Source of the DNA: Curtobacterium oceanosedimentum
GTDB lineage: Bacteria; Actinomycetota; Actinomycetes; Actinomycetales; Microbacteriaceae
Direction: 5' to 3'
Assembly: GCF_020297365.1 (NCBI RefSeq)
Contig: NZ_JAIXIG010000007.1
Coordinates: forward strand, 990 to 64,989
DNA length: 64,000 bases
A program made the translations under genes and the position numbers. Positions 1 through 64,000 of this stretch are shown here, in pieces. Position 1 is the first letter of the stretch. The number at the start of each line of letters is the position of its first letter. Below the pieces are notes generated by a model. The model was not told where the DNA came from, made no database searches, and saw only the letters and a list, made by a program, of their open reading frames with translations.

Positions 1-1
1 C

Positions 2-1180
2 TCGGTGGTCGCCGTCCTCGTGCTCGTGGTCGGCTACCTCGTCGCCGCGGCCATCGTGCCGTTCGGGCCGGCGAGCGCCTCGACCACGACGTACTCGGCA
101 CCGAAGACGACCGTGCCCGAGCTGAGCTTCCCCGGGTACGGCGCCACCGCCGTCGAGGCCACCGACTTCCCGGAGAGCCTGCGCACCAGCGGGGACACGA
201 AGCCGCGGTCGATCGCGAGCATCACGAAGGTCTTCACGGCGCTCGTGGTGCTCGACGAGAAGCCGATGGCGGCGGGGGAGTCCGGGGCGTCGATCCGCTT
301 CACGAAGCAGATGGAGGGCCTGTACGCCAAGTACGCGGCCCAGAACGGCGAGGTCGCCCCGATGCCCGCCGGTCTGGAGCTCACCCAGCACCAGACCTTC
401 CAGGTGATGCTCATGGAGTCGGCGAACAACTACGCGGGTGCCCTGGCGATCTGGGCCTTCGGCTCGATCGCCGCGTACGAGCGTGCGGCGAACGCCTGGC
501 TCGACGAGCACGGCCTGGACGACACGACGATCCACGAGCCGACCGGCCTCGACCCGGACAACACCTCGACCGCGACCGACCTGGTGGAACTCGGCCAGCT
601 CGCGTTGGCGGACCCGGTGGTGCACGAGATCGTCGGCACGAAGGACGTGACGATCCCCACGGTGGGCGAGATCGAGAACTCGAACAAGCTGCTGGGGATC
701 GACGGGATCGAAGGCATCAAGACCGGCACCCTCGACGAGGCCGGTGCCTGCCTGCTCTTCGCCGCCACCTACGAACGCGGCGGACGCGACGTGACGGTCG
801 TCGGCGTGATGCTCGGCGGCGTCGACCACGACTCCCTCGACATCGACGTGCAGCGGCTGCTCCGCTCGGTGGCGGACAACTTCCAGGTGGTGACGCTCGC
901 GCACGAGGGCCAGACCTTCGGGACGTTCTCGACACCGTGGCAGGACGAGGCCGACGCGGTCACGACCACGGCGGCGGAGGTGCTCGTGTGGGGCAGGACC
1001 ACCGTCACCGCCAAGGCGGAGCTCGAACAGGTGACCGTCGGCACGGAGGGCGAGCGGGTCGGGAAGGTCCGGTTCCGGATCTCCGAGCACGACCCGGTCA
1101 CGGTGCCGCTCGTGCTCGAGCGCACGATCGACGATCCCGGCGTCTGGTGGCGCTGGACGAACCCGTTCCAGGGGGCGTGA
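2..1180 (+). CDS. D-alanyl-D-alanine carboxypeptidase (S11 penicillin-binding protein), 5' end outside window
   Basis: Serine carboxypeptidase expected to trim the terminal D-Ala from peptidoglycan stem peptides outside the membrane. All three S11 active-site motifs are present in order: SITK near visible residue 72, SANN near 139 and KTG (GIKTGTLDEAG) near 240. The visible N-terminus is a hydrophobic segment (VLVLVVGYLVAAAIV) that would be the signal anchor. The frame stays open to the left edge, so the true start is probably upstream and a cytoplasmic N-terminal extension may be missing. The last ~90 residues resemble the beta-rich C-terminal domain of these enzymes. Ends 33 bp before the next gene, which has its own -10 box. 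Confidence 0.88.
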   Translation, partial: SVVAVLVLVVGYLVAAAIVPFGPASASTTTYSAPKTTVPELSFPGYGATAVEATDFPESLRTSGDTKPRSIASITKVFTALVVLDEKPMAAGESGASIRFTKQMEGLYAKYAAQNGEVAPMPAGLELTQHQTFQVMLMESANNYAGALAIWAFGSIAAYERAANAWLDEHGLDDTTIHEPTGLDPDNTSTATDLVELGQLALADPVVHEIVGTKDVTIPTVGEIENSNKLLGIDGIEGIKTGTLDEAGACLLFAATYERGGRDVTVVGVMLGGVDHDSLDIDVQRLLRSVADNFQVVTLAHEGQTFGTFSTPWQDEADAVTTTAAEVLVWGRTTVTAKAELEQVTVGTEGERVGKVRFRISEHDPVTVPLVLERTIDDPGVWWRWTNPFQGA

Positions 1181-1213
1181 CGCCCGGGCGGTCGCAGCCG
1201 TAGGGTCGGACGC

Positions 1214-2551
1214 GTGACGACGACGTTCCCGGCCTCCACCCCGTCCGCGCTCGGCATCGACGCCCGGGGCGTGACCGCCCTGCTCGACGCACTCGAGTCC
1301 ACACCCGACGTGGAACCGCACAGCATCGTGCTGCTGCGGCACGGTCAGGTGGCGGCGGAGGGCTGGTGGCAGCCGTACACCGCCGAGCGCGTGCACCTGC
1401 TGTACTCGCTCAGCAAGAGCTTCACCGCCGCAGGGGTGGGCATCGCCGTCCGGGCCGGTCTGGTCGACCTCGACGCGACCGTGCTGTCGTACTTCCCCGA
1501 GCTCGACGCGGACGTCACCGACGAGCGCAGCCGCCGCATCCGCGTCCGGCACCTGCTCGCGATGGCGAGCGGGCACCGCGAGGAGACGCTCGACCGCGCC
1601 GAGGCACTCGACCCGACGGACACGGTGCGCGGCTTCCTGCTGCTCCCGCCCGACGAGGAGCCCGGCACGGTCTTCGCCTACAACCAGCCCTGCACGTACA
1701 CCCTCGCGGCGATCGTGCGACGGGTGACGGGTGGCTCGCTCGTGGACTGGCTGCGTCCGCACCTGCTCGACCCGCTCGGCATCGTCGACCTGGCCTGGCG
1801 TCGGGACGACACCGGTGCCGAGCTCGGCTTCAGCGGCTGCTACGCCCCGACGTCCGCGGTGGCGAAGCTCGGGCAGCTGTACCTGCAGGGCGGCGTGTGG
1901 GACGGCGAGCGCATCCTCGACGAGGACTGGGTCGCGCAGGCCACGAGCACGCAGGTCGCCAACCCCGACGAGGGCAACCCGGACTGGTCGCAGGGCTACG
2001 GGTTCCAGTTCTGGATGGCCCGGCACGGCTACCGCGGCGACGGCGCGTACGGCCAGTTCTGCGTGGTCCTGCCCGAGCAGGACGTCGTCCTCGCCCTGAC
2101 CGGGCAGAGCCTCGACATGCAGGCGGTCCTCGACGCGGTCTGGCAGCACCTGCTGCCCGCCGTCGACGGTTCGTCCGACGCGGCTGCGGACCGCGCCCTG
2201 GAGGCCCGGCTCGCCTCCCTGGGGCTGCCCGCCCTGGTCGGCGGGTCGCTCCAGGGCACGGCCGACGCCGGTCCGCTGGCGCGCGACGGCGACGCGTGGC
2301 GGCTCACGGTCGACGTCGACGGCGGGACGCTGTCGGTGCCGGTCGGGCAGGGGGAGTGGACGGTCGAGGGGCCGCTCGCCGCGAGCGGGGCGGCCGACCA
2401 GGACGGGACGCTGCGGGTGGACGTGCGGTTCGTCGAGACCCCGCACCTGCTGCACGTGCGGGTCGACCCGGCGACGGGCGCGGCGACGACCGCGTGGCAG
2501 ACCCAGCCGCTGCACGACGGCCCGCTCACGCTGCGGCGCCCGGCCGACTGA
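1214..2551 (+). CDS. Serine hydrolase, beta-lactamase class C / S12 family
   Basis: Penicillin-binding-like serine hydrolase of 445 aa without an obvious signal peptide, so probably cytoplasmic; substrate unknown (an esterase or D-amino-acid peptidase rather than a true beta-lactamase). The SxxK nucleophile motif is SLSK in LLYSLSKSFTAAG near residue 75. The second motif, normally Y-x-N, reads YNQ (FAYNQPCTYTL) near residue 155, so the usual Asn is replaced. A HG-containing stretch near 275 (ARHGYRGDG) could be the third motif. The C-terminal ~110 residues form a beta-rich accessory domain. The GTG start follows TAGGGT (1201-1206) by 7 nt, with no ribosome binding site, suggesting a leaderless mRNA. 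Confidence 0.85.
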   Translation: MTTTFPASTPSALGIDARGVTALLDALESTPDVEPHSIVLLRHGQVAAEGWWQPYTAERVHLLYSLSKSFTAAGVGIAVRAGLVDLDATVLSYFPELDADVTDERSRRIRVRHLLAMASGHREETLDRAEALDPTDTVRGFLLLPPDEEPGTVFAYNQPCTYTLAAIVRRVTGGSLVDWLRPHLLDPLGIVDLAWRRDDTGAELGFSGCYAPTSAVAKLGQLYLQGGVWDGERILDEDWVAQATSTQVANPDEGNPDWSQGYGFQFWMARHGYRGDGAYGQFCVVLPEQDVVLALTGQSLDMQAVLDAVWQHLLPAVDGSSDAAADRALEARLASLGLPALVGGSLQGTADAGPLARDGDAWRLTVDVDGGTLSVPVGQGEWTVEGPLAASGAADQDGTLRVDVRFVETPHLLHVRVDPATGAATTAWQTQPLHDGPLTLRRPAD

Positions 2552-2573
2552 GCCCGTCCCGCGCGGTCGATCG

Positions 2574-3368
2574 CTACGGGGTGTCGGACGGGTGCTCGGT
2601 CACGATCTGCAGCTCCGGACGCTTCGCGGAGACCCCGTCGCCGGACGACGTGTGCCGGATGCGGCGGACCACCCACGGCACCAGGTACTCCTTCGCCCAG
2701 CCGAGGTCCTCGGCGCGGGCCTCGCGCCAGGGCCGGGCCTCGAGCGGCTCCGGGTTCGAGGGTTCGAGGCCGTGCGGCACGCCGAGCGTGTCGAGCACGG
2801 CGGCGGCGATGGTGGCGTGGCCCATCGGGGAGTGGTGGAGCCGGTCCGGTGCCCACATCCGCGGATCCCGGAGCACGCGGAGCGCCCACGTGTTCGCGAT
2901 CAGGGCGCCGTGCTTCAGCGCGATGGCGTGCAGGTTCTCGTTGTAGATCGCCGTCTTGCCGCGCACCATGCCGAGCACCGGCGTCATGCCGACGTCCGGG
3001 CCGGTGAACAGCACGACGGTCGCACCGTCCCGGCGCAGGTCGGCGACGAGCCGGTCGACGCGCTCGGCCAGCTCGTCCGGGTCGGAGCCGGGGCGGATGA
3101 TGTCGTTTCCGCCGGCGGACACCGTGATGAGGTCGGGGTGCAGGGCGACGGCGGCCTCGGCCTGCTCGTCGATGATCTGCTGCAGCAGCCGCCCGCGGAT
3201 CGCCAGGTTCGCGTAGGCGAAGTCCTCGGTCTGGTGCGCGAGCACCTCGGCGACCCGGTCGGCCCAGCCGCGGTTGCCGCCGGGCACGGTCGGGTCGGGG
3301 TCACCGATGCCCTCGGTGAACGAGTCACCGATCGCGACGTACCTGGTCCACGGATGACGATCTGACAC
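2574..3368 (-). CDS. SGNH/GDSL-type lipase or esterase
   Basis: 264-aa SGNH hydrolase without an export signal, probably an intracellular esterase or acyl hydrolase of unknown substrate. Block I is AIGDSFTEG near the N-terminus, block III is SAGGNDII near residue 92, and the block V Asp/His pair lies in the DRLHHSPMGH region near residue 180. An ATG at 3380 would add four residues, but the -10 box TATGGT (3381 to 3376 on this strand) overlaps that ATG. The GTG at 3368 sits 7 nt beyond the box and fits the leaderless pattern of the window, so I chose it. Divergent from the acyl-CoA dehydrogenase 24 bp away. Confidence 0.85.
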   Translation of the reverse strand: MSDRHPWTRYVAIGDSFTEGIGDPDPTVPGGNRGWADRVAEVLAHQTEDFAYANLAIRGRLLQQIIDEQAEAAVALHPDLITVSAGGNDIIRPGSDPDELAERVDRLVADLRRDGATVVLFTGPDVGMTPVLGMVRGKTAIYNENLHAIALKHGALIANTWALRVLRDPRMWAPDRLHHSPMGHATIAAAVLDTLGVPHGLEPSNPEPLEARPWREARAEDLGWAKEYLVPWVVRRIRHTSSGDGVSAKRPELQIVTEHPSDTP

Positions 3369-3375
3369 GTTTCGG

Positions 3376-3385
3376 ACCATAGTCT
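3376..3385. promoter_or_regulatory. Overlapping divergent -10 boxes
   Basis: On the minus strand TATGGT (3381-3376) precedes the GTG of the esterase; on the plus strand TAGTCT (3380-3385) precedes the ATG of the acyl-CoA dehydrogenase. The two hexamers share the central TA step. Spacing to each start codon is 6-7 nt, so both genes should give leaderless transcripts from one symmetric promoter. Confidence 0.6.
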
Positions 3386-3391
3386 CGTGCC

Positions 3392-4555
3392 ATGACGAAG
3401 GCCAACACGGATGCCGCCGGATGGTCGGTCCCTGAGGGACTGCTCACCCGCATCGCCGGACGCGCGCCCGGGTACGACGCCGCCAACGCGTTCTGCGCCG
3501 AGGACCTCGACGAGCTGCGCGCGGCCGGGTACCTGCGGATCGGGGTGCCCGTCGAGCAGGGCGGGTCCGGGCTCGGGCTCCGCGCCACCGCAGAGGTGCA
3601 GCGGACCCTCGCCCAGGCCGCGCCGGCGACGGCGCTCGGTCTCGGCATGCACCAGGTGTGGGTGCAGGCGGCCCGCAGCGTGACCGCGCGGGGTGGGGCG
3701 TTCCTCCAGGCCGTCACCGACCACGCGGCCGACGACCACCTGCTCGCCTTCGGGGTGAGCGAACCCGGCAACGACGCCGTCCTGTTCGACTCGTCGACGA
3801 CGGCGGAGCCGGACGGCGACGGCGGGTACCGCTTCACCGGCACCAAGGTGTCCACGTCGCTCGCGCCGGCGTGGGACGTGCTGAGCGTGTTCGGCAAGGA
3901 CACGTCCGGACCGGAGCCGCGGCTCGTGCACGGGTTCCTGCTGCGCTCCGACGGGGGCGTCGAGCACCTGGACGACTGGGACACCCTCGGGATGCGGGCG
4001 ACGCAGAGCCGCACCACACGGTTGCGGGCGGCGCACGTGCCCGCCGAGCGCATCGTCCGGGTACTGCCGGTCGGACCGACCCAGGACCCCCTGGTGTTCG
4101 GGATCTTCGCGGCGTTCGAGCTCCTGGTCGCGTCGGTGTACGTGGGCATCGCCGAGCGGGCGATCACCCTGGCGGCCGAGGCTGTCGCCGCACGGACGGC
4201 GGCGGACGGCACGCCGCGGTCGCAGGACCCGGACGCGCGCCGGACGGTCGCCGACCTGCGTGGCGCGGTCGACGCCGTGACGCTGCAGGTCGACGCGCTG
4301 ACACGGTCCGTCGACGAGCAGGACGACCTCGGGGCGCGGTGGTTCCCGCTGCTCGTCGGCACGAAGGCCCGCGCGGTGGACACGGCGCAGCACGTGGTGG
4401 ACGAGGCGATGCGGGTCGTCGGCGGGTCCGCCTTCCGGTCGACGAGCGAGCTCGCGCGACTCGCCCGTGACGTCCGGGCCGGGCAGTACCACCCGTCGAC
4501 GCGGGACTCGGCGGCGCGGACCATCGCGGCGTCGGTGCTCGGGCCCCTGGGCTGA
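3392..4555 (+). CDS. Acyl-CoA dehydrogenase family protein
   Basis: 387-aa flavoprotein of the acyl-CoA dehydrogenase fold: N-terminal helical domain (to about residue 110), middle beta-barrel with the FAD-contacting stretch AFGVSEPGND and TGTKVSTS (about 120-215), and a C-terminal four-helix domain ending in the typical region VDEAMRVVGGSAF near 345. It probably oxidises an acyl-CoA or related thioester with FAD, but members of this family also act as desulfurisation or monooxygenase flavoenzymes, so the substrate is unknown. The ATG lies 6 nt after TAGTCT, implying a leaderless mRNA from a promoter shared with the divergent esterase. Confidence 0.85.
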   Translation: MTKANTDAAGWSVPEGLLTRIAGRAPGYDAANAFCAEDLDELRAAGYLRIGVPVEQGGSGLGLRATAEVQRTLAQAAPATALGLGMHQVWVQAARSVTARGGAFLQAVTDHAADDHLLAFGVSEPGNDAVLFDSSTTAEPDGDGGYRFTGTKVSTSLAPAWDVLSVFGKDTSGPEPRLVHGFLLRSDGGVEHLDDWDTLGMRATQSRTTRLRAAHVPAERIVRVLPVGPTQDPLVFGIFAAFELLVASVYVGIAERAITLAAEAVAARTAADGTPRSQDPDARRTVADLRGAVDAVTLQVDALTRSVDEQDDLGARWFPLLVGTKARAVDTAQHVVDEAMRVVGGSAFRSTSELARLARDVRAGQYHPSTRDSAARTIAASVLGPLG

Positions 4556-4634
4556 CGGACGGGGCGGGCGGTACCGGCGGGGTGGGCGGGGCGCTCGTCG
4601 CGGCGATGTCGGCGGCGCCTGGCATCATCGCGGT

Positions 4635-5879
4635 GTGAGCAAGCAGGACGGACGCAACCGCCTCGTCTCCGACGCACCGGTGGACGACGTCTCGGCGACC
4701 GTGCTGCACGTCGACATGGACGCCTTCTTCGCCTCCGTCGAGCTGCTCGACCGGCCCGACCTCGTGGGGCTGCCCGTCATCGTCGGTCACGACTCCGACC
4801 GGTCCGTCGTGACCGCCGCCACGTACGAGGCCCGGAAGTACGGCGTCAACTCCGCGATGCCGATGGCCGTGGCCAAGCGCCGCTGCCCGAACGCCGTCAT
4901 CGTCGAACCGCACTTCGAGAAGTACCGCGCGAAGTCCGCCGCAGTGATGGCGGTGTTCGACCGGTTCACCCCGCGCGTCGAACGCCTCGGCATCGACGAG
5001 GCCTTCCTCGACGTCGCCGGCGCGCTCCGGCTGTACGGCACCCCGTGGCAGATCGGCCAGGCCATCCGGCGCACCGTGTTCGCCGAGACCGGACTGCACT
5101 GCTCGGTCGGTGCCGCGTCGACCAAGTTCGTCGCGAAGCTGGCGTCCAGCCGGTCCAAGCCGGACGGCCTGCTCGTCGTGCCGGCGGCCGACACGGTGGC
5201 GTTCCTGCACCCCCAGCCGGTCTCCGCGCTGTGGGGCGTGGGTGGCAAGACGCAGGAGACGCTGGAGCGCCGGGGCATCCGCACCGTCGGCGACCTGGCC
5301 AACACGCCGCTCGGCTCGTTGGTGTCCGCCCTCGGTCCGGCCGGTGGGCAGCGCCTGCACGACCTGTCGTGGGGGCGCGACCCCCGCGTGGTCGACACCG
5401 GCGTCGGCGAGAAGTCGATCGGGCACGAGGTCACGTTCGGCCACGACCTGACCGAACGCGACGACGTCGCTCGCGAGCTCCTGCGCCTGGCCGACAAGGT
5501 CGCCGTCCGGCTCCGCCACGCCGAGGTGCAGGCCCGCACCGTGGCGCTCAAGGTCCGCTACACCGACTTCACCACGCTGACCCGGTCGCGCACGCTCGCC
5601 GAACCCACCGACGTCGCGAAGCGACTGCACCGAGAAGCCGTCGAGCTGTACGACGTGCTGCACCGTCCCGGCAACCGGATCCGGCTCATCGGGGTCCGCG
5701 GCGAGAACCTCGTCCCCGCCGCGGCGAGCAACGCCCTGTGGGACGACGACGCGCCGTGGCGCGAGACCGAGACCACCGTCGACGCGGTGGCGGCTCGCTT
5801 CGGCGCCGGCGTGCTGCGCCCGGCGTCGCTGGTCCGGCGCACCCCGGACGGTCACGTCCCGCACGCCAGACAGGACTGA
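4635..5879 (+). CDS. dinB: DNA polymerase IV (Y-family translesion polymerase)
   Basis: Error-prone lesion-bypass polymerase of 414 aa. Catalytic palm motifs are clear: HVDMDAFFASVE near residue 25 (first metal-binding Asp and the steric residues), YEARKYGVNSAMP near 60, and GIDEAFLDV near 120 with the Asp-Glu pair. The thumb and little-finger regions follow (SSRSKPDGLLVV; VSALWGVGGKTQETL helix-hairpin-helix; C-terminal palm-associated domain). The GTG start fits the family N-terminus; the open frame upstream to 4467 lies inside the preceding gene and is not needed. The C-terminus ends at SLVRRTPDGHVPHARQD and shows no obvious beta-clamp peptide. Stands 23 bp before a helicase gene with its own -10. 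Confidence 0.93.
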   Translation: MSKQDGRNRLVSDAPVDDVSATVLHVDMDAFFASVELLDRPDLVGLPVIVGHDSDRSVVTAATYEARKYGVNSAMPMAVAKRRCPNAVIVEPHFEKYRAKSAAVMAVFDRFTPRVERLGIDEAFLDVAGALRLYGTPWQIGQAIRRTVFAETGLHCSVGAASTKFVAKLASSRSKPDGLLVVPAADTVAFLHPQPVSALWGVGGKTQETLERRGIRTVGDLANTPLGSLVSALGPAGGQRLHDLSWGRDPRVVDTGVGEKSIGHEVTFGHDLTERDDVARELLRLADKVAVRLRHAEVQARTVALKVRYTDFTTLTRSRTLAEPTDVAKRLHREAVELYDVLHRPGNRIRLIGVRGENLVPAAASNALWDDDAPWRETETTVDAVAARFGAGVLRPASLVRRTPDGHVPHARQD

Positions 5880-5902
5880 CGGTGGCGGTAGAATCGCATC
5901 CA

Positions 5903-7834
5903 GTGAGCGCAGCGGAGTACGAAGAGCAGCAGCCCGCCACGCTGTGGGCCGAGTCGGGGGACGACCAGGCCGGAGGCGGTGCGGGGTCGTCACGGTCGGT
6001 GGACGGCGACGCCGCACGTGACGAGGCCGACGCAGCGGCACTGGCCGAGGCCGCCGGCAACGCGGCCGTCCAGCACCTTTCTCCCGCGTTCCCTGACCGC
6101 GCCGCGTGGGGGACCGCGTCGAAGCTCCGCGCCTGGCAGGTCGAAGCGCTCACGAAGTACTTCGAGAAGGAGCCGCGCGACTTCCTGACCGCCGCCACGC
6201 CCGGCGCCGGCAAGACGACCTTCGCGCTGCGCCTGGCGACGGAACTGCTCGCCCGCGGCACCGTCGACCGGATCGTGGTCGTCGCGCCCACCGAGCACCT
6301 CAAGCGGCAGTGGGCCGACTCCGCCGACCGCGTGGGCATCCGCATCGACCCGATGTTCAAGAACGGCGACGGCATGTTCGGCCGCCACTACCAGGGCGTC
6401 GCGATCACCTACGCCCAGGTCGGCATGAACCCCGAGGTCCACAAGACGATCACCGAGGGCGGCCGCACCCTGGTCATCCTCGACGAGGTCCACCACGGCG
6501 GCGACGCGCTCACCTGGGGCGACGGCATCCGCGAGGCGTTCACCGGCGCGACCCGCCGTCTGTCGCTGTCCGGGACCCCGTTCCGCTCCGACACCGCACC
6601 GATCCCGTTCGTGCAGTACGCCCCCGACGAGCAGGGCATCCGGACCTCGATCTCCGACTACAACTACGGCTACGGCCGCGCCCTGAAGGACGGCGTGGTC
6701 CGTCCGGTGCTGTTCATGGCCTACGCCGGCCAGATGCGGTGGAAGACCCGGATGGGCGACGAGATGTCGGCGTCCCTCGGCGAGCAGGTCACGAAGGACA
6801 TCACCGCGCAGGCGTGGCGCACCGCGCTGTCGCCCGAGGGCGAGTGGATGCCGGCCGTGCTCAGCGCTGCCGACAAGCGCCTGACCGAGGTCCGTCGGGG
6901 CGTGCCCGACGCCGGCGGGCTCGTCATCGCGACGGACACCACGACGGCGCGCGCCTACGCCCGCATCCTGCAGCAGATCACGGGGGAGCGCCCCACCGTC
7001 GTCCTGTCCGACGAGGCCGCCGGGTCGAGCCGCATCAGCGCGTTCGCCGCCGACACGTCGCGCTGGATGGTCGCCGTCCGCATGGTGTCCGAGGGCGTGG
7101 ACGTCCCACGGCTGTGCGTCGGCGTGTACGCCACGAGCGCGAGCACGCCGCTGTTCTTCGCCCAGGTGATCGGCCGCTTCGTGCGGGCCCGACGTCGCGG
7201 GGAGACCGCGAGCGTGTTCCTGCCGAGCGTGCCCGGCTTGATGGCGCTGGCCGCGAGCCTGGAGCTCGAGCGCGACCACGCCCTCGACCGGCCGAAGGAC
7301 GCCGACGACGGGCTCTACAATCCGGAAGACGCCATGGTCGCCGAGGCGAACAAGGAGGACCGGGCGTCCGAGAGCCTGCTCGAGGTGCAGCCGTTCGAGG
7401 CGCTCGACTCGCAGGCATCGTTCGACCGCGTGCTCTACGACGGCGGTGAGTTCGGGACGGGCGGCGAGGTCGGGTCCCTCGAGGAGCTCGACTTCATCGG
7501 CATACCCGGCCTGCTCGAACCCGACCAGGTGCGCGACCTGCTCCGCGCACGGCAGGCGACCCAGGCGAAGCGGTCCAAGGGCCGCACGGTCAAGGACGGG
7601 CAGCCGAAGGCCGCCGAGCCCGAGAACCGCCCGATGTACATGACGATCAAGGAGCAGCGCACCGAGCTCGCGCGGCTCGTGTCGATCTGGTCGCGGCACT
7701 CGAACGAGCCGCACGGTGCGATCCACGCCGAACTCCGGCGGATCAGCGGTGGTCCGGCCGTGGCGCAGGCGAGCATCGAGCAGATCCAGAAGCGCATCGA
7801 CGTCCTGCGCTCCCGCATCGGCGGGCGTCGGTGA
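5903..7834 (+). CDS. DEAD/DEAH-box helicase (superfamily 2, XPB-like)
   Basis: 643-aa SF2 helicase, probably acting in DNA repair or nucleic-acid remodelling. The N-terminal ~80 residues are acidic and low in complexity. Motif I is TPGAGKTTFALRL near residue 100, the DEVH form of motif II is in LVILDEVHHGG near 195, motif III is SLSGTPFRSD near 215, and the RecA2 motif VI is QVIGRFVRARRRGE near 420. The last ~150 residues contain a linker followed by a helical segment (ELARLVSIWSRHSNEPHGAIHAEL). The GTG start lies 8 nt after TAGAAT (5889-5894); an upstream GTG at 5882 would overlap that promoter. Downstream, the 69-aa gene starts 7 bp after the stop. Confidence 0.87.
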   Translation: MSAAEYEEQQPATLWAESGDDQAGGGAGSSRSVDGDAARDEADAAALAEAAGNAAVQHLSPAFPDRAAWGTASKLRAWQVEALTKYFEKEPRDFLTAATPGAGKTTFALRLATELLARGTVDRIVVVAPTEHLKRQWADSADRVGIRIDPMFKNGDGMFGRHYQGVAITYAQVGMNPEVHKTITEGGRTLVILDEVHHGGDALTWGDGIREAFTGATRRLSLSGTPFRSDTAPIPFVQYAPDEQGIRTSISDYNYGYGRALKDGVVRPVLFMAYAGQMRWKTRMGDEMSASLGEQVTKDITAQAWRTALSPEGEWMPAVLSAADKRLTEVRRGVPDAGGLVIATDTTTARAYARILQQITGERPTVVLSDEAAGSSRISAFAADTSRWMVAVRMVSEGVDVPRLCVGVYATSASTPLFFAQVIGRFVRARRRGETASVFLPSVPGLMALAASLELERDHALDRPKDADDGLYNPEDAMVAEANKEDRASESLLEVQPFEALDSQASFDRVLYDGGEFGTGGEVGSLEELDFIGIPGLLEPDQVRDLLRARQATQAKRSKGRTVKDGQPKAAEPENRPMYMTIKEQRTELARLVSIWSRHSNEPHGAIHAELRRISGGPAVAQASIEQIQKRIDVLRSRIGGRR

Positions 7835-7841
7835 CCCTCGC

Positions 7842-8051
7842 GTGATCGAGCCGGTCGACGACCGCACCTGGTACGTCAAGCGCGACCCCGAGGCGTCACC
7901 CGAGGCGATCATCGACCGCTTCGGGGGCGGCTACCGCCTGCGCCGGTTCTCGCTCACCGAGTCGCGACGGACCCCGCACGGCGTCTTCACCGGCCCGGAA
8001 CTCGCCGAGACCGCGTGGTGGCGGCTCCGCGACAGGCCGCGCAGCTCATGA
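7842..8051 (+). CDS. Small conserved-looking hypothetical protein, 69 aa
   Basis: Not recognised as a named family. Starts with GTG 7 bp after the helicase stop, so it is probably co-transcribed. The protein is basic to neutral, soluble, with no membrane segment, and rich in Arg, Trp and Tyr: TWYVKRDPEA near the start, then DRFGGGYRLRRFSL, HGVFTGPELAETAWWRL and RDRPRSS at the end. The pattern of aromatic and basic residues resembles short nucleic-acid-associated proteins, but I cannot assign a function. Coding status rests on tight spacing and GC3 bias consistent with neighbours. Confidence 0.6.
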   Translation: MIEPVDDRTWYVKRDPEASPEAIIDRFGGGYRLRRFSLTESRRTPHGVFTGPELAETAWWRLRDRPRSS

Positions 8052-8083
8052 CGCGTCGAGGCAAAGTCCGGTAGACCGGAGGA

Positions 8084-9412
8084 ATGGCAGACTCGATCCC
8101 TCACGTCCTCGTCCTCGGCGGTGGCTCCGCCGGCTACGGCACCGTCAAGCAGCTCCAGAAGCACGCGGCCACGGTGCCCATGCGGATCACCCTGGTGGAC
8201 CAGAACACCTACTACACCTACCTGCCGTTCCTGCCCGAGGTCGCCGGTGGCCACATCGCGCCGAAGGACGTCACCGTCGAACTGCGCCGTGCGCTCCGCA
8301 AGACCCGCGTGATCCAGGGGAAGGTCACCGGCATCTCGTCGGCCGACAAGACCGTGTCGATCGCGACCGCCGGTGGCGACGACCGCACCCTCGGCTACGA
8401 CCACCTCGTCGTCGCCCTCGGCTCCGTCACCCGTACGTTCCCGACCCCCGGGCTCGAGGAGTACGGCGTCGGGTTCAAGAGTGTCGAAGAGGCCGCCTAC
8501 GTGCGCGCCAAGCTCCTCGACAACATCGCGAAGGCCGCCGCCACGCGTGACGAGGACGAGCGTCGCCGTCTGCTCACCAGCGTCTTCGTCGGCGGTGGCT
8601 ACACCGGCGTCGAGGCGATCGGCGAGCTGTTCGACGTGTCGCAGGCCGCGATCAAGACCTACCCGTCGCTCGCCGGCGAGCAGCCCCGCTGGGTGCTCAT
8701 CGACGCGCTCGACCGCGTCGCCCCCGAGGTCGGTCCGGAGCTGTCCAAGTGGACGCTCGAGTCGCTCCGCGCCCGTGGCATCGACGTCCGCCTGAAGACC
8801 ACCATGCCGAGCGCCGAGGGCGGTGTAGTCCGGTTCTCGGACGGCGATGAGTTCGCCACCGGTCTGCTCGTCTGGACCGCCGGCGTCAAGCCGAACCCGC
8901 TGCTCGACGCCTCCGACCTGCCGCGCGGCCCGAAGGGCCACCTCGCCGCGAACGCGAAGCTGCAGGTCGAGGCCGAGGACACCCACGAGGTCGTGCCGGG
9001 CGTCTGGGGTCTCGGTGACGTCGCGCAGGTCCCCGACCTGACCGCCGACAAGCAGCCGGCGTACTACCCGCCGAACGCGCAGAACGCCGTGCGCCAGGCC
9101 GTCGTCGCCGCCGACAACATCGTGGCGTCGATCACCGGCAAGCCGCTCGAGGAGTACCGCCACCCCTCCATCGGCACGGTCGCGTCGTACGGTGTCGGCA
9201 AGGGCGCCGGGAACATCAAGGGCGTCAAGATGACGAACCTGTTCGCCTGGCTCGCACACCGCTCGTACCACGTGTACGCGATGCCGACGCTGAACCGGAA
9301 GGCCCGCATCGTCATCGGCTGGATCACCGGTGCGGTGTCCGGTCGCGACGCGACCTCGCTCATCAAGGAGACGGACCCGCGCCGCAACTTCGTCGAGGCG
9401 TCGAAGAGCTAG
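8084..9412 (+). CDS. NAD(P)/FAD-dependent oxidoreductase, type II NADH dehydrogenase-like
   Basis: 442-aa pyridine-nucleotide disulfide oxidoreductase-fold flavoprotein. The first Rossmann motif binds FAD (VLVLGGGSAGYGTVKQL, residue ~8) and the second binds NADH (FVGGGYTGVEAIGEL, ~170). The conserved FAD-binding stretch GVWGLGDVAQVPD is near 310. This fits a single-subunit NADH:quinone oxidoreductase that passes electrons from NADH to menaquinone at the membrane without pumping protons. The C-terminal part after residue 370 (KMTNLFAWLAHRSYHVYAMP) is where such enzymes carry membrane-binding helices. The GGAGGA just before the ATG is too close for a normal ribosome binding site; TAGACC (8072-8077), 6 nt upstream, looks like the -10 of a leaderless start. 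A palindrome follows the stop. Confidence 0.85.
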   Translation: MADSIPHVLVLGGGSAGYGTVKQLQKHAATVPMRITLVDQNTYYTYLPFLPEVAGGHIAPKDVTVELRRALRKTRVIQGKVTGISSADKTVSIATAGGDDRTLGYDHLVVALGSVTRTFPTPGLEEYGVGFKSVEEAAYVRAKLLDNIAKAAATRDEDERRRLLTSVFVGGGYTGVEAIGELFDVSQAAIKTYPSLAGEQPRWVLIDALDRVAPEVGPELSKWTLESLRARGIDVRLKTTMPSAEGGVVRFSDGDEFATGLLVWTAGVKPNPLLDASDLPRGPKGHLAANAKLQVEAEDTHEVVPGVWGLGDVAQVPDLTADKQPAYYPPNAQNAVRQAVVAADNIVASITGKPLEEYRHPSIGTVASYGVGKGAGNIKGVKMTNLFAWLAHRSYHVYAMPTLNRKARIVIGWITGAVSGRDATSLIKETDPRRNFVEASKS

Positions 9413-9424
9413 TCGAGACCACCA

Positions 9425-9472
9425 GACGGACGGGAGGCGCGGTGCCAGCTGGCACCGCGCCTCCCGTCCGTC
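9425..9472. repeat. 48-bp perfect palindrome, family B
   Basis: Two 24-base arms meet around AGCT with no mismatch; the outer arm reads GACGGACGGGAGGCGCGG. It lies 13 bp after the NADH dehydrogenase stop and would form a very stable hairpin in RNA, so it could end transcription although no T-run follows. Related palindromes occur at 11313, 30168, 43746, 50801 and 57080. Confidence 0.85.
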
Positions 9473-9570
9473 CGTCCGCACCGTCCACCCCAGTAGCCGG
9501 CATGTGCGGTCCTGTGTCCGCTCCCACGCGCCTGCCGTCAGCGTTGACGGACGAGCGAGAGGAGCGCGAC

Positions 9571-10710
9571 ATGCGCGCCATGACCTACCGCGGGCCCTAC
9601 CGGATCCGCGTCGACGAGAAGCCCGACCCCCGGATCGAGCACCCGAACGACGCGGTCGTCCGGGTCGAGCGGGCCGCGATCTGCGGTTCCGACCTGCACC
9701 TGTACCACGGCATGATGCCCGACACCCGCGTCGGGCACACGTTCGGCCACGAGTTCATCGGGGTGGTCGAGCAGATCGGTTCCTCGGTGCAGAACCTCAG
9801 CGTGGGCGACCGCGTGATGATCCCGTTCCACATCTCGTGCGGCAGCTGCTGGTTCTGCGCCAGGGGCCTGTTCACGAACTGCCACAACGTGAACCCGAAC
9901 GCGACCGCGGTCGGTGGGATCTTCGGGTACTCGCACACCACGGGTGGCTACGACGGCGGGCAGGCCGAACGCGTGCGCGTGCCGTACGCCGACGTCGGCC
10001 CGCAGGTGATCCCGGACTGGCTCGACCCGGACGACGCCCTGATGATGACGGACGCCCTGGGCACCGGCTACTTCGGCGCGCAGCTGGCCTCCATCCGCGA
10101 GGGCGACACGGTCGTGGTGCTCGGCGCCGGTCCGGTCGGGCTGTTCGCGGCGAAGTCGGCGTGGTTCATGGGCGCCGGCCGCGTGATCGTGGTCGACCAG
10201 CTCGAGTACCGGTTGGAGAAGGCGCGGACGTTCGCGCACGCCGAGACCATCAACTTCACCGAGGTCGACGACGTCGTGGTGGAGATGAAGAAGCAGACGG
10301 ACCACCTGGGCGCGGACAGCGTCATCGACGCCGTCGGGGCCGAGGCGGACGGCAGCTTCCTGCAGCACGTCACCGCGTCGAAGCTCAAGCTGCAGGGCGG
10401 CTCGCCGGTGGCGCTCAACTGGGCGATCGACGGCGTGCGCAAGGGCGGCACGGTGTCGGCCATGGGCGCGTACGGACCGATCCCGAACCTGGTGAAGTTC
10501 GGCGACGCGATGAACAAGGGCGTCACGATCCACATGAACCAGGCCCCCGTGAAGCGACAGTGGCCCCGCCTGCTCGAGCACATCCAGGCCGGGCACCTCA
10601 AGCCGAGCGACATCATCACCCACCGCATCCCGCTCGAGCACATCGCCGAGGGCTACCACCTGTTCTCGGCGAAGCTCGACGGCATGATCAAGCCCGTCAT
10701 CGTCCCGTGA
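9571..10710 (+). CDS. Zinc-dependent alcohol dehydrogenase (formaldehyde dehydrogenase-like)
   Basis: 379-aa medium-chain dehydrogenase. Catalytic zinc ligands are visible: CGSD near residue 36 and GHEF near 60. The structural zinc cysteines lie in SCGSCWFCARGLFTNC near 90-105. The NAD-binding motif VVLGAGPVGLFAAKSA is near 180. The long insert around YDGGQAERVRVPYAD and the late region KLKLQGGSPVALNWAIDG match the group related to glutathione-independent formaldehyde dehydrogenases; the true substrate is not evident. The ATG has a ribosome binding site (GAGAGGAGC, 9557-9565). Probably in an operon with the next gene, 11 bp downstream. Confidence 0.88.
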   Translation: MRAMTYRGPYRIRVDEKPDPRIEHPNDAVVRVERAAICGSDLHLYHGMMPDTRVGHTFGHEFIGVVEQIGSSVQNLSVGDRVMIPFHISCGSCWFCARGLFTNCHNVNPNATAVGGIFGYSHTTGGYDGGQAERVRVPYADVGPQVIPDWLDPDDALMMTDALGTGYFGAQLASIREGDTVVVLGAGPVGLFAAKSAWFMGAGRVIVVDQLEYRLEKARTFAHAETINFTEVDDVVVEMKKQTDHLGADSVIDAVGAEADGSFLQHVTASKLKLQGGSPVALNWAIDGVRKGGTVSAMGAYGPIPNLVKFGDAMNKGVTIHMNQAPVKRQWPRLLEHIQAGHLKPSDIITHRIPLEHIAEGYHLFSAKLDGMIKPVIVP

Positions 10711-10721
10711 AGGAGCACCCC

Positions 10722-11306
10722 GTGTCCGACCACACCCCGTACATCGCCGACCCGCCGCGACGGGTGCCGCCGGCCGACGAACTCCGCGCCCGCATCCCCG
10801 GGTGGGGGAGCGACCTCGACCTCGAGGACCGCCCCTCGGTGCCGAAGCTGTCCCGCGAGGCCGGGTTCGCGTCCGGCGCCCACTGGGACGTGCCGGAGCA
10901 GCAGCCCGGTGCCGAGGGCCGCGAACGCTCGATCGAGCACGCGCACGTCACGCCCGTGTTCGGGACGGCGCAGCCGCTCCGCGGGCTCCCCGGACTGGTT
11001 CGTCGGTTCGCGTACCAGCGCTTCAGTGAGGGGCGTCTCGCCCACTGGGCGCTCCTGGTGGTGGGGGACCGGCTCGACGTCGCCGGGCACCGGGTGACGG
11101 CCGCGCTCCGCGGTCGACCGGACCGGGTGATCCGGGAGACGGGCGTCCGGGCCGAGGCCGGGACGCACCCGGTCGCGTCGCGCCTCGGGTCGGGGCGGAC
11201 GGACTGGCGGCACCAGCTGCTCGACCCGGTCGTCGCGAACTGGGGCTGGCTGGCGGCGGTCGGTGCGGTGGTCCTGGTGGCGCGCCGCGTCCTGCGCGCG
11301 CGCTGA
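10722..11306 (+). CDS. Hypothetical protein with C-terminal membrane anchor
   Basis: 194 aa, not recognised. GTG start preceded by AAGGAG (10710-10715), 11 bp after the alcohol dehydrogenase, so likely translated from the same mRNA. The N-terminal half is proline-rich and charged (ADPPRRVPPADELRARI, HWDVPEQQPG). The middle contains RRFAYQRFSEGRLAHWALLVVGDR. One predicted transmembrane helix near the end (WGWLAAVGAVVLVARRVL) leaves a short basic tail, suggesting a tail-anchored protein with a large cytoplasmic domain. Confidence 0.7.
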   Translation: MSDHTPYIADPPRRVPPADELRARIPGWGSDLDLEDRPSVPKLSREAGFASGAHWDVPEQQPGAEGRERSIEHAHVTPVFGTAQPLRGLPGLVRRFAYQRFSEGRLAHWALLVVGDRLDVAGHRVTAALRGRPDRVIRETGVRAEAGTHPVASRLGSGRTDWRHQLLDPVVANWGWLAAVGAVVLVARRVLRAR

Positions 11307-11312
11307 CGCCGC

Positions 11313-11356
11313 CGGACGGGAGGCGCGGGTCGGCCCCGCCCCGCGCCTCCCGTCCG
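11313..11356. repeat. Family B palindrome
   Basis: Arms of 17 bases (CGGACGGGAGGCGCGGG and its complement) flank a 10-base GC loop. It begins 7 bp after the stop of the hypothetical gene at 10722 and probably folds in that mRNA's 3' end. The stretch from here to 11530 holds no gene; it has two partial copies of a GGGAGTG-GACCGACC motif about 44 bp apart and is otherwise featureless. Confidence 0.8.
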
Positions 11357-11530
11357 CCCGTGCTTCCGTCGCCATCCCCCGGGAGTGGGACCGACCCAGC
11401 TGGTCCGTCAACCGCAGGGAGTGCGACCGACCAGCTGACCGGAGGGGGCCGCGAGCGAAGCGAGCTGGCCGAGGCGGTGACGCCCCGAGCGGAGCGACGG
11501 CGGCACTCGCCGGGAGAACACAACAGAAAT

Positions 11531-11556
11531 GCCCCCTGACCGAAAGGTCAGGGGGC
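11531..11556 (-). terminator. Hairpin terminator of the tRNA-Leu gene
   Basis: Perfect 11-bp stem (GCCCCCTGACC / GGTCAGGGGGC) closed by a four-base loop that reads TTTC on the minus strand. On that strand it lies 11 nt past the tRNA 3' end and is followed by ATTTCT, a short T-rich tail, as in intrinsic terminators. Confidence 0.8.
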
Positions 11557-11567
11557 ACGCATTCCTG

Positions 11568-11653
11568 TGTCCGAGGGGGGACTTGAACCCCCACGCCCTA
11601 ATACGGGCACTAGCACCTCAAGCTAGCGCGTCTACCAATTCCGCCACCCGGAC
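11568..11653 (-). tRNA. tRNA-Leu (anticodon GAG)
   Basis: 86-nt type II tRNA. The acceptor stem pairs GTCCGGG with CTCGGAC (one G-T pair) and A is the discriminator base. The anticodon loop CTTGAGG gives GAG, reading CUC and CUU leucine codons. A long variable arm (GTGCCCGTATTAGGGCGT) is typical of tRNA-Leu, and the T arm GGGGG-TTCAAGT-CCCCC is intact. CCA is not encoded (CAG follows). A -10-like TAGTGT lies upstream at 11713-11708. Confidence 0.95.
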
Positions 11654-11814
11654 AGGGTGTCTGGTGTCTGTTTCCCGGGTTTTCCCCGGCGTTCCTGCCG
11701 AGAGAAGACACTAGCACGGGTCTGAACGCGCGATGAACACGGTCACGCATCCCGGGCGAGTCCCGGAGGTGTCCCGCCCGTGGTGGCGTCGGTGTCGACC
11801 GGTAGCGTGGTCGC

Positions 11815-13131
11815 ATGACGAACCCGGAGCCGACCGTGCCCGAGCTCGAGGCCACCGCGGCGATCGCCCGTGACCTCATCCGCATCGACACGACGAACTG
11901 GGGCGAGGGGAAGTCCCGCGGTGAGGCCGAGGCCGCCCACTACGTCGAGCACGAGCTCCGGGCGCTGGGCCTCGAGCCGCAGTTGTTCGAGTCCGAGCCG
12001 GACCGGGTGAGCGTCGTGGCGCGGGTCCCCGGGCGCAACCGCGACAAGCCGGCGCTCGTGGTGCACGGGCACCTCGACGTCGTGCCGGCCGACCCGGCGA
12101 ACTGGTCGGTCGACCCGTTCGGCGGCGTGGTCAAGGACGGCTCGCTGTGGGGTCGGGGCGCGGTCGACATGAAGAACATGGACGCGATGATGCTCACGTC
12201 ACTGCGGGACGTCATCGACCAGCACGGGGCACCCGAGCGGGACCTGGTGATCGCGTACTTCGCCGACGAGGAAGCGGGGGGCGTGCTCGGTTCGCACCAC
12301 GTGGTCGACCAGCACCCCGAGGTCTTCGCCGGGGCGACCGCCGCGATCAGCGAGGTCGGCGGGTACTCGATCACGCTCGGTGATCGCCGCGCCTACCTGT
12401 TGCAGACCGGCGAGAAGGCGCTGATGTGGGTGAAGCTCATCGCTCGCGGCACGGCAGCCCACGGCTCGCACGTGATCCGCGACAACGCCGTCACGAAGCT
12501 CGCCGCGGCGGTCGCCCGGATCGGCAGCGAGGAGTGGCCCGTCCGGCTCTCGGCCACGACGGACGCGATGGTCGCCGAGGTCGCCCGGTTCCTCGGGGTC
12601 GATCCGACGGTCACCGGCCCGGACGAGGTCGCGCTGGCCACCGGTTCGGCGTCACGGTTCATCCACGCCGCGTTGCACACCACCTCGAACCCGACGGTGC
12701 TGACCGCGGGCTACAAGCACAACGTCATCCCGGACCGGGCCGAGGCGCTGGTGGACATCCGCTGCCTGCCCGGCGACGAGGAGACCGTGCTCGCGCGCGT
12801 CCGTGAGCTCGCGGGCGACGAGGTCGAGGTCGTGACGTCCTTCCGCGACATCGGGCTCGAGCAGGACTTCGGGGGCCCGCTGGTCGACGCCGTCCGGGAC
12901 GTCCTCGGCCGCCACGATCCTGGCGCGCCGGTGCTGCCGTACCTGCTGTCGGGCGGTACCGACAACAAGGCGCTGTCGACCCTCGGGATCGCGGGCTACG
13001 GGTTCGTCCCGCTGCAGTTGCCGGCGGGTGTCGACTTCCCGGCGATGTTCCACGGCGTCGACGAGCGGGTGCCGCTCGACGCCCTGGCGTTCGGCCGACG
13101 TGTCCTCGGCGACCTCCTCGCCACGTACTGA
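11815..13131 (+). CDS. M20/M25/M40 family metallopeptidase
   Basis: 438-aa di-zinc amidohydrolase or peptidase of the ArgE/DapE/CPG2 group. Metal ligands appear in VVHGHLDVVPAD near residue 85 (His, Asp), GRGAVDMKNMD near 118 (bridging Asp) and ADEEAGG near 155 (general base and ligand Glu). The dimerisation domain lies in the middle third, and a late YLLSGGTDNKAL segment precedes the final FHGVDERVPLD histidine motif. The substrate is probably an acylated amino acid or dipeptide. ATG lies 6 nt after TAGCGT (11803-11808), a leaderless arrangement. Confidence 0.9.
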   Translation: MTNPEPTVPELEATAAIARDLIRIDTTNWGEGKSRGEAEAAHYVEHELRALGLEPQLFESEPDRVSVVARVPGRNRDKPALVVHGHLDVVPADPANWSVDPFGGVVKDGSLWGRGAVDMKNMDAMMLTSLRDVIDQHGAPERDLVIAYFADEEAGGVLGSHHVVDQHPEVFAGATAAISEVGGYSITLGDRRAYLLQTGEKALMWVKLIARGTAAHGSHVIRDNAVTKLAAAVARIGSEEWPVRLSATTDAMVAEVARFLGVDPTVTGPDEVALATGSASRFIHAALHTTSNPTVLTAGYKHNVIPDRAEALVDIRCLPGDEETVLARVRELAGDEVEVVTSFRDIGLEQDFGGPLVDAVRDVLGRHDPGAPVLPYLLSGGTDNKALSTLGIAGYGFVPLQLPAGVDFPAMFHGVDERVPLDALAFGRRVLGDLLATY

Positions 13132-13193
13132 TATTGTGCATGGTCGCCGTCGTGGCGGTGCCCTGACCGACCTCCCCCCGAAAGGCCCGTGCG

Positions 13194-14024
13194 ATGCACA
13201 TCCTCGAGGCGATCTTCCTCGGCTTCGTCCAGGGGCTCACCGAGTTCCTGCCGGTCTCGTCGAGCGCACACCTGCGCATCGTCGGGCTCTTCCTGCCCGA
13301 CGCGAAGGACCCGGGTGCGGCGTTCACCGCGGTGACCCAGCTCGGCACCGAGACCGCCGTGCTCATCTACTTCTGGAAGGACATCACCCGGATCATCGGG
13401 CGGTGGTTCCGGTCGGTGGTCAAGCGCGACGTGCCGAAGGGTGACCCGGACGTCCGGCTCGGGTGGCTCGTGATCCTCGGCACGATCCCGATCGGCATCG
13501 CCGGACTCCTGCTCAAGGACTCGATCGAGACGACGTTCCGGTCGCTCTGGATCGTGGCGATCGTGCTCATCGTCTTCGGCGTGGTGCTCGGGGTGCTCGA
13601 CCGGGTCGGGCGCAAGGAACGCCGGATCGAGCAGATGACCTTCAAGGGCGGTCTGCTCATCGGTCTGGCGCAGATGCTCGCACTGGTCCCCGGGGTCTCC
13701 CGGTCCGGGGCCACGGTCTCGATGGGGCTCGCCCTCGGCTACACCCGCCCGGCGGCGGCGCGCTTCGCGTTCCTGCTCGCCGTCCCCGCGGTGTTCCTGT
13801 CCGGCTTCTACGAGGCCGCGACGAGCCTGGGCGACCACGGGTCGCCGTTCGGACTCGTCGACACGCTCATCGCGACGGCCGTGGCGTTCGTCGTCGGCTT
13901 CGTCGTGATCGCGGCGTTCATGAACTACATCAGCAAGCGGAGCTTCATGCCCTTCGTGGTCTACCGGATCGCACTGGGTATCGTGCTCATCGTGTTGTTG
14001 TCGCTCGGAGTGATCCAGCCGTGA
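13194..14024 (+). CDS. uppP: Undecaprenyl-diphosphatase
   Basis: 276-aa polytopic membrane enzyme that dephosphorylates undecaprenyl pyrophosphate to recycle the lipid carrier of cell-wall synthesis; it also confers bacitracin tolerance in other bacteria. Signature motifs are [18 protein letters not shown] at residues ~9-26 and [13 protein letters not shown] near 168, holding the catalytic Glu, Ser and Arg. About seven to eight hydrophobic segments are visible. The upstream gap carries TATTGT (13132-13137) as a likely -10 and GAAAGG before the ATG. Its stop overlaps the mshC start by 4 bp (GTGA), so the two are translationally coupled; the same adjacency is seen in mycobacteria. Confidence 0.95.
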
Positions 14025-15265
14025 GGGCCTGGCAGGCCCCGTCCGTCCCCGACGTCCCCGGCTCCGCGCCCCGACCGGTCGTGCACGACACCGCCACGGG
14101 CAAGCCGGTCGACCCCGCCCGCGACGAGGACCGTGCCGCGCTGTACGTGTGCGGCATCACGCCCTACGACGCCACGCACCTCGGGCACGCGGCGACGTAC
14201 CTGGCGTTCGACACGCTCGGCCGCGCCTGGCGTGATGCCGGACTCGACGTCGAGTACGCGCAGAACGTCACCGACGTCGACGACCCGCTGCTCGAACGTG
14301 CCGCCCGTGACGGCGTCGACTGGCGCGAACTCGCCGCGTCCCAGGTCGACCTGTTCCGTCGTGACATGGAGGCCCTGCGCATCCTGCCGCCCGACGACTT
14401 CGTGGCCGTCACCGACGAGGTCGAGCGTGTCGCCGAGGCCGTCTCGTTCCTGCAGGAGACCGGTTCCGCCTACGAGGTCCCCACCGAGGACGCCGAGGGC
14501 GACGACCTGTACTTCGACGTCAACCACGCCGCCGACGGTTGGACGCTCGGCGACGAGAGCGGCCTCGACCGCGAGACCATGCTCGCCCTGGCCGCCGAAC
14601 GTGGCGGGGACCCCGAACGACCGGGCAAGCGCGACCCGCTCGACCCGCTGCTCTGGCGTGCGGCCCGCGACGGCGAACCGAGCTGGGACACCGAGCTCGG
14701 ACCGGGCCGACCCGGCTGGCACATCGAGTGCAGCGTCATCGCCGGTGACAAGCTCGGTCTGCCCATCAGCGTGCAGGGTGGCGGCAGCGACCTGGTCTTC
14801 CCGCACCACGAGATGAGTGCCGGCCACGCGGCGGCACTGGCGCACCAGCCCCTGGCCAACGCCTTCGTGCACACCGGGATGATCGCGTACCAGGGCACGA
14901 AGATCTCGAAGTCGCTCGGCAACCTCGTCACCGTGCGCGGACTGCTCGACGGTGGTGCGGACCCCCGTGCCGTCCGGCTCGCGCTGCTGTCGCACAAGTA
15001 CTCCGACGACTGGGAGTGGTTTGACAGCGAATTGACGAGCGCCACGACCCGCCTGTCGGGGTGGGTCGACTGGGCGTCGGGCGCCTCGGCCGGGCACGCC
15101 GACGATGCGCCGGACGTCGCGGTCCGGATCCGTGCGCGGGTGTCGGACGACCTGGACACGCCAGGGGCCGTCGCTGCGGTGGACACCGCGATCGCCGGCG
15201 GGACGGCGTGCACACCCGAGCTCGTCGACCTGATCGACGCCCTGCTCGGTATCCGCCTGGCCTGA
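14021..15265 (+). CDS. mshC: L-cysteine:1D-myo-inositol 2-amino-2-deoxy-alpha-D-glucopyranoside ligase
   Basis: ATP-dependent ligase joining cysteine to GlcN-Ins in mycothiol synthesis, the third step of the actinobacterial thiol pathway. 414 aa, matching MshC. It is a cysteinyl-tRNA synthetase paralogue: the HIGH-like motif is in the [18 protein letters not shown] region near residue 45, and the KMSKS-like motif is KISKSLGN near 295. MshC rather than CysS is favoured by the length, by the lack of the tRNA-binding C-terminus, and by its place after uppP. The N-terminus [14 protein letters not shown] also matches the family. GTG start overlaps the uppP stop. Confidence 0.93.
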
Positions 15266-15274
15266 CGGCACCGG

Positions 15275-15331
15275 TGAGATCGCACTTCGGCCCGGATCAC
15301 ACAGCCGGAGTCGGGCCGAAGTGCGACCTCA
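15275..15331. repeat. Family C palindrome, copy 1
   Basis: Arms of 20 bases (TGAGATCGCACTTCGGCCCG at 15275-15294 and its near complement at 15312-15331) with one A/C mismatch on the plus strand, which becomes a G-U pair in minus-strand RNA. It lies 9 bp after the mshC stop and, on the other strand, beyond copy 2 and the PAC2 gene. Confidence 0.8.
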
Positions 15332-15476
15332 GCGCACCCGCCTGTCTTCGTCGAGCGGTCACGACGCGCCGCATGCGTCTCGCCGGGGTCGCACGACGTG
15401 ACGCTCGACGGCGCTCCGGGCGACGGTTCGTGACACTTCGGCGGTTGCTGTCGCGTGTGCCCGTCGCGTGCACCGA

Positions 15477-15533
15477 TGAGATCGCACTTCGGCCCGGAAC
15501 TCGCAGGCGGATACCGGCCGGAGTGCGACCTCA
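15477..15533. repeat. Family C palindrome, copy 2
   Basis: The left arm is identical to copy 1 over 20 bases (15477-15496); the right arm (15514-15533) has three differences. It sits 22 bp beyond the stop of PAC2 on the minus strand and may shape the 3' end of that mRNA. The ~145 bp between the copies carries no gene that I can support. Confidence 0.75.
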
Positions 15534-15555
15534 GTGCCCGGCCCCGCCCCCGGCC

Positions 15556-16491
15556 CTACTGCTGCGGGGGCTGCTGGGGGCGCCAGGGCCCCTCGCCACC
15601 GGCGGTGCCGCCGTCCTTGCCGTCCTTGCGCTCCCGGCGGCGCAGGTACTGCTCGAACTCCTGCGCGATGGCGTCGCCCGAGGCCTCGGGGGAGTCGACC
15701 GTGTCACGCGCCTGCTCGAGCTGCCCGATGTAGGACGCCATGTCCTCGTCGTCGGCGGCGAGGGCGTCGATGCCCTCCTCCCACTCGGTGGCATCGTCGA
15801 GCAGCGAGCCCCGCGGCACCGTGACGTCGGCGAGCTCCTCGATCTTGTCGAGCAGCGAGAGCGTGGCCTTCGGCGAGGGCGAGTTGTGCACGTAGTGCGG
15901 CACCGAGGCCCAGAGCGACAGCGTGGTCAGCCCGGCCTTGTCCATCGCGTCGGCGAGGACCCCGAGGATCCCGGTCGGGCCCTCGTACGACGATCGGTCG
16001 ACGTCGAAGGCCGAGCGGACGCCGGCGTCCTCGCTCGACACGAACACCGAGATGGGGCGCGTGTGCGGGACGTCGGCGAGCATCGCCCCGACGAACACGA
16101 CCGCGTCGATGGAGTAGACGTCCGCCAGGTCGATGATCTCCGCGCAGAAGCCGCGCCAGGTGCGCGAGGGCTCCGGACCGACGAGCACGTAGACGTCGCG
16201 GTCGGTGGAGGAACCGGTCGCGCCGATGACCGGACGGCCCTCGGCACCGGGGCCGTGCAGCACGATCCGCGGCCACTGCACGCCCCGGTCGCCGTTCTCG
16301 TCGGTGCCGACCGTGGGCCGGTTGAACTGGTAGTCGACGTACCGCTCACCGTCGAGCTCGCGCAGCTCCTCGAGTCCGAGGGAGTCGACGATGCGGCGGG
16401 CGAGTCCGCTGGCGGCCTCGCCGGCGTCGTTCCAACCCTCGAAGGCGACGACGAGCAACCGGCCGTCGCTGAAGGGGGTGTGCTGTGGCAC
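15556..16491 (-). CDS. PAC2 family protein (proteasome assembly chaperone fold)
   Basis: 311-aa actinobacterial PAC2-family protein. In archaea and eukaryotes PAC2 proteins help assemble 20S proteasomes; the bacterial role is not settled. Visible conserved segments are LLVVAFEGWNDAGEAASG near the N-terminus, VYVLVGPEPSRTWRGF near 110 and DAVVFVGAMLADVPHTRP near 140. The C-terminal ~40 residues are a charged, Gln/Pro-rich tail. The GTG at 16491 has AGGAGG 8 nt upstream, which decides the start over the longer open frame to 16551. In mycobacteria the same family is encoded near the Pup-proteasome genes, but no proteasome gene is present here. Confidence 0.85.
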   Translation of the reverse strand: MPQHTPFSDGRLLVVAFEGWNDAGEAASGLARRIVDSLGLEELRELDGERYVDYQFNRPTVGTDENGDRGVQWPRIVLHGPGAEGRPVIGATGSSTDRDVYVLVGPEPSRTWRGFCAEIIDLADVYSIDAVVFVGAMLADVPHTRPISVFVSSEDAGVRSAFDVDRSSYEGPTGILGVLADAMDKAGLTTLSLWASVPHYVHNSPSPKATLSLLDKIEELADVTVPRGSLLDDATEWEEGIDALAADDEDMASYIGQLEQARDTVDSPEASGDAIAQEFEQYLRRRERKDGKDGGTAGGEGPWRPQQPPQQ

Positions 16492-16638
16492 GGAGCGGAC
16501 CTCCTGGTGGTGGAGCGGGGCGGGGCGGGAGCGGTGCCCCCGGCCGGACACGATTCAGGCATCCACTGTAGGCCCAGGGGGTGTCCCCGCACGCGCGCGT
16601 CCGCGCCCAGCGGAACGGCCCCGGTAGACTCGTCGCCC

Positions 16639-17397
16639 GTGACCGCGCAACCTCCTGCCCTCGTCCTGCCCGCAGCCGTGCTGTGGGACATGGACGGCAC
16701 GATCATCGACACCGAGCCGATCTGGCAGCGGTCCCAGGTCGAGTTGACGACCCGGTACGGCGCCGAGTGGACGGAGCAGGACGGCCTGTCCCTCGTGGGC
16801 AGCGGCCTCGAGCGCTCCGGCGAACTCCTGCGCGCCAAGGGCGTCGACATGGAGGTCGACGAGATCGTCGAGTGGATGACCGACTACGTCATGGAGCGCC
16901 TGCGCAGCGGTGACCTGCCGTGGCGGCCCGGCGCCCGCGAGCTGATCGAGGAGCTGCACGACCGCGGCATCCCGACCGCCCTGGTCACGATGTCCCGGCG
17001 CCGGATGGCGCTCGTGGCCGCCGAGGCGCTGGGCGCGCACGGCTTCCGCGTCGTGGTGGCCGGTGACGACGTCGACCGTCCCAAGCCCTTCCCGGACGCC
17101 TACCTGTCCGCCGCCGCGCAGCTCGGCGTCGAGCCGACCGCCTGCGTCGCGATCGAGGACTCCGCCACCGGCGTCGCCTCGGCCGTCGCCTCCGGCGCCG
17201 TCACGGTCGCCGTCGAGCACATCGTCCCGCTGTCCGAGATCGCCGGCGGGGACGTGCACCTGACCACCCTGGCGGACGTCGACGTCGACCGTCTGGTCGA
17301 GTTGACGACGCCGGCCCTGGCTGCTCGAGCCGGAGAGCCGGGAGGCGCGGTGCCGGACCCGGCGCACGCTGCGGACACCGAGGGGGTCACCCGATGA
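16639..17397 (+). CDS. HAD-superfamily hydrolase (phosphatase / phosphoglucomutase-like)
   Basis: 252-aa HAD hydrolase of subfamily IA. The nucleophile motif is LWDMDGTIIDTEP (first Asp nucleophile, second acid/base) at residue ~17, motif II is ALVTMSRRR near 118, motif III Lys is in DRPKPFPDAYL near 152, and motif IV is AIEDSATGVASA near 172. It probably dephosphorylates a small sugar phosphate. GTG lies 8 nt after TAGACT (16625-16630), leaderless. The C-terminal tail (AGEPGGAVPDPAHAADTEG) is encoded by a family B palindrome arm. Stop and the next start overlap as ATGA. Confidence 0.87.
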   Translation: MTAQPPALVLPAAVLWDMDGTIIDTEPIWQRSQVELTTRYGAEWTEQDGLSLVGSGLERSGELLRAKGVDMEVDEIVEWMTDYVMERLRSGDLPWRPGARELIEELHDRGIPTALVTMSRRRMALVAAEALGAHGFRVVVAGDDVDRPKPFPDAYLSAAAQLGVEPTACVAIEDSATGVASAVASGAVTVAVEHIVPLSEIAGGDVHLTTLADVDVDRLVELTTPALAARAGEPGGAVPDPAHAADTEGVTR

Positions 17398-17447
17398 ACC
17401 ACGACGACGCACGCGACGAGGCGGACGCGAGCCGCGCCTCCCGTCCG
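17338..17447. repeat. Split family B palindrome spanning the HAD/trmI junction
   Basis: The left arm CCGGGAGGCGCGGTGCCGG (17338-17356) lies in the last codons of the HAD gene. The matching right arm CCGCGCCTCCCGTCCG (17432-17447) lies in the first codons of trmI, with the ATGA start/stop overlap between them. Both protein segments are low-complexity tails. Confidence 0.6.
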
Positions 17448-18569
17448 ACCGCCGACCCGACCGCAGCGCTCCCGCACACCGCGGGCGGCGCACCGCACAC
17501 GCCGCCCCGCGGCCCGTTCCGGGCCGGCGACCGCGTGCAGCTGACCGGTCCGAAGGGCAAGCTCACGACGCTGTCGCTCGAGACCGCCGGCGAGTACCAC
17601 ACGCACCGCGGGGTGCTCCGGCACGACGACGTCATCGGCCAGCCCGACGGTTCCGTCATCCGGGCGAGCACGGGCGACGAGTACCTGGCGCTCCGACCGC
17701 TCCTGAACGACTACGTCATGTCGATGCCGCGCGGCGCGGCCATCGTCTACCCGAAGGACGCCGCACAGATCGTGGCCTTCGCGGACGTCTTCCCGGGGGC
17801 CCGCGTGGTCGAGGCGGGCGTCGGCTCGGGCGCGCTGTCGCTCTTCCTGCTCCGCGCGATCGGCCCGACCGGTCAGCTGCAGTCGTTCGAGCGCCGCGAG
17901 GAGTTCGCGGCCATCGCGAAGGGCAACGTCGGCACGTTCCTCGGGGCCGTCCCGGACAACTGGTCCGTCACCGTCGGCGACCTCGTGGAGGCCCTGCCCG
18001 AGGCGACCGAGCCGCAGAGCGTCGACCGCGTGGTGCTCGACATGCTCGCGCCGTGGGAGTGCGTGGACGCCGCAGCCGACGCCCTCGTGCCCGGCGGACT
18101 CATCGTCTGCTACGTCGCGACCGTCACCCAGCTGTCCCGCACGGCCGAGGCGCTGCGCGACACCGGCCGGTTCACCGACCCGATGCCGAGCGAGACCCTG
18201 GTGCGCACCTGGCACGTCGAGGGCCTGGCCGTCCGCCCGGACCACCGCATGGTCGGGCACACCGGCTTCCTGATCACCGCGAGGCGCCTGGCCGACGGCA
18301 CGGTGCTGCCGAACCTGAAGCGCCGCGCGGGCAAGGTCGAGTTCTCGGACGAGGACATCGAGGCCTGGACCCCCGGTGCCGTCGGCGAGCGGGCCACGAG
18401 CGACAAGAAGCTCCGCAAGGTCGCCCGGCAGTCGGCGGCGCAGGCGCGCAAGGTCGCGGCGGCCGAGGCGGCGTCGGCATCGGACGCTGCTGCGGCCGCG
18501 TCCGGGGCTGCTCCGGCGGCGCCCGACGCCGCTCCGGCCGCGTCCGGGGCCGACGAGGACGACCGGTAG
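17394..18569 (+). CDS. trmI: tRNA (adenine-N1)-methyltransferase
   Basis: 391-aa SAM-dependent enzyme methylating A58 in the T loop of tRNAs. The fold is recognisable: N-terminal small beta domain (PFRAGDRVQLTGPKGKL, HRGVLRHDDVIGQPDGSV), the TrmI signature YPKDAAQIVAFADVFPGA near 120, SAM-binding VVEAGVGSGALSLFLLRAIG near 140, and DRVVLDMLAPWE near 210. An Ala-rich coil of about 60 residues forms the C-terminus. The first ~40 residues are a poorly conserved extension that includes part of a palindromic repeat. It overlaps the HAD gene by 4 bp. TrmI normally lies next to the ARC/Mpa-dop-pup genes in mycobacteria. Confidence 0.92.
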   Translation: MNHDDARDEADASRASRPTADPTAALPHTAGGAPHTPPRGPFRAGDRVQLTGPKGKLTTLSLETAGEYHTHRGVLRHDDVIGQPDGSVIRASTGDEYLALRPLLNDYVMSMPRGAAIVYPKDAAQIVAFADVFPGARVVEAGVGSGALSLFLLRAIGPTGQLQSFERREEFAAIAKGNVGTFLGAVPDNWSVTVGDLVEALPEATEPQSVDRVVLDMLAPWECVDAAADALVPGGLIVCYVATVTQLSRTAEALRDTGRFTDPMPSETLVRTWHVEGLAVRPDHRMVGHTGFLITARRLADGTVLPNLKRRAGKVEFSDEDIEAWTPGAVGERATSDKKLRKVARQSAAQARKVAAAEAASASDAAAAASGAAPAAPDAAPAASGADEDDR

Positions 18570-18611
18570 GCTGACGGCGTGCCCGTCCTGCATCGAACGG
18601 AAAGAGGGTCC

Positions 18612-19538
18612 GTGCGCACCATCCCCGCACTCCTGGTCACCATCGGTCTCGCCGCGTCGCTCACCGCCTGCGCGTCGAACGGTGCCGGTACCACGCCCTC
18701 GAGCTGTGCCGCCCCCGGTGCCGCGTCCGAAGCGGTGACCGCCACCGGCAAGTTCGGCTCGGAGCCGAAGGTCACCGTGCCGAAGGGACTGACGACGAAG
18801 GGCACCCAGGTGTCCGTGCTGCAGCAGGGCAGCGGGCGCACGATCGACGACGGCACGCCCGTGCTGGTGGAGTACACCCTGGTGGACGGCACCACCGGAC
18901 AGGTCGCCCAGACGAGCGGCTACTCCGGCCAGACCGCCCCGATCACGGCCGGCGCGAGCAACTACGGAGCGCTCGGCGACTCGCTGCAGTGCGCGCGTGT
19001 CGGCGACCGCCTCGCGGTGGCCCTGCCGAAGAGCGCCCTGAGCAGCACGCCCGACGGCGCCGCCGCCGGCAGCGGTTCGTCCGACGAGACCGAGGACGCG
19101 GTCATCGCCGTCATCGACGTCAAGCGCGCGTTCGACGCCCGTGCCACCGGCACGCCGCAGCTCGCCGGCGACCGGATGCCGGCCGTCGTGCTCGCGCCCT
19201 CCGGGGCCCCCGGCATCACGATCCCGTCGTGGACGGCGCCGAAGGGCAACGAGACCCACCTGCTCCGCAAGGGCGACGGTCGGAAGCTCACCGCGGAGGA
19301 CACCGCGGTCATCAAGTACACCGCGGTCACGTGGAGTGCCGACCCGACGGTGGCCGGCTCGAGCTGGACCGACGGCTCGGGCGCGCAGACGATCCCGCTC
19401 GCCGAGGGCCAGGTCGACGAGGGCGTCCGGAAGGCCGTCGTCGGCCACCGCGTCGGCGACCAGGTCCTCGCCGTCGTGAACCAGCAGGGCACCGCGTACG
19501 CGTACGTCATCGACGTGCTCGGAGCCATGTCGAACTGA
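18612..19538 (+). CDS. FKBP-type peptidyl-prolyl isomerase-like lipoprotein
   Basis: 308-aa exported lipoprotein. The signal peptide LLVTIGLAASLTACASNG ends in lipobox LTAC, giving a lipid-anchored protein on the outer face of the membrane. Two FKBP-like repeats follow: one around DGTPVLVEYTLVDG to ARVGDRLAVALP and a second around DTAVIKYTAVTW to VVGHRVGDQVLAVV. It likely assists folding of secreted proteins. A GTG at 18579 directly after TAGGCT (18567-18572) is also possible, but the GTG at 18612 has GGAAAGAGG in front and gives a proper signal peptide, so the 33 nt between would be a short leader. Confidence 0.85.
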   Translation: MRTIPALLVTIGLAASLTACASNGAGTTPSSCAAPGAASEAVTATGKFGSEPKVTVPKGLTTKGTQVSVLQQGSGRTIDDGTPVLVEYTLVDGTTGQVAQTSGYSGQTAPITAGASNYGALGDSLQCARVGDRLAVALPKSALSSTPDGAAAGSGSSDETEDAVIAVIDVKRAFDARATGTPQLAGDRMPAVVLAPSGAPGITIPSWTAPKGNETHLLRKGDGRKLTAEDTAVIKYTAVTWSADPTVAGSSWTDGSGAQTIPLAEGQVDEGVRKAVVGHRVGDQVLAVVNQQGTAYAYVIDVLGAMSN

Positions 19539-19609
19539 CCCCGGTCGACCCTCCACGGACCGCGGCGCGGGTGCACTCCGGTGCACCCGCGCTGCCGTAG
19601 GATCGGCTC

Positions 19610-20644
19610 GTGCCAGCGACCCGAGTGCCCCGTGTGCCCGCCGAGGAGCGGCTGTTCAGCCTCGTGCTCGCGCTGCTCTCGACGGAGTCGGGGCTGACCA
19701 AGGGCGAGATCCTGGCGAACGTGCAGGGCTACCGCCAGCGGTTCACGCCGGGCGGCGACAACGCCTCGCTCGAGCGCCAGTTCGAGCGTGACAAGGACGA
19801 CGTCCGCGAGCTCGGGATCCCGCTCGAGACCATCGAGACCCCCGGTGCCGCCGGCAACAACCAGACGTTGCGGTACCGGATCCCGAAGGGCGAGTACGAC
19901 CTGCCCGTCGACGTCCGCTTCACCCCGGACGAGTCGGCACTGCTGTCCCTGGCCGCGATGGCCTGGCGCGAGGGTGCCCTGTCCGCCGACTCCCGACGGG
20001 GGCTCCTCAAGGTGCGCTCCGCCGGTGCCGAGGACGACGACGGCGCGCTGCAGCTCGGCGTCGACGCCTACGCGCCGCGGCTCCGTGCCCGTGACGCGTC
20101 CTTCGAGCCGCTCCGGTCGGCGCTGGACCGCGGTGCCGCGGTGCGCTTCGACTACATCACCCCGGGGCAGCACGAGGCCCGGCGACGTTCGGTCGCGCCG
20201 CTCGCCCTCGTGCAGCACGGCGGCCGGTGGATGCTCGCCGCCCACGAGTTCGCCACCGACTCCGACAAGAACTACCTGCTGTCCCGGATCGTCGGGCCGG
20301 TGACCCAGTACGAGGTTGGCCAGCACACGGCTCCCGTGGGGGCGGGGGAGCGCACGCTCGCCGGCCTCGAGCACGTCTGGGCCGCACGCACCGCGCGCAT
20401 CGCCGTGACCCCCGGGTCCGATGCCGAGCGCCGGCTCACCCGCCGTCGCGACACCGAGACCGACGCGGACGGCGCCCTCGTGCTCCACCACGTCGACCCG
20501 CAGATCCTGGCCGAGGAACTCGCCGCCTTCGGACCGGAGGTCCGGGTGCTCGAGCCAGACGACCTGCGCGTCCGCGTCGAGGAGCGGCTGCGCGCCCTCG
20601 TGCGCGACCACAGCGATGCCGGAGAGGACACCGACCGTGGCTGA
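19610..20644 (+). CDS. pafB: WYL-domain transcriptional regulator PafB
   Basis: 344-aa DNA-binding regulator. The N-terminal winged helix (EERLFSLVLALLSTESGLTKGEIL) is followed by a WYL domain (about residues 140-260) and a C-terminal WCX extension. In mycobacteria PafB acts with PafC as a DNA-damage-responsive transcription activator independent of LexA. GTG lies 6 nt after TAGGAT (19598-19603), a leaderless start. It overlaps pafC by 8 bp. Named for proteasome accessory factor because it adjoins pafA elsewhere; pafA is not in this window. Confidence 0.9.
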   Translation: MPATRVPRVPAEERLFSLVLALLSTESGLTKGEILANVQGYRQRFTPGGDNASLERQFERDKDDVRELGIPLETIETPGAAGNNQTLRYRIPKGEYDLPVDVRFTPDESALLSLAAMAWREGALSADSRRGLLKVRSAGAEDDDGALQLGVDAYAPRLRARDASFEPLRSALDRGAAVRFDYITPGQHEARRRSVAPLALVQHGGRWMLAAHEFATDSDKNYLLSRIVGPVTQYEVGQHTAPVGAGERTLAGLEHVWAARTARIAVTPGSDAERRLTRRRDTETDADGALVLHHVDPQILAEELAAFGPEVRVLEPDDLRVRVEERLRALVRDHSDAGEDTDRG

Positions 20645-21608
20645 GGCCCAACCCCTGCAGGCGCAGGACAAGCTCGCGTTCCTGCTCGCCCTGGTGCCCT
20701 ACCTGATCGACCGTGAACGCGTCTCGGTGGCCGAGGCCGCTCGGCACTTCGGTGTGCCCGAGGCCCGCATCCGACGCGCCGTCGAGCTCATCGCCGTGTC
20801 GGGCGTCCCGGGCGAGACGATGCAGTACCAGCACGGTGACCTGTTCGACATCGCCTGGGACGACTTCGACCAGAACGACATGATCGTGCTCACCAACCTG
20901 GTGGCGATCGACGACTCGCCTCGGCTGTCCGCTCGCGAGGCGTCGGCGCTCATCGCCGGGCTGCAGTACCTGTCCGCCCTGCCCGAGGCCGCCGACCGTG
21001 ACGCCATCCGCGCGCTCATGGCGAAGCTGTCGCGCGGGGCCGGGGGAGCGGCGTCGACCGTCGCCGTCGGGCAGGACCTGCACGACGTCGCGCTGGCCAC
21101 CATCCGCCGGGCGATGTCCGACGGTCGTGGGCTGACGTTCGAGTACGCCGGACCGCGCACGCAGGGCGGTACCCGCCGGGTGGACCCGTTGCGCGTCGAG
21201 TCGATCGACACCGACTGGTACCTCCGAGCCTGGGACCTCGACCGCCAGGCGCTCCGGACCTTCCGGCTCGACCGGATGTCCGAGGTGTGCGTGGACGAGC
21301 GTCCCGCCGAGAAGACGATCGACCAGGTCGTCATCCCGGACACCCTCTTCCAGCAGGCCGCCGACGACGTCATCGTCACGGTCGAGCTCGACTCGACGTC
21401 GCTGCCGCTGGTCGCCGACTTCCTCGCCGACACCGCCGACGCGCCGGACGCCGACGGGCGGGTGCGCATCCGGCTCGCCGCGTCGCACGGGTTCGACGGG
21501 GTGGTGCGGCTCGTCGCAGGGCTGCCGGGGCGGGCGGTGGTCCTCGACCCGCCGGCCGCGCGGGCGGCGGTGCGGGACTTCGCCGCAGGTGCCCTCGCCG
21601 CGGGCTGA
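20637..21608 (+). CDS. pafC: WYL-domain transcriptional regulator PafC
   Basis: 323-aa partner of PafB with the same architecture: helix-turn-helix (ERVSVAEAARHFGVPEARIRRAVEL), a WYL domain with LTFEYAGPRTQGGTRRVDPLRV near 165, and a C-terminal WCX region (VVIPDTLFQQAADDVIVTVEL). The GTG start lies inside the last codons of pafB, so the two subunits are coupled in translation, as expected for the PafBC complex. The PafBC regulon in mycobacteria is the main mitomycin and quinolone response. Confidence 0.9.
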   Translation: MAEAQPLQAQDKLAFLLALVPYLIDRERVSVAEAARHFGVPEARIRRAVELIAVSGVPGETMQYQHGDLFDIAWDDFDQNDMIVLTNLVAIDDSPRLSAREASALIAGLQYLSALPEAADRDAIRALMAKLSRGAGGAASTVAVGQDLHDVALATIRRAMSDGRGLTFEYAGPRTQGGTRRVDPLRVESIDTDWYLRAWDLDRQALRTFRLDRMSEVCVDERPAEKTIDQVVIPDTLFQQAADDVIVTVELDSTSLPLVADFLADTADAPDADGRVRIRLAASHGFDGVVRLVAGLPGRAVVLDPPAARAAVRDFAAGALAAG

Positions 21609-21650
21609 CCCGCGGCGGACTGTCGGTGCGGACCCCGTAAGATCGACGAC

Positions 21651-22472
21651 ATGGCTTCGACGACCGCGCGCGGGCGAGCGAAGCGGCAGGGGCGCCAGAA
21701 GACCGACGCCGAAGGCCGCATGTCGCTCGGGCAGCACCTCATCGAGCTGCGCAACCGCCTGTTCCGCGCAGTCATCGCGATCGTCGTCGGTGCGATCGGC
21801 GGGTGGTTCCTGACCCCGTTCGTGCTCGACGCGCTCCGTGCGCCGGTGACGCAGCTCGCCGAGGTCGGTGGCCACACCGCCGAGCTGAACTTCCCGATGA
21901 TCACCGGGGCGTTCGACCTCAAGCTCCAGATCGCGATCACGATCGGCATCGTGCTCGCCAGCCCGGTCTGGCTCTACCAGATCTGGGCGTTCATCGTCCC
22001 CGCGCTGGTCCGGCGCGAGAAGCAGTACGTGTGGGGCTTCCTCGGCACCGCGATCCCGCTGTTCTTCGGCGGCTGCTACTTCGGGTGGTTCATCCTGCCG
22101 CACGTGGTCGGCATCCTCGGCAGCTTCGTCTCGAGCGAGGACACCTCGATCGTCGACGCGAAGGCGTACTACGACTTCGTCATCAAGCTCATCGTGGCGG
22201 TCGGCATCGCGTTCGTCCTGCCGGTCTTCCTCGTCCTGCTCAACTTCGTCGGGGTGCTGACGGCCGCTTCGATCATCAAGAGCTGGCGCGTCGCGATCCT
22301 CTGCATCCTGGTCTTCTGCGCCATCGTCACGCCGAGCTCGGACATCATCTCGATGTTCCTGCTCGCGGTCCCGATGCTGGTGCTCTACCTCGCCGCGTGC
22401 CTCGTGACGTGGATCCACGACCGCCGGGTCGCCAAGCGCCAGGCCAAGCTCGACGAGGAGTACGGCCTGTGA
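21651..22472 (+). CDS. tatC: Sec-independent protein translocase TatC
   Basis: 273-aa polytopic membrane protein and receptor subunit of the twin-arginine export pathway. The N-terminal signature SLGQHLIELRNRLFRAV at residues ~25-40 and six hydrophobic segments are visible, with the conserved FFGGCYFGWFILP region near 140. ATG lies 7 nt after TAAGAT (21638-21643), suggesting a leaderless mRNA separate from pafBC. The usual partner gene tatA is not between pafC and tatC (only 42 bp), so it must be elsewhere. It overlaps helY by 4 bp (GTGA). Confidence 0.94.
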   Translation: MASTTARGRAKRQGRQKTDAEGRMSLGQHLIELRNRLFRAVIAIVVGAIGGWFLTPFVLDALRAPVTQLAEVGGHTAELNFPMITGAFDLKLQIAITIGIVLASPVWLYQIWAFIVPALVRREKQYVWGFLGTAIPLFFGGCYFGWFILPHVVGILGSFVSSEDTSIVDAKAYYDFVIKLIVAVGIAFVLPVFLVLLNFVGVLTAASIIKSWRVAILCILVFCAIVTPSSDIISMFLLAVPMLVLYLAACLVTWIHDRRVAKRQAKLDEEYGL

Positions 22473-24907
22473 CGGGTGCCAGCGCGGCCGAGCGGTTCGC
22501 CGCGGCCAAGGTCCGCAACCGTTCGCGCAACCTCGAACTGTTCCGGTCCGACCTGCGCTTCGACCTCGACCCGTTCCAGTTCGCCGCCTGCGACGCGCTC
22601 GACCAGGGGCGCAGCGTGCTCGTCGCCGCCCCGACGGGTGCCGGCAAGACGATCGTCGCGGAGTTCGCGATCTGGCTCGCGATGCGCCAGCCGACCGCCA
22701 AGGTCTTCTACACGACGCCGATGAAGGCGTTGAGCAACCAGAAGTACGCCGAGCTCGTCGACGTGTACGGGGAGTCCGAGGTCGGGCTGCTGACGGGCGA
22801 CACGAACGTCAACCCCCGCGCACGCGTCGTCGTCATGACGACCGAGGTCCTGCGCAACATGATCTACGCGGACTCCGACCTGCTCGACGACCTCGCCTGG
22901 GTCGTGCTCGACGAGGTGCACTACCTGGCCGACCGGTTCCGCGGGGCCGTGTGGGAAGAGGTGATCCTGCACCTGCCGACCGAGGTGCGCCTGGTCTCGC
23001 TGAGCGCCACGGTGTCCAACGCCGAGGAGTTCGGCGACTGGCTGCAGACCGTCCGCGGCGACACCGACGTCATCGTGTCGGAGGACCGCCCGGTCCCGCT
23101 CGAGCAGCACGTGCTCGTCGGCTCGAAGATGGTCGACCTGTTCGACTCGAGCGGCGCCGCGGCGACGAACCGCGTGAACCCCGAGCTGCTCCGCATGGTC
23201 GGCGGCGGTGCACGCAGCGAACGGCACGGCGGCGGACACCGCGGCCGTCGCGGACGCGGGGGCTACCCGGAACGTCGTGGCCCGCGCACCGAGAAGGTGC
23301 ACCGCGAGCAGATCGCGCACATGCTCGACGAGCGGATGCTGCTGCCCGCGATCTTCTTCGTGTTCAGCCGGAACGGGTGCGACCAGGGCGTCCGCAACGT
23401 GCTGCGCTCCGGGCTCTCGCTCACGACCGTGCAGGAGCGCAACGAGATCCGCGAGACGGCGGAGTACCACTGCCGCACGCTGCTCGACGAGGACCTCGCC
23501 GTCCTCGGGTACTGGGAGTGGCTCGAAGGGCTCGAGCGTGGCGTCGCCGCGCACCACGCCGGTCTGCTGCCCGCGTTCAAGGAGGTCGTCGAGAACCTCT
23601 TCCAGCGCAAGCTGCTCAAGGTCGTGTTCGCGACCGAGACCCTGGCGCTCGGCGTCAACATGCCGGCGCGCACGGTGGTGCTCGAGAAGCTCGAGAAGTT
23701 CAACGGCGAAGCGCGCGTGCCGATCACGCCGGGGGAGTACACGCAGCTCACCGGTCGTGCCGGCCGTCGTGGCATCGACGTCGAGGGGCACTCGGTCATC
23801 CAGTGGACGGACGGCCTCGACCCGCAGGCCGTCGCGTCACTCGCGAGCCGCCGGACGTACCCGCTCAACTCGTCGTTCCGGCCGACGTACAACATGGCCG
23901 TCAACCTGATCGAACAGTTCGGTCGGCAGCGCACGCGCGAGGTCCTCGAGACCTCGTTCGCGCAGTTCCAGGCAGACCGGTCCGTCGTCGACCTCGCGCG
24001 GAAGGTCCGTTCCCAGCAGGAGTCGCTGGACGGCTACCGCCAGGCGATGGAGTGCCACCTCGGTGACTTCACCGAGTACTCCTCGCTCCGTCGCGAGCTG
24101 TCCGACCTCGAGCGCACCAACGTGCCCGGCGGCCGCGAGGCCTCGCACGGCGCACGGCAGGAACGCCAGGCGGCGATCACGGCGGTCCGTCGGCAGCTCC
24201 AGCGGCACCCCTGCCACGCCTGCCCGGACCGCGAGGCGCACGCGCGCTGGTCGGAACGCTGGTGGAAGCTCAAGCGCGCCAACGACAAGCTGGTCCAGCA
24301 GATCCGGTCCCGTACGGGCGCCGTGGCGACGACGTTCGACCGGGTGACCGAGGTGCTCCTCGAGCTCGGGTACCTCGTCGACGCGGGCAACGGCGAGGCA
24401 ACGGTCGCCGCGGGCGGGCGACGCCTGCAGCGCATCTACGGCGACCGCGACCTGCTCGTCGCCGAGTGCCTCGAGGCGGGGGTCTGGAAGGACCTCACCC
24501 CGGCGCAGCTCGCCGCGATGGCTGCCACGATCGTCTACCAGCCCCGACGCGAAGACGCCCCCGGCACCGAGCACGCGCTGCCCCGCGGCGCCTTCCGCCC
24601 CGCCCTCGACGAGACCCTGACCATCTGGTCGCGACTCGACGACGTCGAACGCGCCGCGCGCCTGGCCGGCTCGCAGCCGCCCACCCCGGCGATGGCGGTC
24701 GGCATGTTCCGCTGGGCCTCGGGCTCGGCCCTCGACGACGTCCTGCGCACGCTCGACCTGCCGGCCGGTGACTTCGTGCGCTGGTCGAAGCAGGTCATCG
24801 ACCTGCTCGACCAGATCCGGAACGCCGGTGACGACGACCTCGCCCAGACCGCGCGGCGCGCGACGGACGCGGTGCGCCGCGGCATCGTCGCCTACGCGAC
24901 GGTCTGA
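22469..24907 (+). CDS. helY: Ski2-like DEAD/DEAH-box RNA helicase HelY
   Basis: 812-aa helicase of the Ski2/Mtr4 type, probably acting in RNA processing or decay. Motif I is APTGAGKTIVAEFAI near residue 55, motif Ia region TTPMKALSNQKY, DEVH box VVLDEVHYLADRF near 150, SAT motif SLSATVSN near 180, and motifs V/VI in FATETLALGVNMPARTVV and QLTGRAGRRGIDVEGH near 430. An Arg/Gly/His-rich insert (about 250-275) interrupts the helicase core. The C-terminal part has a CHACPDREAH metal-like motif and a helical DSHCT-type domain. Placement after tatC matches mycobacterial order. Confidence 0.92.
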   Translation: MTGASAAERFAAAKVRNRSRNLELFRSDLRFDLDPFQFAACDALDQGRSVLVAAPTGAGKTIVAEFAIWLAMRQPTAKVFYTTPMKALSNQKYAELVDVYGESEVGLLTGDTNVNPRARVVVMTTEVLRNMIYADSDLLDDLAWVVLDEVHYLADRFRGAVWEEVILHLPTEVRLVSLSATVSNAEEFGDWLQTVRGDTDVIVSEDRPVPLEQHVLVGSKMVDLFDSSGAAATNRVNPELLRMVGGGARSERHGGGHRGRRGRGGYPERRGPRTEKVHREQIAHMLDERMLLPAIFFVFSRNGCDQGVRNVLRSGLSLTTVQERNEIRETAEYHCRTLLDEDLAVLGYWEWLEGLERGVAAHHAGLLPAFKEVVENLFQRKLLKVVFATETLALGVNMPARTVVLEKLEKFNGEARVPITPGEYTQLTGRAGRRGIDVEGHSVIQWTDGLDPQAVASLASRRTYPLNSSFRPTYNMAVNLIEQFGRQRTREVLETSFAQFQADRSVVDLARKVRSQQESLDGYRQAMECHLGDFTEYSSLRRELSDLERTNVPGGREASHGARQERQAAITAVRRQLQRHPCHACPDREAHARWSERWWKLKRANDKLVQQIRSRTGAVATTFDRVTEVLLELGYLVDAGNGEATVAAGGRRLQRIYGDRDLLVAECLEAGVWKDLTPAQLAAMAATIVYQPRREDAPGTEHALPRGAFRPALDETLTIWSRLDDVERAARLAGSQPPTPAMAVGMFRWASGSALDDVLRTLDLPAGDFVRWSKQVIDLLDQIRNAGDDDLAQTARRATDAVRRGIVAYATV

Positions 24908-24918
24908 CGGGAGGCACG

Positions 24919-26511
24919 GTGCGGATCCCCGAGACCGGTGTGCCCGGGCAGGCCACGCGCGTCGGCCGCGGTGCGGTCGCGACGGGGCCGTTCGCGGCCC
25001 TGCCGCTGGGCACCGCCCTGCCGCTCGCCGTCATCGGGGGGCTGCTGTTCGCGCTCGCGTTCCCGTCGCCCGGTTGGTGGTTCCTCGCCTACCCGGCGCT
25101 GGCGTGCCTGCTGCTCGCCGCGATGGGGCAGCGCGCCCGCCGCGCGGCCTGGCTGGGGTACATCGCCGGCGCCGCGTTCTGGATCCCGGCGATCTCCTGG
25201 GCCGGACGCTACCTGGGACCCGTCCCGTGGTTCGCGCTCGCGTTGCTGGAAGCCGCGTTCTTCGCGCTCGGCAGCGTGGCGATCGCCCTGGCGTACCGCT
25301 GGGTCGCCCGGGTGGTGCGGTCCACCGCCGGACGGGTGTGGGGCCTCCCGGCCGTCGTCGCCGCACTGTGGACCGGACGCGAGTGGTTCTCGGGCAGCTG
25401 GCCGTACGGCGGCTTCGCGTGGGGCCGGGTGGGCCTGTCGCAGTCGCAGGGACCCTTCACGCACCTGGCGGCCTACGTCGGCGTGCTCGGCCTGTCGTTC
25501 ATCGTCGTCTACTGCGTCGCCGTGGTCGTGTCGCTCGCCCTGGTGACCCCGCGCACCCCGGGTGCGACCGCCCGGGTCCCGGCACGCATCGCGACCGCGG
25601 GGCTGCTCGTCACGGCCGTGCTGGCGGTCCCGGCGTGGCCGACGGCGACCGACGGCACCATCCGCATCGAGTCGGTGCAGGGCAACGGTCCGGCCGGGTA
25701 CTTCGACCGTGCCCAGCCCGGCGACGTGCTGGCCGCGCAGGTCGCGGCGACGGACGTCGACGCGACGGGGGTCGACCTGGTGGTCTGGCCCGAGGCCGGA
25801 GCGGAGTACGACCCGCGACAGCAGCCCGCAATCGCCTCTGCGCTCGACGCGGTCGTCGGGTCGACCGGTGCACCGATCGTCGCGGGAGCGATCACGCAGA
25901 CACCGTCGGGCGTGCTGCACAACACGTCGTTCGTCTGGACCGAGGACGGCTGGCAGTCGTCGTACGACAAGAAGCGACCGGTGCCGTTCGGCGAGTACGT
26001 GCCGGACCGCTGGTTCTACTCGAAGCTGGCGCCGTCGTTGATCGGGCTGCTGCAGCGCGACTACACGCCGGGGACGAAGCCGAACGTGCTCTCCGTGGCG
26101 GGCATCCGCGCCGGGATCTCGATCTGCTTCGACATCGTCGACGACGGGCTCACCGCCGACATGGCGCGTGGGGGAGCGCAGGTGATCCTCGCGCAGACGA
26201 ACAACGCCGACTTCTCGGGCACCGACGAGAACCTGCAGCAGCTGGAGATCGCGCGGATGCGGGCGATCGAGACCGGGCGTTCGCTCGTCAACATCTCGAC
26301 CGTCGGTGCGTCGCAGGTCATCGACCCGGCCGGACGCACGATCGACCGCGTGCCCGAGTACACCGCCACCTCGATGGTGACCGACGTGCCACTCGGCACC
26401 TCCACGACGCCGGCGACCCTCGCGTCCGGGGCGATCACCCTGCTCGTCTCGCTGGGCGGCCTGCTCGTGCTGCTCGCCTGCGCACCATGGGGTCGCCGCA
26501 CCCGACGCTGA
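24919..26511 (+). CDS. lnt: Apolipoprotein N-acyltransferase
   Basis: 530-aa integral membrane enzyme adding the third acyl chain to the N-terminal Cys of lipoproteins. About seven hydrophobic segments cover residues 30-235, followed by an extracytoplasmic nitrilase-like domain with the catalytic triad: Glu in VWPEAGAEYD near 290, Lys in SYDKKRPVPFGEYVPD near 353, and Cys in GISICFDIVDDG near 398. A final hydrophobic helix closes the protein. GTG start; GGGAGG (24910-24915) at the proper distance serves as ribosome binding site and is itself a family B palindrome arm. In mycobacteria the homologous Ppm1 gene also adjoins rbpA. Confidence 0.92.
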   Translation: MRIPETGVPGQATRVGRGAVATGPFAALPLGTALPLAVIGGLLFALAFPSPGWWFLAYPALACLLLAAMGQRARRAAWLGYIAGAAFWIPAISWAGRYLGPVPWFALALLEAAFFALGSVAIALAYRWVARVVRSTAGRVWGLPAVVAALWTGREWFSGSWPYGGFAWGRVGLSQSQGPFTHLAAYVGVLGLSFIVVYCVAVVVSLALVTPRTPGATARVPARIATAGLLVTAVLAVPAWPTATDGTIRIESVQGNGPAGYFDRAQPGDVLAAQVAATDVDATGVDLVVWPEAGAEYDPRQQPAIASALDAVVGSTGAPIVAGAITQTPSGVLHNTSFVWTEDGWQSSYDKKRPVPFGEYVPDRWFYSKLAPSLIGLLQRDYTPGTKPNVLSVAGIRAGISICFDIVDDGLTADMARGGAQVILAQTNNADFSGTDENLQQLEIARMRAIETGRSLVNISTVGASQVIDPAGRTIDRVPEYTATSMVTDVPLGTSTTPATLASGAITLLVSLGGLLVLLACAPWGRRTRR

Positions 26512-26598
26512 CCGGGCACGACGCGGACCGCTCGCGCCCGCTCCGCCGGGGTCCGCCCCGGACCTCGCACTGGGAACGGACTGTGAATGCGCCGGGAC

Positions 26599-26625
26599 GG
26601 GATGCATCGTGCGTGGGACAGTGTT
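26599..26625 (+). promoter_or_regulatory. Possible SigR/SigH-type promoter of rbpA
   Basis: GGGAT (26599-26603), 19 bases, then GTT (26623-26625) resembles the GGAAT-N18-GTT consensus of oxidative-stress ECF sigma factors. rbpA of Streptomyces is transcribed by such a factor. The spacing and the first hexamer are imperfect, so this is tentative. Confidence 0.35.
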
Positions 26626-26657
26626 GAGAAGGGCAGACGAGCGAGAGGAGCACACAC

Positions 26658-27008
26658 ATGGCTGATCGGAGTCTCCGCGGCATGCGGCTCGGGAGTCAGA
26701 GCCTCCAGAGCGAAGAGGGCGTCGAGCTCTCGGACCGCAAGCGCGCGGTCTACCAGACCGATTCGGGGGAGACGTTCGACATCGTCTTCTCCGCCGACGC
26801 GGACGTCCCACAGATCTGGTCGGAGCCCCGCTCCGGTCGTGAGGGTCGGTTGCTCGGCGACGACGGCATCCCCGTCGAGGTCGCCGAAGAGGACGTGAAG
26901 GCACCCCGCACCCACTGGGACATGCTGCTCGAGCGCCGCTCGCGCGAGGAACTCGAGGAACTCCTCGAGGAGCGCCTGCAGTTCCTCCGCGCCCGACGCG
27001 GCGCCTGA
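26658..27008 (+). CDS. rbpA: RNA polymerase-binding protein RbpA
   Basis: 116-aa actinobacterial transcription factor that binds RNA polymerase and the principal sigma factor, stabilises open complexes and affects rifampicin sensitivity. The N-terminal tail ADRSLRGMRLGSQSL, the core domain YQTDSGETFDIVF and the highly conserved sigma-interaction region PPRTHWDMLLERRS-type (here APRTHWDMLLERRSREEL) are all present, followed by the terminal helix. The ATG has GAGAGGAGC upstream. A long hairpin follows the stop. Confidence 0.96.
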   Translation: MADRSLRGMRLGSQSLQSEEGVELSDRKRAVYQTDSGETFDIVFSADADVPQIWSEPRSGREGRLLGDDGIPVEVAEEDVKAPRTHWDMLLERRSREELEELLEERLQFLRARRGA

Positions 27009-27012
27009 CACG

Positions 27013-27062
27013 ACGAACGACGACGCCCGCCCCGGTTCCCCGGGGCGGGCGTCGTCGTTCGT
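27013..27062. terminator. Bidirectional hairpin between rbpA and the SPFH gene
   Basis: A perfect 23-bp stem (27013-27035 with 27040-27062) closes on a TTCC loop. It lies 4 bp past the rbpA stop and 11 bp past the stop of the converging SPFH gene, so it can terminate transcription from both sides. No T-run is seen. Confidence 0.85.
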
Positions 27063-27073
27063 GGTGCTCTGGG

Positions 27074-28282
27074 TCAGCGCCGACCGGAACCGTCGGTCGA
27101 CCGGTGCCCGGAGGCGTCGTCGCCCGGCGTGGATGGGGCGTCGTCGACCTGCTCGGCGGTCGCGTCGTCGGCTGCCGCCAGGTGCGCGTCGACACTGCGG
27201 TTCGACTCGGCCAGTCGGGCGTCGAGGTCCGACTCGGGGACGATGTCGGCTGCGGTGGCGTCCGCACGCGGCATGGTCGTCTCGGCCGCAGCGCCTGCCG
27301 AGGTGTTCGCCAGGCTCTCGTTCGCGAGCTTGGAGATGCGTGACAGGAAGTCCGTGCCACCCGCGGCACCGCTGACCGGGCCGGCGCCGCCACCACGGCT
27401 GGCGCTGAAGCCCTTCGCGATGCCGGACAGGGCCTCGGTGAACTCGCTCGGGATCATCCAGAGCTTGTTCGCGGTGCCCTCGGCGATCTTCGGCAGGGTC
27501 TGCAGGTACTGGTAGGACAGCAGCTTCTCGTCGGGGTCACCGGTGTGGATCGCCTCGAACACGGTGGCGATGGCCTGGGCCTCGCCCTCGGCACGCAGGA
27601 CCTGGGCCTTGGCGTCACCCTCTGCCGCGAGGATGGCGGCCTGCCGCTGGCCCTCGGCCTCGAGGATCTGGGACTGCTTGGTGCCCTCGGCCTGCAGGAT
27701 CGCGGCACGACGGCTGCGCTCCGCGCGGAGCTGCTGCTCCATGGCGTCCTGGATGGACACGGGCGGCTCGATGGCCTTCAGCTCGACCCGGCCCACGCGG
27801 ATGCCCCACTTGCCGGTCGCCTCGTCGAGCACGACGCGGAGCTGGCCGTTGATGTTGTCGCGGCTCGTCAGGGCCTCTTCGAGGTTGAGCCCACCGACCA
27901 CGTTGCGGAGCGTGGTGGTGGTGAGCTGCTCGACGGCGCCGAGGTAGTTCGCGATCTCGTACGTGGCAGCACGGGCGTCGGTCACCTGGAAGTAGACGAC
28001 GGTGTCGATCGAGACCACCAGGTTGTCCTCGGTGATCACGGGCTGCGGCGGGAAGGACACGACCTGCTCGCGCATGTCGAGGAGCGGACGCAGACGGTCG
28101 ATGAACGGCACGAGCAGGTTCAGACCCGGGTTGAGGGTCTTGTGGTACTTGCCGAGGCGCTCGACGATCCCGGCGGTGGCCTGGGGGACGATGCGGATGG
28201 CCTTCGCCAGGACGACGATCACGAAGATGACGACGACGAGGACGAGGACGATCAGTGCGATCGTCCCTGCGGAGATGGTCAC
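27074..28282 (-). CDS. SPFH/Band 7 domain protein (stomatin/HflK-like)
   Basis: 402-aa membrane-anchored scaffold protein. The N-terminal hydrophobic helix (IALIVLVLVVVIFVIVVLA) is followed by the SPFH domain (RIVPQATAGIVERLGKYHKT to VGRVELKAIEPPVSI, about residues 30-185) and a coiled-coil rich in Ala, Glu and Arg (ERSRRAAILQAEGTKQSQIL). The C-terminal ~90 residues are acidic and disordered. Proteins of this type organise membrane microdomains and often pair with an NfeD protein, exactly as here: the NfeD gene overlaps this start by 4 bp (GTGA). Confidence 0.92.
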   Translation of the reverse strand: MTISAGTIALIVLVLVVVIFVIVVLAKAIRIVPQATAGIVERLGKYHKTLNPGLNLLVPFIDRLRPLLDMREQVVSFPPQPVITEDNLVVSIDTVVYFQVTDARAATYEIANYLGAVEQLTTTTLRNVVGGLNLEEALTSRDNINGQLRVVLDEATGKWGIRVGRVELKAIEPPVSIQDAMEQQLRAERSRRAAILQAEGTKQSQILEAEGQRQAAILAAEGDAKAQVLRAEGEAQAIATVFEAIHTGDPDEKLLSYQYLQTLPKIAEGTANKLWMIPSEFTEALSGIAKGFSASRGGGAGPVSGAAGGTDFLSRISKLANESLANTSAGAAAETTMPRADATAADIVPESDLDARLAESNRSVDAHLAAADDATAEQVDDAPSTPGDDASGHRSTDGSGRR

Positions 28283-28752
28283 GGTGTGGCCCTTTCTGCG
28301 AGGCGCACGACCGCGGTCGACCCCTCGATCGACTCGACGACCACGGGGGTGCCGAGTGGCGGTGTGCGGTCGACGGAACCCACGGCGAACCGTGCGCTCC
28401 AGGTCTCGCCGTTGGCCAGGCGGACCTGGCCGGGAGCGGAAGCGGTGAAGGCGACCGCGACGGTGCCGGGGAGGCCGATGAGCCCCTCGACGTTGGTGCG
28501 GTGCGGGTCGGCGTTGCGTCCGAGGGCCACCAGCAGGCGGGGCCGGACGAGCGAGAGCAGCACGAGCGCGAGCACGGCGGCGATGACGGCGGAGAGCCAC
28601 CACGGCGCGCCGAGCAGCGCCGCGATCAATCCTCCGGCGGCGCCGGCCGCGAGCATGATGAAGATGAAGTCGAGGGTGAAGATCTCGACCACGCCGAGCA
28701 CCAACACCAGTCCGATCCAGACGGTGGTCTGGATCCAATCGATCCCGTTCAC
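28279..28752 (-). CDS. NfeD family membrane protein
   Basis: 157-aa protein with three to four hydrophobic helices (WIGLVLVLGVVEIFTLDFIF, IMLAAGAAGGLIAALLG, LSAVIAAVLALVLLSLV) followed by a C-terminal OB-fold domain (EGLIGLPGTVAVAFTA to VVVESIEGSTAVVRL). This is the short NfeD form without the serine protease. NfeD and SPFH/stomatin proteins are co-inherited partners in membrane quality control; the gene is upstream of, and overlaps, its SPFH partner. Confidence 0.9.
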   Translation of the reverse strand: MNGIDWIQTTVWIGLVLVLGVVEIFTLDFIFIMLAAGAAGGLIAALLGAPWWLSAVIAAVLALVLLSLVRPRLLVALGRNADPHRTNVEGLIGLPGTVAVAFTASAPGQVRLANGETWSARFAVGSVDRTPPLGTPVVVESIEGSTAVVRLAERATP

Positions 28753-28906
28753 GTGATCTCCCTCCCTCGGTCACGCGCGGCGGCCTGCTGCGTCGCGACG
28801 GCCGGTACAACTCCGTTCAACATATCAGGAGCGTCCGACGGCGGCGTGGCCCGTCGGTAGACTCGGTGCGCCCGACCGGCCGGAACCAGACCTGGAGAAC
28901 ACGACT

Positions 28907-29668
28907 GTGACCAACCCCCTCGCCCCCGGATCCCTCACCGACAAGCGCGCCGTCGTCACCGGCTCGTCGCGCGGCATCGGCGCCGACACCGTCGGCTACC
29001 TGGCCGAGGCCGGCGCGAAGGTGGTCGTGAACTACCGCAACAAGGCCAGGCGTGCGGAGCAGATCGCCGAGAAGATCGTCGCGGACGGCGGGTCCGCACT
29101 GGCCGTCGGCGCCGACCTCACCGACCACGACTCGGTGCAGGCCATGGTCGACACGGTCGTGCGGGAGTGGGGCGGCATCGACCTGCTCGTCCTGAACGCA
29201 TCGGGGGGCATGGAGTCCGGCCTCGGCGAGGACTACGCGCTCCGGCTGAACCGCGACGCCCAGGTCGACATGCTGCAGACCGCCGTGCCGCACATGCCCG
29301 CCGGCTCCCGCGTGGTGTTCGTCACGAGCCACCAGGCGCACTTCGTCGAGACCGCCGAGACGATGGACGAGTACGTCCCCGTGGCGAAGAGCAAGCGTGC
29401 CGGCGAGCTGGCGCTGCGCGAACTCATCCCGCAGCTCGAGGCCGCCGGCATCGAGTTCGTCGTCGTCTCCGGCGACATGATCGAGGGCACGATCACGGCC
29501 ACCCTGCTGAACCGCCTGAACCCCGGCGCGATCGAGGGCCGCCGGCAGGAGGTCGGCAAGCTGTACAGCGTGTCCGAGTTCGCGGCGGAGATCGCCCTCG
29601 CCGCCGTCGAGCCGATCCCGGCCGACCACACCAAGCTCGTCGGCGACGTCAGCGGCTTCGTCGGCTAG
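28907..29668 (+). CDS. Short-chain dehydrogenase/reductase family protein
   Basis: 253-aa Rossmann-fold oxidoreductase. The cofactor motif VTGSSRGIGADTVGYL is at residue ~14 and NASGG near 97 replaces the usual NNAG. The catalytic Ser lies in VTSHQAHF near 143. The expected YxxxK is not in its normal form: the nearest segment is DEYVPVAKSKRAGE, where Tyr precedes the Lys residues by five and seven positions. Activity may be altered. GTG start with CTGGAG upstream; TAGACT (28858-28863) is a likely -10. The TAG stop doubles as the start of the next gene's -10 box. Confidence 0.82.
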   Translation: MTNPLAPGSLTDKRAVVTGSSRGIGADTVGYLAEAGAKVVVNYRNKARRAEQIAEKIVADGGSALAVGADLTDHDSVQAMVDTVVREWGGIDLLVLNASGGMESGLGEDYALRLNRDAQVDMLQTAVPHMPAGSRVVFVTSHQAHFVETAETMDEYVPVAKSKRAGELALRELIPQLEAAGIEFVVVSGDMIEGTITATLLNRLNPGAIEGRRQEVGKLYSVSEFAAEIALAAVEPIPADHTKLVGDVSGFVG

Positions 29669-29678
29669 CGTCGGCTCG

Positions 29679-30131
29679 GTGACCGCCAAGCCCGGCCTGC
29701 GCCGTACCTCCCGCATCCTGCTGCTCGACCCCGACGGACGCGTGTTCCTGATGGACACGAAGTCCCCGTCGTCCGACGGCGCCCACCGCTGGATCACGCC
29801 CGGCGGCGGTGTCGACCCGGGGGAGTCCCACCGCGACGCGGCCGTCCGGGAGCTCCGCGAGGAGACCGGCATCGTCATCGACGAGCCGGGGGAGTCGGTG
29901 TGGTCGTGGGACTTCGACGTCGAGTGGGACCTCGCCGACCACGACCGCGGACACGCCGAGTTCTACGTCGTCCGCACGGCGGGCTTCGAACTGTCCGACG
30001 CCGAGTGGACCGACGACGAGCGGGTGGACATCCTCGCCTCGCGCTGGTGGACCGCCGACGAACTCGACGCGACCGACGAGCCGTTCGAACCCGCCGAGCT
30101 GCCGGACCTGGTCCGCCGTCACGGCGCCTGA
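29679..30131 (+). CDS. Nudix hydrolase
   Basis: 150-aa pyrophosphohydrolase of nucleoside-diphosphate derivatives. The Nudix box runs from GGGVDPGESHRDAAV to RELREETGI near residues 46-68, with the metal-binding Glu cluster intact. Acidic and aromatic residues (VWSWDFDVEWDLADHD) precede the C-terminal ASRWWTADEL segment typical of the family. The substrate cannot be read from the sequence. GTG lies 7 nt after TAGCGT (29666-29671), whose TAG is the stop codon of the SDR gene. Confidence 0.9.
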   Translation: MTAKPGLRRTSRILLLDPDGRVFLMDTKSPSSDGAHRWITPGGGVDPGESHRDAAVRELREETGIVIDEPGESVWSWDFDVEWDLADHDRGHAEFYVVRTAGFELSDAEWTDDERVDILASRWWTADELDATDEPFEPAELPDLVRRHGA

Positions 30132-30167
30132 GCGCCGCACCACGGCCCGTGGGCCGACCACGGACCG

Positions 30168-30207
30168 GACGGGAGGCCCGTGGCGGCCCCGCCACGGGCC
30201 TCCCGTC
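30168..30207. repeat. Family B palindrome
   Basis: Arms of 18 bases (GACGGGAGGCCCGTGGCG and complement) flank the loop GCCC. It lies between the Nudix stop (30131) and the -10 of the UvrA-like gene (TACGCT, 30210-30215), so it may insulate the two transcription units. Confidence 0.8.
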
Positions 30208-30222
30208 GGTACGCTGACCCGC

Positions 30223-32616
<2,394 letters not shown>

Positions 32617-32738
32617 GTCGCAGAACAGGGATGCGCGCGAATCTGGGCGTTTGCCGTGTTCGAGGACTACCGTTCCGAATGACGCTCACGATCGGCTACC
32701 CGGCCTGGATCGGCGTCCTGACCAGAAGGAGCTCCACC

Positions 32739-33023
32739 ATGTCCCATCCCGGCAACGCACCCGCCACGACCGGTGGCAACGGCCTCGCCGTCGGTTCGCT
32801 CGTCCTCGGCATCGTCGGTGTCGTCTTCGCGTTCCTCTTCGTCTGGATCGGTCTGATCGCCGGCATCATCGGTCTCGTGCTCGGCTTCGTCGCCCGCCGT
32901 CGCGGTGTCGGCAGCCGCGGCATGGTCCTGGCCGGCATCGTGCTCAGCATCATCGCCATCGTCCTGTCGATCATCTTCATCATCATCGCGCTGGCCGTCG
33001 TCGTGCCGGCGATGTCGAACTGA
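32739..33023 (+). CDS. Small DUF4190-type membrane protein
   Basis: 94-aa protein with a short Gly/Pro-rich N-terminus and two long hydrophobic hairpins: LAVGSLVLGIVGVVFAFLFV with WIGLIAGIIGLVLGFVARRR, then MVLAGIVLSIIAIVLSIIF. The pattern (GLAVGSLVLGI ... GSRGMVLAGIVL) fits the DUF4190 family, function unknown. ATG with AGAAGGAGCT (32725-32734) as ribosome binding site; the frame is open further upstream but without a better start. A family A palindrome follows 26 bp after the stop. Confidence 0.82.
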   Translation: MSHPGNAPATTGGNGLAVGSLVLGIVGVVFAFLFVWIGLIAGIIGLVLGFVARRRGVGSRGMVLAGIVLSIIAIVLSIIFIIIALAVVVPAMSN

Positions 33024-33049
33024 CACCACCTCGCGGCGATTGCCGCATC

Positions 33050-33100
33050 GTGAGCAGGAATGGTCGAGTCCTTTCGGGGGACTCGACCATTTCTGCTCAC
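33050..33100 (+). repeat. Family A palindrome, copy 1
   Basis: 22-base arms starting GTGAGCAGGAATGGTCGAG around loop TTTCGGG. The only non-Watson-Crick position (33058 G, 33092 T) is a G-U pair in plus-strand RNA, which is the strand of the upstream gene. Probable RNA hairpin at the 3' end of the DUF4190 transcript. Confidence 0.8.
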
Positions 33101-33171
33101 CGAAGGTCGGACCAGGGCGCACACCCGCATCCGGGAGCCGCCCTCAGGCCGATCGGCGTAGCGTGCGGCGC

Positions 33172-33327
33172 ATGAGCTACAGCCAGCCTGACCCAGCCGA
33201 AGAGACCACCCAGAGCGAGACGCCGGAGCAGCCCGACACCGACCAGGGCAACCTGGAGGAACAGGGCGGCGAGCCGGCCGCGCTCGAGATCGACGCGGAC
33301 GACGTCCCCACGCAGCCGGCGGACTGA
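33172..33327 (+). CDS. Small acidic hypothetical protein, 51 aa
   Basis: Short, highly acidic, disordered-looking protein made largely of Glu, Gln, Asp, Pro and Thr (SQPDPAEETTQSETPEQPD, EIDADDVPTQPAD). No known family recognised. Its start is well supported for so small a gene: ATG lies 7 nt after TAGCGT (33159-33164), the same leaderless layout seen at clear genes, and it is enclosed by two family A palindromes. It ends in PAD, not in the Gly-Gly-Gln/Glu of Pup. Confidence 0.6.
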   Translation: MSYSQPDPAEETTQSETPEQPDTDQGNLEEQGGEPAALEIDADDVPTQPAD

Positions 33328-33344
33328 CACCGTCGTCATCCAGT

Positions 33345-33391
33345 GAGCAGAAGAGGTCGGGTCCGTTCGTCGGACCCGACCTCTTCTGCTC
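33345..33391. repeat. Family A palindrome, copy 2
   Basis: Perfect 21-base arms (GAGCAGAAGAGGTCGGGTCC plus G) with loop TTCGT, 18 bp after the stop of the 51-aa gene. Almost the same arms occur at 50723. It can act as a hairpin terminator in either direction. Confidence 0.85.
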
Positions 33392-33427
33392 TCTCAGCGC
33401 TCGTTCGGTACGTCCGGCGGTGCGCCG

Positions 33428-33441
33428 ATAATGCATATTAT
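33428..33441. promoter_or_regulatory. AT-rich dyad, possible operator
   Basis: ATAAT-GCAT-ATTAT is a very AT-rich inverted repeat in an otherwise GC-rich region, of the kind bound by PadR, MarR or TetR regulators. No convincing gene starts just downstream; a short open frame from 33431 only mirrors the converging SDR gene. It may be a remnant promoter of a lost gene. Confidence 0.35.
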
Positions 33442-33489
33442 GTCAACTCAGCGCTTCCCGCCGGTGCCTGACGGTCCCTTCGTGACCAC

Positions 33490-34416
33490 TCAGACCCGCG
33501 TCCCCGTCACCTCGGCCGACAGGTCCCACAGTTCCCGGGCCGCGACATCGTCGGTGAACGAGGGCCACATCCGCAGCCGTGCCGGAGCGCCCGCCACGAT
33601 GCGGCGGGGTCCGTAGAACTCGTCGCCGCGAGCGTCGGGGCCGGTCGCTGCGAGCAGTGCCGGGAGCGCAGCGCGTTCCACCGTACCGAGCACGCCGACG
33701 CGGGACAGGGCCTCGACGATCCGCTGCTCGCCGCCCGCTCGCTCGCGTCCCATCCCTGGCTGGGCGGCGAGGAGGTTCGTCGGCGAGACGCCGGGGTGCG
33801 CCAGGTTGCTGCTGATCCCCCAGCCCTCGGCTCGGCTCCGCGCGTCGAGTTCTCGAGCGAACAAGCCGATGGCGACCTTCGAGGCACTGTAGGCGCGCAT
33901 CACGTCGTACCGCTGCTGCTGCTGTGCGAAGTCGTCCAGTTCGAGGCGGGAACGCCGGGCGGCGACGCTCGTCTGGTGCGTCACCCGGCCGCGTCCGGCG
34001 CGCAGCAGCGGGAGGAGTCCGAGGGTGAGGGCGAAGTGCCCGAGGTGGTTCGTCCCGACCTGGAGTTCGAACCCGTCCTCGGTCTCCTGTCGGACCGGAG
34101 GGCGCATCACGCCGGCGTTGTTGACGAGCAGGTGGACGGGTCTCCCCTCGTCCCGCAGCGCAGCGACGAACGCCGCGACGGAGTCGAGCCGTGCCAGGTC
34201 GAGCGCGGTGACCCGGACGGTCGCCCCGGGCACGACGGAACGAATGTGCGCGGCGGCCCGTTCACCCTTCTCGGTCGACCGGACGGGCATGACGACCTCG
34301 GCGCCCGCCGCAGCCAACCGGCGTGCGATGACGGCACCGATGCCGTCGCTGGCGCCCGTCACGACGGCGAGCGTGCCGGTGCGGTCAGGGACGTCGAATC
34401 GGGGTGTGGTCGACAT
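33490..34416 (-). CDS. SDR family oxidoreductase
   Basis: 308-aa classical-type short-chain dehydrogenase resembling the retinol dehydrogenase/WWOX group. Cofactor motif [16 protein letters not shown] near residue 20, NNAGVMRPP near 100, catalytic Ser in [11 protein letters not shown] near 150 and YSASK near 175 are all present, so it should be active with NAD(P). The ATG has GGAGG upstream. It lies 80 bp downstream of, and on the same strand as, an MmyB-type regulator, a common regulator-target pair in actinobacteria. Confidence 0.88.
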
Positions 34417-34496
34417 GGTCGGTCCTCCGTGGTCAGTGAAGCGTGGGCGTGTGCCCATGCTCCTGGCAGCCGTCCGGGACATCCAGGGCCTGCTGG

Positions 34497-35336
34497 TCAG
34501 TGGCTGAGCTCCTGTGGATGCACCACCGCGAGCAGTTGCAGACGCTCGTGGCTGACGCTCCCCGGCTCCGCCGTGTAGACGAGCATCCGGTGCGACTGTT
34601 CCGGGTCGACGAGCGTCTGGCACGACAGTTCGAGCGGCCCCACCATCGGGTGCAGGAACCGTTTCCGGTCGGGCAGCTGCACGCCGACCTCGTGCCGTTC
34701 CCACGCCTCGCGGAACCGGGCGTTGTCCTGGAGCGCCTCGACCATCGCTGCGGCACGCGACTCCGGGCCGCGCAGGGCGACGAGTTCGCGCAACCCGGCG
34801 GCGTACACACGCGACAGGTGCTCTCGCTCGGCGGGCGGGTACGCCTGCTGTGCGGCGGGGTCGGTGAACCACCGGTAGCCCAGACTGCGCGCGTTGCCGG
34901 TGCGCCGAGCGGCGTCACCCGTCAGCGCCCGCCCGAGCGGCGTCTGACGGAGCGTCTCCCCGAGTTCGGTGACGACCTCTGCGGGTGTGTCGACCAGCCG
35001 GTCCAGGATCCGCAGCATGCCGGGTGCGACGTGTTCGCTCACGGTCCCCCGTGCCGGTGGCTGGTGGCCCGCGAGCCGGAACAGGTGGTCACGCTCGTCG
35101 ACCGACAGGTGCAACCCCTGTGCCATGGCGGCGATCATCTGCGCGGACGGAGCGGGGCCGGTCCCCCGCTCGAGGCGTGCGTAGTAGTCGGTCGACATGT
35201 TGCTCAGGCTCGCGACCTCCTCACGCCGGAGTCCCTCCGTCCGTCGACGGGGACCACGCGGCAGCCCGACGTCCTCGGGTTGCAGGGCGGTGCGACGGCG
35301 ACGCAGGAACGTCGCAAGGGACTGACGATCGATCAC
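34497..35336 (-). CDS. Helix-turn-helix regulator with MmyB-like ligand-binding domain
   Basis: 279-aa transcription factor. The N-terminal HTH (residues ~8-75: [52 protein letters not shown]) is of the XRE type; the remainder, from about 105, is the MmyB-like ligand-binding domain of PAS-like fold ([49 protein letters not shown]). Such regulators sense small hydrophobic ligands such as fatty acids and typically control the adjacent SDR gene. GTG start, 6 nt after a -10-like TAGGAA. The convergence with no other target suggests it controls the SDR at 33490. Confidence 0.9.
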
Positions 35337-35441
35337 GACACGTTCCTACACGGATGCATCGCCCGTATCCACGGTTCGCCGATCCACCTCACGGGTGGGA
35401 CGGAACAGCGACCAGGAAAGCGGCCCGGTCGGCTCGGCTGG

Positions 35442-36473
35442 TCAGAACACGGCGACCGTCATGCCCGACGAGGTCGCCGGGCGGTCCATCGCCACGAGCG
35501 CGTCGGGCAGGTCCGCGAAGCCGATGGTGCGACCGATCGTCTCCTCGGGTCGGAGCGTGCCGGCGACGACCGCGTCGAGCATCGCGCCGTACTCGCTGAC
35601 CGCCGCTCCGTGGCTGCCGAGCAGTTCGAGCTCGTCGGCGATGACGCGTCCCATCGGGATCGCCGGTGCGGCCTCGTCGTCGAGCAGCAGCCCGACCTGC
35701 ACGTGGCGGCCACGCGGGCGGAGCGAACCCACCGCTGCCACCGACGTCGCCCGGCTGCCGTAGGCGTCGATCGACAGGTGGGCTCCCCCGTCGGTGCGGG
35801 CGCGGACCGCCGCCACGGCGTCGTCGTCCATCGGCACGGTCTCGGCGCCGAGCGCGGCAGCCCGTTCGAGGGCGGCTGCCGACACGTCGACGGCCACCAC
35901 CCGGGCGCCCGCGGCGATCGCCACGAGGACGGCCGACAGCCCGACGCCGCCGCAGCCGTAGACCGCGACCCACTCCCCTGCGGCGACCCGTCCTCGGGCG
36001 TGCAGCGCGTGGAAGGCCGTGCCGAACCGGCAGCCGAGCCCGGCCGCGACGGCGAAGCCCACGGAGTCGGGCAGGGCGACGAGGTTGACGTCGGCGTGCG
36101 GGACGACGACCGCCTCGGCGTAGGAGCCCTGCAGGTCGAACCCGGGCTGCTGCTGCCGGGTGCAGACCTGGGTCGCGCCGTCGAGGCACTCCGGGCAGCT
36201 GCCGCAGGCGAAGACGAAGGGCGCCGTGACGCGGTCACCGACGGCGAAGCCACGGACCTCGGACCCGACGGCCCGGACGACCCCGGCGAACTCGTGCCCG
36301 GGCACGTGCGGCAGCCGGACCGATTCGTCGTGTCCCTTCCAGGCGTGCCAGTCGCTGCGGCACACCCCGGTCGCGGCGACGGAGACGACCACGCCGTGGG
36401 CCGGCGCCACCGGTTCGGCGACCTCGACGATCGCGGGGACGGAGCCGAACTGGTCGTACTGGACAGCGCGCAT
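35442..36473 (-). CDS. Zinc-dependent alcohol dehydrogenase
   Basis: 343-aa medium-chain dehydrogenase with catalytic zinc ligands in TGVCRSDWHAW near residue 38 and VPGHEFAG near 60, structural zinc cysteines in ACGSCPECLDGATQVC near 90, and the NAD motif VYGCGGVGLSAVLVAIAAG near 170. It fits the group of zinc-binding alcohol dehydrogenases acting on primary alcohols or aldehydes. The ATG at 36473 opens the conserved MRAVQYDQFG start. A weak -10 CAGGAT (36485-36480) lies 6 nt before the ATG, placing the -35 position inside the upstream CAGAAG repeat. Confidence 0.88.
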   Translation of the reverse strand: MRAVQYDQFGSVPAIVEVAEPVAPAHGVVVSVAATGVCRSDWHAWKGHDESVRLPHVPGHEFAGVVRAVGSEVRGFAVGDRVTAPFVFACGSCPECLDGATQVCTRQQQPGFDLQGSYAEAVVVPHADVNLVALPDSVGFAVAAGLGCRFGTAFHALHARGRVAAGEWVAVYGCGGVGLSAVLVAIAAGARVVAVDVSAAALERAAALGAETVPMDDDAVAAVRARTDGGAHLSIDAYGSRATSVAAVGSLRPRGRHVQVGLLLDDEAAPAIPMGRVIADELELLGSHGAAVSEYGAMLDAVVAGTLRPEETIGRTIGFADLPDALVAMDRPATSSGMTVAVF

Positions 36474-36496
36474 CCCGCCATCCTGGCAGATGCGCT

Positions 36497-36543
36497 CAGA
36501 AGCAGAAGCAGAAGCAGAAGCAGAAGCAGAAGCAGAAGCAGAA
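36497..36543. repeat. Hexanucleotide microsatellite (CAGAAG)7
   Basis: Seven exact CAGAAG units plus five bases of an eighth, 24 bp upstream of the alcohol dehydrogenase start and on its promoter side. The unit matches the end of the adjacent family A palindrome (GAGCAGAAG). Copy number could vary by slippage. Confidence 0.95.
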
Positions 36544-36583
36544 CGCCCCCGCACCGACGCGCCCATCCCCCACCGCCGCCCCC

Positions 36584-36640
36584 CGAGTGAGCAGAAGACG
36601 TCGAGTGGGCACGTGCGACCCGACGTCTTCTGCTCACTCG
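36584..36640. repeat. Family A palindrome, copy 3
   Basis: 23-base arms (CGAGTGAGCAGAAGACGTCG then AGT) around an 11-base loop, with one A/C mismatch near the loop. It lies between the 3' end of the ABC exporter gene (36708) and the microsatellite, in a 234-bp gap that holds nothing else I can recognise. Confidence 0.85.
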
Positions 36641-36707
36641 ACAGGGAACAGTCGACGGGAAACTCCCGACGGGCAAGGCAGCCGCCGGGCAACGGGTACG
36701 CCGCGGC

Positions 36708-38612
36708 TCACGACACGCCGCTCGGCGCCCCCGCGTCCGCCGCGACGTCCTGCTGCACCGCGAACTGTGTCCGGTGCAGCTCCTCGTACCGTCCGCCCGC
36801 GGCCAGCAGCTGCTCGTGCGTCCCCCGCTGCACGATCGAGCCGTCCTCGACCACGAGGATCAGGTCGGCACTGCGGATGGTCGACAGGCGGTGCGCGATC
36901 ACCATCGCGGTCCGTCCCTCGAGCGCCTCGCTGAGTGCCGCCTGCACCGCCGCCTCCGACGTCGAGTCGAGTGCCGCGGTCGCCTCGTCGAGGATGACGA
37001 CCCGCGGTTGCGCGAGCAGGAGGCGCGCGATGGTCATCCGCTGGCGCTCACCGCCGGACAGTCGGTAGCCGCGCTCCCCCACCATGGTGTCGAGCTGGTC
37101 CGGCAGGGACCGGATGAGCGGTTCGAGCCGCGCGCGGCGGACGGCGTCCCACACCTCGTCGTCGGATGCCTCGGGGCGCGCGAGCCGCAGGTTCGACCGG
37201 ATGGTCTCGTGGAACAGGTGGCCGTCCTGCGTCACCATGCCCATGGTGTGCCGCATCGAGGCGAACGTGACCTCGCGGACGTCCGTCCCGGCCAGGCGGA
37301 CGGCGCCGCTGTCGACGTCGTACAGGCGTGCCAGGAGCTGCGCGATCGTGGACTTCCCCGCTCCGGAGGACCCGACGAGTGCGACGGTCTGCCCCGGCTC
37401 GATCCGGAAGGACACGCCGTGCAGGACCTCCTCGCCGCCCCGGGTGTCCAGGGTGGAGACCTCCTCGAGCGAGGCGAGGGACACCTTGTCGGCGGAGGGG
37501 TAGGCGAACCGCACGTCGTCGAACTCGACGGACACCGGCCCCTCGGGCACCGTCACGGCGTCGGGCTGCTCCTGGATGAGCGGGCGGAGGTCCAGGACCT
37601 CGAACACCCGCTCGAAGCTGACCACGGCGCTCATGATCTCCACGCGTGCGTTCGCCAGGCTGGTCAGCGGCGCGTACAGGCGGGTCAGCAGGAGCGCCAG
37701 CGTGACGACCGCTCCGGTGTCCAGCTGGCCGGCGAGGGCAAGGAAGCCGCCGAGGCCGTACACGAGCGCGAGGGCGAGCGCCGACACGAGCATGAGCGCC
37801 GTGACGAAGACGAACTGCAGCATCGCGGTGCGGACCCCGATGTCACGCACACGGGCGGCGCGCACGCGGAACTCTTCGGCCTCGTCGTCCGGTCGGCCGA
37901 ACAGCTTGACCAGCGTGGCGCCCGGTGCCGAGAACCGCTCCGTCATCTGCGTGCTCATGGCGGAGTTGTGGTCGGCGGCCTCGCGACGCAGGGCGGCGAG
38001 TCGACTGCCCATCCGGCGTGCCGGCACCAGGAAGACGGGGAGCATGACCACCGCGAGCACCGTCACGAGCCACGAGGTGCTGAGCATGACGGTCAGCGTG
38101 AGGACGAGCGCCACGAGGTTCGTGACCACGCCGGACAGCGTGCCGCTGAAGGCCTGCTGGGCGCCGATCACGTCGTTGTTCAGCCGGCTCACGAGTGCGC
38201 CCGTCCGCGTGCGGGTGAAGAACGCGATCGGCATCTTCTGCACGTGGTTGAAGACCGCGGTCCGCAGGTCCAGGATCACGCCCTCACCGATCCGCGCGGA
38301 GAACCAGCGAGTCAGGAGCGACACCGCCGCGTCGGCCACGGCGACGAGGGCGATGACGACCGCGAGCCAGACGACCGTCGACACCGCACCCCGGGCGACG
38401 ATGACGTCGACCACCCGGCCGGCGAGCACCGGCGTCGCGACGGCGAGGAACGCGCCCACGACCGACAGGGCGATGAAGACCACCAGCTTCGACCGGTAGG
38501 GCACCGCGAACGTCATGATCCGCCGCAGGGACTCCCGGGAGAACCCGTGCTTGCCGTCCCTGGCGGTCGAGATCTTGTACAGCGAGCTCCAGGCCGCGCC
38601 TTCCATGCTCAT
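36708..38612 (-). CDS. ABC transporter, fused permease and ATPase (exporter type)
   Basis: 634-aa half-transporter that should act as a dimer to export drugs, lipids or peptides. The N-terminal ~330 residues carry six membrane helices (LVVFIALSVVGAFLAVATPV, VVIALVAVADAAVSLL and others). The ATPase domain has Walker A VGSSGAGKSTIAQLL near 405, Q-loop MGMVTQDGHLFHET, signature [16 protein letters not shown] near 510, Walker B RVVILDEATAALD and the H-loop AHRLSTI. The ATG is preceded by GGAGGAGG. It is upstream of nothing on its strand and appears to be a single-gene unit. Confidence 0.93.
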   Translation of the reverse strand: MSMEGAAWSSLYKISTARDGKHGFSRESLRRIMTFAVPYRSKLVVFIALSVVGAFLAVATPVLAGRVVDVIVARGAVSTVVWLAVVIALVAVADAAVSLLTRWFSARIGEGVILDLRTAVFNHVQKMPIAFFTRTRTGALVSRLNNDVIGAQQAFSGTLSGVVTNLVALVLTLTVMLSTSWLVTVLAVVMLPVFLVPARRMGSRLAALRREAADHNSAMSTQMTERFSAPGATLVKLFGRPDDEAEEFRVRAARVRDIGVRTAMLQFVFVTALMLVSALALALVYGLGGFLALAGQLDTGAVVTLALLLTRLYAPLTSLANARVEIMSAVVSFERVFEVLDLRPLIQEQPDAVTVPEGPVSVEFDDVRFAYPSADKVSLASLEEVSTLDTRGGEEVLHGVSFRIEPGQTVALVGSSGAGKSTIAQLLARLYDVDSGAVRLAGTDVREVTFASMRHTMGMVTQDGHLFHETIRSNLRLARPEASDDEVWDAVRRARLEPLIRSLPDQLDTMVGERGYRLSGGERQRMTIARLLLAQPRVVILDEATAALDSTSEAAVQAALSEALEGRTAMVIAHRLSTIRSADLILVVEDGSIVQRGTHEQLLAAGGRYEELHRTQFAVQQDVAADAGAPSGVS

Positions 38613-38651
38613 GGCAGGTCCTCCTCCGTCGGGGACGGGCAGCCGGGTCGG

Positions 38652-39374
38652 CTACTCGCCGAAACCGCTGCGCACGAGCTCGGCCAGCGCGTCCACCGCG
38701 TCCTGCGCGTCCGCACCGGTCGCCTCGATGGACACCGTCGCGCCCTTCGGCAGCGCCAGGGCCATGATGGCGAGCAGGCTCTTCGCGTCCACGCCGTTCA
38801 CGCGCACCGCGGCGTCGTACTTCGCCGCCGTCTTGACGAACTCCGCCGCGGGGCGGGCGTGCAGCCCGGTCTCGTTGACCAGCTCGACGCGTTCCGACGC
38901 GGCCACGTCGTCGACGCCGGCGGCCCCGGCACCCGGCACCGGGCCTCCCGGCTGGTCACCGGACGGACGGGAGGCGGTGCTCGCGTCGTCCGCGGAGGCT
39001 GCGGCGGACGCCGCAGCGGCGAGGACCGCCTCCGCGTCGCCACCCGTCTGCGCGGCCACGGCCGCGGCCACCGTCCCCTCGACCAGCGGGGCCTGCGAGA
39101 CGTGCACGCGGGCACGGAGGTCGTCGTCGAGGAAGTCGAGCGCGGTGTCGGTGGTCAGGTAGGCGGAGCCGAGGTCGCAGAGCACCACGACGGCGTCCGC
39201 GGTGGCGAGTTCCTCGATGCCGGCCGTGATGGCCTCGAACGAGGTGCCGATCCCGCCGTCCTCGGTGCCGCCGGCCGCGACGAGGGGGACGTCGGCGGCC
39301 ATCTGCCGCGCGAGCTCGACGGTGCCCGTCGCGACCGCCGCGCTGTGCGACACGACGAGGATGCCGACGGTCAC
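38652..39374 (-). CDS. dhaM: Dihydroxyacetone kinase phosphotransfer subunit DhaM fused to HPr
   Basis: 240-aa PTS protein that passes phosphate from the PTS chain to DhaL-bound ADP. The N-terminal EIIA-Man-like domain (residues ~1-125) has the phospho-His in ILVVSHSAAVATG; the C-terminal HPr domain (about 150-240) has the His in NETGLHARPAAEF and the regulatory-Ser region SLLAIMALALPKGA. A linker of Ala, Asp, Ser, Gly and Pro joins them and is encoded by family B palindrome halves. No EI domain follows, unlike E. coli DhaM. GTG start, overlapping the dhaL stop by 4 bp. Confidence 0.92.
   Translation of the reverse strand: MTVGILVVSHSAAVATGTVELARQMAADVPLVAAGGTEDGGIGTSFEAITAGIEELATADAVVVLCDLGSAYLTTDTALDFLDDDLRARVHVSQAPLVEGTVAAAVAAQTGGDAEAVLAAAASAAASADDASTASRPSGDQPGGPVPGAGAAGVDDVAASERVELVNETGLHARPAAEFVKTAAKYDAAVRVNGVDAKSLLAIMALALPKGATVSIEATGADAQDAVDALAELVRSGFGE
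38932..38977. repeat. Family B arms inside the dhaM linker
   Basis: CCGGCACCGGGCCTCCCGG (from 38933) resembles the right arm of family B and GGACGGACGGGAGGCGG (38961-38977) the left arm, in reversed order compared with free copies. The segment encodes only the flexible linker between the two DhaM domains. Confidence 0.55.
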
Positions 39375-39997
39375 GCGGCGTCCACCGCGGCGCGCAGGAT
39401 GTACGCCGTCGACTGTGCGCCGGGGTCCCGGTACCCGATCGCGCGGTCGCCCAGGTAGCTCGCCCGGCCCTTGTGGGCGACGAGCGGCTCGGTGTCGGCG
39501 GCGCCCTGCGCTGCGGCGTCGGCCGCGGCGGTCAGGACGGCCCGCGGGTCGGCGCCGGCTGCGGCGGCAGCGGCCGCTGCGTCGACCGCCGGGCTCCACG
39601 CGTCGACCATCGTCTTGTCGCCGACGGCGGCCTTGCCGCGGGACACGACGCCGTCGCGCGCCGCGGTCAACACGGCCACCAGGGTGTCGGCGTCGAGGTC
39701 GGTCGCGTCGCCGGCGGCCTGGGCGGCCTTCAGGTACGCGGTGCCGAACAGCGGACCGGCGGCACCGCCCACCGTCGAGATGAGCTTGGTCGCCACGGTC
39801 TTCAGGACCGCTCCCGGCGTGTCGAAGGACCCGCCGTCGACGGCTTCGAGCACGGCACGGAAGCCACGGTCGAGGTTCTCGCCGTGGTCGCCGTCACCGA
39901 TCTCGCGGTCGAGCGTGACGAGCTCTGCCCGGTGTTCGTCGATCGTCGCGGCGGTGCGACGGACCCAGTCGATGGCCCATGCGGTGTCGAGCGCCAA
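39371..39997 (-). CDS. dhaL: Dihydroxyacetone kinase subunit DhaL (ADP-binding)
   Basis: 208-aa helical-barrel subunit that holds ADP/ATP and transfers phosphate from DhaM to dihydroxyacetone bound on DhaK. The Mg-ADP site is LDREIGDGDHGENLDRGF near residue 30, with the three metal-binding Asp residues; GGAAGPLFGTAYLKAA near 75 and the late DPGAQSTAYIL also match. The first codon is TTG, with AAGGGA (minus strand, near 40009) at a suitable distance; no ATG or GTG gives the conserved N-terminus. Between dhaK and dhaM in the same operon. Confidence 0.92.
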   Translation of the reverse strand: MALDTAWAIDWVRRTAATIDEHRAELVTLDREIGDGDHGENLDRGFRAVLEAVDGGSFDTPGAVLKTVATKLISTVGGAAGPLFGTAYLKAAQAAGDATDLDADTLVAVLTAARDGVVSRGKAAVGDKTMVDAWSPAVDAAAAAAAAGADPRAVLTAAADAAAQGAADTEPLVAHKGRASYLGDRAIGYRDPGAQSTAYILRAAVDAA

Positions 39998-40073
39998 TGC
40001 GGTTCCCTTCTGCGTGTCCGGCCCGGCGGGCGCGGTTGGTGGTGCTGGTGTCCCCCGGTGGTCCTGCGGTGGT

Positions 40074-41075
40074 TCAGCGGCCCCAGCGCAGGGCCGGGGT
40101 CTCCACCGGGGCGTCCCAGAGGGCGGTGAGGTCGTCGTCGAGCACCGTGACGGTGAGCGAGAACCCCTGCATCTCGAGGGACGTGACGTAGTCGCCGACC
40201 AGGCTACGCGCGACGGTGAACCCGCGGTCGGTCAGCACCTCGGCGGCGCGGCGGTAGGCGATGTAGAGCTCGGACAGCGGCGTGCCGCCCATGCCGTTCA
40301 CCAGGAGCAGCAGCTGCGACCCGGCCGGGGCGTCGAGGTCGGTGAGGATCGGTTCGAGCACGCGATCGACGAGCTCGTCGGCCGGTGCCATCGCGATCCG
40401 CTCGCGACCGGGTTCGCCGTGGATGCCGATGCCGAGCTCGACCTCGTCGTCGGCGAGCACGAAGGACGGCTCCCCCGCGTGCGGGACCGTGCCCGACGCG
40501 AGTGCGAGTCCCATCGACCGGGTGACGTCGTTGACGTGCCGGGCCACGGCGGCGACCGCGTCCAGGTCGTCCCCGCGCTCGGCGGCGGCACCGGCGCACT
40601 TCTCCACCACGACGGTCCCGGCGACCCCGCGCCGACCGGCGGTGTACAGGGAGTCCTGCACGGCGACGTCGTCGTCCACCACGACCGACTCGACACGGAC
40701 GTCGTCCATCGCGGCGAGCTCGGCGGCGGTCTCGAAGTTCAGGACGTCGCCGGTGTAGTTTTTCACGATGTGCAGCACCCCGGCGCCGCCGTCGACGGCC
40801 TTGGTGGCGGCGACGATCGGGTCGGGGGTCGGGCTCGTGAACACCGGACCGGGGACGGCGGCGTCGAGCATGCCGTACCCGACGAACCCCGCGTGCAGCG
40901 GCTCGTGCCCGCTGCCGCCCCCGCTGACGATGCCGACCTTGCCGGCGACCGGGGCGTCGGCGCGGTGCAGGTGGATCGGGTCCTCGACCAGGACGACGTG
41001 GTCGGCGTGGGCCCGGGCGAAGCCCCGGACCGTCTCGTCGACCACGGCCTGCGGGTCGTTGATGAGCTTCTTCAT
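40074..41075 (-). CDS. dhaK: Dihydroxyacetone kinase subunit DhaK
   Basis: 333-aa substrate-binding subunit. Dihydroxyacetone is held covalently by an active-site His, as in the conserved region [19 protein letters not shown] near residue 50. Also visible: [21 protein letters not shown] near 115 and [20 protein letters not shown] near 255. The ATG at 41075 has GGAGG 6 nt upstream. It is the first gene of the dhaKLM operon, driven from the intergenic region shared with the glycerol genes; a likely -10 is TAGATT (41148-41143). Product: dihydroxyacetone phosphate for glycolysis. Confidence 0.95.
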
Positions 41076-41142
41076 GCGTGCCTCCACGGGTACGGGGTCG
41101 AGCCGTGGCGGTCACACCGCCGTCGTCGACCGGAGTGGGGCC

Positions 41143-41148
41143 AATCTA
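41143..41148 (-). promoter_or_regulatory. Putative -10 of dhaKLM
   Basis: TAGATT on the minus strand, giving a leader of about 60 nt before the dhaK ribosome binding site. The first palindromic operator (41181-41194) lies about 33 bp upstream of this box, near the -35 zone. Confidence 0.45.
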
Positions 41149-41180
41149 CATCGGCGGCACGGGCGGGCGTCCCGTCGGAC

Positions 41181-41194
41181 TGCACGTTCGTGCA
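41181..41194. promoter_or_regulatory. Putative operator 1 of the dha/glp divergent region
   Basis: TGCACGTTCGTGCA, two perfect 6-bp half-sites around TT. The identical 14-mer recurs 65 bp away, close to six helical turns, which suggests cooperative binding of one regulator (DeoR, GntR or LacI type) between the two operons. No regulator gene is in the window. Confidence 0.6.
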
Positions 41195-41245
41195 CCGCAC
41201 CGAGGACGTGTCACCCGCCGCAGATCGTGCGAGGCACACGAGCCG

Positions 41246-41259
41246 TGCACGTTCGTGCA
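41246..41259. promoter_or_regulatory. Putative operator 2 of the dha/glp divergent region
   Basis: Second exact copy of TGCACGTTCGTGCA, here extended to GTGCAC-GTTC-GTGCAC with 7-bp half-sites. It lies about 60 bp upstream of the putative glpF -10. Together with operator 1 it occupies most of the informative part of the 315-bp divergent gap. Confidence 0.6.
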
Positions 41260-41310
41260 CGTTGACCGGATCGCCGCGCGGATGGATCGCGCCGCCGTGA
41301 ACCCCGTCAC

Positions 41311-41316
41311 TATGCT
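41311..41316 (+). promoter_or_regulatory. Putative -10 of glpFK
   Basis: TATGCT, 75 bp before the glpF start; the mRNA leader would contain GGAGGT (41380-41385) as ribosome binding site. No clear -35 is visible, as expected for an activator- or repressor-controlled promoter. Confidence 0.4.
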
Positions 41317-41390
41317 CGGCCTCAATCACTCAACGGGGAGTGCGGCGCAGCACCACCGGACCCCCAACCCTCACGCACTGGAGGTCACCG

Positions 41391-42116
41391 ATGGACGACA
41401 TCGGCGTCAAGTTCCTGTCCGAGCTCGTCGGCACGGCGATGCTCATCATCCTGGGTGGCGGTGTCGTCGCCGCCGTCTCCCTGACGAAGTCGAAGGGCTT
41501 CGGCGCCGGGTTCCTCATGGTCACGATCGGGTGGGGCTTCGCGGTCTTCGCCGGCGTCACCGTGTCGTACAAGTCCGGCGGTCAGCTCAACCCCGCGGTG
41601 AGCCTCGCCCAGGCGATCCTCGGCAACATCACCGTCGGCGCGATGCTCCTGTACTGGGTCGCCCAGCTCATCGGCGCGATCATCGGTGCGGTCATCGTCT
41701 GGCTCGCGTACAAGCAGCACTTCGACGAGGAGCCCGACTCCGCCGCCAAGCTCGGCGTCTTCTCCACCGGCCCCGCGATCCGTTCCTACGGCTGGAACGT
41801 CGTCACCGAGATCATCGGCACCTTCGTGCTGGTCTTCGTCGTCATCGCCTTCACCAACGGCCAGACGCCGTCCGAACTCGGCGCGATCCCCGTCGCCTTC
41901 CTCGTGATCGCGATCGGTGTCAGCCTCGGTGGCCCCACCGGCTACGCCATCAACCCGGCACGTGACCTCGGCCCGCGCATCGCGCACGCCCTGCTCCCGA
42001 TCAAGGGCAAGGGCTCGAGCGACTGGGCCTACGCCTGGGTGCCGGTCGTCGGCCCCCTCGTCGGTGGCGCCCTCGCCGCTGGCCTCTCGTACGCCCTGCT
42101 GCCCGTCGTCAGCTGA
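41391..42116 (+). CDS. glpF: Glycerol uptake facilitator (aquaglyceroporin)
   Basis: 241-aa channel of the MIP family allowing glycerol diffusion across the membrane. Six helices are visible, plus the two half-helix motifs: QLNPAVSLAQAI (first NPA) near residue 66 and AINPARDLGPR (second NPA) near 188, the Asp after the second NPA being typical of glycerol rather than water channels. The ATG follows GGAGGT at 5 nt; longer reading frames upstream lack the family N-terminus. First gene of glpFK. Confidence 0.94.
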   Translation: MDDIGVKFLSELVGTAMLIILGGGVVAAVSLTKSKGFGAGFLMVTIGWGFAVFAGVTVSYKSGGQLNPAVSLAQAILGNITVGAMLLYWVAQLIGAIIGAVIVWLAYKQHFDEEPDSAAKLGVFSTGPAIRSYGWNVVTEIIGTFVLVFVVIAFTNGQTPSELGAIPVAFLVIAIGVSLGGPTGYAINPARDLGPRIAHALLPIKGKGSSDWAYAWVPVVGPLVGGALAAGLSYALLPVVS

Positions 42117-42190
42117 GCACACCCAACCCAGGGATGAGCGGCCGGTCACGGCCGGCCGCTCACCGCACCGAACACCCGTAAGGAGCACCA

Positions 42191-43702
42191 ATGGCCGACT
42201 ACATCGTCGCCATCGACCAGGGCACGACCTCCACCCGAGCCATCGTCTTCGACCACTCCGGTTCGATCGTCTCGACCGGGCAGAAGGAGCACGAGCAGAT
42301 CTTCCCGCGCGCCGGTTGGGTCGAGCACGACCCGTCCGAGATCTGGGACAACACCCGCGAGGTGATCGGTCAGGCACTGTCGCGTGCCGACATCACGCGG
42401 CACGACGTCGCGGCCGTCGGCATCACGAACCAGCGTGAGACCGCCGTCGTCTGGGACAAGACGACCGGCAAGCCGGTCTACAACGCGATCGTCTGGCAGG
42501 ACACCCGCACGCAGGCGCTCGTCGACCAGCTCGCCGGTGGCGACACCGACAAGTACAAGGCCATCGTCGGCCTGCCGCTCGCCACGTACTTCGCGGGCAC
42601 CAAGATCATGTGGATCCTCGAGAACGTCGAGGGCGCGCGTGAGAAGGCCGAGGCGGGCGACCTGCTCTTCGGCACCACCGACACCTGGGTCCTCTGGAAC
42701 CTGACCGGTGGCGTCGACGGCGGCGTGCACAAGACCGACGTCACGAACGCGTCCCGCACGCTGTTCATGGACCTCGAGACGCTGCAGTGGCGCGACGACA
42801 TCCTGGCGGACTTCGGGGTGCCGAAGTCGATGCTCCCCGAGATCGTCAGCTCGTCCGAGGTCTACGGCCACGTCGAGTCCTCGAGCCTGCTGCGCGAGGT
42901 CCCGATCGCCGGCATCCTCGGCGACCAGCAGGCCGCGACGTTCGGCCAGGCCGCGTTCGACCAGGGCGAGTCGAAGAACACCTACGGCACCGGCAACTTC
43001 CTGATCTTCAACACCGGTACCGACATCGTCCGCTCCGAGAACGGGCTGCTCACCACCGTCGGCTACAAGCTCGGCGACCAGGACACGCACTACGCGCTCG
43101 AGGGGTCGATCGCCGTCACGGGGTCGCTCATCCAGTGGCTCCGCGACAACCTGGGCCTCATCGGCAGCGCCCCGGAGGTCGAGGCCCTGGCCAAGACCGT
43201 CGAGGACAACGGTGGCGTCTACTTCGTGCCGGCGTTCTCGGGGCTCTTCGCGCCGTACTGGCGTCCGGACGCCCGCGGTGCGATCGTCGGCCTGACCCGC
43301 TACGTCAACAAGGGGCACATCGCGCGTGCGGCCCTCGAGGCGACGGCGCTGCAGACCCGCGAGGTGCTCGACGCGGTCAACGCCGACTCCGGTGTGGACC
43401 TGACCGAGCTCAAGGTCGACGGTGGCATGACCGCGAACAGCGAGCTCATGCAGTTCCAGGCCGACATCCTCAACGTGCCGGTCGTCCGCCCCGTCGTCGC
43501 CGAGACGACGGCGCTCGGTGCAGCCTACGCCGCCGGTCTCGCGGTCGGCTTCTGGGCCAACCTCGACGAGCTCCGTGCCAACTGGCAGGAGGACCAGCGC
43601 TGGGAGCCGCAGCTCGACGCCGCGGAGCGCGAGCGCACGCTCCGTCTGTGGAAGAAGGCCGTGACGAAGACCTTCGACTGGGTCGACGAGGACGTGCAGT
43701 AG
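42191..43702 (+). CDS. glpK: Glycerol kinase
   Basis: 503-aa FGGY-family kinase converting glycerol and ATP to glycerol-3-phosphate. The N-terminal motif [36 protein letters not shown] near 80, [19 protein letters not shown] near 240, [13 protein letters not shown] and the FGGY signature region [20 protein letters not shown] near 410 are intact. ATG with AAGGAG (42180-42185). With GlpF it feeds glycerol into metabolism, while the divergent dhaKLM uses dihydroxyacetone; no glycerol-3-phosphate dehydrogenase is in the window. Confidence 0.96.
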
Positions 43703-43745
43703 CAACAGCGGCGCACGCTGACCGCGTGCACTGAACGCACTGCCG

Positions 43746-43786
43746 GGAGGCCCGGTGCCGGTTCCTGGAACCGGCACCGGGCCTCC
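43746..43786. repeat. Family B palindrome after glpK
   Basis: 20-base arms with a one-base centre (GGTTCC-T-GGAACC core), 43 bp beyond the glpK stop. Probably the transcription terminator of glpFK. Confidence 0.8.
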
Positions 43787-43837
43787 TGTCGGTTGCGGCC
43801 ACTGCACGTCGGTCGCAACGCGCTGGCGTCGAGGCGG

Positions 43838-44150
43838 GACGCCGGTGTCGACGCGGGACGCCGGCGGCGTGCGCACACGCCGGTGTGGTGCGCACACGCC
43901 GGTGTCATCGTGAGACGCCGCGGGGCGCACGAGACGCCGCCGGTTCCGGGGGTGTTTCGGCGGCTCGGACGCGTGACACGGAGACGCCGGCGTCCTGCCG
44001 GGCGGCTCGGCGTCGTCCGAGGGTCACGTCGGGGTCCGTCGGAACACGCCGGCGTCGTCGTGAGGCGCCGCGATGATCGCGAGACGCCGCCGATCCCGGG
44101 GGCGTCTCGGCGGCTCGGAGGCGTCGGACGAACACGCCGGCGTCCTGCCG
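43838..44150. repeat. 150-bp direct duplication with 19-bp subrepeats
   Basis: The core ACGCC recurs at 43839, 43858, 43877, 43896, 43915 and 43934, exactly 19 bp apart, within units such as ACACGCCGGTGT. A ~108-bp block from about 43893 returns from about 44043, 150 bp later, at roughly 80 percent identity by eye, again with the 19-bp phasing (44046, 44065, 44084). Copies of palindrome GACGCCGGCGTC are included. It fills the 492-bp gap between glpK and trpD and encodes no gene that I can support. Confidence 0.8.
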
Positions 44151-44194
44151 GCGGCCCGTCAGGGTCGAGCCGGGGTCGATCCGGCGACCCGAGG

Positions 44195-45250
44195 TCAGGC
44201 GGTGGGAGCGGCGCCGATCCAGTCGGCGAGCTTGCGGGACGCCGCGCCCGAGTCGATCGCGTCGGCCGCGACCACGAGCTGCTCGCGGAACCGGTGCAGG
44301 ATCGGACGGTCGGACTCCCCCGGGTCCTGCGCGAGCCGGAACGACACCAAGCCCGCTGCGGCGTTGAGCAGCACGATGTCGCGAACCGGGCCGGTCTCCC
44401 CCGCGAGCACACGGTGCACGACCGCGGCGTTGTGCTCCGGGTCGCCGCCGAGCAGGTCCGAGGTCTGCGCCCGGGCGATGCCGAGGTCACGCGGGTCGAG
44501 GTCGTGCTCGGTGATGCGGCCGCCGGTGACCTCCCAGATGTGGCTGTGGCCGGTCGTGGTGAGCTCGTCGAGGCCGTCGTCCCCACGGAACACGAGCGCC
44601 GTCGCCCCGCGTGTCCGGAACACGCCGGTGATGATCGGCACCAGGTCGAGTTGCGCGACACCGACGGCGTTCGCCTCGCAGCGAGCCGGGTTCACGAGCG
44701 GGCCCAGGAAGTTGAAGACGGTGGGCACACCGATCTCGCGGCGGACCGCTCCGGCGTGGGCGAAACCGGGGTGGAACGCGTTGGCGAAGGCGAAGGTCAG
44801 CCCGACACGCCGGAACGTCTCGGCGACACGCGCGGCGTCCATCGTGAGATCGAGACCGAGCGCGGCGAGCACGTCGCTCGAACCGGACTTCGACGAGCTG
44901 GCCTTGTTGCCGTGCTTCACCACGGGGACGCCTGCCGCCGCGATGACGATGGCGGCCATGGTCGACACGTTCACGGTACCGACGACGTCGCCGCCGGTCC
45001 CCACGATGTCCAGGGCCATCGGGTCGACGTCCAGCGGGACGGCGGCGTCGAGGATCGCGTCGCGGAAGCCGACGACCTCGTCGACGGTCTCGCCCTTGGC
45101 GCGCAGGGCCACCGCGAAGGCGGCGATCTGGGCCGGCGTGGCACGCCCGCCCACGATCTCCTCCATGGCCCATGTGGACTGCCTGATCGTCAGGTCTTCG
45201 CGCGCCATGAGCGCGCTGATCACCAGGGGCCACGAGAGTGCGTCAGGCAT
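44195..45250 (-). CDS. trpD: Anthranilate phosphoribosyltransferase
   Basis: 351-aa enzyme of tryptophan synthesis joining anthranilate to PRPP. The PRPP-binding signature DIVGTGGDVVGTVNVST near residue 85, VVKHGNKASSSKSGSSDVLAALG near 112 and HPGFAHAGAVRREIGVPTVFNFLGPLVNP near 160 are all present. The ATG at 45250 lies 6 nt after TACGAT (45262-45257), leaderless. It stands alone, divergent from ctaE; the same trpD/ctaE-qcrCAB arrangement is known in mycobacteria. Confidence 0.95.
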   Translation of the reverse strand: MPDALSWPLVISALMAREDLTIRQSTWAMEEIVGGRATPAQIAAFAVALRAKGETVDEVVGFRDAILDAAVPLDVDPMALDIVGTGGDVVGTVNVSTMAAIVIAAAGVPVVKHGNKASSSKSGSSDVLAALGLDLTMDAARVAETFRRVGLTFAFANAFHPGFAHAGAVRREIGVPTVFNFLGPLVNPARCEANAVGVAQLDLVPIITGVFRTRGATALVFRGDDGLDELTTTGHSHIWEVTGGRITEHDLDPRDLGIARAQTSDLLGGDPEHNAAVVHRVLAGETGPVRDIVLLNAAAGLVSFRLAQDPGESDRPILHRFREQLVVAADAIDSGAASRKLADWIGAAPTA

Positions 45251-45256
45251 GGCTCG

Positions 45257-45322
45257 ATCGTAGTGAGTTCGAGCGACCCGCCAGTCCGCTGCGAAAACAC
45301 TGTCAGTGGTTTCGGCCATAAT
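45257..45322. promoter_or_regulatory. Divergent trpD/ctaE promoter region
   Basis: On the minus strand TACGAT (45262-45257) serves trpD; on the plus strand CATAAT (45317-45322) serves ctaE, 7 nt before its GTG. Only about 55 bp separate the two boxes, so the upstream elements interleave. Confidence 0.5.
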
Positions 45323-45329
45323 GGAGGAC

Positions 45330-45959
45330 GTGACTAGCACCTCTCTCTCCAGATCAGCCAGCGCGCCGGCCCTCAACAGGCCGAACGCCGTGGCCGTGGG
45401 GACGATCGTGTGGCTGGGCAGCGAGGTCATGTTCTTCGCCGGCCTGTTCGCGATCTACTTCACGTTGCGCAGCACGTCCCCCGAGCTCTGGGCGACAGAG
45501 ACCGCCAAGCTCGACGTCCCGTACGCGTCGGTGAACACGATCATCCTGGTGCTGTCGAGCTTCGCCTGCCAGTTCGCGGTGTTCGCCGCCGAACGCTTCC
45601 AGGTGCACCGCACGAGCTGGAACCCGCGCCACTGGGGCATGACGGAGTGGTTCTTCGTCACCTACGCCATGGGTGCGATCTTCGTCTGCGGTCAGATCTT
45701 CGAGTACGCCCACCTGTGGCACGAGGGCGTCACGCTCTCCTCCAGCGCCTACGGTTCGGCGTTCTACATGACCACCGGGTTCCACGGTCTGCACGTGACC
45801 GGTGGCCTGATCGCCTTCCTGCTCACGCTCGGCCGCGGGTTCGCCGCGAAGAACTTCGGGCACAAGGAAGCCACCACCGCCATCGTCGTGTCGTACTACT
45901 GGCACTTCGTCGACGTCGTGTGGATCTTCCTCTTCGCCGTCATCTACCTGATCAAGTAG
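45330..45959 (+). CDS. ctaE: Cytochrome c oxidase subunit III
   Basis: 209-aa membrane subunit of the aa3-type oxidase within the actinobacterial bc1-aa3 supercomplex. Five hydrophobic helices and conserved segments [43 protein letters not shown]-like ([16 protein letters not shown]) and [15 protein letters not shown] are present. The GTG at 45330 is 7 nt after CATAAT, matching the leaderless spacing seen elsewhere; an ATG at 45321 would overlap that box. First gene of ctaE-qcrCAB. Confidence 0.94.
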
Positions 45960-45980
45960 GAACTGGACACCCCCCAGCAC

Positions 45981-46790
45981 ATGTTCACCAGAACCAAGTC
46001 CAAGAAGGGCCGCCGTTCCCCGATGGCGACCGTCTCGCTCATCGTCGTCGGTCTCATGACCACGGGTGGCGCGTACGCACTGTTCAGCTCGACGGCGAAC
46101 GCCGACGACAGCGCGAGCACCGTCGCCGCCTCCAGCCAGTCACAGGTCAACGAGGGCGAGAAGCTCTTCGCGTCGAACTGCGCCACCTGCCACGGGCTGA
46201 CCGCCCAGGGCACCAGCGAGGGCCCGTCCCTCATCGGTGTCGGCGCCGCGTCGGTCGACTTCCAGGTCGGCACCGGCCGCATGCCGATGGCTGCCCAGGG
46301 CCCGCAGGCCGAGGAGAAGCCCGCGCAGTTCACGGACGAGCAGGTCGACGCGCTCTCCCAGTACGTCGCCTCGCTGGGCCCCGGCCCGGCCGTCCCGTCC
46401 ACCGAGCTCACCAGCGGTGAGGACGGCGACGCGGCCGAGGGTGCCGAGCTGTTCCGCATCAACTGCGCGATGTGCCACAACGTCGCCGGTGCTGGTGGCG
46501 CGCTGACCGAGGGCAAGTACGCCCCGAACCTCGAGACGGTCTCCGGCAAGCACATCTACGAGGCCATGCTCACCGGCCCGCAGAACATGCCGGTCTTCAA
46601 CGACCTGAACCTTACGCCGGAGCAGAAGGCCGACATCATCACGTACCTCAAGTACGTGCAGGACAACAAGTCCCCCGGCGGCTTCGCACTCGGCTCCCTG
46701 GGGCCGGTCGCCGAGGGCCTGTTCATCTGGATCTTCGGACTCGGCGCGGTCGTCGCGATGACCGTCTGGCTGACCGCGAAGTCCAACTGA
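45981..46790 (+). CDS. qcrC: Cytochrome bc1 complex, dihaem cytochrome c subunit
   Basis: 269-aa membrane-bound dihaem cytochrome c, which replaces the soluble cytochrome c of other bacteria and passes electrons straight to the oxidase. An N-terminal helix (VSLIVVGLMTTGGAYALF) and a C-terminal helix (FIWIFGLGAVVAMTVWL) anchor it. Haem sites are CATCH near residue 70 and CAMCH near 165. Follows ctaE by 21 bp and precedes qcrA by 33 bp. Confidence 0.96.
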   Translation: MFTRTKSKKGRRSPMATVSLIVVGLMTTGGAYALFSSTANADDSASTVAASSQSQVNEGEKLFASNCATCHGLTAQGTSEGPSLIGVGAASVDFQVGTGRMPMAAQGPQAEEKPAQFTDEQVDALSQYVASLGPGPAVPSTELTSGEDGDAAEGAELFRINCAMCHNVAGAGGALTEGKYAPNLETVSGKHIYEAMLTGPQNMPVFNDLNLTPEQKADIITYLKYVQDNKSPGGFALGSLGPVAEGLFIWIFGLGAVVAMTVWLTAKSN

Positions 46791-46823
46791 TCGTCCGTGT
46801 CGAACGACACTGAAGGGAACACC

Positions 46824-47888
46824 ATGGCAGAGCACGACGACGAGACGCTGAACTCGTCCTCGGCTGTCGAGAAGCACGGCACGACCACCTCCCCCGGGAT
46901 CGCGGTCCTCCCGACCGACCCGTTCGAGAACCCGGGCGAGCCTCCGCACCGCCCGCGTCGCACCGACGTCGACCCGAAGAAGCAGCGTCTGGCCGAGCGC
47001 CAGGTCGCCGCGTACTTCTACCTGTCGATCGTCGGCAGCGTCCTGTCGATCGCGGCGTACGTCGCCTTCCCGATCGACGCCGACGACTTCGGCACGGTCC
47101 GCACCGCGAACCTGTTCCTCGGGCTCTCGATCGCCCTCGCGCTCCTCGCCCTCGGCCTCGGCGCCGTCTACTGGTCGAAGTCGCTGGTCGTCGACCGCGA
47201 GATCACCGAGCTCCGCCACGGCACCCGTGGCACCGACGAGACCCGCGCGAAGGCCGTCGAGGCCTTCCGCCTCGCCGACAAGGAGTCCGGGTTCAGCCGT
47301 CGCAAGCTGATCCGCAACTCGATGATCGGTGCCCTGGCCGCCTTCCCGCTGCCCGGCATCGTCCTTGTCCGCGACCTCGCCCCCGCCGAGGACCCGAACG
47401 AGCTGCTCCGCCACACGTTCTGGAAGCAGGGCCTGCGCCTGACGAAGGACCCGACGGGTCTGCCGATCAAGGCGTCGGACATCACCATCGGTTCGGTCTT
47501 CCACGTCATCCCCGAAGGGATGCTCGAGTCGGAGCACATGCTCGAGGAGAAGGCGAAGGCCTCCGTCCTCCTCATGCGTCTCGACCCGAAGGACCTCAAC
47601 CCCGCCAAGGGCCAGGAGAACTGGGGCTACGACGGGATCGTCGCCTACTCCAAGATCTGCACCCACGTCGGGTGCCCGGTCGCGCTCTACGAGCAGCAGA
47701 CGCACCACCTGCTGTGCCCGTGCCACCAGTCGACCTTCGACGTCGCGAACAACTGCGAGGTCATCTTCGGCCCGGCCGCCCGTCCCCTCCCCCAACTTCC
47801 GATCGCGATCGACGACGACGGCTACCTGGTCGCACAGAGCGACTTCCACGAGCCGGTCGGACCGTCCTTCTGGGAGCGTGAACGCTGA
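46824..47888 (+). CDS. qcrA: Cytochrome bc1 complex, Rieske iron-sulfur subunit
   Basis: 354-aa Rieske protein with the actinobacterial extra N-terminal membrane helices (FYLSIVGSVLSIAAYVAF; LFLGLSIALALLALGLG; LIRNSMIGALAAFPLPGIVL). The [2Fe-2S] ligands are CTHVGC near residue 278 and CPCHQS near 298. The ATG at 46824 follows AAGGGA; a GTG at 46797 is possible but would lack a ribosome binding site. Its stop overlaps the qcrB start by one base (TGATG). Confidence 0.96.
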   Translation: MAEHDDETLNSSSAVEKHGTTTSPGIAVLPTDPFENPGEPPHRPRRTDVDPKKQRLAERQVAAYFYLSIVGSVLSIAAYVAFPIDADDFGTVRTANLFLGLSIALALLALGLGAVYWSKSLVVDREITELRHGTRGTDETRAKAVEAFRLADKESGFSRRKLIRNSMIGALAAFPLPGIVLVRDLAPAEDPNELLRHTFWKQGLRLTKDPTGLPIKASDITIGSVFHVIPEGMLESEHMLEEKAKASVLLMRLDPKDLNPAKGQENWGYDGIVAYSKICTHVGCPVALYEQQTHHLLCPCHQSTFDVANNCEVIFGPAARPLPQLPIAIDDDGYLVAQSDFHEPVGPSFWERER

Positions 47889-49576
47889 TGTCCAGCACCA
47901 CCACCACGACCGCACCGGCATCGGCCACCAAGCCGGCGCCGGAGCGCGGTTCCCGTCTCATCGGGGCCACCGCCAACTACATCGACGAGCGCACCAGCAT
48001 CTCGGGCCTCGTCAAGGAGGTCGGCCGCAAGATCTTCCCCGACCACTGGAGCTTCATGCTCGGCGAGGTGGCGCTGTACAGCTTCGTCGTCGTCCTGCTC
48101 TCCGGGACCTTCCTGACGTTCTTCTACCAGGCGTCCATGGCCGAGGTCGTCTACAACGGCTCGTACGTGCCGCTCAAGGGCGTCGAGATGTCGATCGCCC
48201 TGCAGTCGACCCTCGACATCTCGTTCGACATCCGCGGTGGGCTCTTCGTCCGCCAGGTCCACCACTGGGCGGCCCTGCTGTTCGTGGCGTCGATCATGCT
48301 GCACATGGCCCGCGTGTTCTTCACCGGTGCCTTCCGCAAGCCGCGCGAGCTCAACTGGGTCTTCGGCTTCCTGCTCTGGGTCCTCGCCATGGGTGAGGGC
48401 TTCACCGGCTACTCGCTCCCCGACGACCTGCTCTCCGGCAACGGTCTGCGCATCATCGTCGGCATGATCGAGGGCGTCCCGGTGATCGGCGTCTGGATCG
48501 CGTACCTGCTCTTCGGTGGCGAGTTCCCGGGCACCGACATCGTCGGTCGTCTCTACACGCTGCACATCCTGCTGCTGCCGGCGATCCTCGTCGCGGTGCT
48601 CGGTGTCCACCTCGTGCTCGTCGTCATCAACAAGCACACGCAGTTCGCGGGCCCCGGCAAGACGAACGAGAACGTCGTCGGTGTCCCGATCCTCCCGGCG
48701 TTCGCCGCGAAGGCCGGTGGCTTCTTCTTCATCGTCGCCGGCATCCTGGCGCTCATCGCGTCGCTGTTCACGATCAACCCGATCTGGAACTACGGCCCGT
48801 ACGACCCGTCCCCGGTGTCCGCCGGTACCCAGCCCGACTGGTACATCGGCTTCGCCGACGGTGCGCTCCGTCTGGTGCCGCCGCACTGGGAAGTCGTGTG
48901 GTTCGGCTACACCGTGTCGTTCAACATCCTCGTGCCCATCGCGGTGCTGGTCGGCCTGATCCTCGCGATCCTGCTGTACCCGTTCCTCGAGGCCTGGGTC
49001 ACGGGCGACAAGCGTGAGCACCACCTGCTCGACCGCCCGCGCAACGCGCCGACCCGGACCGCGATCGGCGCCGCCGGCATCACGCTCTACCTGAGCCTGA
49101 TGTTCGCCGCTTCGTCGGACATCATCGCGACGCACTTCATGGTGTCGATCGAGCACGTGATCCACGTGATCCAGGCCACGACGGTCCTCGGGCCGTTCGT
49201 CGCCTTCTGGATCACGAAGCGCGTGTGCCTCGCCCTGCAGAAGAAGGACCGCGAGATCGTCCTGCACGGCTACGAGTCGGGCCGCATCGTCCGCCTCCCC
49301 CACGGCGAGTACATCGAGGTGCACGAGCAGCTCGACGAGTACGAGCGGTGGAAGCTCCTGCAGTTCAACGACTACAAGCCGCTGATGATCCGCCCGAACG
49401 CCAAGGGCAAGATCACCGGTCTGCAGAAGGCTCGCGCCGGCGTCTCCCGGTTCTTCTTCGAGGACCGCATCGAGCCGGTCTCGAAGGCTGAGCTCGAGGC
49501 CGCGCACGCAGCGCACCACGGCCCGGACCTCGAGGGTGGCCACCAGGCTCCCCAGGTCGGCCCCGGGGATCACTGA
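47888..49576 (+). CDS. qcrB: Cytochrome bc1 complex, cytochrome b subunit
   Basis: 562-aa dihaem cytochrome b, the quinol-oxidising membrane core of complex III. Haem-ligand histidines lie in RQVHHWAALLFVASIMLHMARVF near residue 120 and in LHILLLPAILVAVLGVHLVL near 225. The Qo-site motif is PDWY (TQPDWYIGF) near 317, the actinobacterial form of PEWY. The C-terminal cytoplasmic extension after residue 450 is typical of the group. In Mycobacterium this subunit is the target of Q203-type inhibitors. Last gene of the operon. Confidence 0.96.
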   Translation: MSSTTTTTAPASATKPAPERGSRLIGATANYIDERTSISGLVKEVGRKIFPDHWSFMLGEVALYSFVVVLLSGTFLTFFYQASMAEVVYNGSYVPLKGVEMSIALQSTLDISFDIRGGLFVRQVHHWAALLFVASIMLHMARVFFTGAFRKPRELNWVFGFLLWVLAMGEGFTGYSLPDDLLSGNGLRIIVGMIEGVPVIGVWIAYLLFGGEFPGTDIVGRLYTLHILLLPAILVAVLGVHLVLVVINKHTQFAGPGKTNENVVGVPILPAFAAKAGGFFFIVAGILALIASLFTINPIWNYGPYDPSPVSAGTQPDWYIGFADGALRLVPPHWEVVWFGYTVSFNILVPIAVLVGLILAILLYPFLEAWVTGDKREHHLLDRPRNAPTRTAIGAAGITLYLSLMFAASSDIIATHFMVSIEHVIHVIQATTVLGPFVAFWITKRVCLALQKKDREIVLHGYESGRIVRLPHGEYIEVHEQLDEYERWKLLQFNDYKPLMIRPNAKGKITGLQKARAGVSRFFFEDRIEPVSKAELEAAHAAHHGPDLEGGHQAPQVGPGDH

Positions 49577-49589
49577 CACTCCTCGGCAA

Positions 49590-49640
49590 GCAACAGGGAA
49601 ACCCCTCGTCCACCTCGTGGGCGGGGGGTTTCCCTGTTGC
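49590..49640 (+). terminator. Terminator of ctaE-qcrCAB
   Basis: A perfect 16-bp stem GCAACAGGGAAACCCC / GGGGTTTCCCTGTTGC encloses a 19-base loop, 13 bp after the qcrB stop. No T-run follows, but position and stability fit a terminator. Confidence 0.8.
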
Positions 49641-49709
49641 GCGGCAACACGCCGCCCCCAGTTCACGGCTGGTTCACCGGCGCGTGCTGGACTCGTCCAG
49701 GACGGTGTG

Positions 49710-49721
49710 GCAACGTGTTGC
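49710..49721 (+). promoter_or_regulatory. Possible operator upstream of the phosphodiesterase gene
   Basis: GCAAC-GT-GTTGC, a dyad of the type bound by LacI-family repressors, 31 bp before the ATG at 49753. Only the symmetry and the position support it. Confidence 0.3.
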
Positions 49722-49752
49722 ACCACGCATCCGCCAACGGAATGAGACCCCG

Positions 49753-50712
49753 ATGGACAGCCGGACGGCCGAACACCCCAGGCCGAACCACTTCCTCCTC
49801 CACCTCAGTGACACCCACCTCGTCTCCGGCGATCGAGACCTGTACGGCGACGTGGACTCCGCCGCTCGGCTCACGGAGATCGTCGCGGACATCGAAGCAT
49901 CCGGGACCCGCCCCGAGGCCATCGTCGTGACCGGCGACGTCGCGGACAAGGGCGAGGCCGGTGCGTACGCCCGGGTCCGCGAGATCCTGGAGCCTGCAGC
50001 GCGGCGCATCGGTGCACAGATCATCTGGGCGATGGGCAACCACGACGACCGCGGCGCGTTCCGGCAGGAGCTGTTCGGTCTGCAGCCGACGGACCGGCCC
50101 GTGGACTTCGTCTACGACGTGAACGGGCTCCGGGTCATCACGCTCGACACCAGCGTCCCCGGCCACCACCACGGCGAGGTCTCCCCCGAGCAGCTCGACT
50201 GGCTGGCCGAGGTGCTCTCCGAGGCAGCGCCGCACGGCACCATCCTCGCGATGCACCACCCGCCCGTGCCGAGCGTGCAGGACCTGACGGTCCTGGTGGA
50301 GCTCCGCGACCAGCAGGCCCTGGCCGAGGTCGTCGAGGGCAGCGACGTGCTCGCGATCATCGCCGGGCACCTGCACTACTCGACGAGCGCGGTGTTCGCC
50401 GGCATCCCGGTCTCGGTCGCGAGTGCCACCTGCTACACGCAGGACCTCACCGAGTACCAGGGCGGGACGCGTGGTCGGGACGGCGCGCAGTCGTTCAACC
50501 TGGTGCACGTGTACGGCCGCAACGTCGTGCACTCGGTCGTCCCCATCGGCCACTACGCCACGGTCGGCCAACCGGTCTCCGCCGTCGACACCGAGGCGCG
50601 CCTGGCGGCCCACGGCGTCACGATCCCGCCGGCGGTCGAGCCGGCGCCGGTGACGTCGAGCATCCCCGTCTTCACCCTCGACTCGGTGCCGGTTTCCCCC
50701 GTGCACCGGTAG
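49753..50712 (+). CDS. Metallophosphoesterase, CpdA-like cyclic-nucleotide phosphodiesterase
   Basis: 319-aa calcineurin-type phosphoesterase. The five metal-binding blocks are present: HLSDTHLV near residue 20, VVTGDVADKGE near 60, AMGNHDDRG near 97, AMHHPPVPS near 172 and IIAGHLHYSTS near 208. The length and blocks match 3',5'-cyclic-AMP phosphodiesterases (CpdA type), but other phosphodiesters are possible. The ATG at 49753 starts the natural N-terminus; the open frame upstream to 49684 lacks a better signal. A family A palindrome follows 11 bp after the stop. Confidence 0.85.
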   Translation: MDSRTAEHPRPNHFLLHLSDTHLVSGDRDLYGDVDSAARLTEIVADIEASGTRPEAIVVTGDVADKGEAGAYARVREILEPAARRIGAQIIWAMGNHDDRGAFRQELFGLQPTDRPVDFVYDVNGLRVITLDTSVPGHHHGEVSPEQLDWLAEVLSEAAPHGTILAMHHPPVPSVQDLTVLVELRDQQALAEVVEGSDVLAIIAGHLHYSTSAVFAGIPVSVASATCYTQDLTEYQGGTRGRDGAQSFNLVHVYGRNVVHSVVPIGHYATVGQPVSAVDTEARLAAHGVTIPPAVEPAPVTSSIPVFTLDSVPVSPVHR

Positions 50713-50722
50713 CGAGTACTCC

Positions 50723-50773
50723 GTGAGCAGGAGAGGTCGGGTCCGCACTGCGGACCCGACCTCTTCTGCTCAC
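50723..50773 (+). repeat. Family A palindrome, copy 4
   Basis: 23-base arms (GTGAGCAGGAGAGGTCGGGT then CCG) around CACTG. Its single non-Watson-Crick position (50731 G, 50765 T) is a G-U pair in plus-strand RNA, the strand of the upstream phosphodiesterase gene. Probable 3' hairpin of that transcript. Confidence 0.85.
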
Positions 50774-50800
50774 CATGCGTGCGTGGCCGCGGGCTGCACC

Positions 50801-50842
50801 GGACGGGAGGCCCGTGGCGGCCGCGCACCGAGCCTCCTGTCC
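50801..50842. repeat. Degenerate family B palindrome
   Basis: GGACGGGAGGC at the left and GCCTCCTGTCC at the right frame a poorly paired middle. It lies in the gap between the converging phosphodiesterase and Stealth genes; the rest of the gap (50843-50986) shows nothing I can assign. Confidence 0.55.
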
Positions 50843-50986
50843 GCCGACCGGTAACGACGCACCGCGCGGGTGGCGTCGACTGGTCAGGGCCCGTCGAACG
50901 GCGGCGCGGGCGCCGACGGGTCGTGACCGGTCGGCGAGCGGCGGCCGGGCGCGCCAGGACGCCGCCCGGTAGGGCGCTGGCGCGTC

Positions 50987-52540
50987 CTACGCGCCGGCTC
51001 GCTCCCACGGCGCCGGGAACGGGAAGTACCGCTCCAGGAAGTCCGTGACGCGCTGCGTGCGCTCCTCGTCGCTGACCTCGGGGAAACTGCCGTCGTTCAG
51101 GCAGAAGAAGTCGGCGTTCCGCTTCTTCAGCAGGTCGTCGAGGGCACGGAGTCCGGACTGCATCGTGGTGTCGATGTACCGCACCTCGGCGTTCTCCTGC
51201 ACGATCGCCCGACCGGTGAGCAGCGAGTAGTAGTGGTAGAGCGAGTTCGTCACCGAGATGTTGTCGGCGGCACGGAACCGCGAGGCCGCCGTCGCCGCGA
51301 ACTCGTCGGCGAACTCGTGCTCCATCTCGGTCATGATCGACGACCGCAGCGGCGTCGGAGCGTGCTCGAGGTGCCGCGTGGTGACCGCGCCGAACCGCTG
51401 CTGCAGCAGACGACGGTTGACGCGCGCGGAGTTCTCGAACCCGCTGCGTGCCGGGTTGTTCGAGCCGAGCCCGATCCGGGTCGAGGCGAGGATGAACTTC
51501 GTCACCGACCCCGGGCTGAAGAACACCGACGGATCGACGAGCCGTCCGAAGAACATGTCGTCGTTCGAGTAGATGAAGTGCTCGCTGATGCCCGGGATGT
51601 GGTGCAGCTGCGACTCGACGGCCTGCGAGTTGTGCGTCGGCAGCACGGAGGGGTCCGCGAAGAACTCCTCGCTGCGCACGATCCGGACCTTCGGGTGCTC
51701 CGCGAGCCAGTGCGGCGCCGGGGAGTCCGTGGCGATGTAGATCTGCCGGATCCAGGGCGCGAAGGTGTGCACCGAGCGCAGAGCGTACTTCAGCTCGTCG
51801 ATCTGCCGGAACCGGGCCGGGGCGTCGTCGCCCTCGCCCAGGACCGCGTTCGACTGCGCCGCCTGGCGGGCGCGCTGGTACTCGATGGCGTTGCCGTCGA
51901 CCCACGAGAAGACGATGTCGATCGGGAACCGGATGTCCGACACGTGGTCGTCGAACATGTGCTCGACGGTGCGCCAGGTGCGGCCGTAGCGCTCGATGTC
52001 GACGAGGACGAACTCCTCGATCGGCAGGCTGCGACGCATCAGGGCGTTCTCGACGGGCGCGAGGACCTCGGTGTCGGTGACCCGCCAGAACTCGAGCTGG
52101 ACGCTGGTCTCGGCGCCGTAGCGCAGGCGCCCGAGCGGCTCGAGCCGCGGGCGGAACACCCGGAGCACCGGTTCGTCGACGGAGCCGAGTCCGTCGTCCT
52201 GCACGAGCACGGCCGGCTCGCCCGGAGGCTTGGCGTAGAACGGCTCGTTGACCGCTGCTGCCATCACGGCGCTCTCGGCCCGCTGCCGGTCGCGCTCGTC
52301 GACGGCGATCACGGGCCGCTGGTCGTTGCCGCGGATGAGCAGGTGGTCGACGTCGGCCGAGGTGAGCGCGTCGTCCAGGAAGAGCAGGTCCTCGATCATC
52401 GACTGCTGCGGCGTCAGGTGCCCGTTGAGCAGCGTGAGGCGGCCCTTGCGGACGACGACGTCGGATCGGTCGAGACCGCCGGAGGACGGTCGAGGGGTCA
52501 GCAGAGGACTCTCGGTCACCGGCTCGGTCTCGTCGTTCAT
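50987..52540 (-). CDS. Stealth family sugar-phosphate transferase
   Basis: 517-aa protein of the Stealth family, enzymes that transfer hexose-1-phosphate to build phosphodiester-linked cell-surface polysaccharides. Conserved regions: CR1 IDIVFSWVDGNAIEYQRARQ near residue 215, CR2 from FRQIDELKYALRSVHTFAPW to HFIYSNDDMFFGR near 260-345, CR3 EHAPTPLRSSIMTEMEHEF near 395, and CR4 DFFCLNDGSFPEV near 480. The N-terminal ~200 residues are a variable domain. ATG with GAAGG upstream. No other polysaccharide genes are adjacent. Confidence 0.88.
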   Translation of the reverse strand: MNDETEPVTESPLLTPRPSSGGLDRSDVVVRKGRLTLLNGHLTPQQSMIEDLLFLDDALTSADVDHLLIRGNDQRPVIAVDERDRQRAESAVMAAAVNEPFYAKPPGEPAVLVQDDGLGSVDEPVLRVFRPRLEPLGRLRYGAETSVQLEFWRVTDTEVLAPVENALMRRSLPIEEFVLVDIERYGRTWRTVEHMFDDHVSDIRFPIDIVFSWVDGNAIEYQRARQAAQSNAVLGEGDDAPARFRQIDELKYALRSVHTFAPWIRQIYIATDSPAPHWLAEHPKVRIVRSEEFFADPSVLPTHNSQAVESQLHHIPGISEHFIYSNDDMFFGRLVDPSVFFSPGSVTKFILASTRIGLGSNNPARSGFENSARVNRRLLQQRFGAVTTRHLEHAPTPLRSSIMTEMEHEFADEFAATAASRFRAADNISVTNSLYHYYSLLTGRAIVQENAEVRYIDTTMQSGLRALDDLLKKRNADFFCLNDGSFPEVSDEERTQRVTDFLERYFPFPAPWERAGA

Positions 52541-52655
52541 CCATGCCCTTCGGATCGTGCGGCCGGGTCGTGTACCCGACCCAGCGATCCTACCGGTCCA
52601 CCCGCATCCGCGGTGTCCGTGCCCGTGCGCGCGCCTCGGGGCGCGCTCCGACCGG

Positions 52656-53093
52656 TCAGGAGGCCCGGGGTGTGTCCGCCTCGCGCGGCACCTTCACGAC
52701 GATGCCGACGACCACGAACAGGCCGGCGGCCACCAGCTGCAGGCCGGCCCAGACCTGCCCGGGGATCGTGACGGTCACGACGGGGTTCCAGCAGACGGCC
52801 ACGGCCACCATGAGCACGGCCGCCCACCAGGTCCGCCCCCGCACGGCGAAGACGAGCACGATGAGCGCCAGCACCGTGACGCCCCAGCGGGCGTAGACGA
52901 AGCCGGACGAGTCGATGATCGCGACGCAGGACAGCAGCACGATCGCCGCGATGAGCGACGGCGCCAGCGCGGGCCGGGTAAAGCCGGGCGTCTCGGCGGT
53001 ACGGCGCGCAGCTGCGGGAGCCGGACGGGCGGGTGCTGCGGGCACGCCGTGCTGGGACGACCCCACCGGGGGCCGTCCCTTGCGCGCGGCCAT
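52656..53093 (-). CDS. Small four-helix membrane protein, unknown function
   Basis: 145 aa: a basic, Ala/Pro-rich N-terminus (AARKGRPPVGSSQHGVPAAP) then four hydrophobic stretches (LAPSLIAAIVLLSCVAII, VYARWGVTVLALIVLVFAV, TWWAAVLMVAVAVCWNPVV, VWAGLQLVAAGLFVVVGIVV). The WNP motif in the third helix looks conserved-type; it may belong to the DUF6804 group, but I am not sure. Its ATG overlaps the SGNH hydrolase stop (TGATG), so it is the third gene of an operon. Confidence 0.72.
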   Translation of the reverse strand: MAARKGRPPVGSSQHGVPAAPARPAPAAARRTAETPGFTRPALAPSLIAAIVLLSCVAIIDSSGFVYARWGVTVLALIVLVFAVRGRTWWAAVLMVAVAVCWNPVVTVTIPGQVWAGLQLVAAGLFVVVGIVVKVPREADTPRAS

Positions 53094-53677
53094 CAGTCCG
53101 CGGAGCCGTCGAGGTCGATCGCCTGGATCGACCGTGACATCGGCGGGAGCCCGCGGACGCGCTCGAGCGCCGGCACGAGCTCGTCGACGTACGCGCGGTA
53201 GCCCTCGCTCGTCAGGTGCAGGCCGTCGTCGGTGAAGCGGTCGGACAGATGGTCGCCGTCGGCGAGTGCGGGCCATGCGTCGAGGTACTGCGCGTGGCAG
53301 GTGGCGACGAACTGCCGCAGGTGCCGGTTCGCCTCCTCGATCTTCGCGGCGTACTCGGCCTGCCGCGGCAGGATCGACACGAGCAGCAGTCGGACGCCGG
53401 GGAGCTCACGACGGAGCGTGACGAGGATCGTCTCGACGTTGCGCACGACGTGTTCGGCGCTCTTGCGGTGGTTGCCGAAGTCGTTCGTGCCGATGAGCAG
53501 GACGATCACCTCGGGCTGCTCAGCGACCACGGCGTCCAGGCGCGTCAGCACCCCGTCGGTCGTGTCGCCGCTGATGCCCTGGTTCAGGGTGTGCTCGTCG
53601 GGGAGCCAGGTCTCCCAGTCCCCCTGTGCGGTGATGCTGTCCCCCAGGAAGAGGACGGGGCTGCGGTCGTCGGTCAT
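53093..53677 (-). CDS. SGNH/GDSL hydrolase
   Basis: 194-aa small esterase of the SGNH fold, similar in size to lysophospholipase/acylhydrolase TesA-type proteins but without a signal peptide. Block I PVLFLGDSITAQGDWE at residue ~8, block II Gly in NQGISGDTTDG, block III LIGTNDFGN near 68 and block V DDGLHLTSEGY near 158 are complete, so it should be catalytically active. It overlaps both neighbours (ATGA with the SDR/DUF2867 gene, TGATG with the membrane protein). Confidence 0.9.
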   Translation of the reverse strand: MTDDRSPVLFLGDSITAQGDWETWLPDEHTLNQGISGDTTDGVLTRLDAVVAEQPEVIVLLIGTNDFGNHRKSAEHVVRNVETILVTLRRELPGVRLLLVSILPRQAEYAAKIEEANRHLRQFVATCHAQYLDAWPALADGDHLSDRFTDDGLHLTSEGYRAYVDELVPALERVRGLPPMSRSIQAIDLDGSAD

Positions 53678-55206
53678 GCTGCCTCCTCGTGCGCCGGCTC
53701 AGGGTCCTCATTGTGCTGGGTCCGGTTGCGCTGCGTCGACTCGGTGTTGTCGGACTCCCGCTCGGCGGCGGCGGTGATGCGCTCGACCATACCGGGGAAG
53801 ATGACGCCGTGGAACGGCAGGATGCCGTACCAGTACAGACGCCCGGCGAGCCCCTGCGGGAAGTAGATCGCCCGCTGGTGGTAGTCGCTGCCGCCGTCGT
53901 CGCTCGGCGTCACGGTCATCTCGAGCCAGGCACGGCCGGGCGACTTGAACTCCGCGCGGAGCCGCAGGTAGCGACCGCGCTCGAGCCGTTCGACGCGCCA
54001 CCAGTCGAGCGCGTCGCCCTGCTCCAGACGCTGCTGGTCGCGGCGACCACGGCTCAGCCCGACGCCGCCGGCGATCTTGTCCATCCAGCCACGGGCGACC
54101 CAGGCGAGCGGGAACGAGTACCAGCCGTTCTCGCCGCCGATCGACTCGACGACGCGCCAGACGTCGGCGGCCGAGGCGTTCGAGTGCCGCTTCCGGTCGT
54201 CCACGTAGACGGTGTGCCCGGCCCAGTCGGGGTCGCTCGGCATCGGGTCGGCGGACGCACTCGACAGCGTCGCGCTGCGCCAGCTCGTCTCGACCTGGCC
54301 GGACCGCATCTTGTTGAGCGCCAGGCGGACGGCGCGACGGTACGAGGTCAGCCCGCCCTCGGGCTGCGGCACGACGTCGTCGATGTCGTGCTCCCGCTGG
54401 ACGCACTCGAACTGCAGCGACTCGATGATCGGGGTCGCGAGCTTGCGCGGGATCGGCGTGACGACGTTGAACCAGTGGGCGGCGAGCCGCGGGGTCAGCA
54501 CCGGCAGGACCGTGATCGGACGCTGCGGCAGCTTCGCCTCGACCGCGTACCCGTTGAGCATCTGGCCGTAGCGGAGCACGTCCGGGCCACCGATGTCGAA
54601 GGTGCGGTTGACGTCGTCGGCGATGTCGAGTGCGGCGACCAGGTAGTACAGGACGTCACGGACGGCGATCGGCTGGATGCGGTTGCGCACCCACCGCGGC
54701 GCGGGCATCCACGGCAGCACGTCGGTCAGGTGGCGGATCATCTCGAACGAGGTGCTGCCGGACCCGATGACGACACCGGCCTGGTACGCGATGGTCGGCA
54801 CCCCGGACCCGAGCAGGATCTCGCCGACCTCCTTGCGGCTGCGGAGGTGCTTCGACAACTCGCCGTCGGGGTGCAGTCCGCCCAGGTACACGAAGCGGCT
54901 GACCCCGGCGGCCTTCGCTTCGTGCGCCATGGTCTCGGCGGCCTGGCGCTCGGCGGCCTCGAAGTCGCCGTCGGCGCCCATCGCGTGGGCGAGGTAGTAG
55001 ACCGCCTCGACGCCGTCGACCGCGGTGCGCACCGCCTCGGCGTCCTGGAGGTCGCCCTCGGCGACGTCGACGTCACCGCTCCACGGGACGTCCTGGAGCT
55101 TCCGGGGGTTGCGCACGAAGACCCGAACGGAGTGGCCGGCTTCGAGGAGACGAGGGACGAGACGACCGCCGATGTAGCCGGTGGCGCCGGTGACGAGGAC
55201 CTGCAT
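53674..55206 (-). CDS. SDR family oxidoreductase with C-terminal DUF2867 domain
   Basis: 510-aa two-domain protein. Residues ~1-300 are an extended, atypical SDR with the NAD(P) motif VLVTGATGYIGGRLVPRLL and segments VEAVYYLAHAMGADGDFEAAE and RFVYLGGLHPDGELSKHLRS. Residues ~340-490 are a DUF2867 / SRPBCC-like lipid- or ligand-binding domain (WRVVESIGGENGWYSFPLAW, YHQRAIYFPQGLAGRLYWYG). The ATG lies 7 nt after TAGCGT (55219-55214). It heads an operon with an SGNH hydrolase and a membrane protein, suggesting lipid or quinone-related chemistry, which is inference. Confidence 0.88.
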   Translation of the reverse strand: MQVLVTGATGYIGGRLVPRLLEAGHSVRVFVRNPRKLQDVPWSGDVDVAEGDLQDAEAVRTAVDGVEAVYYLAHAMGADGDFEAAERQAAETMAHEAKAAGVSRFVYLGGLHPDGELSKHLRSRKEVGEILLGSGVPTIAYQAGVVIGSGSTSFEMIRHLTDVLPWMPAPRWVRNRIQPIAVRDVLYYLVAALDIADDVNRTFDIGGPDVLRYGQMLNGYAVEAKLPQRPITVLPVLTPRLAAHWFNVVTPIPRKLATPIIESLQFECVQREHDIDDVVPQPEGGLTSYRRAVRLALNKMRSGQVETSWRSATLSSASADPMPSDPDWAGHTVYVDDRKRHSNASAADVWRVVESIGGENGWYSFPLAWVARGWMDKIAGGVGLSRGRRDQQRLEQGDALDWWRVERLERGRYLRLRAEFKSPGRAWLEMTVTPSDDGGSDYHQRAIYFPQGLAGRLYWYGILPFHGVIFPGMVERITAAAERESDNTESTQRNRTQHNEDPEPAHEEAA

Positions 55207-55213
55207 GCGTCGA

Positions 55214-55243
55214 ACGCTACGCGGCGCGCCTGACGGGTAGGCT
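55214..55243. promoter_or_regulatory. Back-to-back -10 boxes of the SDR/DUF2867 operon and deoC
   Basis: TAGCGT (55219-55214, minus) and TAGGCT (55238-55243, plus) point outward, 18 bp apart, each 6-7 nt from its start codon. Both transcripts should be leaderless, and the two polymerases would compete for this short region. Confidence 0.55.
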
Positions 55244-55249
55244 TGCCCG

Positions 55250-55981
55250 GTGGACAACGCAGCCTTCCCCGTCACCGCCGATGCCGTCCGCGGCCTCATC
55301 GACCACGCGATCCTGAAGCCGGAACTCACCCGTGCGGACGTCGACGCCCAGCTCGACGAGGCCGCCGCCTACCGCGTGTTCAGCGTGTGCGTCCGCCCGA
55401 GCGACGTCGCGCACGCGGTCGGACGCCTGCAGGGCACGGGCGTCGGCGTCGGCACCGTGATCGGCTTCCCGCACGGCACCACCTCGACCGAGGCCAAGGT
55501 CGCCGAGTCGCTGCAGGCCCTGGCCGACGGCGCCTTCGAGCTCGACATGGTGCAGAACATCGGCGCCGCGAAGTCCGGCGACTGGGAGCGGGTCGAGCGT
55601 GACGTCCGCGCCGTCGTCGACGCCGCCGGGTCGACGGTCGTCAAGGTCATCCTCGAGACCGCCTTCCTGACCGACGACGAGGTCGTCGCGGCCTCGAGCG
55701 CCGCGCAGCGTGCCGGTGCGGCGTTCGTGAAGACGTCGACCGGGTTCGCCGGCGGGGGCGCCACCGTGGAGCACATCGCCCTGATGCGCCGCACCGTCGG
55801 CCCGGACAGCGGCGTGAAGGCGTCCGGCGGCGTGCGCGGCCTCGACACCCTGCTCGCGATGGTCCACGCCGGCGCCGACCGCATCGGGACGAGTGCGTCC
55901 GCCCGCATCCTCGACGACGTCGCGCACCGCGCCGAGACCGGCTCCGCCGCGTCGCTCGGCGACGACACCTCGTCCTACTGA
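55250..55981 (+). CDS. deoC: Deoxyribose-phosphate aldolase
   Basis: 243-aa class I aldolase splitting 2-deoxyribose-5-phosphate into glyceraldehyde-3-phosphate and acetaldehyde in nucleoside catabolism. The first motif LIDHAILKPELTRADV is near residue 15, the Schiff-base Lys in FVKTSTGFAGGGATVEH near 160, and the second Lys in GVKASGGVRGLDTLLAM near 190; SVCVRPSDV near 45 also fits. GTG lies 6 nt after TAGGCT. Confidence 0.94.
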   Translation: MDNAAFPVTADAVRGLIDHAILKPELTRADVDAQLDEAAAYRVFSVCVRPSDVAHAVGRLQGTGVGVGTVIGFPHGTTSTEAKVAESLQALADGAFELDMVQNIGAAKSGDWERVERDVRAVVDAAGSTVVKVILETAFLTDDEVVAASSAAQRAGAAFVKTSTGFAGGGATVEHIALMRRTVGPDSGVKASGGVRGLDTLLAMVHAGADRIGTSASARILDDVAHRAETGSAASLGDDTSSY

Positions 55982-56079
55982 GTCCCACCCCCGCCACCTC
56001 GACCAGGCCGACGCCCACCGGACGCGACGACGCGTCCGTGACCGGCGCCGCGCCTCCAGACCGCCGCATCGGAGCGCGC

Positions 56080-57033
56080 ATGTCCAGCAACGCACCCCAG
56101 TCCCCCGTCCTCGCCCTGGCAGTCGACCTGGGCGGCACCAAGGTCGAGGCGGCCCTGGTGACCGACCAGGGCGTCGTCCTGCCCGCCTCGCGCTTCCGCA
56201 GCCCCACCGGGCCGCAGCGCACCTCGGACGAGCTGCAGGCGGCGGTCGACGAGGTCGTGACGGCCGCGCTGGGCGCCCTGCCCGCCGACGCGGTCCTGGT
56301 CGGCGCGGGGATCGGCTCGGCCGGACCGGTCGACGAGGAGCACGGCCTGGTGTCGCCGCTCAACATGCCGGTGTGGCGTGGGCACCCGCTGCGCGACCGG
56401 GTGCAGGCACTGCTCCCCGAGGGCGTGCGGGCGACGCTGCGGATGGACGGCCTGGCCATCACGCTCGCCGAGCACTGGGTCGGCGCCGCGCAGGGATCCG
56501 ACCACGTGATGGGCATGATCGTCTCGACCGGTGTCGGCGGTGGCCTCATCCTGCACGGCCGCACCGTGAGCGGACCGACCGGCAACGCCGGGCACATCGG
56601 CCACGTCGAGTGTGGCGGGTACGACGACCCCTGCGCCTGCGGGGGCACCGGGTGCCTCGAGGCGATCGCGAGCGGCCCGAAGACCGTGGTCTGGGCGCGC
56701 GCGCAGGGCTTCGCGGGCACGACCGGCGAGGAGCTCTCCGCCGCCTACGCCGCGGGTGACGAGATCGCCGTCGCCGCCGTCCGCCGCAGCGGGCGCGCGC
56801 TCGGGCAGGCCATCGCCGCCGCGACGAGCCTGGTCGACCTGGAGGTCGTGGCGATCGGCGGAGGCTTCTCCCACGTCACGCCGGACCTCTTCGAGTACGC
56901 CCGCCAGGCCGTGGCGGAGCGGGTCGAGTTCGGCTTCGTCACCAAGGTGCGGATCGTGCCGACCGGGCTCTCGCAGGACGGTCCGCTCATCGGCGCCGCC
57001 GCACTCGTGCACCGGGCCGACGTCCTGCGCTGA
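56080..57033 (+). CDS. ROK family sugar kinase (glucokinase-like)
   Basis: 317-aa ROK kinase, probably ATP-dependent glucokinase or a related hexose kinase. The ATP-binding motif AVDLGGTKVEAALV is near residue 14, the catalytic region ... GNAGHIGHVECGGYDDPCAC near 170 holds the His/Cys zinc motif (CACGGTGCLEAIASG), and a second ATP motif VAIGGGFSHV is near 262. I chose the ATG at 56080 as the natural N-terminus; a GTG at 56038 would add 14 residues. The stop codon lies in an 18-bp tandem repeat. Confidence 0.9.
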   Translation: MSSNAPQSPVLALAVDLGGTKVEAALVTDQGVVLPASRFRSPTGPQRTSDELQAAVDEVVTAALGALPADAVLVGAGIGSAGPVDEEHGLVSPLNMPVWRGHPLRDRVQALLPEGVRATLRMDGLAITLAEHWVGAAQGSDHVMGMIVSTGVGGGLILHGRTVSGPTGNAGHIGHVECGGYDDPCACGGTGCLEAIASGPKTVVWARAQGFAGTTGEELSAAYAAGDEIAVAAVRRSGRALGQAIAAATSLVDLEVVAIGGGFSHVTPDLFEYARQAVAERVEFGFVTKVRIVPTGLSQDGPLIGAAALVHRADVLR

Positions 57034-57075
57034 CGTTCCGTCCTGCGCTGACGTTCCGCGCGGCGCTGACGCTCG
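57022..57075 (+). repeat. Three 18-bp tandem units over the ROK stop codon
   Basis: GTCCTGCGCTGACGTTCC occurs twice exactly (57022-57039, 57040-57057) and once with changes (57058-57075). Because 18 is a multiple of three, the TGA is repeated in frame at 57031, 57049 and 57067. Confidence 0.85.
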
Positions 57076-57079
57076 GCGC

Positions 57080-57127
57080 GGCGGACGGGAGGCGCGGGTC
57101 GGGCCCGACCCGCGCCTCCCGTCCGCC
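57080..57127. repeat. 48-bp perfect palindrome, family B
   Basis: Two 24-base arms (starting GGCGGACGGGAGGCGCGGGT) around GGGCCC with no mismatch, 47 bp after the ROK stop. Probable terminator; it resembles the copy at 9425 closely. Confidence 0.85.
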
Positions 57128-57182
57128 CGTGGGCTGTCCACAGGGCTACGGTCCGGGGCTGCGCATCCGGCAGGATGTGCGG

Positions 57183-57761
57183 GTGCCCCGCTCGCGACTG
57201 CTCACCGGTGACGACTGGCCGGAGGCCGAGCTGCGCGCGGCGGTGCTCGCCGGCGAGCTCGTCGCCGTCGGGCCGTGCTGGGCGTCGCCGTCCGAGCCGC
57301 AGACCGTGGCCCTGCGTGCGGCGGCGGTCGCATGGGCACTGCGCGACCCGCGGCTCATCGCGTGCACGGTGACGGCGGCGTGGGTGTGGGGCGCCGTGTC
57401 ACGCCCGCCGGAGCCGCTCGAGGTCTGCACGCCTGCCGGCCTCCGCGTGCGAGTGCGGGCGGAGGTGCGCCTGCGCGAGGTGCGGATCGAGGACGTCGAC
57501 GTGGTCCGTGTGGCGGATCTCCGTGTCTCGTCCCCCGGCCGCACGGTGGTCGACCTGCTCCGCACCCCGGCCACCGTCGCGGGCGGCTTCGGTGGGGTCG
57601 AGGCCACCGCCGTGCACGGACTGCTCGCGACCGGGGCGGCATCCCTCACCGAGGTGCTGGACCGCCTGGCCGCACTCGGCACGGTGCCGATGGCTCGGCA
57701 GGCCGAGCGGCGGCTCCGCGCGGTGCAGGCCGGAGCCGCCCCCGGGGTCAGCCCGCGCTGA
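57183..57761 (+). CDS. AbiEi-like winged-helix protein, unknown function
   Basis: 192-aa protein not clearly recognised. The N-terminal segment (SRLLTGDDWPEAELRAAVLAGELVAVG) and LRAAAVAWALRDPRLIACTVTAAW pattern resemble the AbiEi-type antitoxin domain found in many actinobacterial orphans. VRVADLRVSSPGRTVVDLLRTPA near 120 also matches such proteins. No AbiEii toxin gene is adjacent. GTG at 57183 was chosen; nearby GTG 57177 is equally possible. Its 3' end overlaps the converging rel gene by 14 bp. Confidence 0.6.
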   Translation: MPRSRLLTGDDWPEAELRAAVLAGELVAVGPCWASPSEPQTVALRAAAVAWALRDPRLIACTVTAAWVWGAVSRPPEPLEVCTPAGLRVRVRAEVRLREVRIEDVDVVRVADLRVSSPGRTVVDLLRTPATVAGGFGGVEATAVHGLLATGAASLTEVLDRLAALGTVPMARQAERRLRAVQAGAAPGVSPR

Positions 57762-60072
57762 CGCGGTAGACGTCGTAGACGGCGTCGATCCGACGCACGG
57801 CGTTGAGCACCCGGTCCAGGTGGATCGTGTCGCCCATCTCGAACACGAACCGGCTGAGGGCCAGGCGGTCGGACGAGGTCGACACGGTCGCGGACAGGAT
57901 GTTGACGTGGTGGTCGGTGAGCACGCGGGTGACGTCGCTGAGCAGTCCGGACCGGTCGAGCGCCTCGATCTGGATCTGCACGAGGAACACCGACTTCGAC
58001 GACGGCGCCCACTCGACCTCGATCATCCGGTCGGGCTCGTTCATCAGGGACTTGACGTTCGTGCACGACGACTGGTGCACCGACACGCCCTGCCCGCGGG
58101 TGATGAAGCCGACGATCTGGTCGCCGGGCACCGGGGTGCAGCACTTCGCGAGCTTCACCAGGATGTCCGGGGCCCCGCGGACGAGCACGCCGCTGTCGCT
58201 CGTGCGCAGCTGTCGGCTGGTGACCTGGCGCGGGAAGGCGAGCTCGGGCTCGTCCGTCTCCGTCTCGGTCTGGACGCCGGCGAGCACCTTCTCGATGACG
58301 GACTGCGTCGAGACGTGACCCTCGCCGACCGCAGCGTACAGGGCGGAGACGTCCTCGTAGCGCATGGCCGAGGCCACCTCGGCGATGCTGTCCTGGCTCA
58401 TGATCCGCTGGAGCGGCAGGTTCTGCTTGCGCATCGCGCGGGCGATGGCGTCGCGGCCCTGCTCGATCGCCTCTTCGCGGCGCTCCTTGGTGAACCACTG
58501 CTTGATCTTGTTGCGGGCCCGGGGGCTGCGCACGAACTGCAGCCAGTCCTGTGACGGACCGGAGTCGGGGTTCTTCGACGTGAAGATCTCGACGACGTCG
58601 CCGCTGGACAGCTGGCTCTCGAGCGGGACGAGCCGACCGTTCACCTTCGCGCCCATGGTGCGGTGGCCGATCTCGGTGTGCACCGCGTACGCGAAGTCGA
58701 CGGGGGTCGCACCGGCCGGCAGCCCGATGACCTTGCCCTGCGGCGTGAAGACGTAGGTCTCCTTCGCGCCGATCTCGTAGCGCAGCGAGTCCAGGAACTC
58801 CCCCGGGTCGCTCGTCTCGGCCTGCCAGTCGGTGATGTGCGCGAGCCAGGCCATGTCCTGGTCGTCCGTGGTCGACGAGGTGCCGACGTCGCGCCCCGCC
58901 GCACGCTGCTTGTACTTCCAGTGCGCGGCGACGCCGAACTCCGCCCGCTGGTGCATCTCGTGCGTGCGGATCTGGATCTCGACGGGACGACCCTGCGGAC
59001 CGAGCACGGTCGTGTGCAGCGACTGGTACAGGTTGAACTTCGGGGTGGCGATGTAGTCCTTGAACCGGCCGGGCAGCGGCGTCCACCGCGCGTGCACCGA
59101 GCCGAGCATCGCGTAGCAGTCGCGCACGGTCGGGACGAGCACGCGGATGCCGACCAGGTCGTAGATCTCGTCGAACTCGCGCCCGCGCACGATCATCTTC
59201 TGGTAGATCGAGTAGTACTGCTTCGGGCGGCCCATGACGTCGCCGCGCACCTTGGCGGACTTCAGGTCCTTCTTGAGCGTGCCGATGACGTTCTGCACGA
59301 ACTGCTCGCGCTTCGGCTGCCGCTCCTTGACCAGGCTGTCGATCTCGACGTAGAGCTTCGGGTGCAGGACCGCGAACGACAGGTCCTCGAGCTCGAGCTT
59401 GATCATCTGGATACCGAGCCGGTGCGCCAGGGGCGCGTAGATCTCCAGCGTCTCCTTGGCCTTGCGCGTGGCCGAGGCGGACTCGACGAAGCCCCACGTG
59501 CGGGCGTTGTGCAGGCGGTCGGCGAGCTTGATGACGAGGACGCGGATGTCCTTCGACATCGCGATGACCATCTTGCGGACGGTCTCGGCCTGCGCGCTGT
59601 CGCCGTACTTGACCTTGTCGAGCTTCGTGACGCCGTCGACGAGCATGGCGATCTCGTCGCCGAAGTCGGCTCGCAGCTGGTCGAGCTGGTAGTCGGTGTC
59701 CTCGACGGTGTCGTGCAGCAGCGCCGCTGCGATCGTGATGGTGCCGATGCCGAGGTCCGCGAGGATCTGTGCGACCGCCACCGGGTGGGTGATGTACGGC
59801 TCGCCGGACTTCCGCTTCTGCCCGTCGTGCGCGCGCTCCGCCACCGAGTAGGCGCGCTCGACCAGGGTGACGTCGGCCTTCGGGTGGTGCGAGCGCAGCG
59901 TGCGGATGAGCGTGTCGACCGCGCCGGCGGGCTGCGCGCGCGAGAACAGACGCGGCAGCAGGGAGCGGAGGGAGCCGAGGTTGCCGGTGGTGTTCGGACC
60001 GATCGGACTGGTCGGCTGCGAGGCCGACCCGGGACGGCTCGGCGCGGACGGGTCTTCGCGGGTGTCCGTCAT
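57748..60072 (-). CDS. rel: Bifunctional (p)ppGpp synthetase/hydrolase
   Basis: 774-aa stringent-response enzyme making and degrading (p)ppGpp. Domains in order: HD hydrolase (HPVAVAQILADLGI, HDTVEDTDY; about residues 80-200) with the HDxxED motif intact, so hydrolysis should work; synthetase (FDEIYDLVGIRVLVPT, RFKDYIATPKFNLYQSLHTT, IQIRTHEMHQRAEFGVAAHW; about 270-400); TGS (ETYVFTPQGKVIGLPAGATP, near 440); and a C-terminal ACT domain (VFLVQIQIEALDRSGLLSDV, near 700). The ATG has GGAGG upstream. Its short 5' leader consists of tandem near-palindromes. Confidence 0.94.
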   Translation of the reverse strand: MTDTREDPSAPSRPGSASQPTSPIGPNTTGNLGSLRSLLPRLFSRAQPAGAVDTLIRTLRSHHPKADVTLVERAYSVAERAHDGQKRKSGEPYITHPVAVAQILADLGIGTITIAAALLHDTVEDTDYQLDQLRADFGDEIAMLVDGVTKLDKVKYGDSAQAETVRKMVIAMSKDIRVLVIKLADRLHNARTWGFVESASATRKAKETLEIYAPLAHRLGIQMIKLELEDLSFAVLHPKLYVEIDSLVKERQPKREQFVQNVIGTLKKDLKSAKVRGDVMGRPKQYYSIYQKMIVRGREFDEIYDLVGIRVLVPTVRDCYAMLGSVHARWTPLPGRFKDYIATPKFNLYQSLHTTVLGPQGRPVEIQIRTHEMHQRAEFGVAAHWKYKQRAAGRDVGTSSTTDDQDMAWLAHITDWQAETSDPGEFLDSLRYEIGAKETYVFTPQGKVIGLPAGATPVDFAYAVHTEIGHRTMGAKVNGRLVPLESQLSSGDVVEIFTSKNPDSGPSQDWLQFVRSPRARNKIKQWFTKERREEAIEQGRDAIARAMRKQNLPLQRIMSQDSIAEVASAMRYEDVSALYAAVGEGHVSTQSVIEKVLAGVQTETETDEPELAFPRQVTSRQLRTSDSGVLVRGAPDILVKLAKCCTPVPGDQIVGFITRGQGVSVHQSSCTNVKSLMNEPDRMIEVEWAPSSKSVFLVQIQIEALDRSGLLSDVTRVLTDHHVNILSATVSTSSDRLALSRFVFEMGDTIHLDRVLNAVRRIDAVYDVYRVSAG

Positions 60073-60088
60073 GCTGCGCCTCCGACGA

Positions 60089-60130
60089 CTCGGTCCGAGA
60101 GCTCGGTCCGAGCTCGATCCGACAAGACTA
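60089..60130 (-). promoter_or_regulatory. Promoter and repeat-filled leader of rel
   Basis: CTCGGTCCGAG (60089-60099 and 60102-60112) and a weaker CTCGATCCGA (60113-60122) follow each other at 11-13 bp spacing; each is almost self-complementary. Just upstream on the minus strand is TAGTCT (60130-60125), a likely -10. Transcription from it would place the repeats in the first 30 nt of the rel leader. Confidence 0.55.
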
Positions 60131-60141
60131 CGCGTCCTCCG

Positions 60142-60489
60142 TCAGTGCCCGTGACGCGGTTCGCCCTGGGCGTCGCGCTCCACCGGAGCCCCCGACTGCT
60201 CCCAGGCGACCATGCCGCCCGTGAGGTTGACGGCCGGTACACCGGACTGCTCGAGGGCCGCGACGATGCGCGCCGAGCGGGCGCCCGAGTGGCACACGAC
60301 GATCGCCGGCTGGTCGCCACCGTCGATCTCCTGCCAGCGGTCCGCGAAGGCCGACATCGGCACGAGCGTGGCCTGGGGCGCGTGGACCTCGTCCCACTCC
60401 CCCTGCTCCCGCACGTCGAACAGTCGGGCGCCGGACGCCAGGCGACGCTGCGCCTCGGCGACGTCGATGTTCTGGATCTCGATCGGCAT
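60142..60489 (-). CDS. Rhodanese-like domain protein
   Basis: 115-aa single-domain rhodanese, a sulfur-carrying or arsenate-reductase-like fold. Conserved ASGARLFDVREQGEW near residue 20 and the active-site loop VVCHSGARSARI near 68, with the catalytic Cys, are intact. The terminal VNLTGGMVAWEQSG is typical. ATG overlaps the secF stop by one base (TGATG), so it is in the yajC-secDF operon. In mycobacteria this position before rel holds apt; here no apt is present. Confidence 0.92.
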   Translation of the reverse strand: MPIEIQNIDVAEAQRRLASGARLFDVREQGEWDEVHAPQATLVPMSAFADRWQEIDGGDQPAIVVCHSGARSARIVAALEQSGVPAVNLTGGMVAWEQSGAPVERDAQGEPRHGH

Positions 60490-61493
60490 CAGGCACCCGC
60501 CGCCGCGGTGTCGACCTCGTGCCGACGCTTCTCGGCCGCCTGCGTCTTCTTGGCATCGGCGTCCTTGATCTTCGGCTCGTTCTCGCGCAGGTGGGCGTAC
60601 ATGGGCGACGCGATGAAGATCGTCGAGTACGTGCCGACGATGATGCCGATGAACAGCGCGAGCGAGATGTCGCGGAGCGTCCCCGCACCGAGCACGTACG
60701 ACCCGATGAACAGGATCGCCGCGACCGGTAGCAGCGCCACGACCGAGGTGTTGATGGACCGGACGAGCGTCTGGTTCACCGCGAGGTTGACCGACTGCAC
60801 GAAGGTGCGATGCGACTCCTGCGTCGTGTTCTCGCGCACCTTGTCGAACACCACGACGGTGTCGTAGAGCGAGTAGCCGAGGATCGTCAGGAAGCCGATG
60901 ACGGCTGCCGGCGTGACCTCGAGCCCGACGATGCCGTACACACCGGCGGTGATGAGCAGGTCGTGCAGCAGCGCGGCCATCGCCGAGACGGACATCTTCC
61001 AGGTGCGGAAGTACAGCGCCATGACGATCGCGGCCAGGGCCAGGAAGATCAGCAGACCCCGGATCGCCTGGGCGAGCACGTCGGCGCCCCAGGTCGCACC
61101 GATGTAGGTGGAGGCCACCTGGTCCGGCGTCACGTCGTACGCCTCGGCCAGGGCGTCCTGCACCTCGGTGGTCTCGCGGTCGGTCAGCTGTTCCGTCTGC
61201 ACGCGGATGCCGTCCTGGCCGACCTGGGACACCCGCGGGATGCCCTCGGGGACGATCGACTCGACGGTCCGGGTCGCCAGCGACTGGTCGAGGTCCTTCG
61301 CGTTCGAGACCGTGAACTCGGACCCACCCGTGAACTCGATGCCGAGCTGGTACCCGCCGCGCAGCCACGGCACCGCGAGCGAGACCACGATGGCGATCAG
61401 TGCGATGAGGTACCAGGTCTTGCGGCGGCCGACGATGTCGTACGAGCGCTTGCCCGTGTACAGGTCGCTGCCGAACTGGCTGAAGCTGGCCAT
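60489..61493 (-). CDS. secF: Protein-export membrane protein SecF
   Basis: 334-aa partner of SecD driving late steps of Sec secretion with the proton gradient. Six membrane helices; the conserved start YDIVGRRKTWYLIALIAIVVS, the periplasmic-side GIEFTGGSEFTV near 65, and the membrane motifs LYDTVVVFDKVREN near 215 and TSVVALLPVAAILFIGSY near 255 identify it. The C-terminal ~30 residues are a charged tail. ATG overlaps the secD stop by one base. Confidence 0.95.
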   Translation of the reverse strand: MASFSQFGSDLYTGKRSYDIVGRRKTWYLIALIAIVVSLAVPWLRGGYQLGIEFTGGSEFTVSNAKDLDQSLATRTVESIVPEGIPRVSQVGQDGIRVQTEQLTDRETTEVQDALAEAYDVTPDQVASTYIGATWGADVLAQAIRGLLIFLALAAIVMALYFRTWKMSVSAMAALLHDLLITAGVYGIVGLEVTPAAVIGFLTILGYSLYDTVVVFDKVRENTTQESHRTFVQSVNLAVNQTLVRSINTSVVALLPVAAILFIGSYVLGAGTLRDISLALFIGIIVGTYSTIFIASPMYAHLRENEPKIKDADAKKTQAAEKRRHEVDTAAAGA

Positions 61494-63244
61494 CAGTCGT
61501 CCTTCCCGTCCGGCGTGGTGCCGTTCTCGGCGGTGCCCTGCTGGGCCTTCCGCTCCGCGATCGTCTGGCGGCGCTGCGCCTCGCCGGCGCTCCGCTGCCG
61601 CTTGCCGTCGACGACGGGGGCACGGAACTGCGCGCGTCCCCGGTACACGGCACCGAGTGCTGCCGGGTCGAGCCCGCTGAAGCGGTGGCCCTCACCGAAG
61701 AACCGGCTGCGGGCGATGAGCTGCATCATCGGGTGCGTGAACATCACGACCACGACGACGTCGATCAGGGTCGTGAGCAACAGCGTGAACGCGAAGCCCT
61801 TCACGTCGCTCACCGCGAGGACGTAGAGCACGATCGCGGCGAGGAAGTTGATCGAGTCCGAGGCGAGGATGGTGCGCAGCGCACGCTTCCAGCCGGACTC
61901 GACGGCGCTCTCCAGGCCCCGGCCGTCCCGGAGCTCGTCACGGATGCGTTCGAAGTACACGATGAACGAGTCCGCGGTGATGCCGATCGCCACGATGAGG
62001 CCGGCGACACCTGCCAACGACAGGCGGTAGTCGACGCGCCACGACATGATCGCGATCACCAGGTAGGTCAGGATCGCGGCGACCCCCAGGGACAGCACCG
62101 TGACGAAGGCGAGCGCCCGGTACTGGATGACCGAGTAGATGATCACCAGGATGAGCCCGATCAGGCCCGCGACGAGACCGCCGACGAGCTGGGCGGTGCC
62201 GAGCGTCGCGGAGATGTTCTCGTTCGACTGCACCTGGAAGTTGATCGGCAGGGCGCCGTACTTCAGCTGGTCGGCGAGGGTCTTCGCCGACTCCGCCGTG
62301 AAGCTGCCGCTGATCTGCGCCTTGCCGTTCGTGATCGCCGTGTTCGTCCGCGGGGCCTCGATGACCGTGCCGTCGAGCACGATGGCGAACTGGTTCTGCG
62401 GCTGCTGCAGCGAGACGAGTCGGTTCGTGACGGAGCGGAAGTCCTTCGAGCCCGCGTCGTTGAAGGTCAGGTTGACGGCCCACTGGCCCGTCGACGTGCC
62501 CTGCGAGTCGGTGGCGAGTCCTGAGGTGGCGTTGCTGATGTCGTCACCCAGTACCTCGACGGGGCCGAGGATGTACTTGGCCGTGCCGCTCTGGTCGCAG
62601 GTGACCAGGGGCTCGTCGTCCGGCGCGGTCGTGGTGTCGTCCGGAGCCGCGCAGTTGTAGTTGGTGTAGAGGTCCTGGAGCTTGGGCGTCACCCAGTTCA
62701 GGTCGCTCGCGTTCGACGGCTTCGCGCTCGGGCTGGCCTCGAGCGAGGCCGGCGGCGAGTACGGCGTCGGCGACGCGGTGCCCTTCCCGTCGTCGCCGAC
62801 GGAGGTGTTCGTGGCGGCCTCGGTGAAGAGCACCGGGCGGAAGGTCAGCTTGGCGGCCGCCTCGATGCGGTCGATCGTGGCCTGGTCCGGCTTGCCCGGG
62901 ATCGAGACGACGATGTTGTTCGTGCCCTGGGTGTTGATCTGCGACTCCGAGACGCCCGTCGCGTTGATGCGCTGACGGATGATCTCGACGGCCTGGTTCA
63001 ACTGCTCACGCGTGACCGAGCCGCCCTCGGTGTTCTGCGCGGCGAGGGTCAGCTGCGTGCCGCCCTGCAGGTCCAGTGCGAGTTCCGGGACCCAGCTCGC
63101 GCCCTGGTACCACTCGTCGGTGTCGTCCTTCGAAGAGCCGGCCAGGATCGACGCGGTGGTGTTCACACCGGCGAGGATCGCGATCAGGATCACCAACCAG
63201 GTGAGCGAGCGCAGCGCCTTCTTGACGGGTGTCGATCGTGCCAC
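61493..63244 (-). CDS. secD: Protein-export membrane protein SecD
   Basis: 583-aa Sec auxiliary subunit. An N-terminal helix (LTWLVILIAILAGVNTTASI) is followed by a large extracytoplasmic P1 domain (LDLQGGTQLTLAA, NIVVSIPGKPD, up to about residue 330) and five C-terminal helices with TADSFIVYFERIRDELRDG and SDSINFLAAIVLYVLAVSDV. The P1 head carries a Pro/Ala/Ser/Thr-rich insert (about 150-180). GTG 63244 gives the usual short N-terminus (ARSTPVKKALRSLTW); a GTG at 63280 would add 12 residues and cannot be excluded. Confidence 0.93.
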   Translation of the reverse strand: MARSTPVKKALRSLTWLVILIAILAGVNTTASILAGSSKDDTDEWYQGASWVPELALDLQGGTQLTLAAQNTEGGSVTREQLNQAVEIIRQRINATGVSESQINTQGTNNIVVSIPGKPDQATIDRIEAAAKLTFRPVLFTEAATNTSVGDDGKGTASPTPYSPPASLEASPSAKPSNASDLNWVTPKLQDLYTNYNCAAPDDTTTAPDDEPLVTCDQSGTAKYILGPVEVLGDDISNATSGLATDSQGTSTGQWAVNLTFNDAGSKDFRSVTNRLVSLQQPQNQFAIVLDGTVIEAPRTNTAITNGKAQISGSFTAESAKTLADQLKYGALPINFQVQSNENISATLGTAQLVGGLVAGLIGLILVIIYSVIQYRALAFVTVLSLGVAAILTYLVIAIMSWRVDYRLSLAGVAGLIVAIGITADSFIVYFERIRDELRDGRGLESAVESGWKRALRTILASDSINFLAAIVLYVLAVSDVKGFAFTLLLTTLIDVVVVVMFTHPMMQLIARSRFFGEGHRFSGLDPAALGAVYRGRAQFRAPVVDGKRQRSAGEAQRRQTIAERKAQQGTAENGTTPDGKDD

Positions 63245-63300
63245 CGGTCGTCTCGTCTTTCTGTTCAGGACCGTCGGCACACCGTGCGACGGCAGAAGGG

Positions 63301-63328
63301 AGCCGCCGGGTCAGTCGACCCGGCGGCT
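63301..63328 (-). terminator. Hairpin between yajC and secD
   Basis: A perfect 12-bp stem AGCCGCCGGGTC / GACCCGGCGGCT with loop AGTC, 7 bp after the yajC stop and inside what should be one operon. It may be a partial terminator or an mRNA-stabilising structure that sets the yajC:secDF ratio. Confidence 0.65.
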
Positions 63329-63334
63329 GGGGCG

Positions 63335-63736
63335 TCAGTCGTCGGACTTGCGCTTCGTGGCGTCGGTCTCGTCCACGCGGTCGGTGTCGACCCGCTCGCC
63401 GTAGACCGGCTCCCCGTTGAGTTCGGCGACGGGCGTCGCCTCGGCCTCGGTGGTCGTGGTGGTCTCGACGTCGGACTCGTTGTCGTCGACGACGCGGGAC
63501 AGGGTCTGACGGTGCACGGTGACGACGGTCCCCGGAGCGATCTCGACGTCCGCCGTGACCTTCTCGTCGTTGACCGACAGCAGCGTGCCGTACAGACCGA
63601 AGGACAGCATGACGCGGGCGCCCGGCACCATCTTGTCGGCGATCTCGGCCTGCTGCTTCTTGCGCTTGCGGCTGCTGTAGAACATGAAGGCCGCGAACGC
63701 CACGATGATGACGATGAGGAAGATTGACTGGTCCAT
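63335..63736 (-). CDS. yajC: Preprotein translocase subunit YajC
   Basis: 133-aa accessory Sec protein with an N-terminal membrane helix (IFLIVIIVAFAAFMFYSSRKRKK-type) and the conserved cytoplasmic domain KMVPGARVMLSFGLYGTLLSVNDE and ADVEIAPGTVVTVHRQTLSRVVDD. The C-terminal ~45 residues are a variable acidic tail. ATG with AGAAGG about 10 nt upstream; TAGACT (63784-63779) is a likely -10. It lies between ruvB and secD, as in many actinobacteria. Confidence 0.93.
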   Translation of the reverse strand: MDQSIFLIVIIVAFAAFMFYSSRKRKKQQAEIADKMVPGARVMLSFGLYGTLLSVNDEKVTADVEIAPGTVVTVHRQTLSRVVDDNESDVETTTTTEAEATPVAELNGEPVYGERVDTDRVDETDATKRKSDD

Positions 63737-63826
63737 GGTGGCGATGCCTTCTCTGGTTGCTCGGTTTCGGGCCGTAGCAGTCTAGGGCACGCCACCGTCC
63801 GTGGCATGTCACTCGACTGAACGGTG

Positions 63827-64000
63827 TCAGGCGGTGGTGTCCTGGTCGTCGAAGAGCCCGGGTTGCCCGCCGGCGCCCTGTCCGGGCGTGAGGCCGAGGT
63901 GCCGCCAGGCGGTCGGTGTCGCGATGCGCCCCCGTGGGGTCCGGGTGACCAGACCGACCCGGACCAGGAACGGTTCGACGACCGACTCGATGGTCTCGGA
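63827..64000 (-). CDS. ruvB: Holliday junction branch-migration helicase RuvB, 3' end only
   Basis: Only the last 57 codons are in the window. The translation includes [36 protein letters not shown] and the tail [12 protein letters not shown]. The first two parts match the RuvB C-terminal winged-helix (DNA-binding) domain. The ATPase domain lies beyond the right edge. Position before yajC-secDF agrees with the common ruvCAB-yajC-secDF order. Confidence 0.88.

Follow-up and report, generated by a model that had tools for sequence, protein, structure and literature searches.

Secondary loss of the proteasome has been described in actinobacteria for Corynebacterium-type loci, at the same locus that we analyze here, in the cited sections of 2 studies (PMC3511204, PMC8223512). 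The DNA-damage regulator encoded beside this locus, PafBC, is described in Mycobacterium smegmatis (Msm), where residues R181, Y196, R204, R208, R211, and R214 of PafB are needed for ssDNA binding, with R211 tested together with R214, according to the relevant part of PMC11804915. A further gene of the neighborhood belongs to the PAC2 family, for whose member ParJ (SCO1662) control of ParA polymers is credited to Ditkowski 2010 in a passage of PMC4255298.

We analyzed a 64,000-nucleotide stretch of Curtobacterium oceanosedimentum DNA (contig NZ_JAIXIG010000007.1, positions 990 to 64,989), hereafter the window. HMM searches recovered the gene order uppP-mshC-PAC2-HAD-trmI-FKBP-pafB-pafC-tatC-helY, which the first-pass annotation had given for positions 15556 to 24907, with uppP and mshC lying just upstream of 15556, and they bore out its statement that a lone FKBP lipoprotein gene separates trmI from pafB. 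The features are as follows:

13194..14024, forward strand, uppP, conserved left flank (NCBIfam NF001392, 336.5 bits, over the cut-off)
14021..15265, forward strand, mshC (TIGR03447, 544.9 bits, over the cut-off)
15556..16551, reverse strand, PAC2-family gene, by sequence of the ParJ (SCO1662)/Rv2125 branch (PF09754, 188.9 bits)
about 16639..17397, forward strand, HAD-family hydrolase, start approximate (PF13419, PF00702)
17394..18569, forward strand, trmI (PF14801, PF08704)
18570..18578, no strand, 9-bp trmI-FKBP junction, the apparent closed site of loss, where relatives carry ARC-dop-pup-(prcB-prcA)-pafA
18579..19538, forward strand, FKBP-like lipoprotein gene (FKBP_C 20.5 bits, just below the cut-off of 21.1)
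19610..20644, forward strand, pafB (WYL and WCX; aligned to the PafB of PDB 7p5x and 9fnd)
about 20643..21608, forward strand, pafC, start approximate (HTH_PafC 110 bits, WYL 69 bits, WCX; PafC orthology)
21651..22472, forward strand, tatC, right flank (TIGR00945)
about 22469..24907, forward strand, helY-type helicase (PF00270 [DEAD] and PF08148 [DSHCT], in the longer frame scanned)

The FKBP-like lipoprotein gene corresponds to the gene that lies immediately after pafA in the outgroup; it was matched by tblastn at outgroup loci with 25–32% identity, and in the outgroup locus L054 an FKBP-type gene directly follows pafA. No tatA precedes tatC in the window, and the TatA/B/E-type genes of this genome are on other contigs.

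Profile searches of the C. oceanosedimentum genome, which is 99.96% complete, gave no match to Pup, Pup ligase, proteasome subunits, or Bpa, and the ARC model matched AAA domains with scores well short of its cut-off (best 154.8 vs. 504.75 bits). Samples of the Microbacteriaceae at large gave a similar picture. The Pup ligase PafA/depupylase Dop family (PF03136) was found in none of 299 genomes from 85 genera, own genome included, and the 20S subunits PrcA/PrcB (PF00227) in none of 150. ARC/Mpa (TIGR03689) exceeded its 504.75-bit cut-off in none of 100 genomes, 99 of which had weak AAA-domain matches to the model (best 163 bits). Bpa was likewise absent from 100 genomes, by a search that matched 10 of 10 proteasome-positive and 0 of 7 proteasome-negative control genomes. 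By tblastn, Pup was matched at none of 100 Microbacteriaceae loci or in the window, compared with 15 of 16 outgroup loci (the query's own included); likewise, ARC, Dop, Pup, PrcB, PrcA, and PafA of L054 found no match in the window, whereas they matched 12 to 15 of the 16 outgroup loci, L054 itself included. The genome search for pup, dop, pafA, prcA/B, and ARC that the first-pass annotation had proposed thus came back empty in the own genome, as did the searches of the family samples, which for pup covered the loci compared. In favor of its other option, that the genes of the Pup-proteasome system (PPS) had moved elsewhere rather than been lost, the neighborhood is not frozen, since TatA-type genes lie away from tatC in this genome, but no component was found elsewhere in any of these samples; at the sensitivity of these searches we rejected relocation, which we regard as very improbable.

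The interval itself was closed at all 100 Microbacteriaceae loci compared (99 distinct, with one locus entered twice, as L076 and L204), with a trmI-FKBP gap, measured between alignment ends, of 81 bp in the median and below 500 bp in 99 of the 100. Twenty of these loci comprise 15 picked from the 30 best PafC matches in 150 genomes and 5 lower scorers (G038, G054, G207, G222, and G256); the other 80 are the best TrmI matches, 80 of 561 relatives, with a few genera over-represented. At the 12 outgroup loci with both flanks in the stretch, out of 16 loci from 15 genomes (L062 and L063 share one), the trmI-FKBP distance was 5.2–10.6 kb without exception, and in L054, the only outgroup locus annotated in full, ARC-Dop-Pup-PrcB-PrcA-PafA occupies this space. 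The comparison of Microbacteriaceae with outgroups that had been proposed for this interval therefore sets the two apart. In the TrmI tree, the Microbacteriaceae are monophyletic (0.944) and sister to the PPS-complete L054 (0.987), so that the loss appears to be old and secondary. A family that never had the system, with the short interval as the ancestral state, would likewise show a closed interval at every locus seen; however, Pup ligase was identified in 181 of 184 non-Microbacteriaceae genomes of the same order, proteasome subunits in 175 of the 216 class genomes searched, and the complete cluster at the same place in the nearest relative on the TrmI tree, and on these grounds we rejected this reading as very improbable. 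Of the 2 options raised by the first-pass annotation, clean deletion is the one supported, and the loss, judged from these sequences, appears to be family-wide, which is wider than that annotation could see.

The same annotation had asked what PAC2 does without a proteasome, a puzzle that rests on the name of the family. PAC2 was present in 39 of 41 proteasome-less and 173 of 175 proteasome-bearing genomes of the class (216 in all), that is, irrespective of the proteasome. The window protein had its best PDB matches in chains 3mnf (221 bits) and 5un0 (197 bits), with the next 3 PAC2 chains at 66–82 bits, and is closer to ParJ/Rv2125 than to the SCO1997/Cgl1923/2wam chains; its gene adjoins mshC, as in several outgroup loci. 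The HbYX motif, which we take to be the C-terminal proteasome-docking signal, was found in none of 97 Microbacteriaceae and none of 7 outgroup PAC2 proteins, while the control for C-terminal motifs recovered a GQYL tail in 9 of the 14 ARC proteins examined from outgroups. Rv2125 itself was reportedly found by Bai et al. in 2017 not to bind the 20S particle. A stranded proteasome-assembly chaperone would fit the family membership of the window protein and the role that Iyer et al. 2008 (PMC2588565) put forward for cg2106, an actinobacterial relative. The distribution over 216 genomes argues against that 2008 proposal for actinobacterial PAC2 proteins, and with ParJ and Rv2125 as the nearest chains and HbYX tails absent, we consider a stranded chaperone highly improbable. 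By its sequence, the window PAC2 is a protein of the ParJ (SCO1662)/Rv2125 type and not a proteasome gene, and by analogy it may have a ParA-related function.

PafBC has been retained. The window holds its hallmarks, namely an adjacent pair, WYL and WCX domains, a PafC-type HTH, and the syntenic place, and the syntenic pafB-pafC pair was present at 20 of 20 Microbacteriaceae loci. HTH_PafC matched in 147 of 150 family genomes (144 over the cut-off), a count that may include other WYL regulators, as the model also matches genomes such as E. coli. With what we take to be the RecA-NDp promoter consensus, we identified 38 sites in 24 of 60 Microbacteriaceae genomes, compared with 3 for the reversed pattern; the remaining 36 genomes had no exact match. 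Thirty of the 38 sites were read. Of these, 11 precede genes for UvrB (2 sites), RecA, Mfd, RadA, RarA, PcrA, SbcD, GyrB, NrdA, and NrdH; 17 are followed by no DNA-repair, DNA-metabolism, or defence gene, and 4 of these lack a 60-aa ORF within 250 bp and did not enter the HMM scans. In 13 of the sites read, an ORF starts 6–7 nt after the pattern. PafBC thus seems to be kept together with putative promoter motifs before DNA-repair genes, which it would be expected to regulate.

The pair has changed in its ssDNA groove. The window PafB carries M208, T216, and L223 for Msm Y196, R204, and R211, whereas the window PafC has the full PafB-type groove signature, including a family-specific R201. Counting ungapped pairs only (97 from the family, 28 from the order, and 16 from the class), the 6-residue signature was found in PafB alone in 43 of 44 outgroup pairs, while among Microbacteriaceae it was found in 0 of 97 PafB and 66 of 97 PafC proteins, or 92 of 97 PafC allowing one His; of the 31 PafC proteins missing the strict signature, 26 do so by a His at one position. 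The 97 pairs are unchanged without the L076/L204 double, which the PafB conservation row counts include once too often. No PafB row was available for 26 of 56 order-level and 4 of 20 class-level outgroup loci, the gene being outside the stretch, elsewhere, or absent. In PafB, the Y196 column is kept in 46 of 46 outgroup vs. 1 of 100 ungapped Microbacteriaceae rows, and the R211 column is R or K in 46 of 46 vs. Leu in 100 of 100; the equivalents of Y196, R204, and R211 are all lost in 89 of 98 ungapped family rows, and 2 of them in the other 9. In PafC, position 201, the exact equivalent of PafB R204, is R or K in 98 of 99 Microbacteriaceae vs. 1 of 44 outgroup proteins. Outgroup PafC already reads RY(A/S)RRR in 39 of 44 pairs, and the PafC side of the apparent swap amounts to one gained residue.

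Changes extend beyond these residues. PafB has further family-specific fixed columns outside the groove, and its mean WYL net charge is 2.08 over 101 Microbacteriaceae rows vs. 4.39 over 46 outgroup rows; in PafC, of the 31 columns conserved in the outgroup, 6 are below 30% in the family, and a Trp that 40 of 44 outgroup proteins have at or beside the Msm W250 tunnel position is missing from that column in all 99 family proteins. The Pfam WYL scores in the window, 43.5 bits for PafB and 69.2 for PafC, are in line with the apparent swap, and on a model of outgroup PafB-WYL domains, Microbacteriaceae PafC scores 57.9 bits vs. 41.7 for outgroup PafC. Model scores and the domain tree led us to reject that pafB and pafC exchanged or converted entire WYL domains: each of the 100 Microbacteriaceae PafB-WYL domains is closer to the PafB model of the outgroup, 84 of 99 PafC-WYL domains are closer to the PafC model (15 to PafB), and in the midpoint-rooted tree, all 100 PafB and 99 PafC domains fall on their own gene's side, with 1 of 46 outgroup PafB on the PafC side.

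These substitutions suggest that PafC, not PafB, would now most likely be the main DNA-damage-sensing subunit. That PafBC is active without pupylation or proteasome, its ssDNA-sensing subunit swapped from PafB to PafC and the same promoter motif kept, is a tentative reading to which we give slightly less than even odds. PafBC may otherwise sense a ligand other than ssDNA or be constitutively active, with the PafC changes due to drift or other contacts. The joint loss of the 3 PafB residues, the lowered PafB charge, and the missing PafC Trp speak for this, but an arginine gained at the exact R204 equivalent is a directed rather than random pattern, and the rise of PafC on the PafB-WYL model points the same way; we consider it possible, at odds clearly below even.

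A second PPS-less lineage, f44 (G592, L273), resembles the Microbacteriaceae in its closed interval, with trmI directly beside pafB-pafC-tatC and no PPS gene in a 19.9-kb stretch, and G592 is not among the 175 of 216 class genomes matching the proteasome model. It differs in that the stretch has no FKBP match and in that PafB and PafC keep their ordinary signatures (Pfam WYL 71.0 and 44.0 bits, respectively). PPS loss alone therefore does not explain the apparent sensor swap, and we dropped a causal link from the loss to the PafB change as unproven, because the closed interval of G592 keeps an ordinary PafB. As the Microbacteriaceae are one clade, loss and groove change count as one event each, and a link between them is not separable inside the family.

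Taken together, we put the probability that PPS loss, the PAC2 reading, and PafBC retention jointly hold at about 0.8. On absence in the samples, the closed interval, and nesting among PPS-bearing relatives, the Microbacteriaceae ancestor would have lost ARC, Dop, Pup, PrcA, PrcB, and PafA, along with the distant activator Bpa, so that trmI came to adjoin the FKBP gene. PAC2 would have stayed as a ParJ/Rv2125-type protein because it was never tied to the proteasome, and PafBC because its job, presumably the activation of DNA-repair genes at RecA-NDp promoters, needs no pupylation. The conserved ssDNA-groove residues have left PafB, with a matching arginine gained in PafC. With no proteasome to clear repair proteins once damage is past, the response would have to be ended by other means, perhaps by Clp-type proteases. 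The Microbacteriaceae, common soil and plant bacteria, offer naturally occurring strains whose PafBC-driven repair has to proceed without the proteasomal clean-up presumed to end the response, and their PafBC lends itself to testing which of the two WYL domains is the ssDNA sensor.

Compared with the described systems, the Microbacteriaceae share secondary loss at the same actinobacterial locus with Corynebacterium-type loci, although those have lost only the proteasome subunit genes and kept the pupylation genes and ATPase, whereas here everything is gone. Their PAC2 protein has its best sequence matches in ParJ (SCO1662) and Rv2125 (3mnf, 5un0) and the mshC neighbor seen in several outgroup loci, but it sits in a lineage without any proteasome, and its function is read from sequence. 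M. smegmatis PafBC (PMC11804915, PMC6789036) is likewise a syntenic pair with HTH, WYL, and WCX domains and RecA-NDp-type sites before DNA-repair genes; the Microbacteriaceae pair differs in having no PPS partner and in that PafC, not PafB, bears the complete groove signature.

The 3.3-Mb genome to which the window belongs is 99.96% complete and contained no match to Pup. Pup ligase/Dop was identified in 0 of 14 Microbacteriaceae genomes of an order-level sample versus 181 of 184 other genomes, the 3 exceptions having genome sizes of 0.8-1.8 Mb, and in none of 299 family genomes from 85 genera in a wider sample. Proteasome subunits were found in 0 of 150 family genomes, and neither ARC over its cut-off (504.75 bits) nor the distant proteasome activator Bpa was identified in any of 100, with the Bpa search recovering its target in all 10 proteasome-positive control genomes and in none of the 7 proteasome-negative ones. 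Weak AAA-domain matches to the ARC model occurred in 99 of 100 family genomes (best, 163 bits). One such domain lies just right of the window (G000:C61:68496-69059) in a 499-aa frame, at 138 bits and below the cut-off, and possibly belongs to a Cdc48-like ATPase that lacks a proteasome partner. The first-pass annotation had asked whether the core genes of the Pup-proteasome system (PPS), absent between trmI and pafB, were deleted or had moved; deletion is supported, and relocation is not, because no PPS gene was found elsewhere in this genome or in the family samples searched.

The gene order proposed earlier, uppP-mshC-PAC2-HAD-trmI-FKBP-pafB-pafC-tatC-helY, was borne out by HMM scans of the window, with PAC2 on the minus strand, trmI ending at 18569 and the next gene, encoding an FKBP-like lipoprotein, starting at 18579. 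The window TrmI shares 89-96% identity (best segment) with 11 Curtobacterium records, which makes Curtobacterium (Microbacteriaceae) the most likely source of the window. trmI and FKBP adjoin in all 100 family loci (99 distinct), with a median spacing of 81 bp between alignment ends and less than 500 bp in 99; the sole exception is L074, where an extra FKBP-like lipoprotein gene (around 6752-7906) stands in tandem with the usual one, on its trmI side. Of 16 loci from actinobacterial outgroups, 12 include both genes within the stretch, and every one of these 12 has them 5.2-10.6 kb apart; in the PPS-complete outgroup locus L054, the space between them holds exactly ARC-Dop-Pup-PrcB-PrcA-PafA, downstream of which lie FKBP-type genes and a fused PafBC. 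The same six L054 proteins, used as tblastn queries, had no match in the window or the 100 family loci and matched 12 to 15 of the 16 outgroup loci, L054 itself counted. The family forms one clade (0.944) in a TrmI tree, with L054 as its sister (0.987); this tree is based on one gene, and its deeper nodes have weak support. The closed family interval, the open outgroup interval, and this tree together argue that the PPS loss is secondary and old.

Several further features of these loci were recorded. In L054, L217, L219, L220, and L248 (outgroup family f6), a single open frame contains both the PafB and the PafC match, resembling the natural PafBC fusions known from Arthrobacter and Kocuria (PMC6789036), whereas pafB and pafC are two genes in the window. 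tatA is absent between pafC and tatC in the window, where 42 bp remain (21609-21650); two TatA/B/E-type matches in the genome are both on other contigs (including G000:C33:63469-63612), and the pafC-tatC gap is below 150 bp between alignment ends in 10 of 97 family loci. mshC accompanies these genes in only 49 of the 100 family loci (L071-L090, L133-L212), with contig ends cutting some stretches, which suggests that the mycothiol ligase was repeatedly lost or relocated within the family. A Microbacteriaceae-type trmI-FKBP-pafB locus was also found in a record titled Planococcus sp. APC 4015 (L194, JASDDH010000012.1), probably misnamed or contaminated. In outgroup loci L055 and L059, PrcA and PrcB were matched, yet the ARC C-terminus as read had no GQYL docking tail.

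The puzzle raised earlier over PAC2 without a proteasome dissolves, as PAC2 is equally common in both settings: in a class-level sample of 216 genomes, it occurred in 39 of 41 without proteasome subunits and 173 of 175 with them. The best matches of the window PAC2 were 3mnf (221 bits), the S. avermitilis ParJ orthologue (PMC4255298), and Rv2125 (5un0, 197 bits), with 66-82 bits to chains Cgl1923, SCO1997, and 2wam. An HbYX-like C-terminal motif was found in 0 of 97 family and 0 of 7 outgroup PAC2 proteins read; for comparison, a GQYL ending was seen in 9 of the 14 outgroup ARC proteins read in this manner. Streptomyces ParJ controls ParA polymers (PMC4255298, citing Ditkowski 2010), and actinobacterial PAC2 was proposed in 2008 to be a proteasome chaperone (PMC2588565). 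Proteasome-independent occurrence, closeness to ParJ and Rv2125, and the missing HbYX-like end do not support the chaperone role and indicate a ParJ-type protein that would need no proteasome.

HTH_PafC matches were identified in 147 of the 150 family genomes searched (above the cut-off in 144), a count that may include other WYL regulators, the model also matching distant controls such as E. coli; all 20 loci fetched around such matches had a syntenic pafB-pafC pair. On these data, PPS loss and PafBC retention are close to certain.

In M. smegmatis (Msm), mutation of PafB R181, Y196, R211+R214, or R181+R204+R208 abolishes ssDNA binding, and mutation of the PafC R201/R204 pair does not (PMC11804915). 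PDB alignments place the equivalents of the six PafB groove residues (R181, Y196, R204, R208, R211, R214) at 193, 208, 216, 220, 223, and 226 of the window PafB and 178, 193, 201, 205, 208, and 211 of its PafC. Outgroup PafB has Y196 in 46 of 46 proteins and R/K at the R204 and R211 columns in 45 and 46 of 46. In the family alignment (101 rows, one locus twice), the Y196 column holds His (77), Met (16), Leu (5), Phe (1), Tyr (1), and a gap (1); R204 is R/K in 8 of 101 rows, and R211 is Leu in 100 of 100 ungapped rows. PafB has 43 columns with at least 90% conservation across the outgroups; at four of these, conservation drops under 30% in the family, and three of the four are Y196, R204, and R211. 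In PafC, 6 of 31 such columns show this drop, scattered along the protein. The PafC column equivalent to R204 is Ala/Ser in 42 of 44 outgroups and R/K in 98 of 99 family proteins. The full six-residue signature occurs in PafB only in 43 of 44 outgroup pairs. Of the 97 family pairs, none has it in PafB and 66 have it in PafC, a number that rises to 92 with His permitted at the fifth position. The PafC side amounts to the gain of one arginine, the other five residues being mostly present in outgroup PafC. Domain exchange between pafB and pafC is ruled out, since family WYL domains cluster with their own gene. The Pfam WYL model, blind to PafB/PafC labels, scores the window PafB at 43.5 and PafC at 69.2 bits, reversed in another PPS-less lineage (71.0 and 44.0).

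The likeliest reading, drawn from sequence, is a sensor swap in which family PafBC would answer ssDNA through PafC. Alternatively, PafBC may have a new ligand or constitutive activity, in favour of which the PafC tunnel tryptophan is absent from family proteins: W occupies window column 255 in 40 of 44 outgroup proteins and in none of the 99 from the family, and Msm W250 aligns pairwise (PDB) with window PafC 256, where W is not among the five commonest family residues.

The other PPS-less lineage, represented by genome G592, belongs to another order, is absent from proteasome-model matches, and has trmI directly adjoining pafB-pafC-tatC. Its 19.9-kb stretch (L273, G592:C2:478000-497900), a second trmI-pafB-pafC junction, had no FKBP, PPS, or pupylation gene matches and is apparently a second closed interval with PafBC retained. 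Its PafB and PafC keep ordinary signatures, so the groove change is not a forced consequence of PPS loss.

With a search pattern that we take to be the RecA-NDp consensus, 38 exact matches were found in 24 of 60 family genomes and none in the other 36; the reversed pattern gave 3. Thirty of the sites were read: 11 lie ahead of UvrB (two genomes), RecA, Mfd, RadA, RarA, PcrA, SbcD, GyrB, NrdA, or NrdH, and at 13, an ORF starts 6-7 nt past the pattern, as would be expected of leaderless messages. Two precede defence-type genes, BrxA of BREX and a DrmD-like SNF2 helicase (L103, G217:C7:20680; L108, G216:C1:23576), where phage defence is possibly under damage-triggered control. The other 17 lie before an AraC-type regulator (own genus, twice), ParA-like ATPase, PhoH-like protein, YjbR, abhydrolase, nucleotidyltransferase, glycosyl-hydrolase-like protein, or unrecognised ORFs, or, at four sites, before no ORF of 60 aa. 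The only exact site in the window's genome (L098, G000:C11:142791-142813) is found 7 nt upstream of a gene for an AraC-family regulator, and another species of the genus has the same arrangement (L097, G228:C8:105916-105938), possibly an extra layer of the damage response.

In the open-access literature, outside which most subscription papers fall, nothing was found joining Microbacteriaceae with pupylation or with proteasome and Pup, nothing relevant on PafB, Microbacterium, and DNA damage together, and a broader search left Microbacteriaceae unmentioned among the matches listed. The paper found to treat Leifsonia, Clavibacter, Tropheryma, and the proteasome, PMC4255298, holds a passing remark that two of the four genomes in an older survey lacked proteasome proteins; therefore, parts of the family PPS loss may already be known to specialists. 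Removal of repair proteins after damage is a task of the PPS in mycobacteria (PMC6789036), whereas in Microbacteriaceae this removal arm of the damage response is missing, and PafBC is the interesting survivor of the loss.
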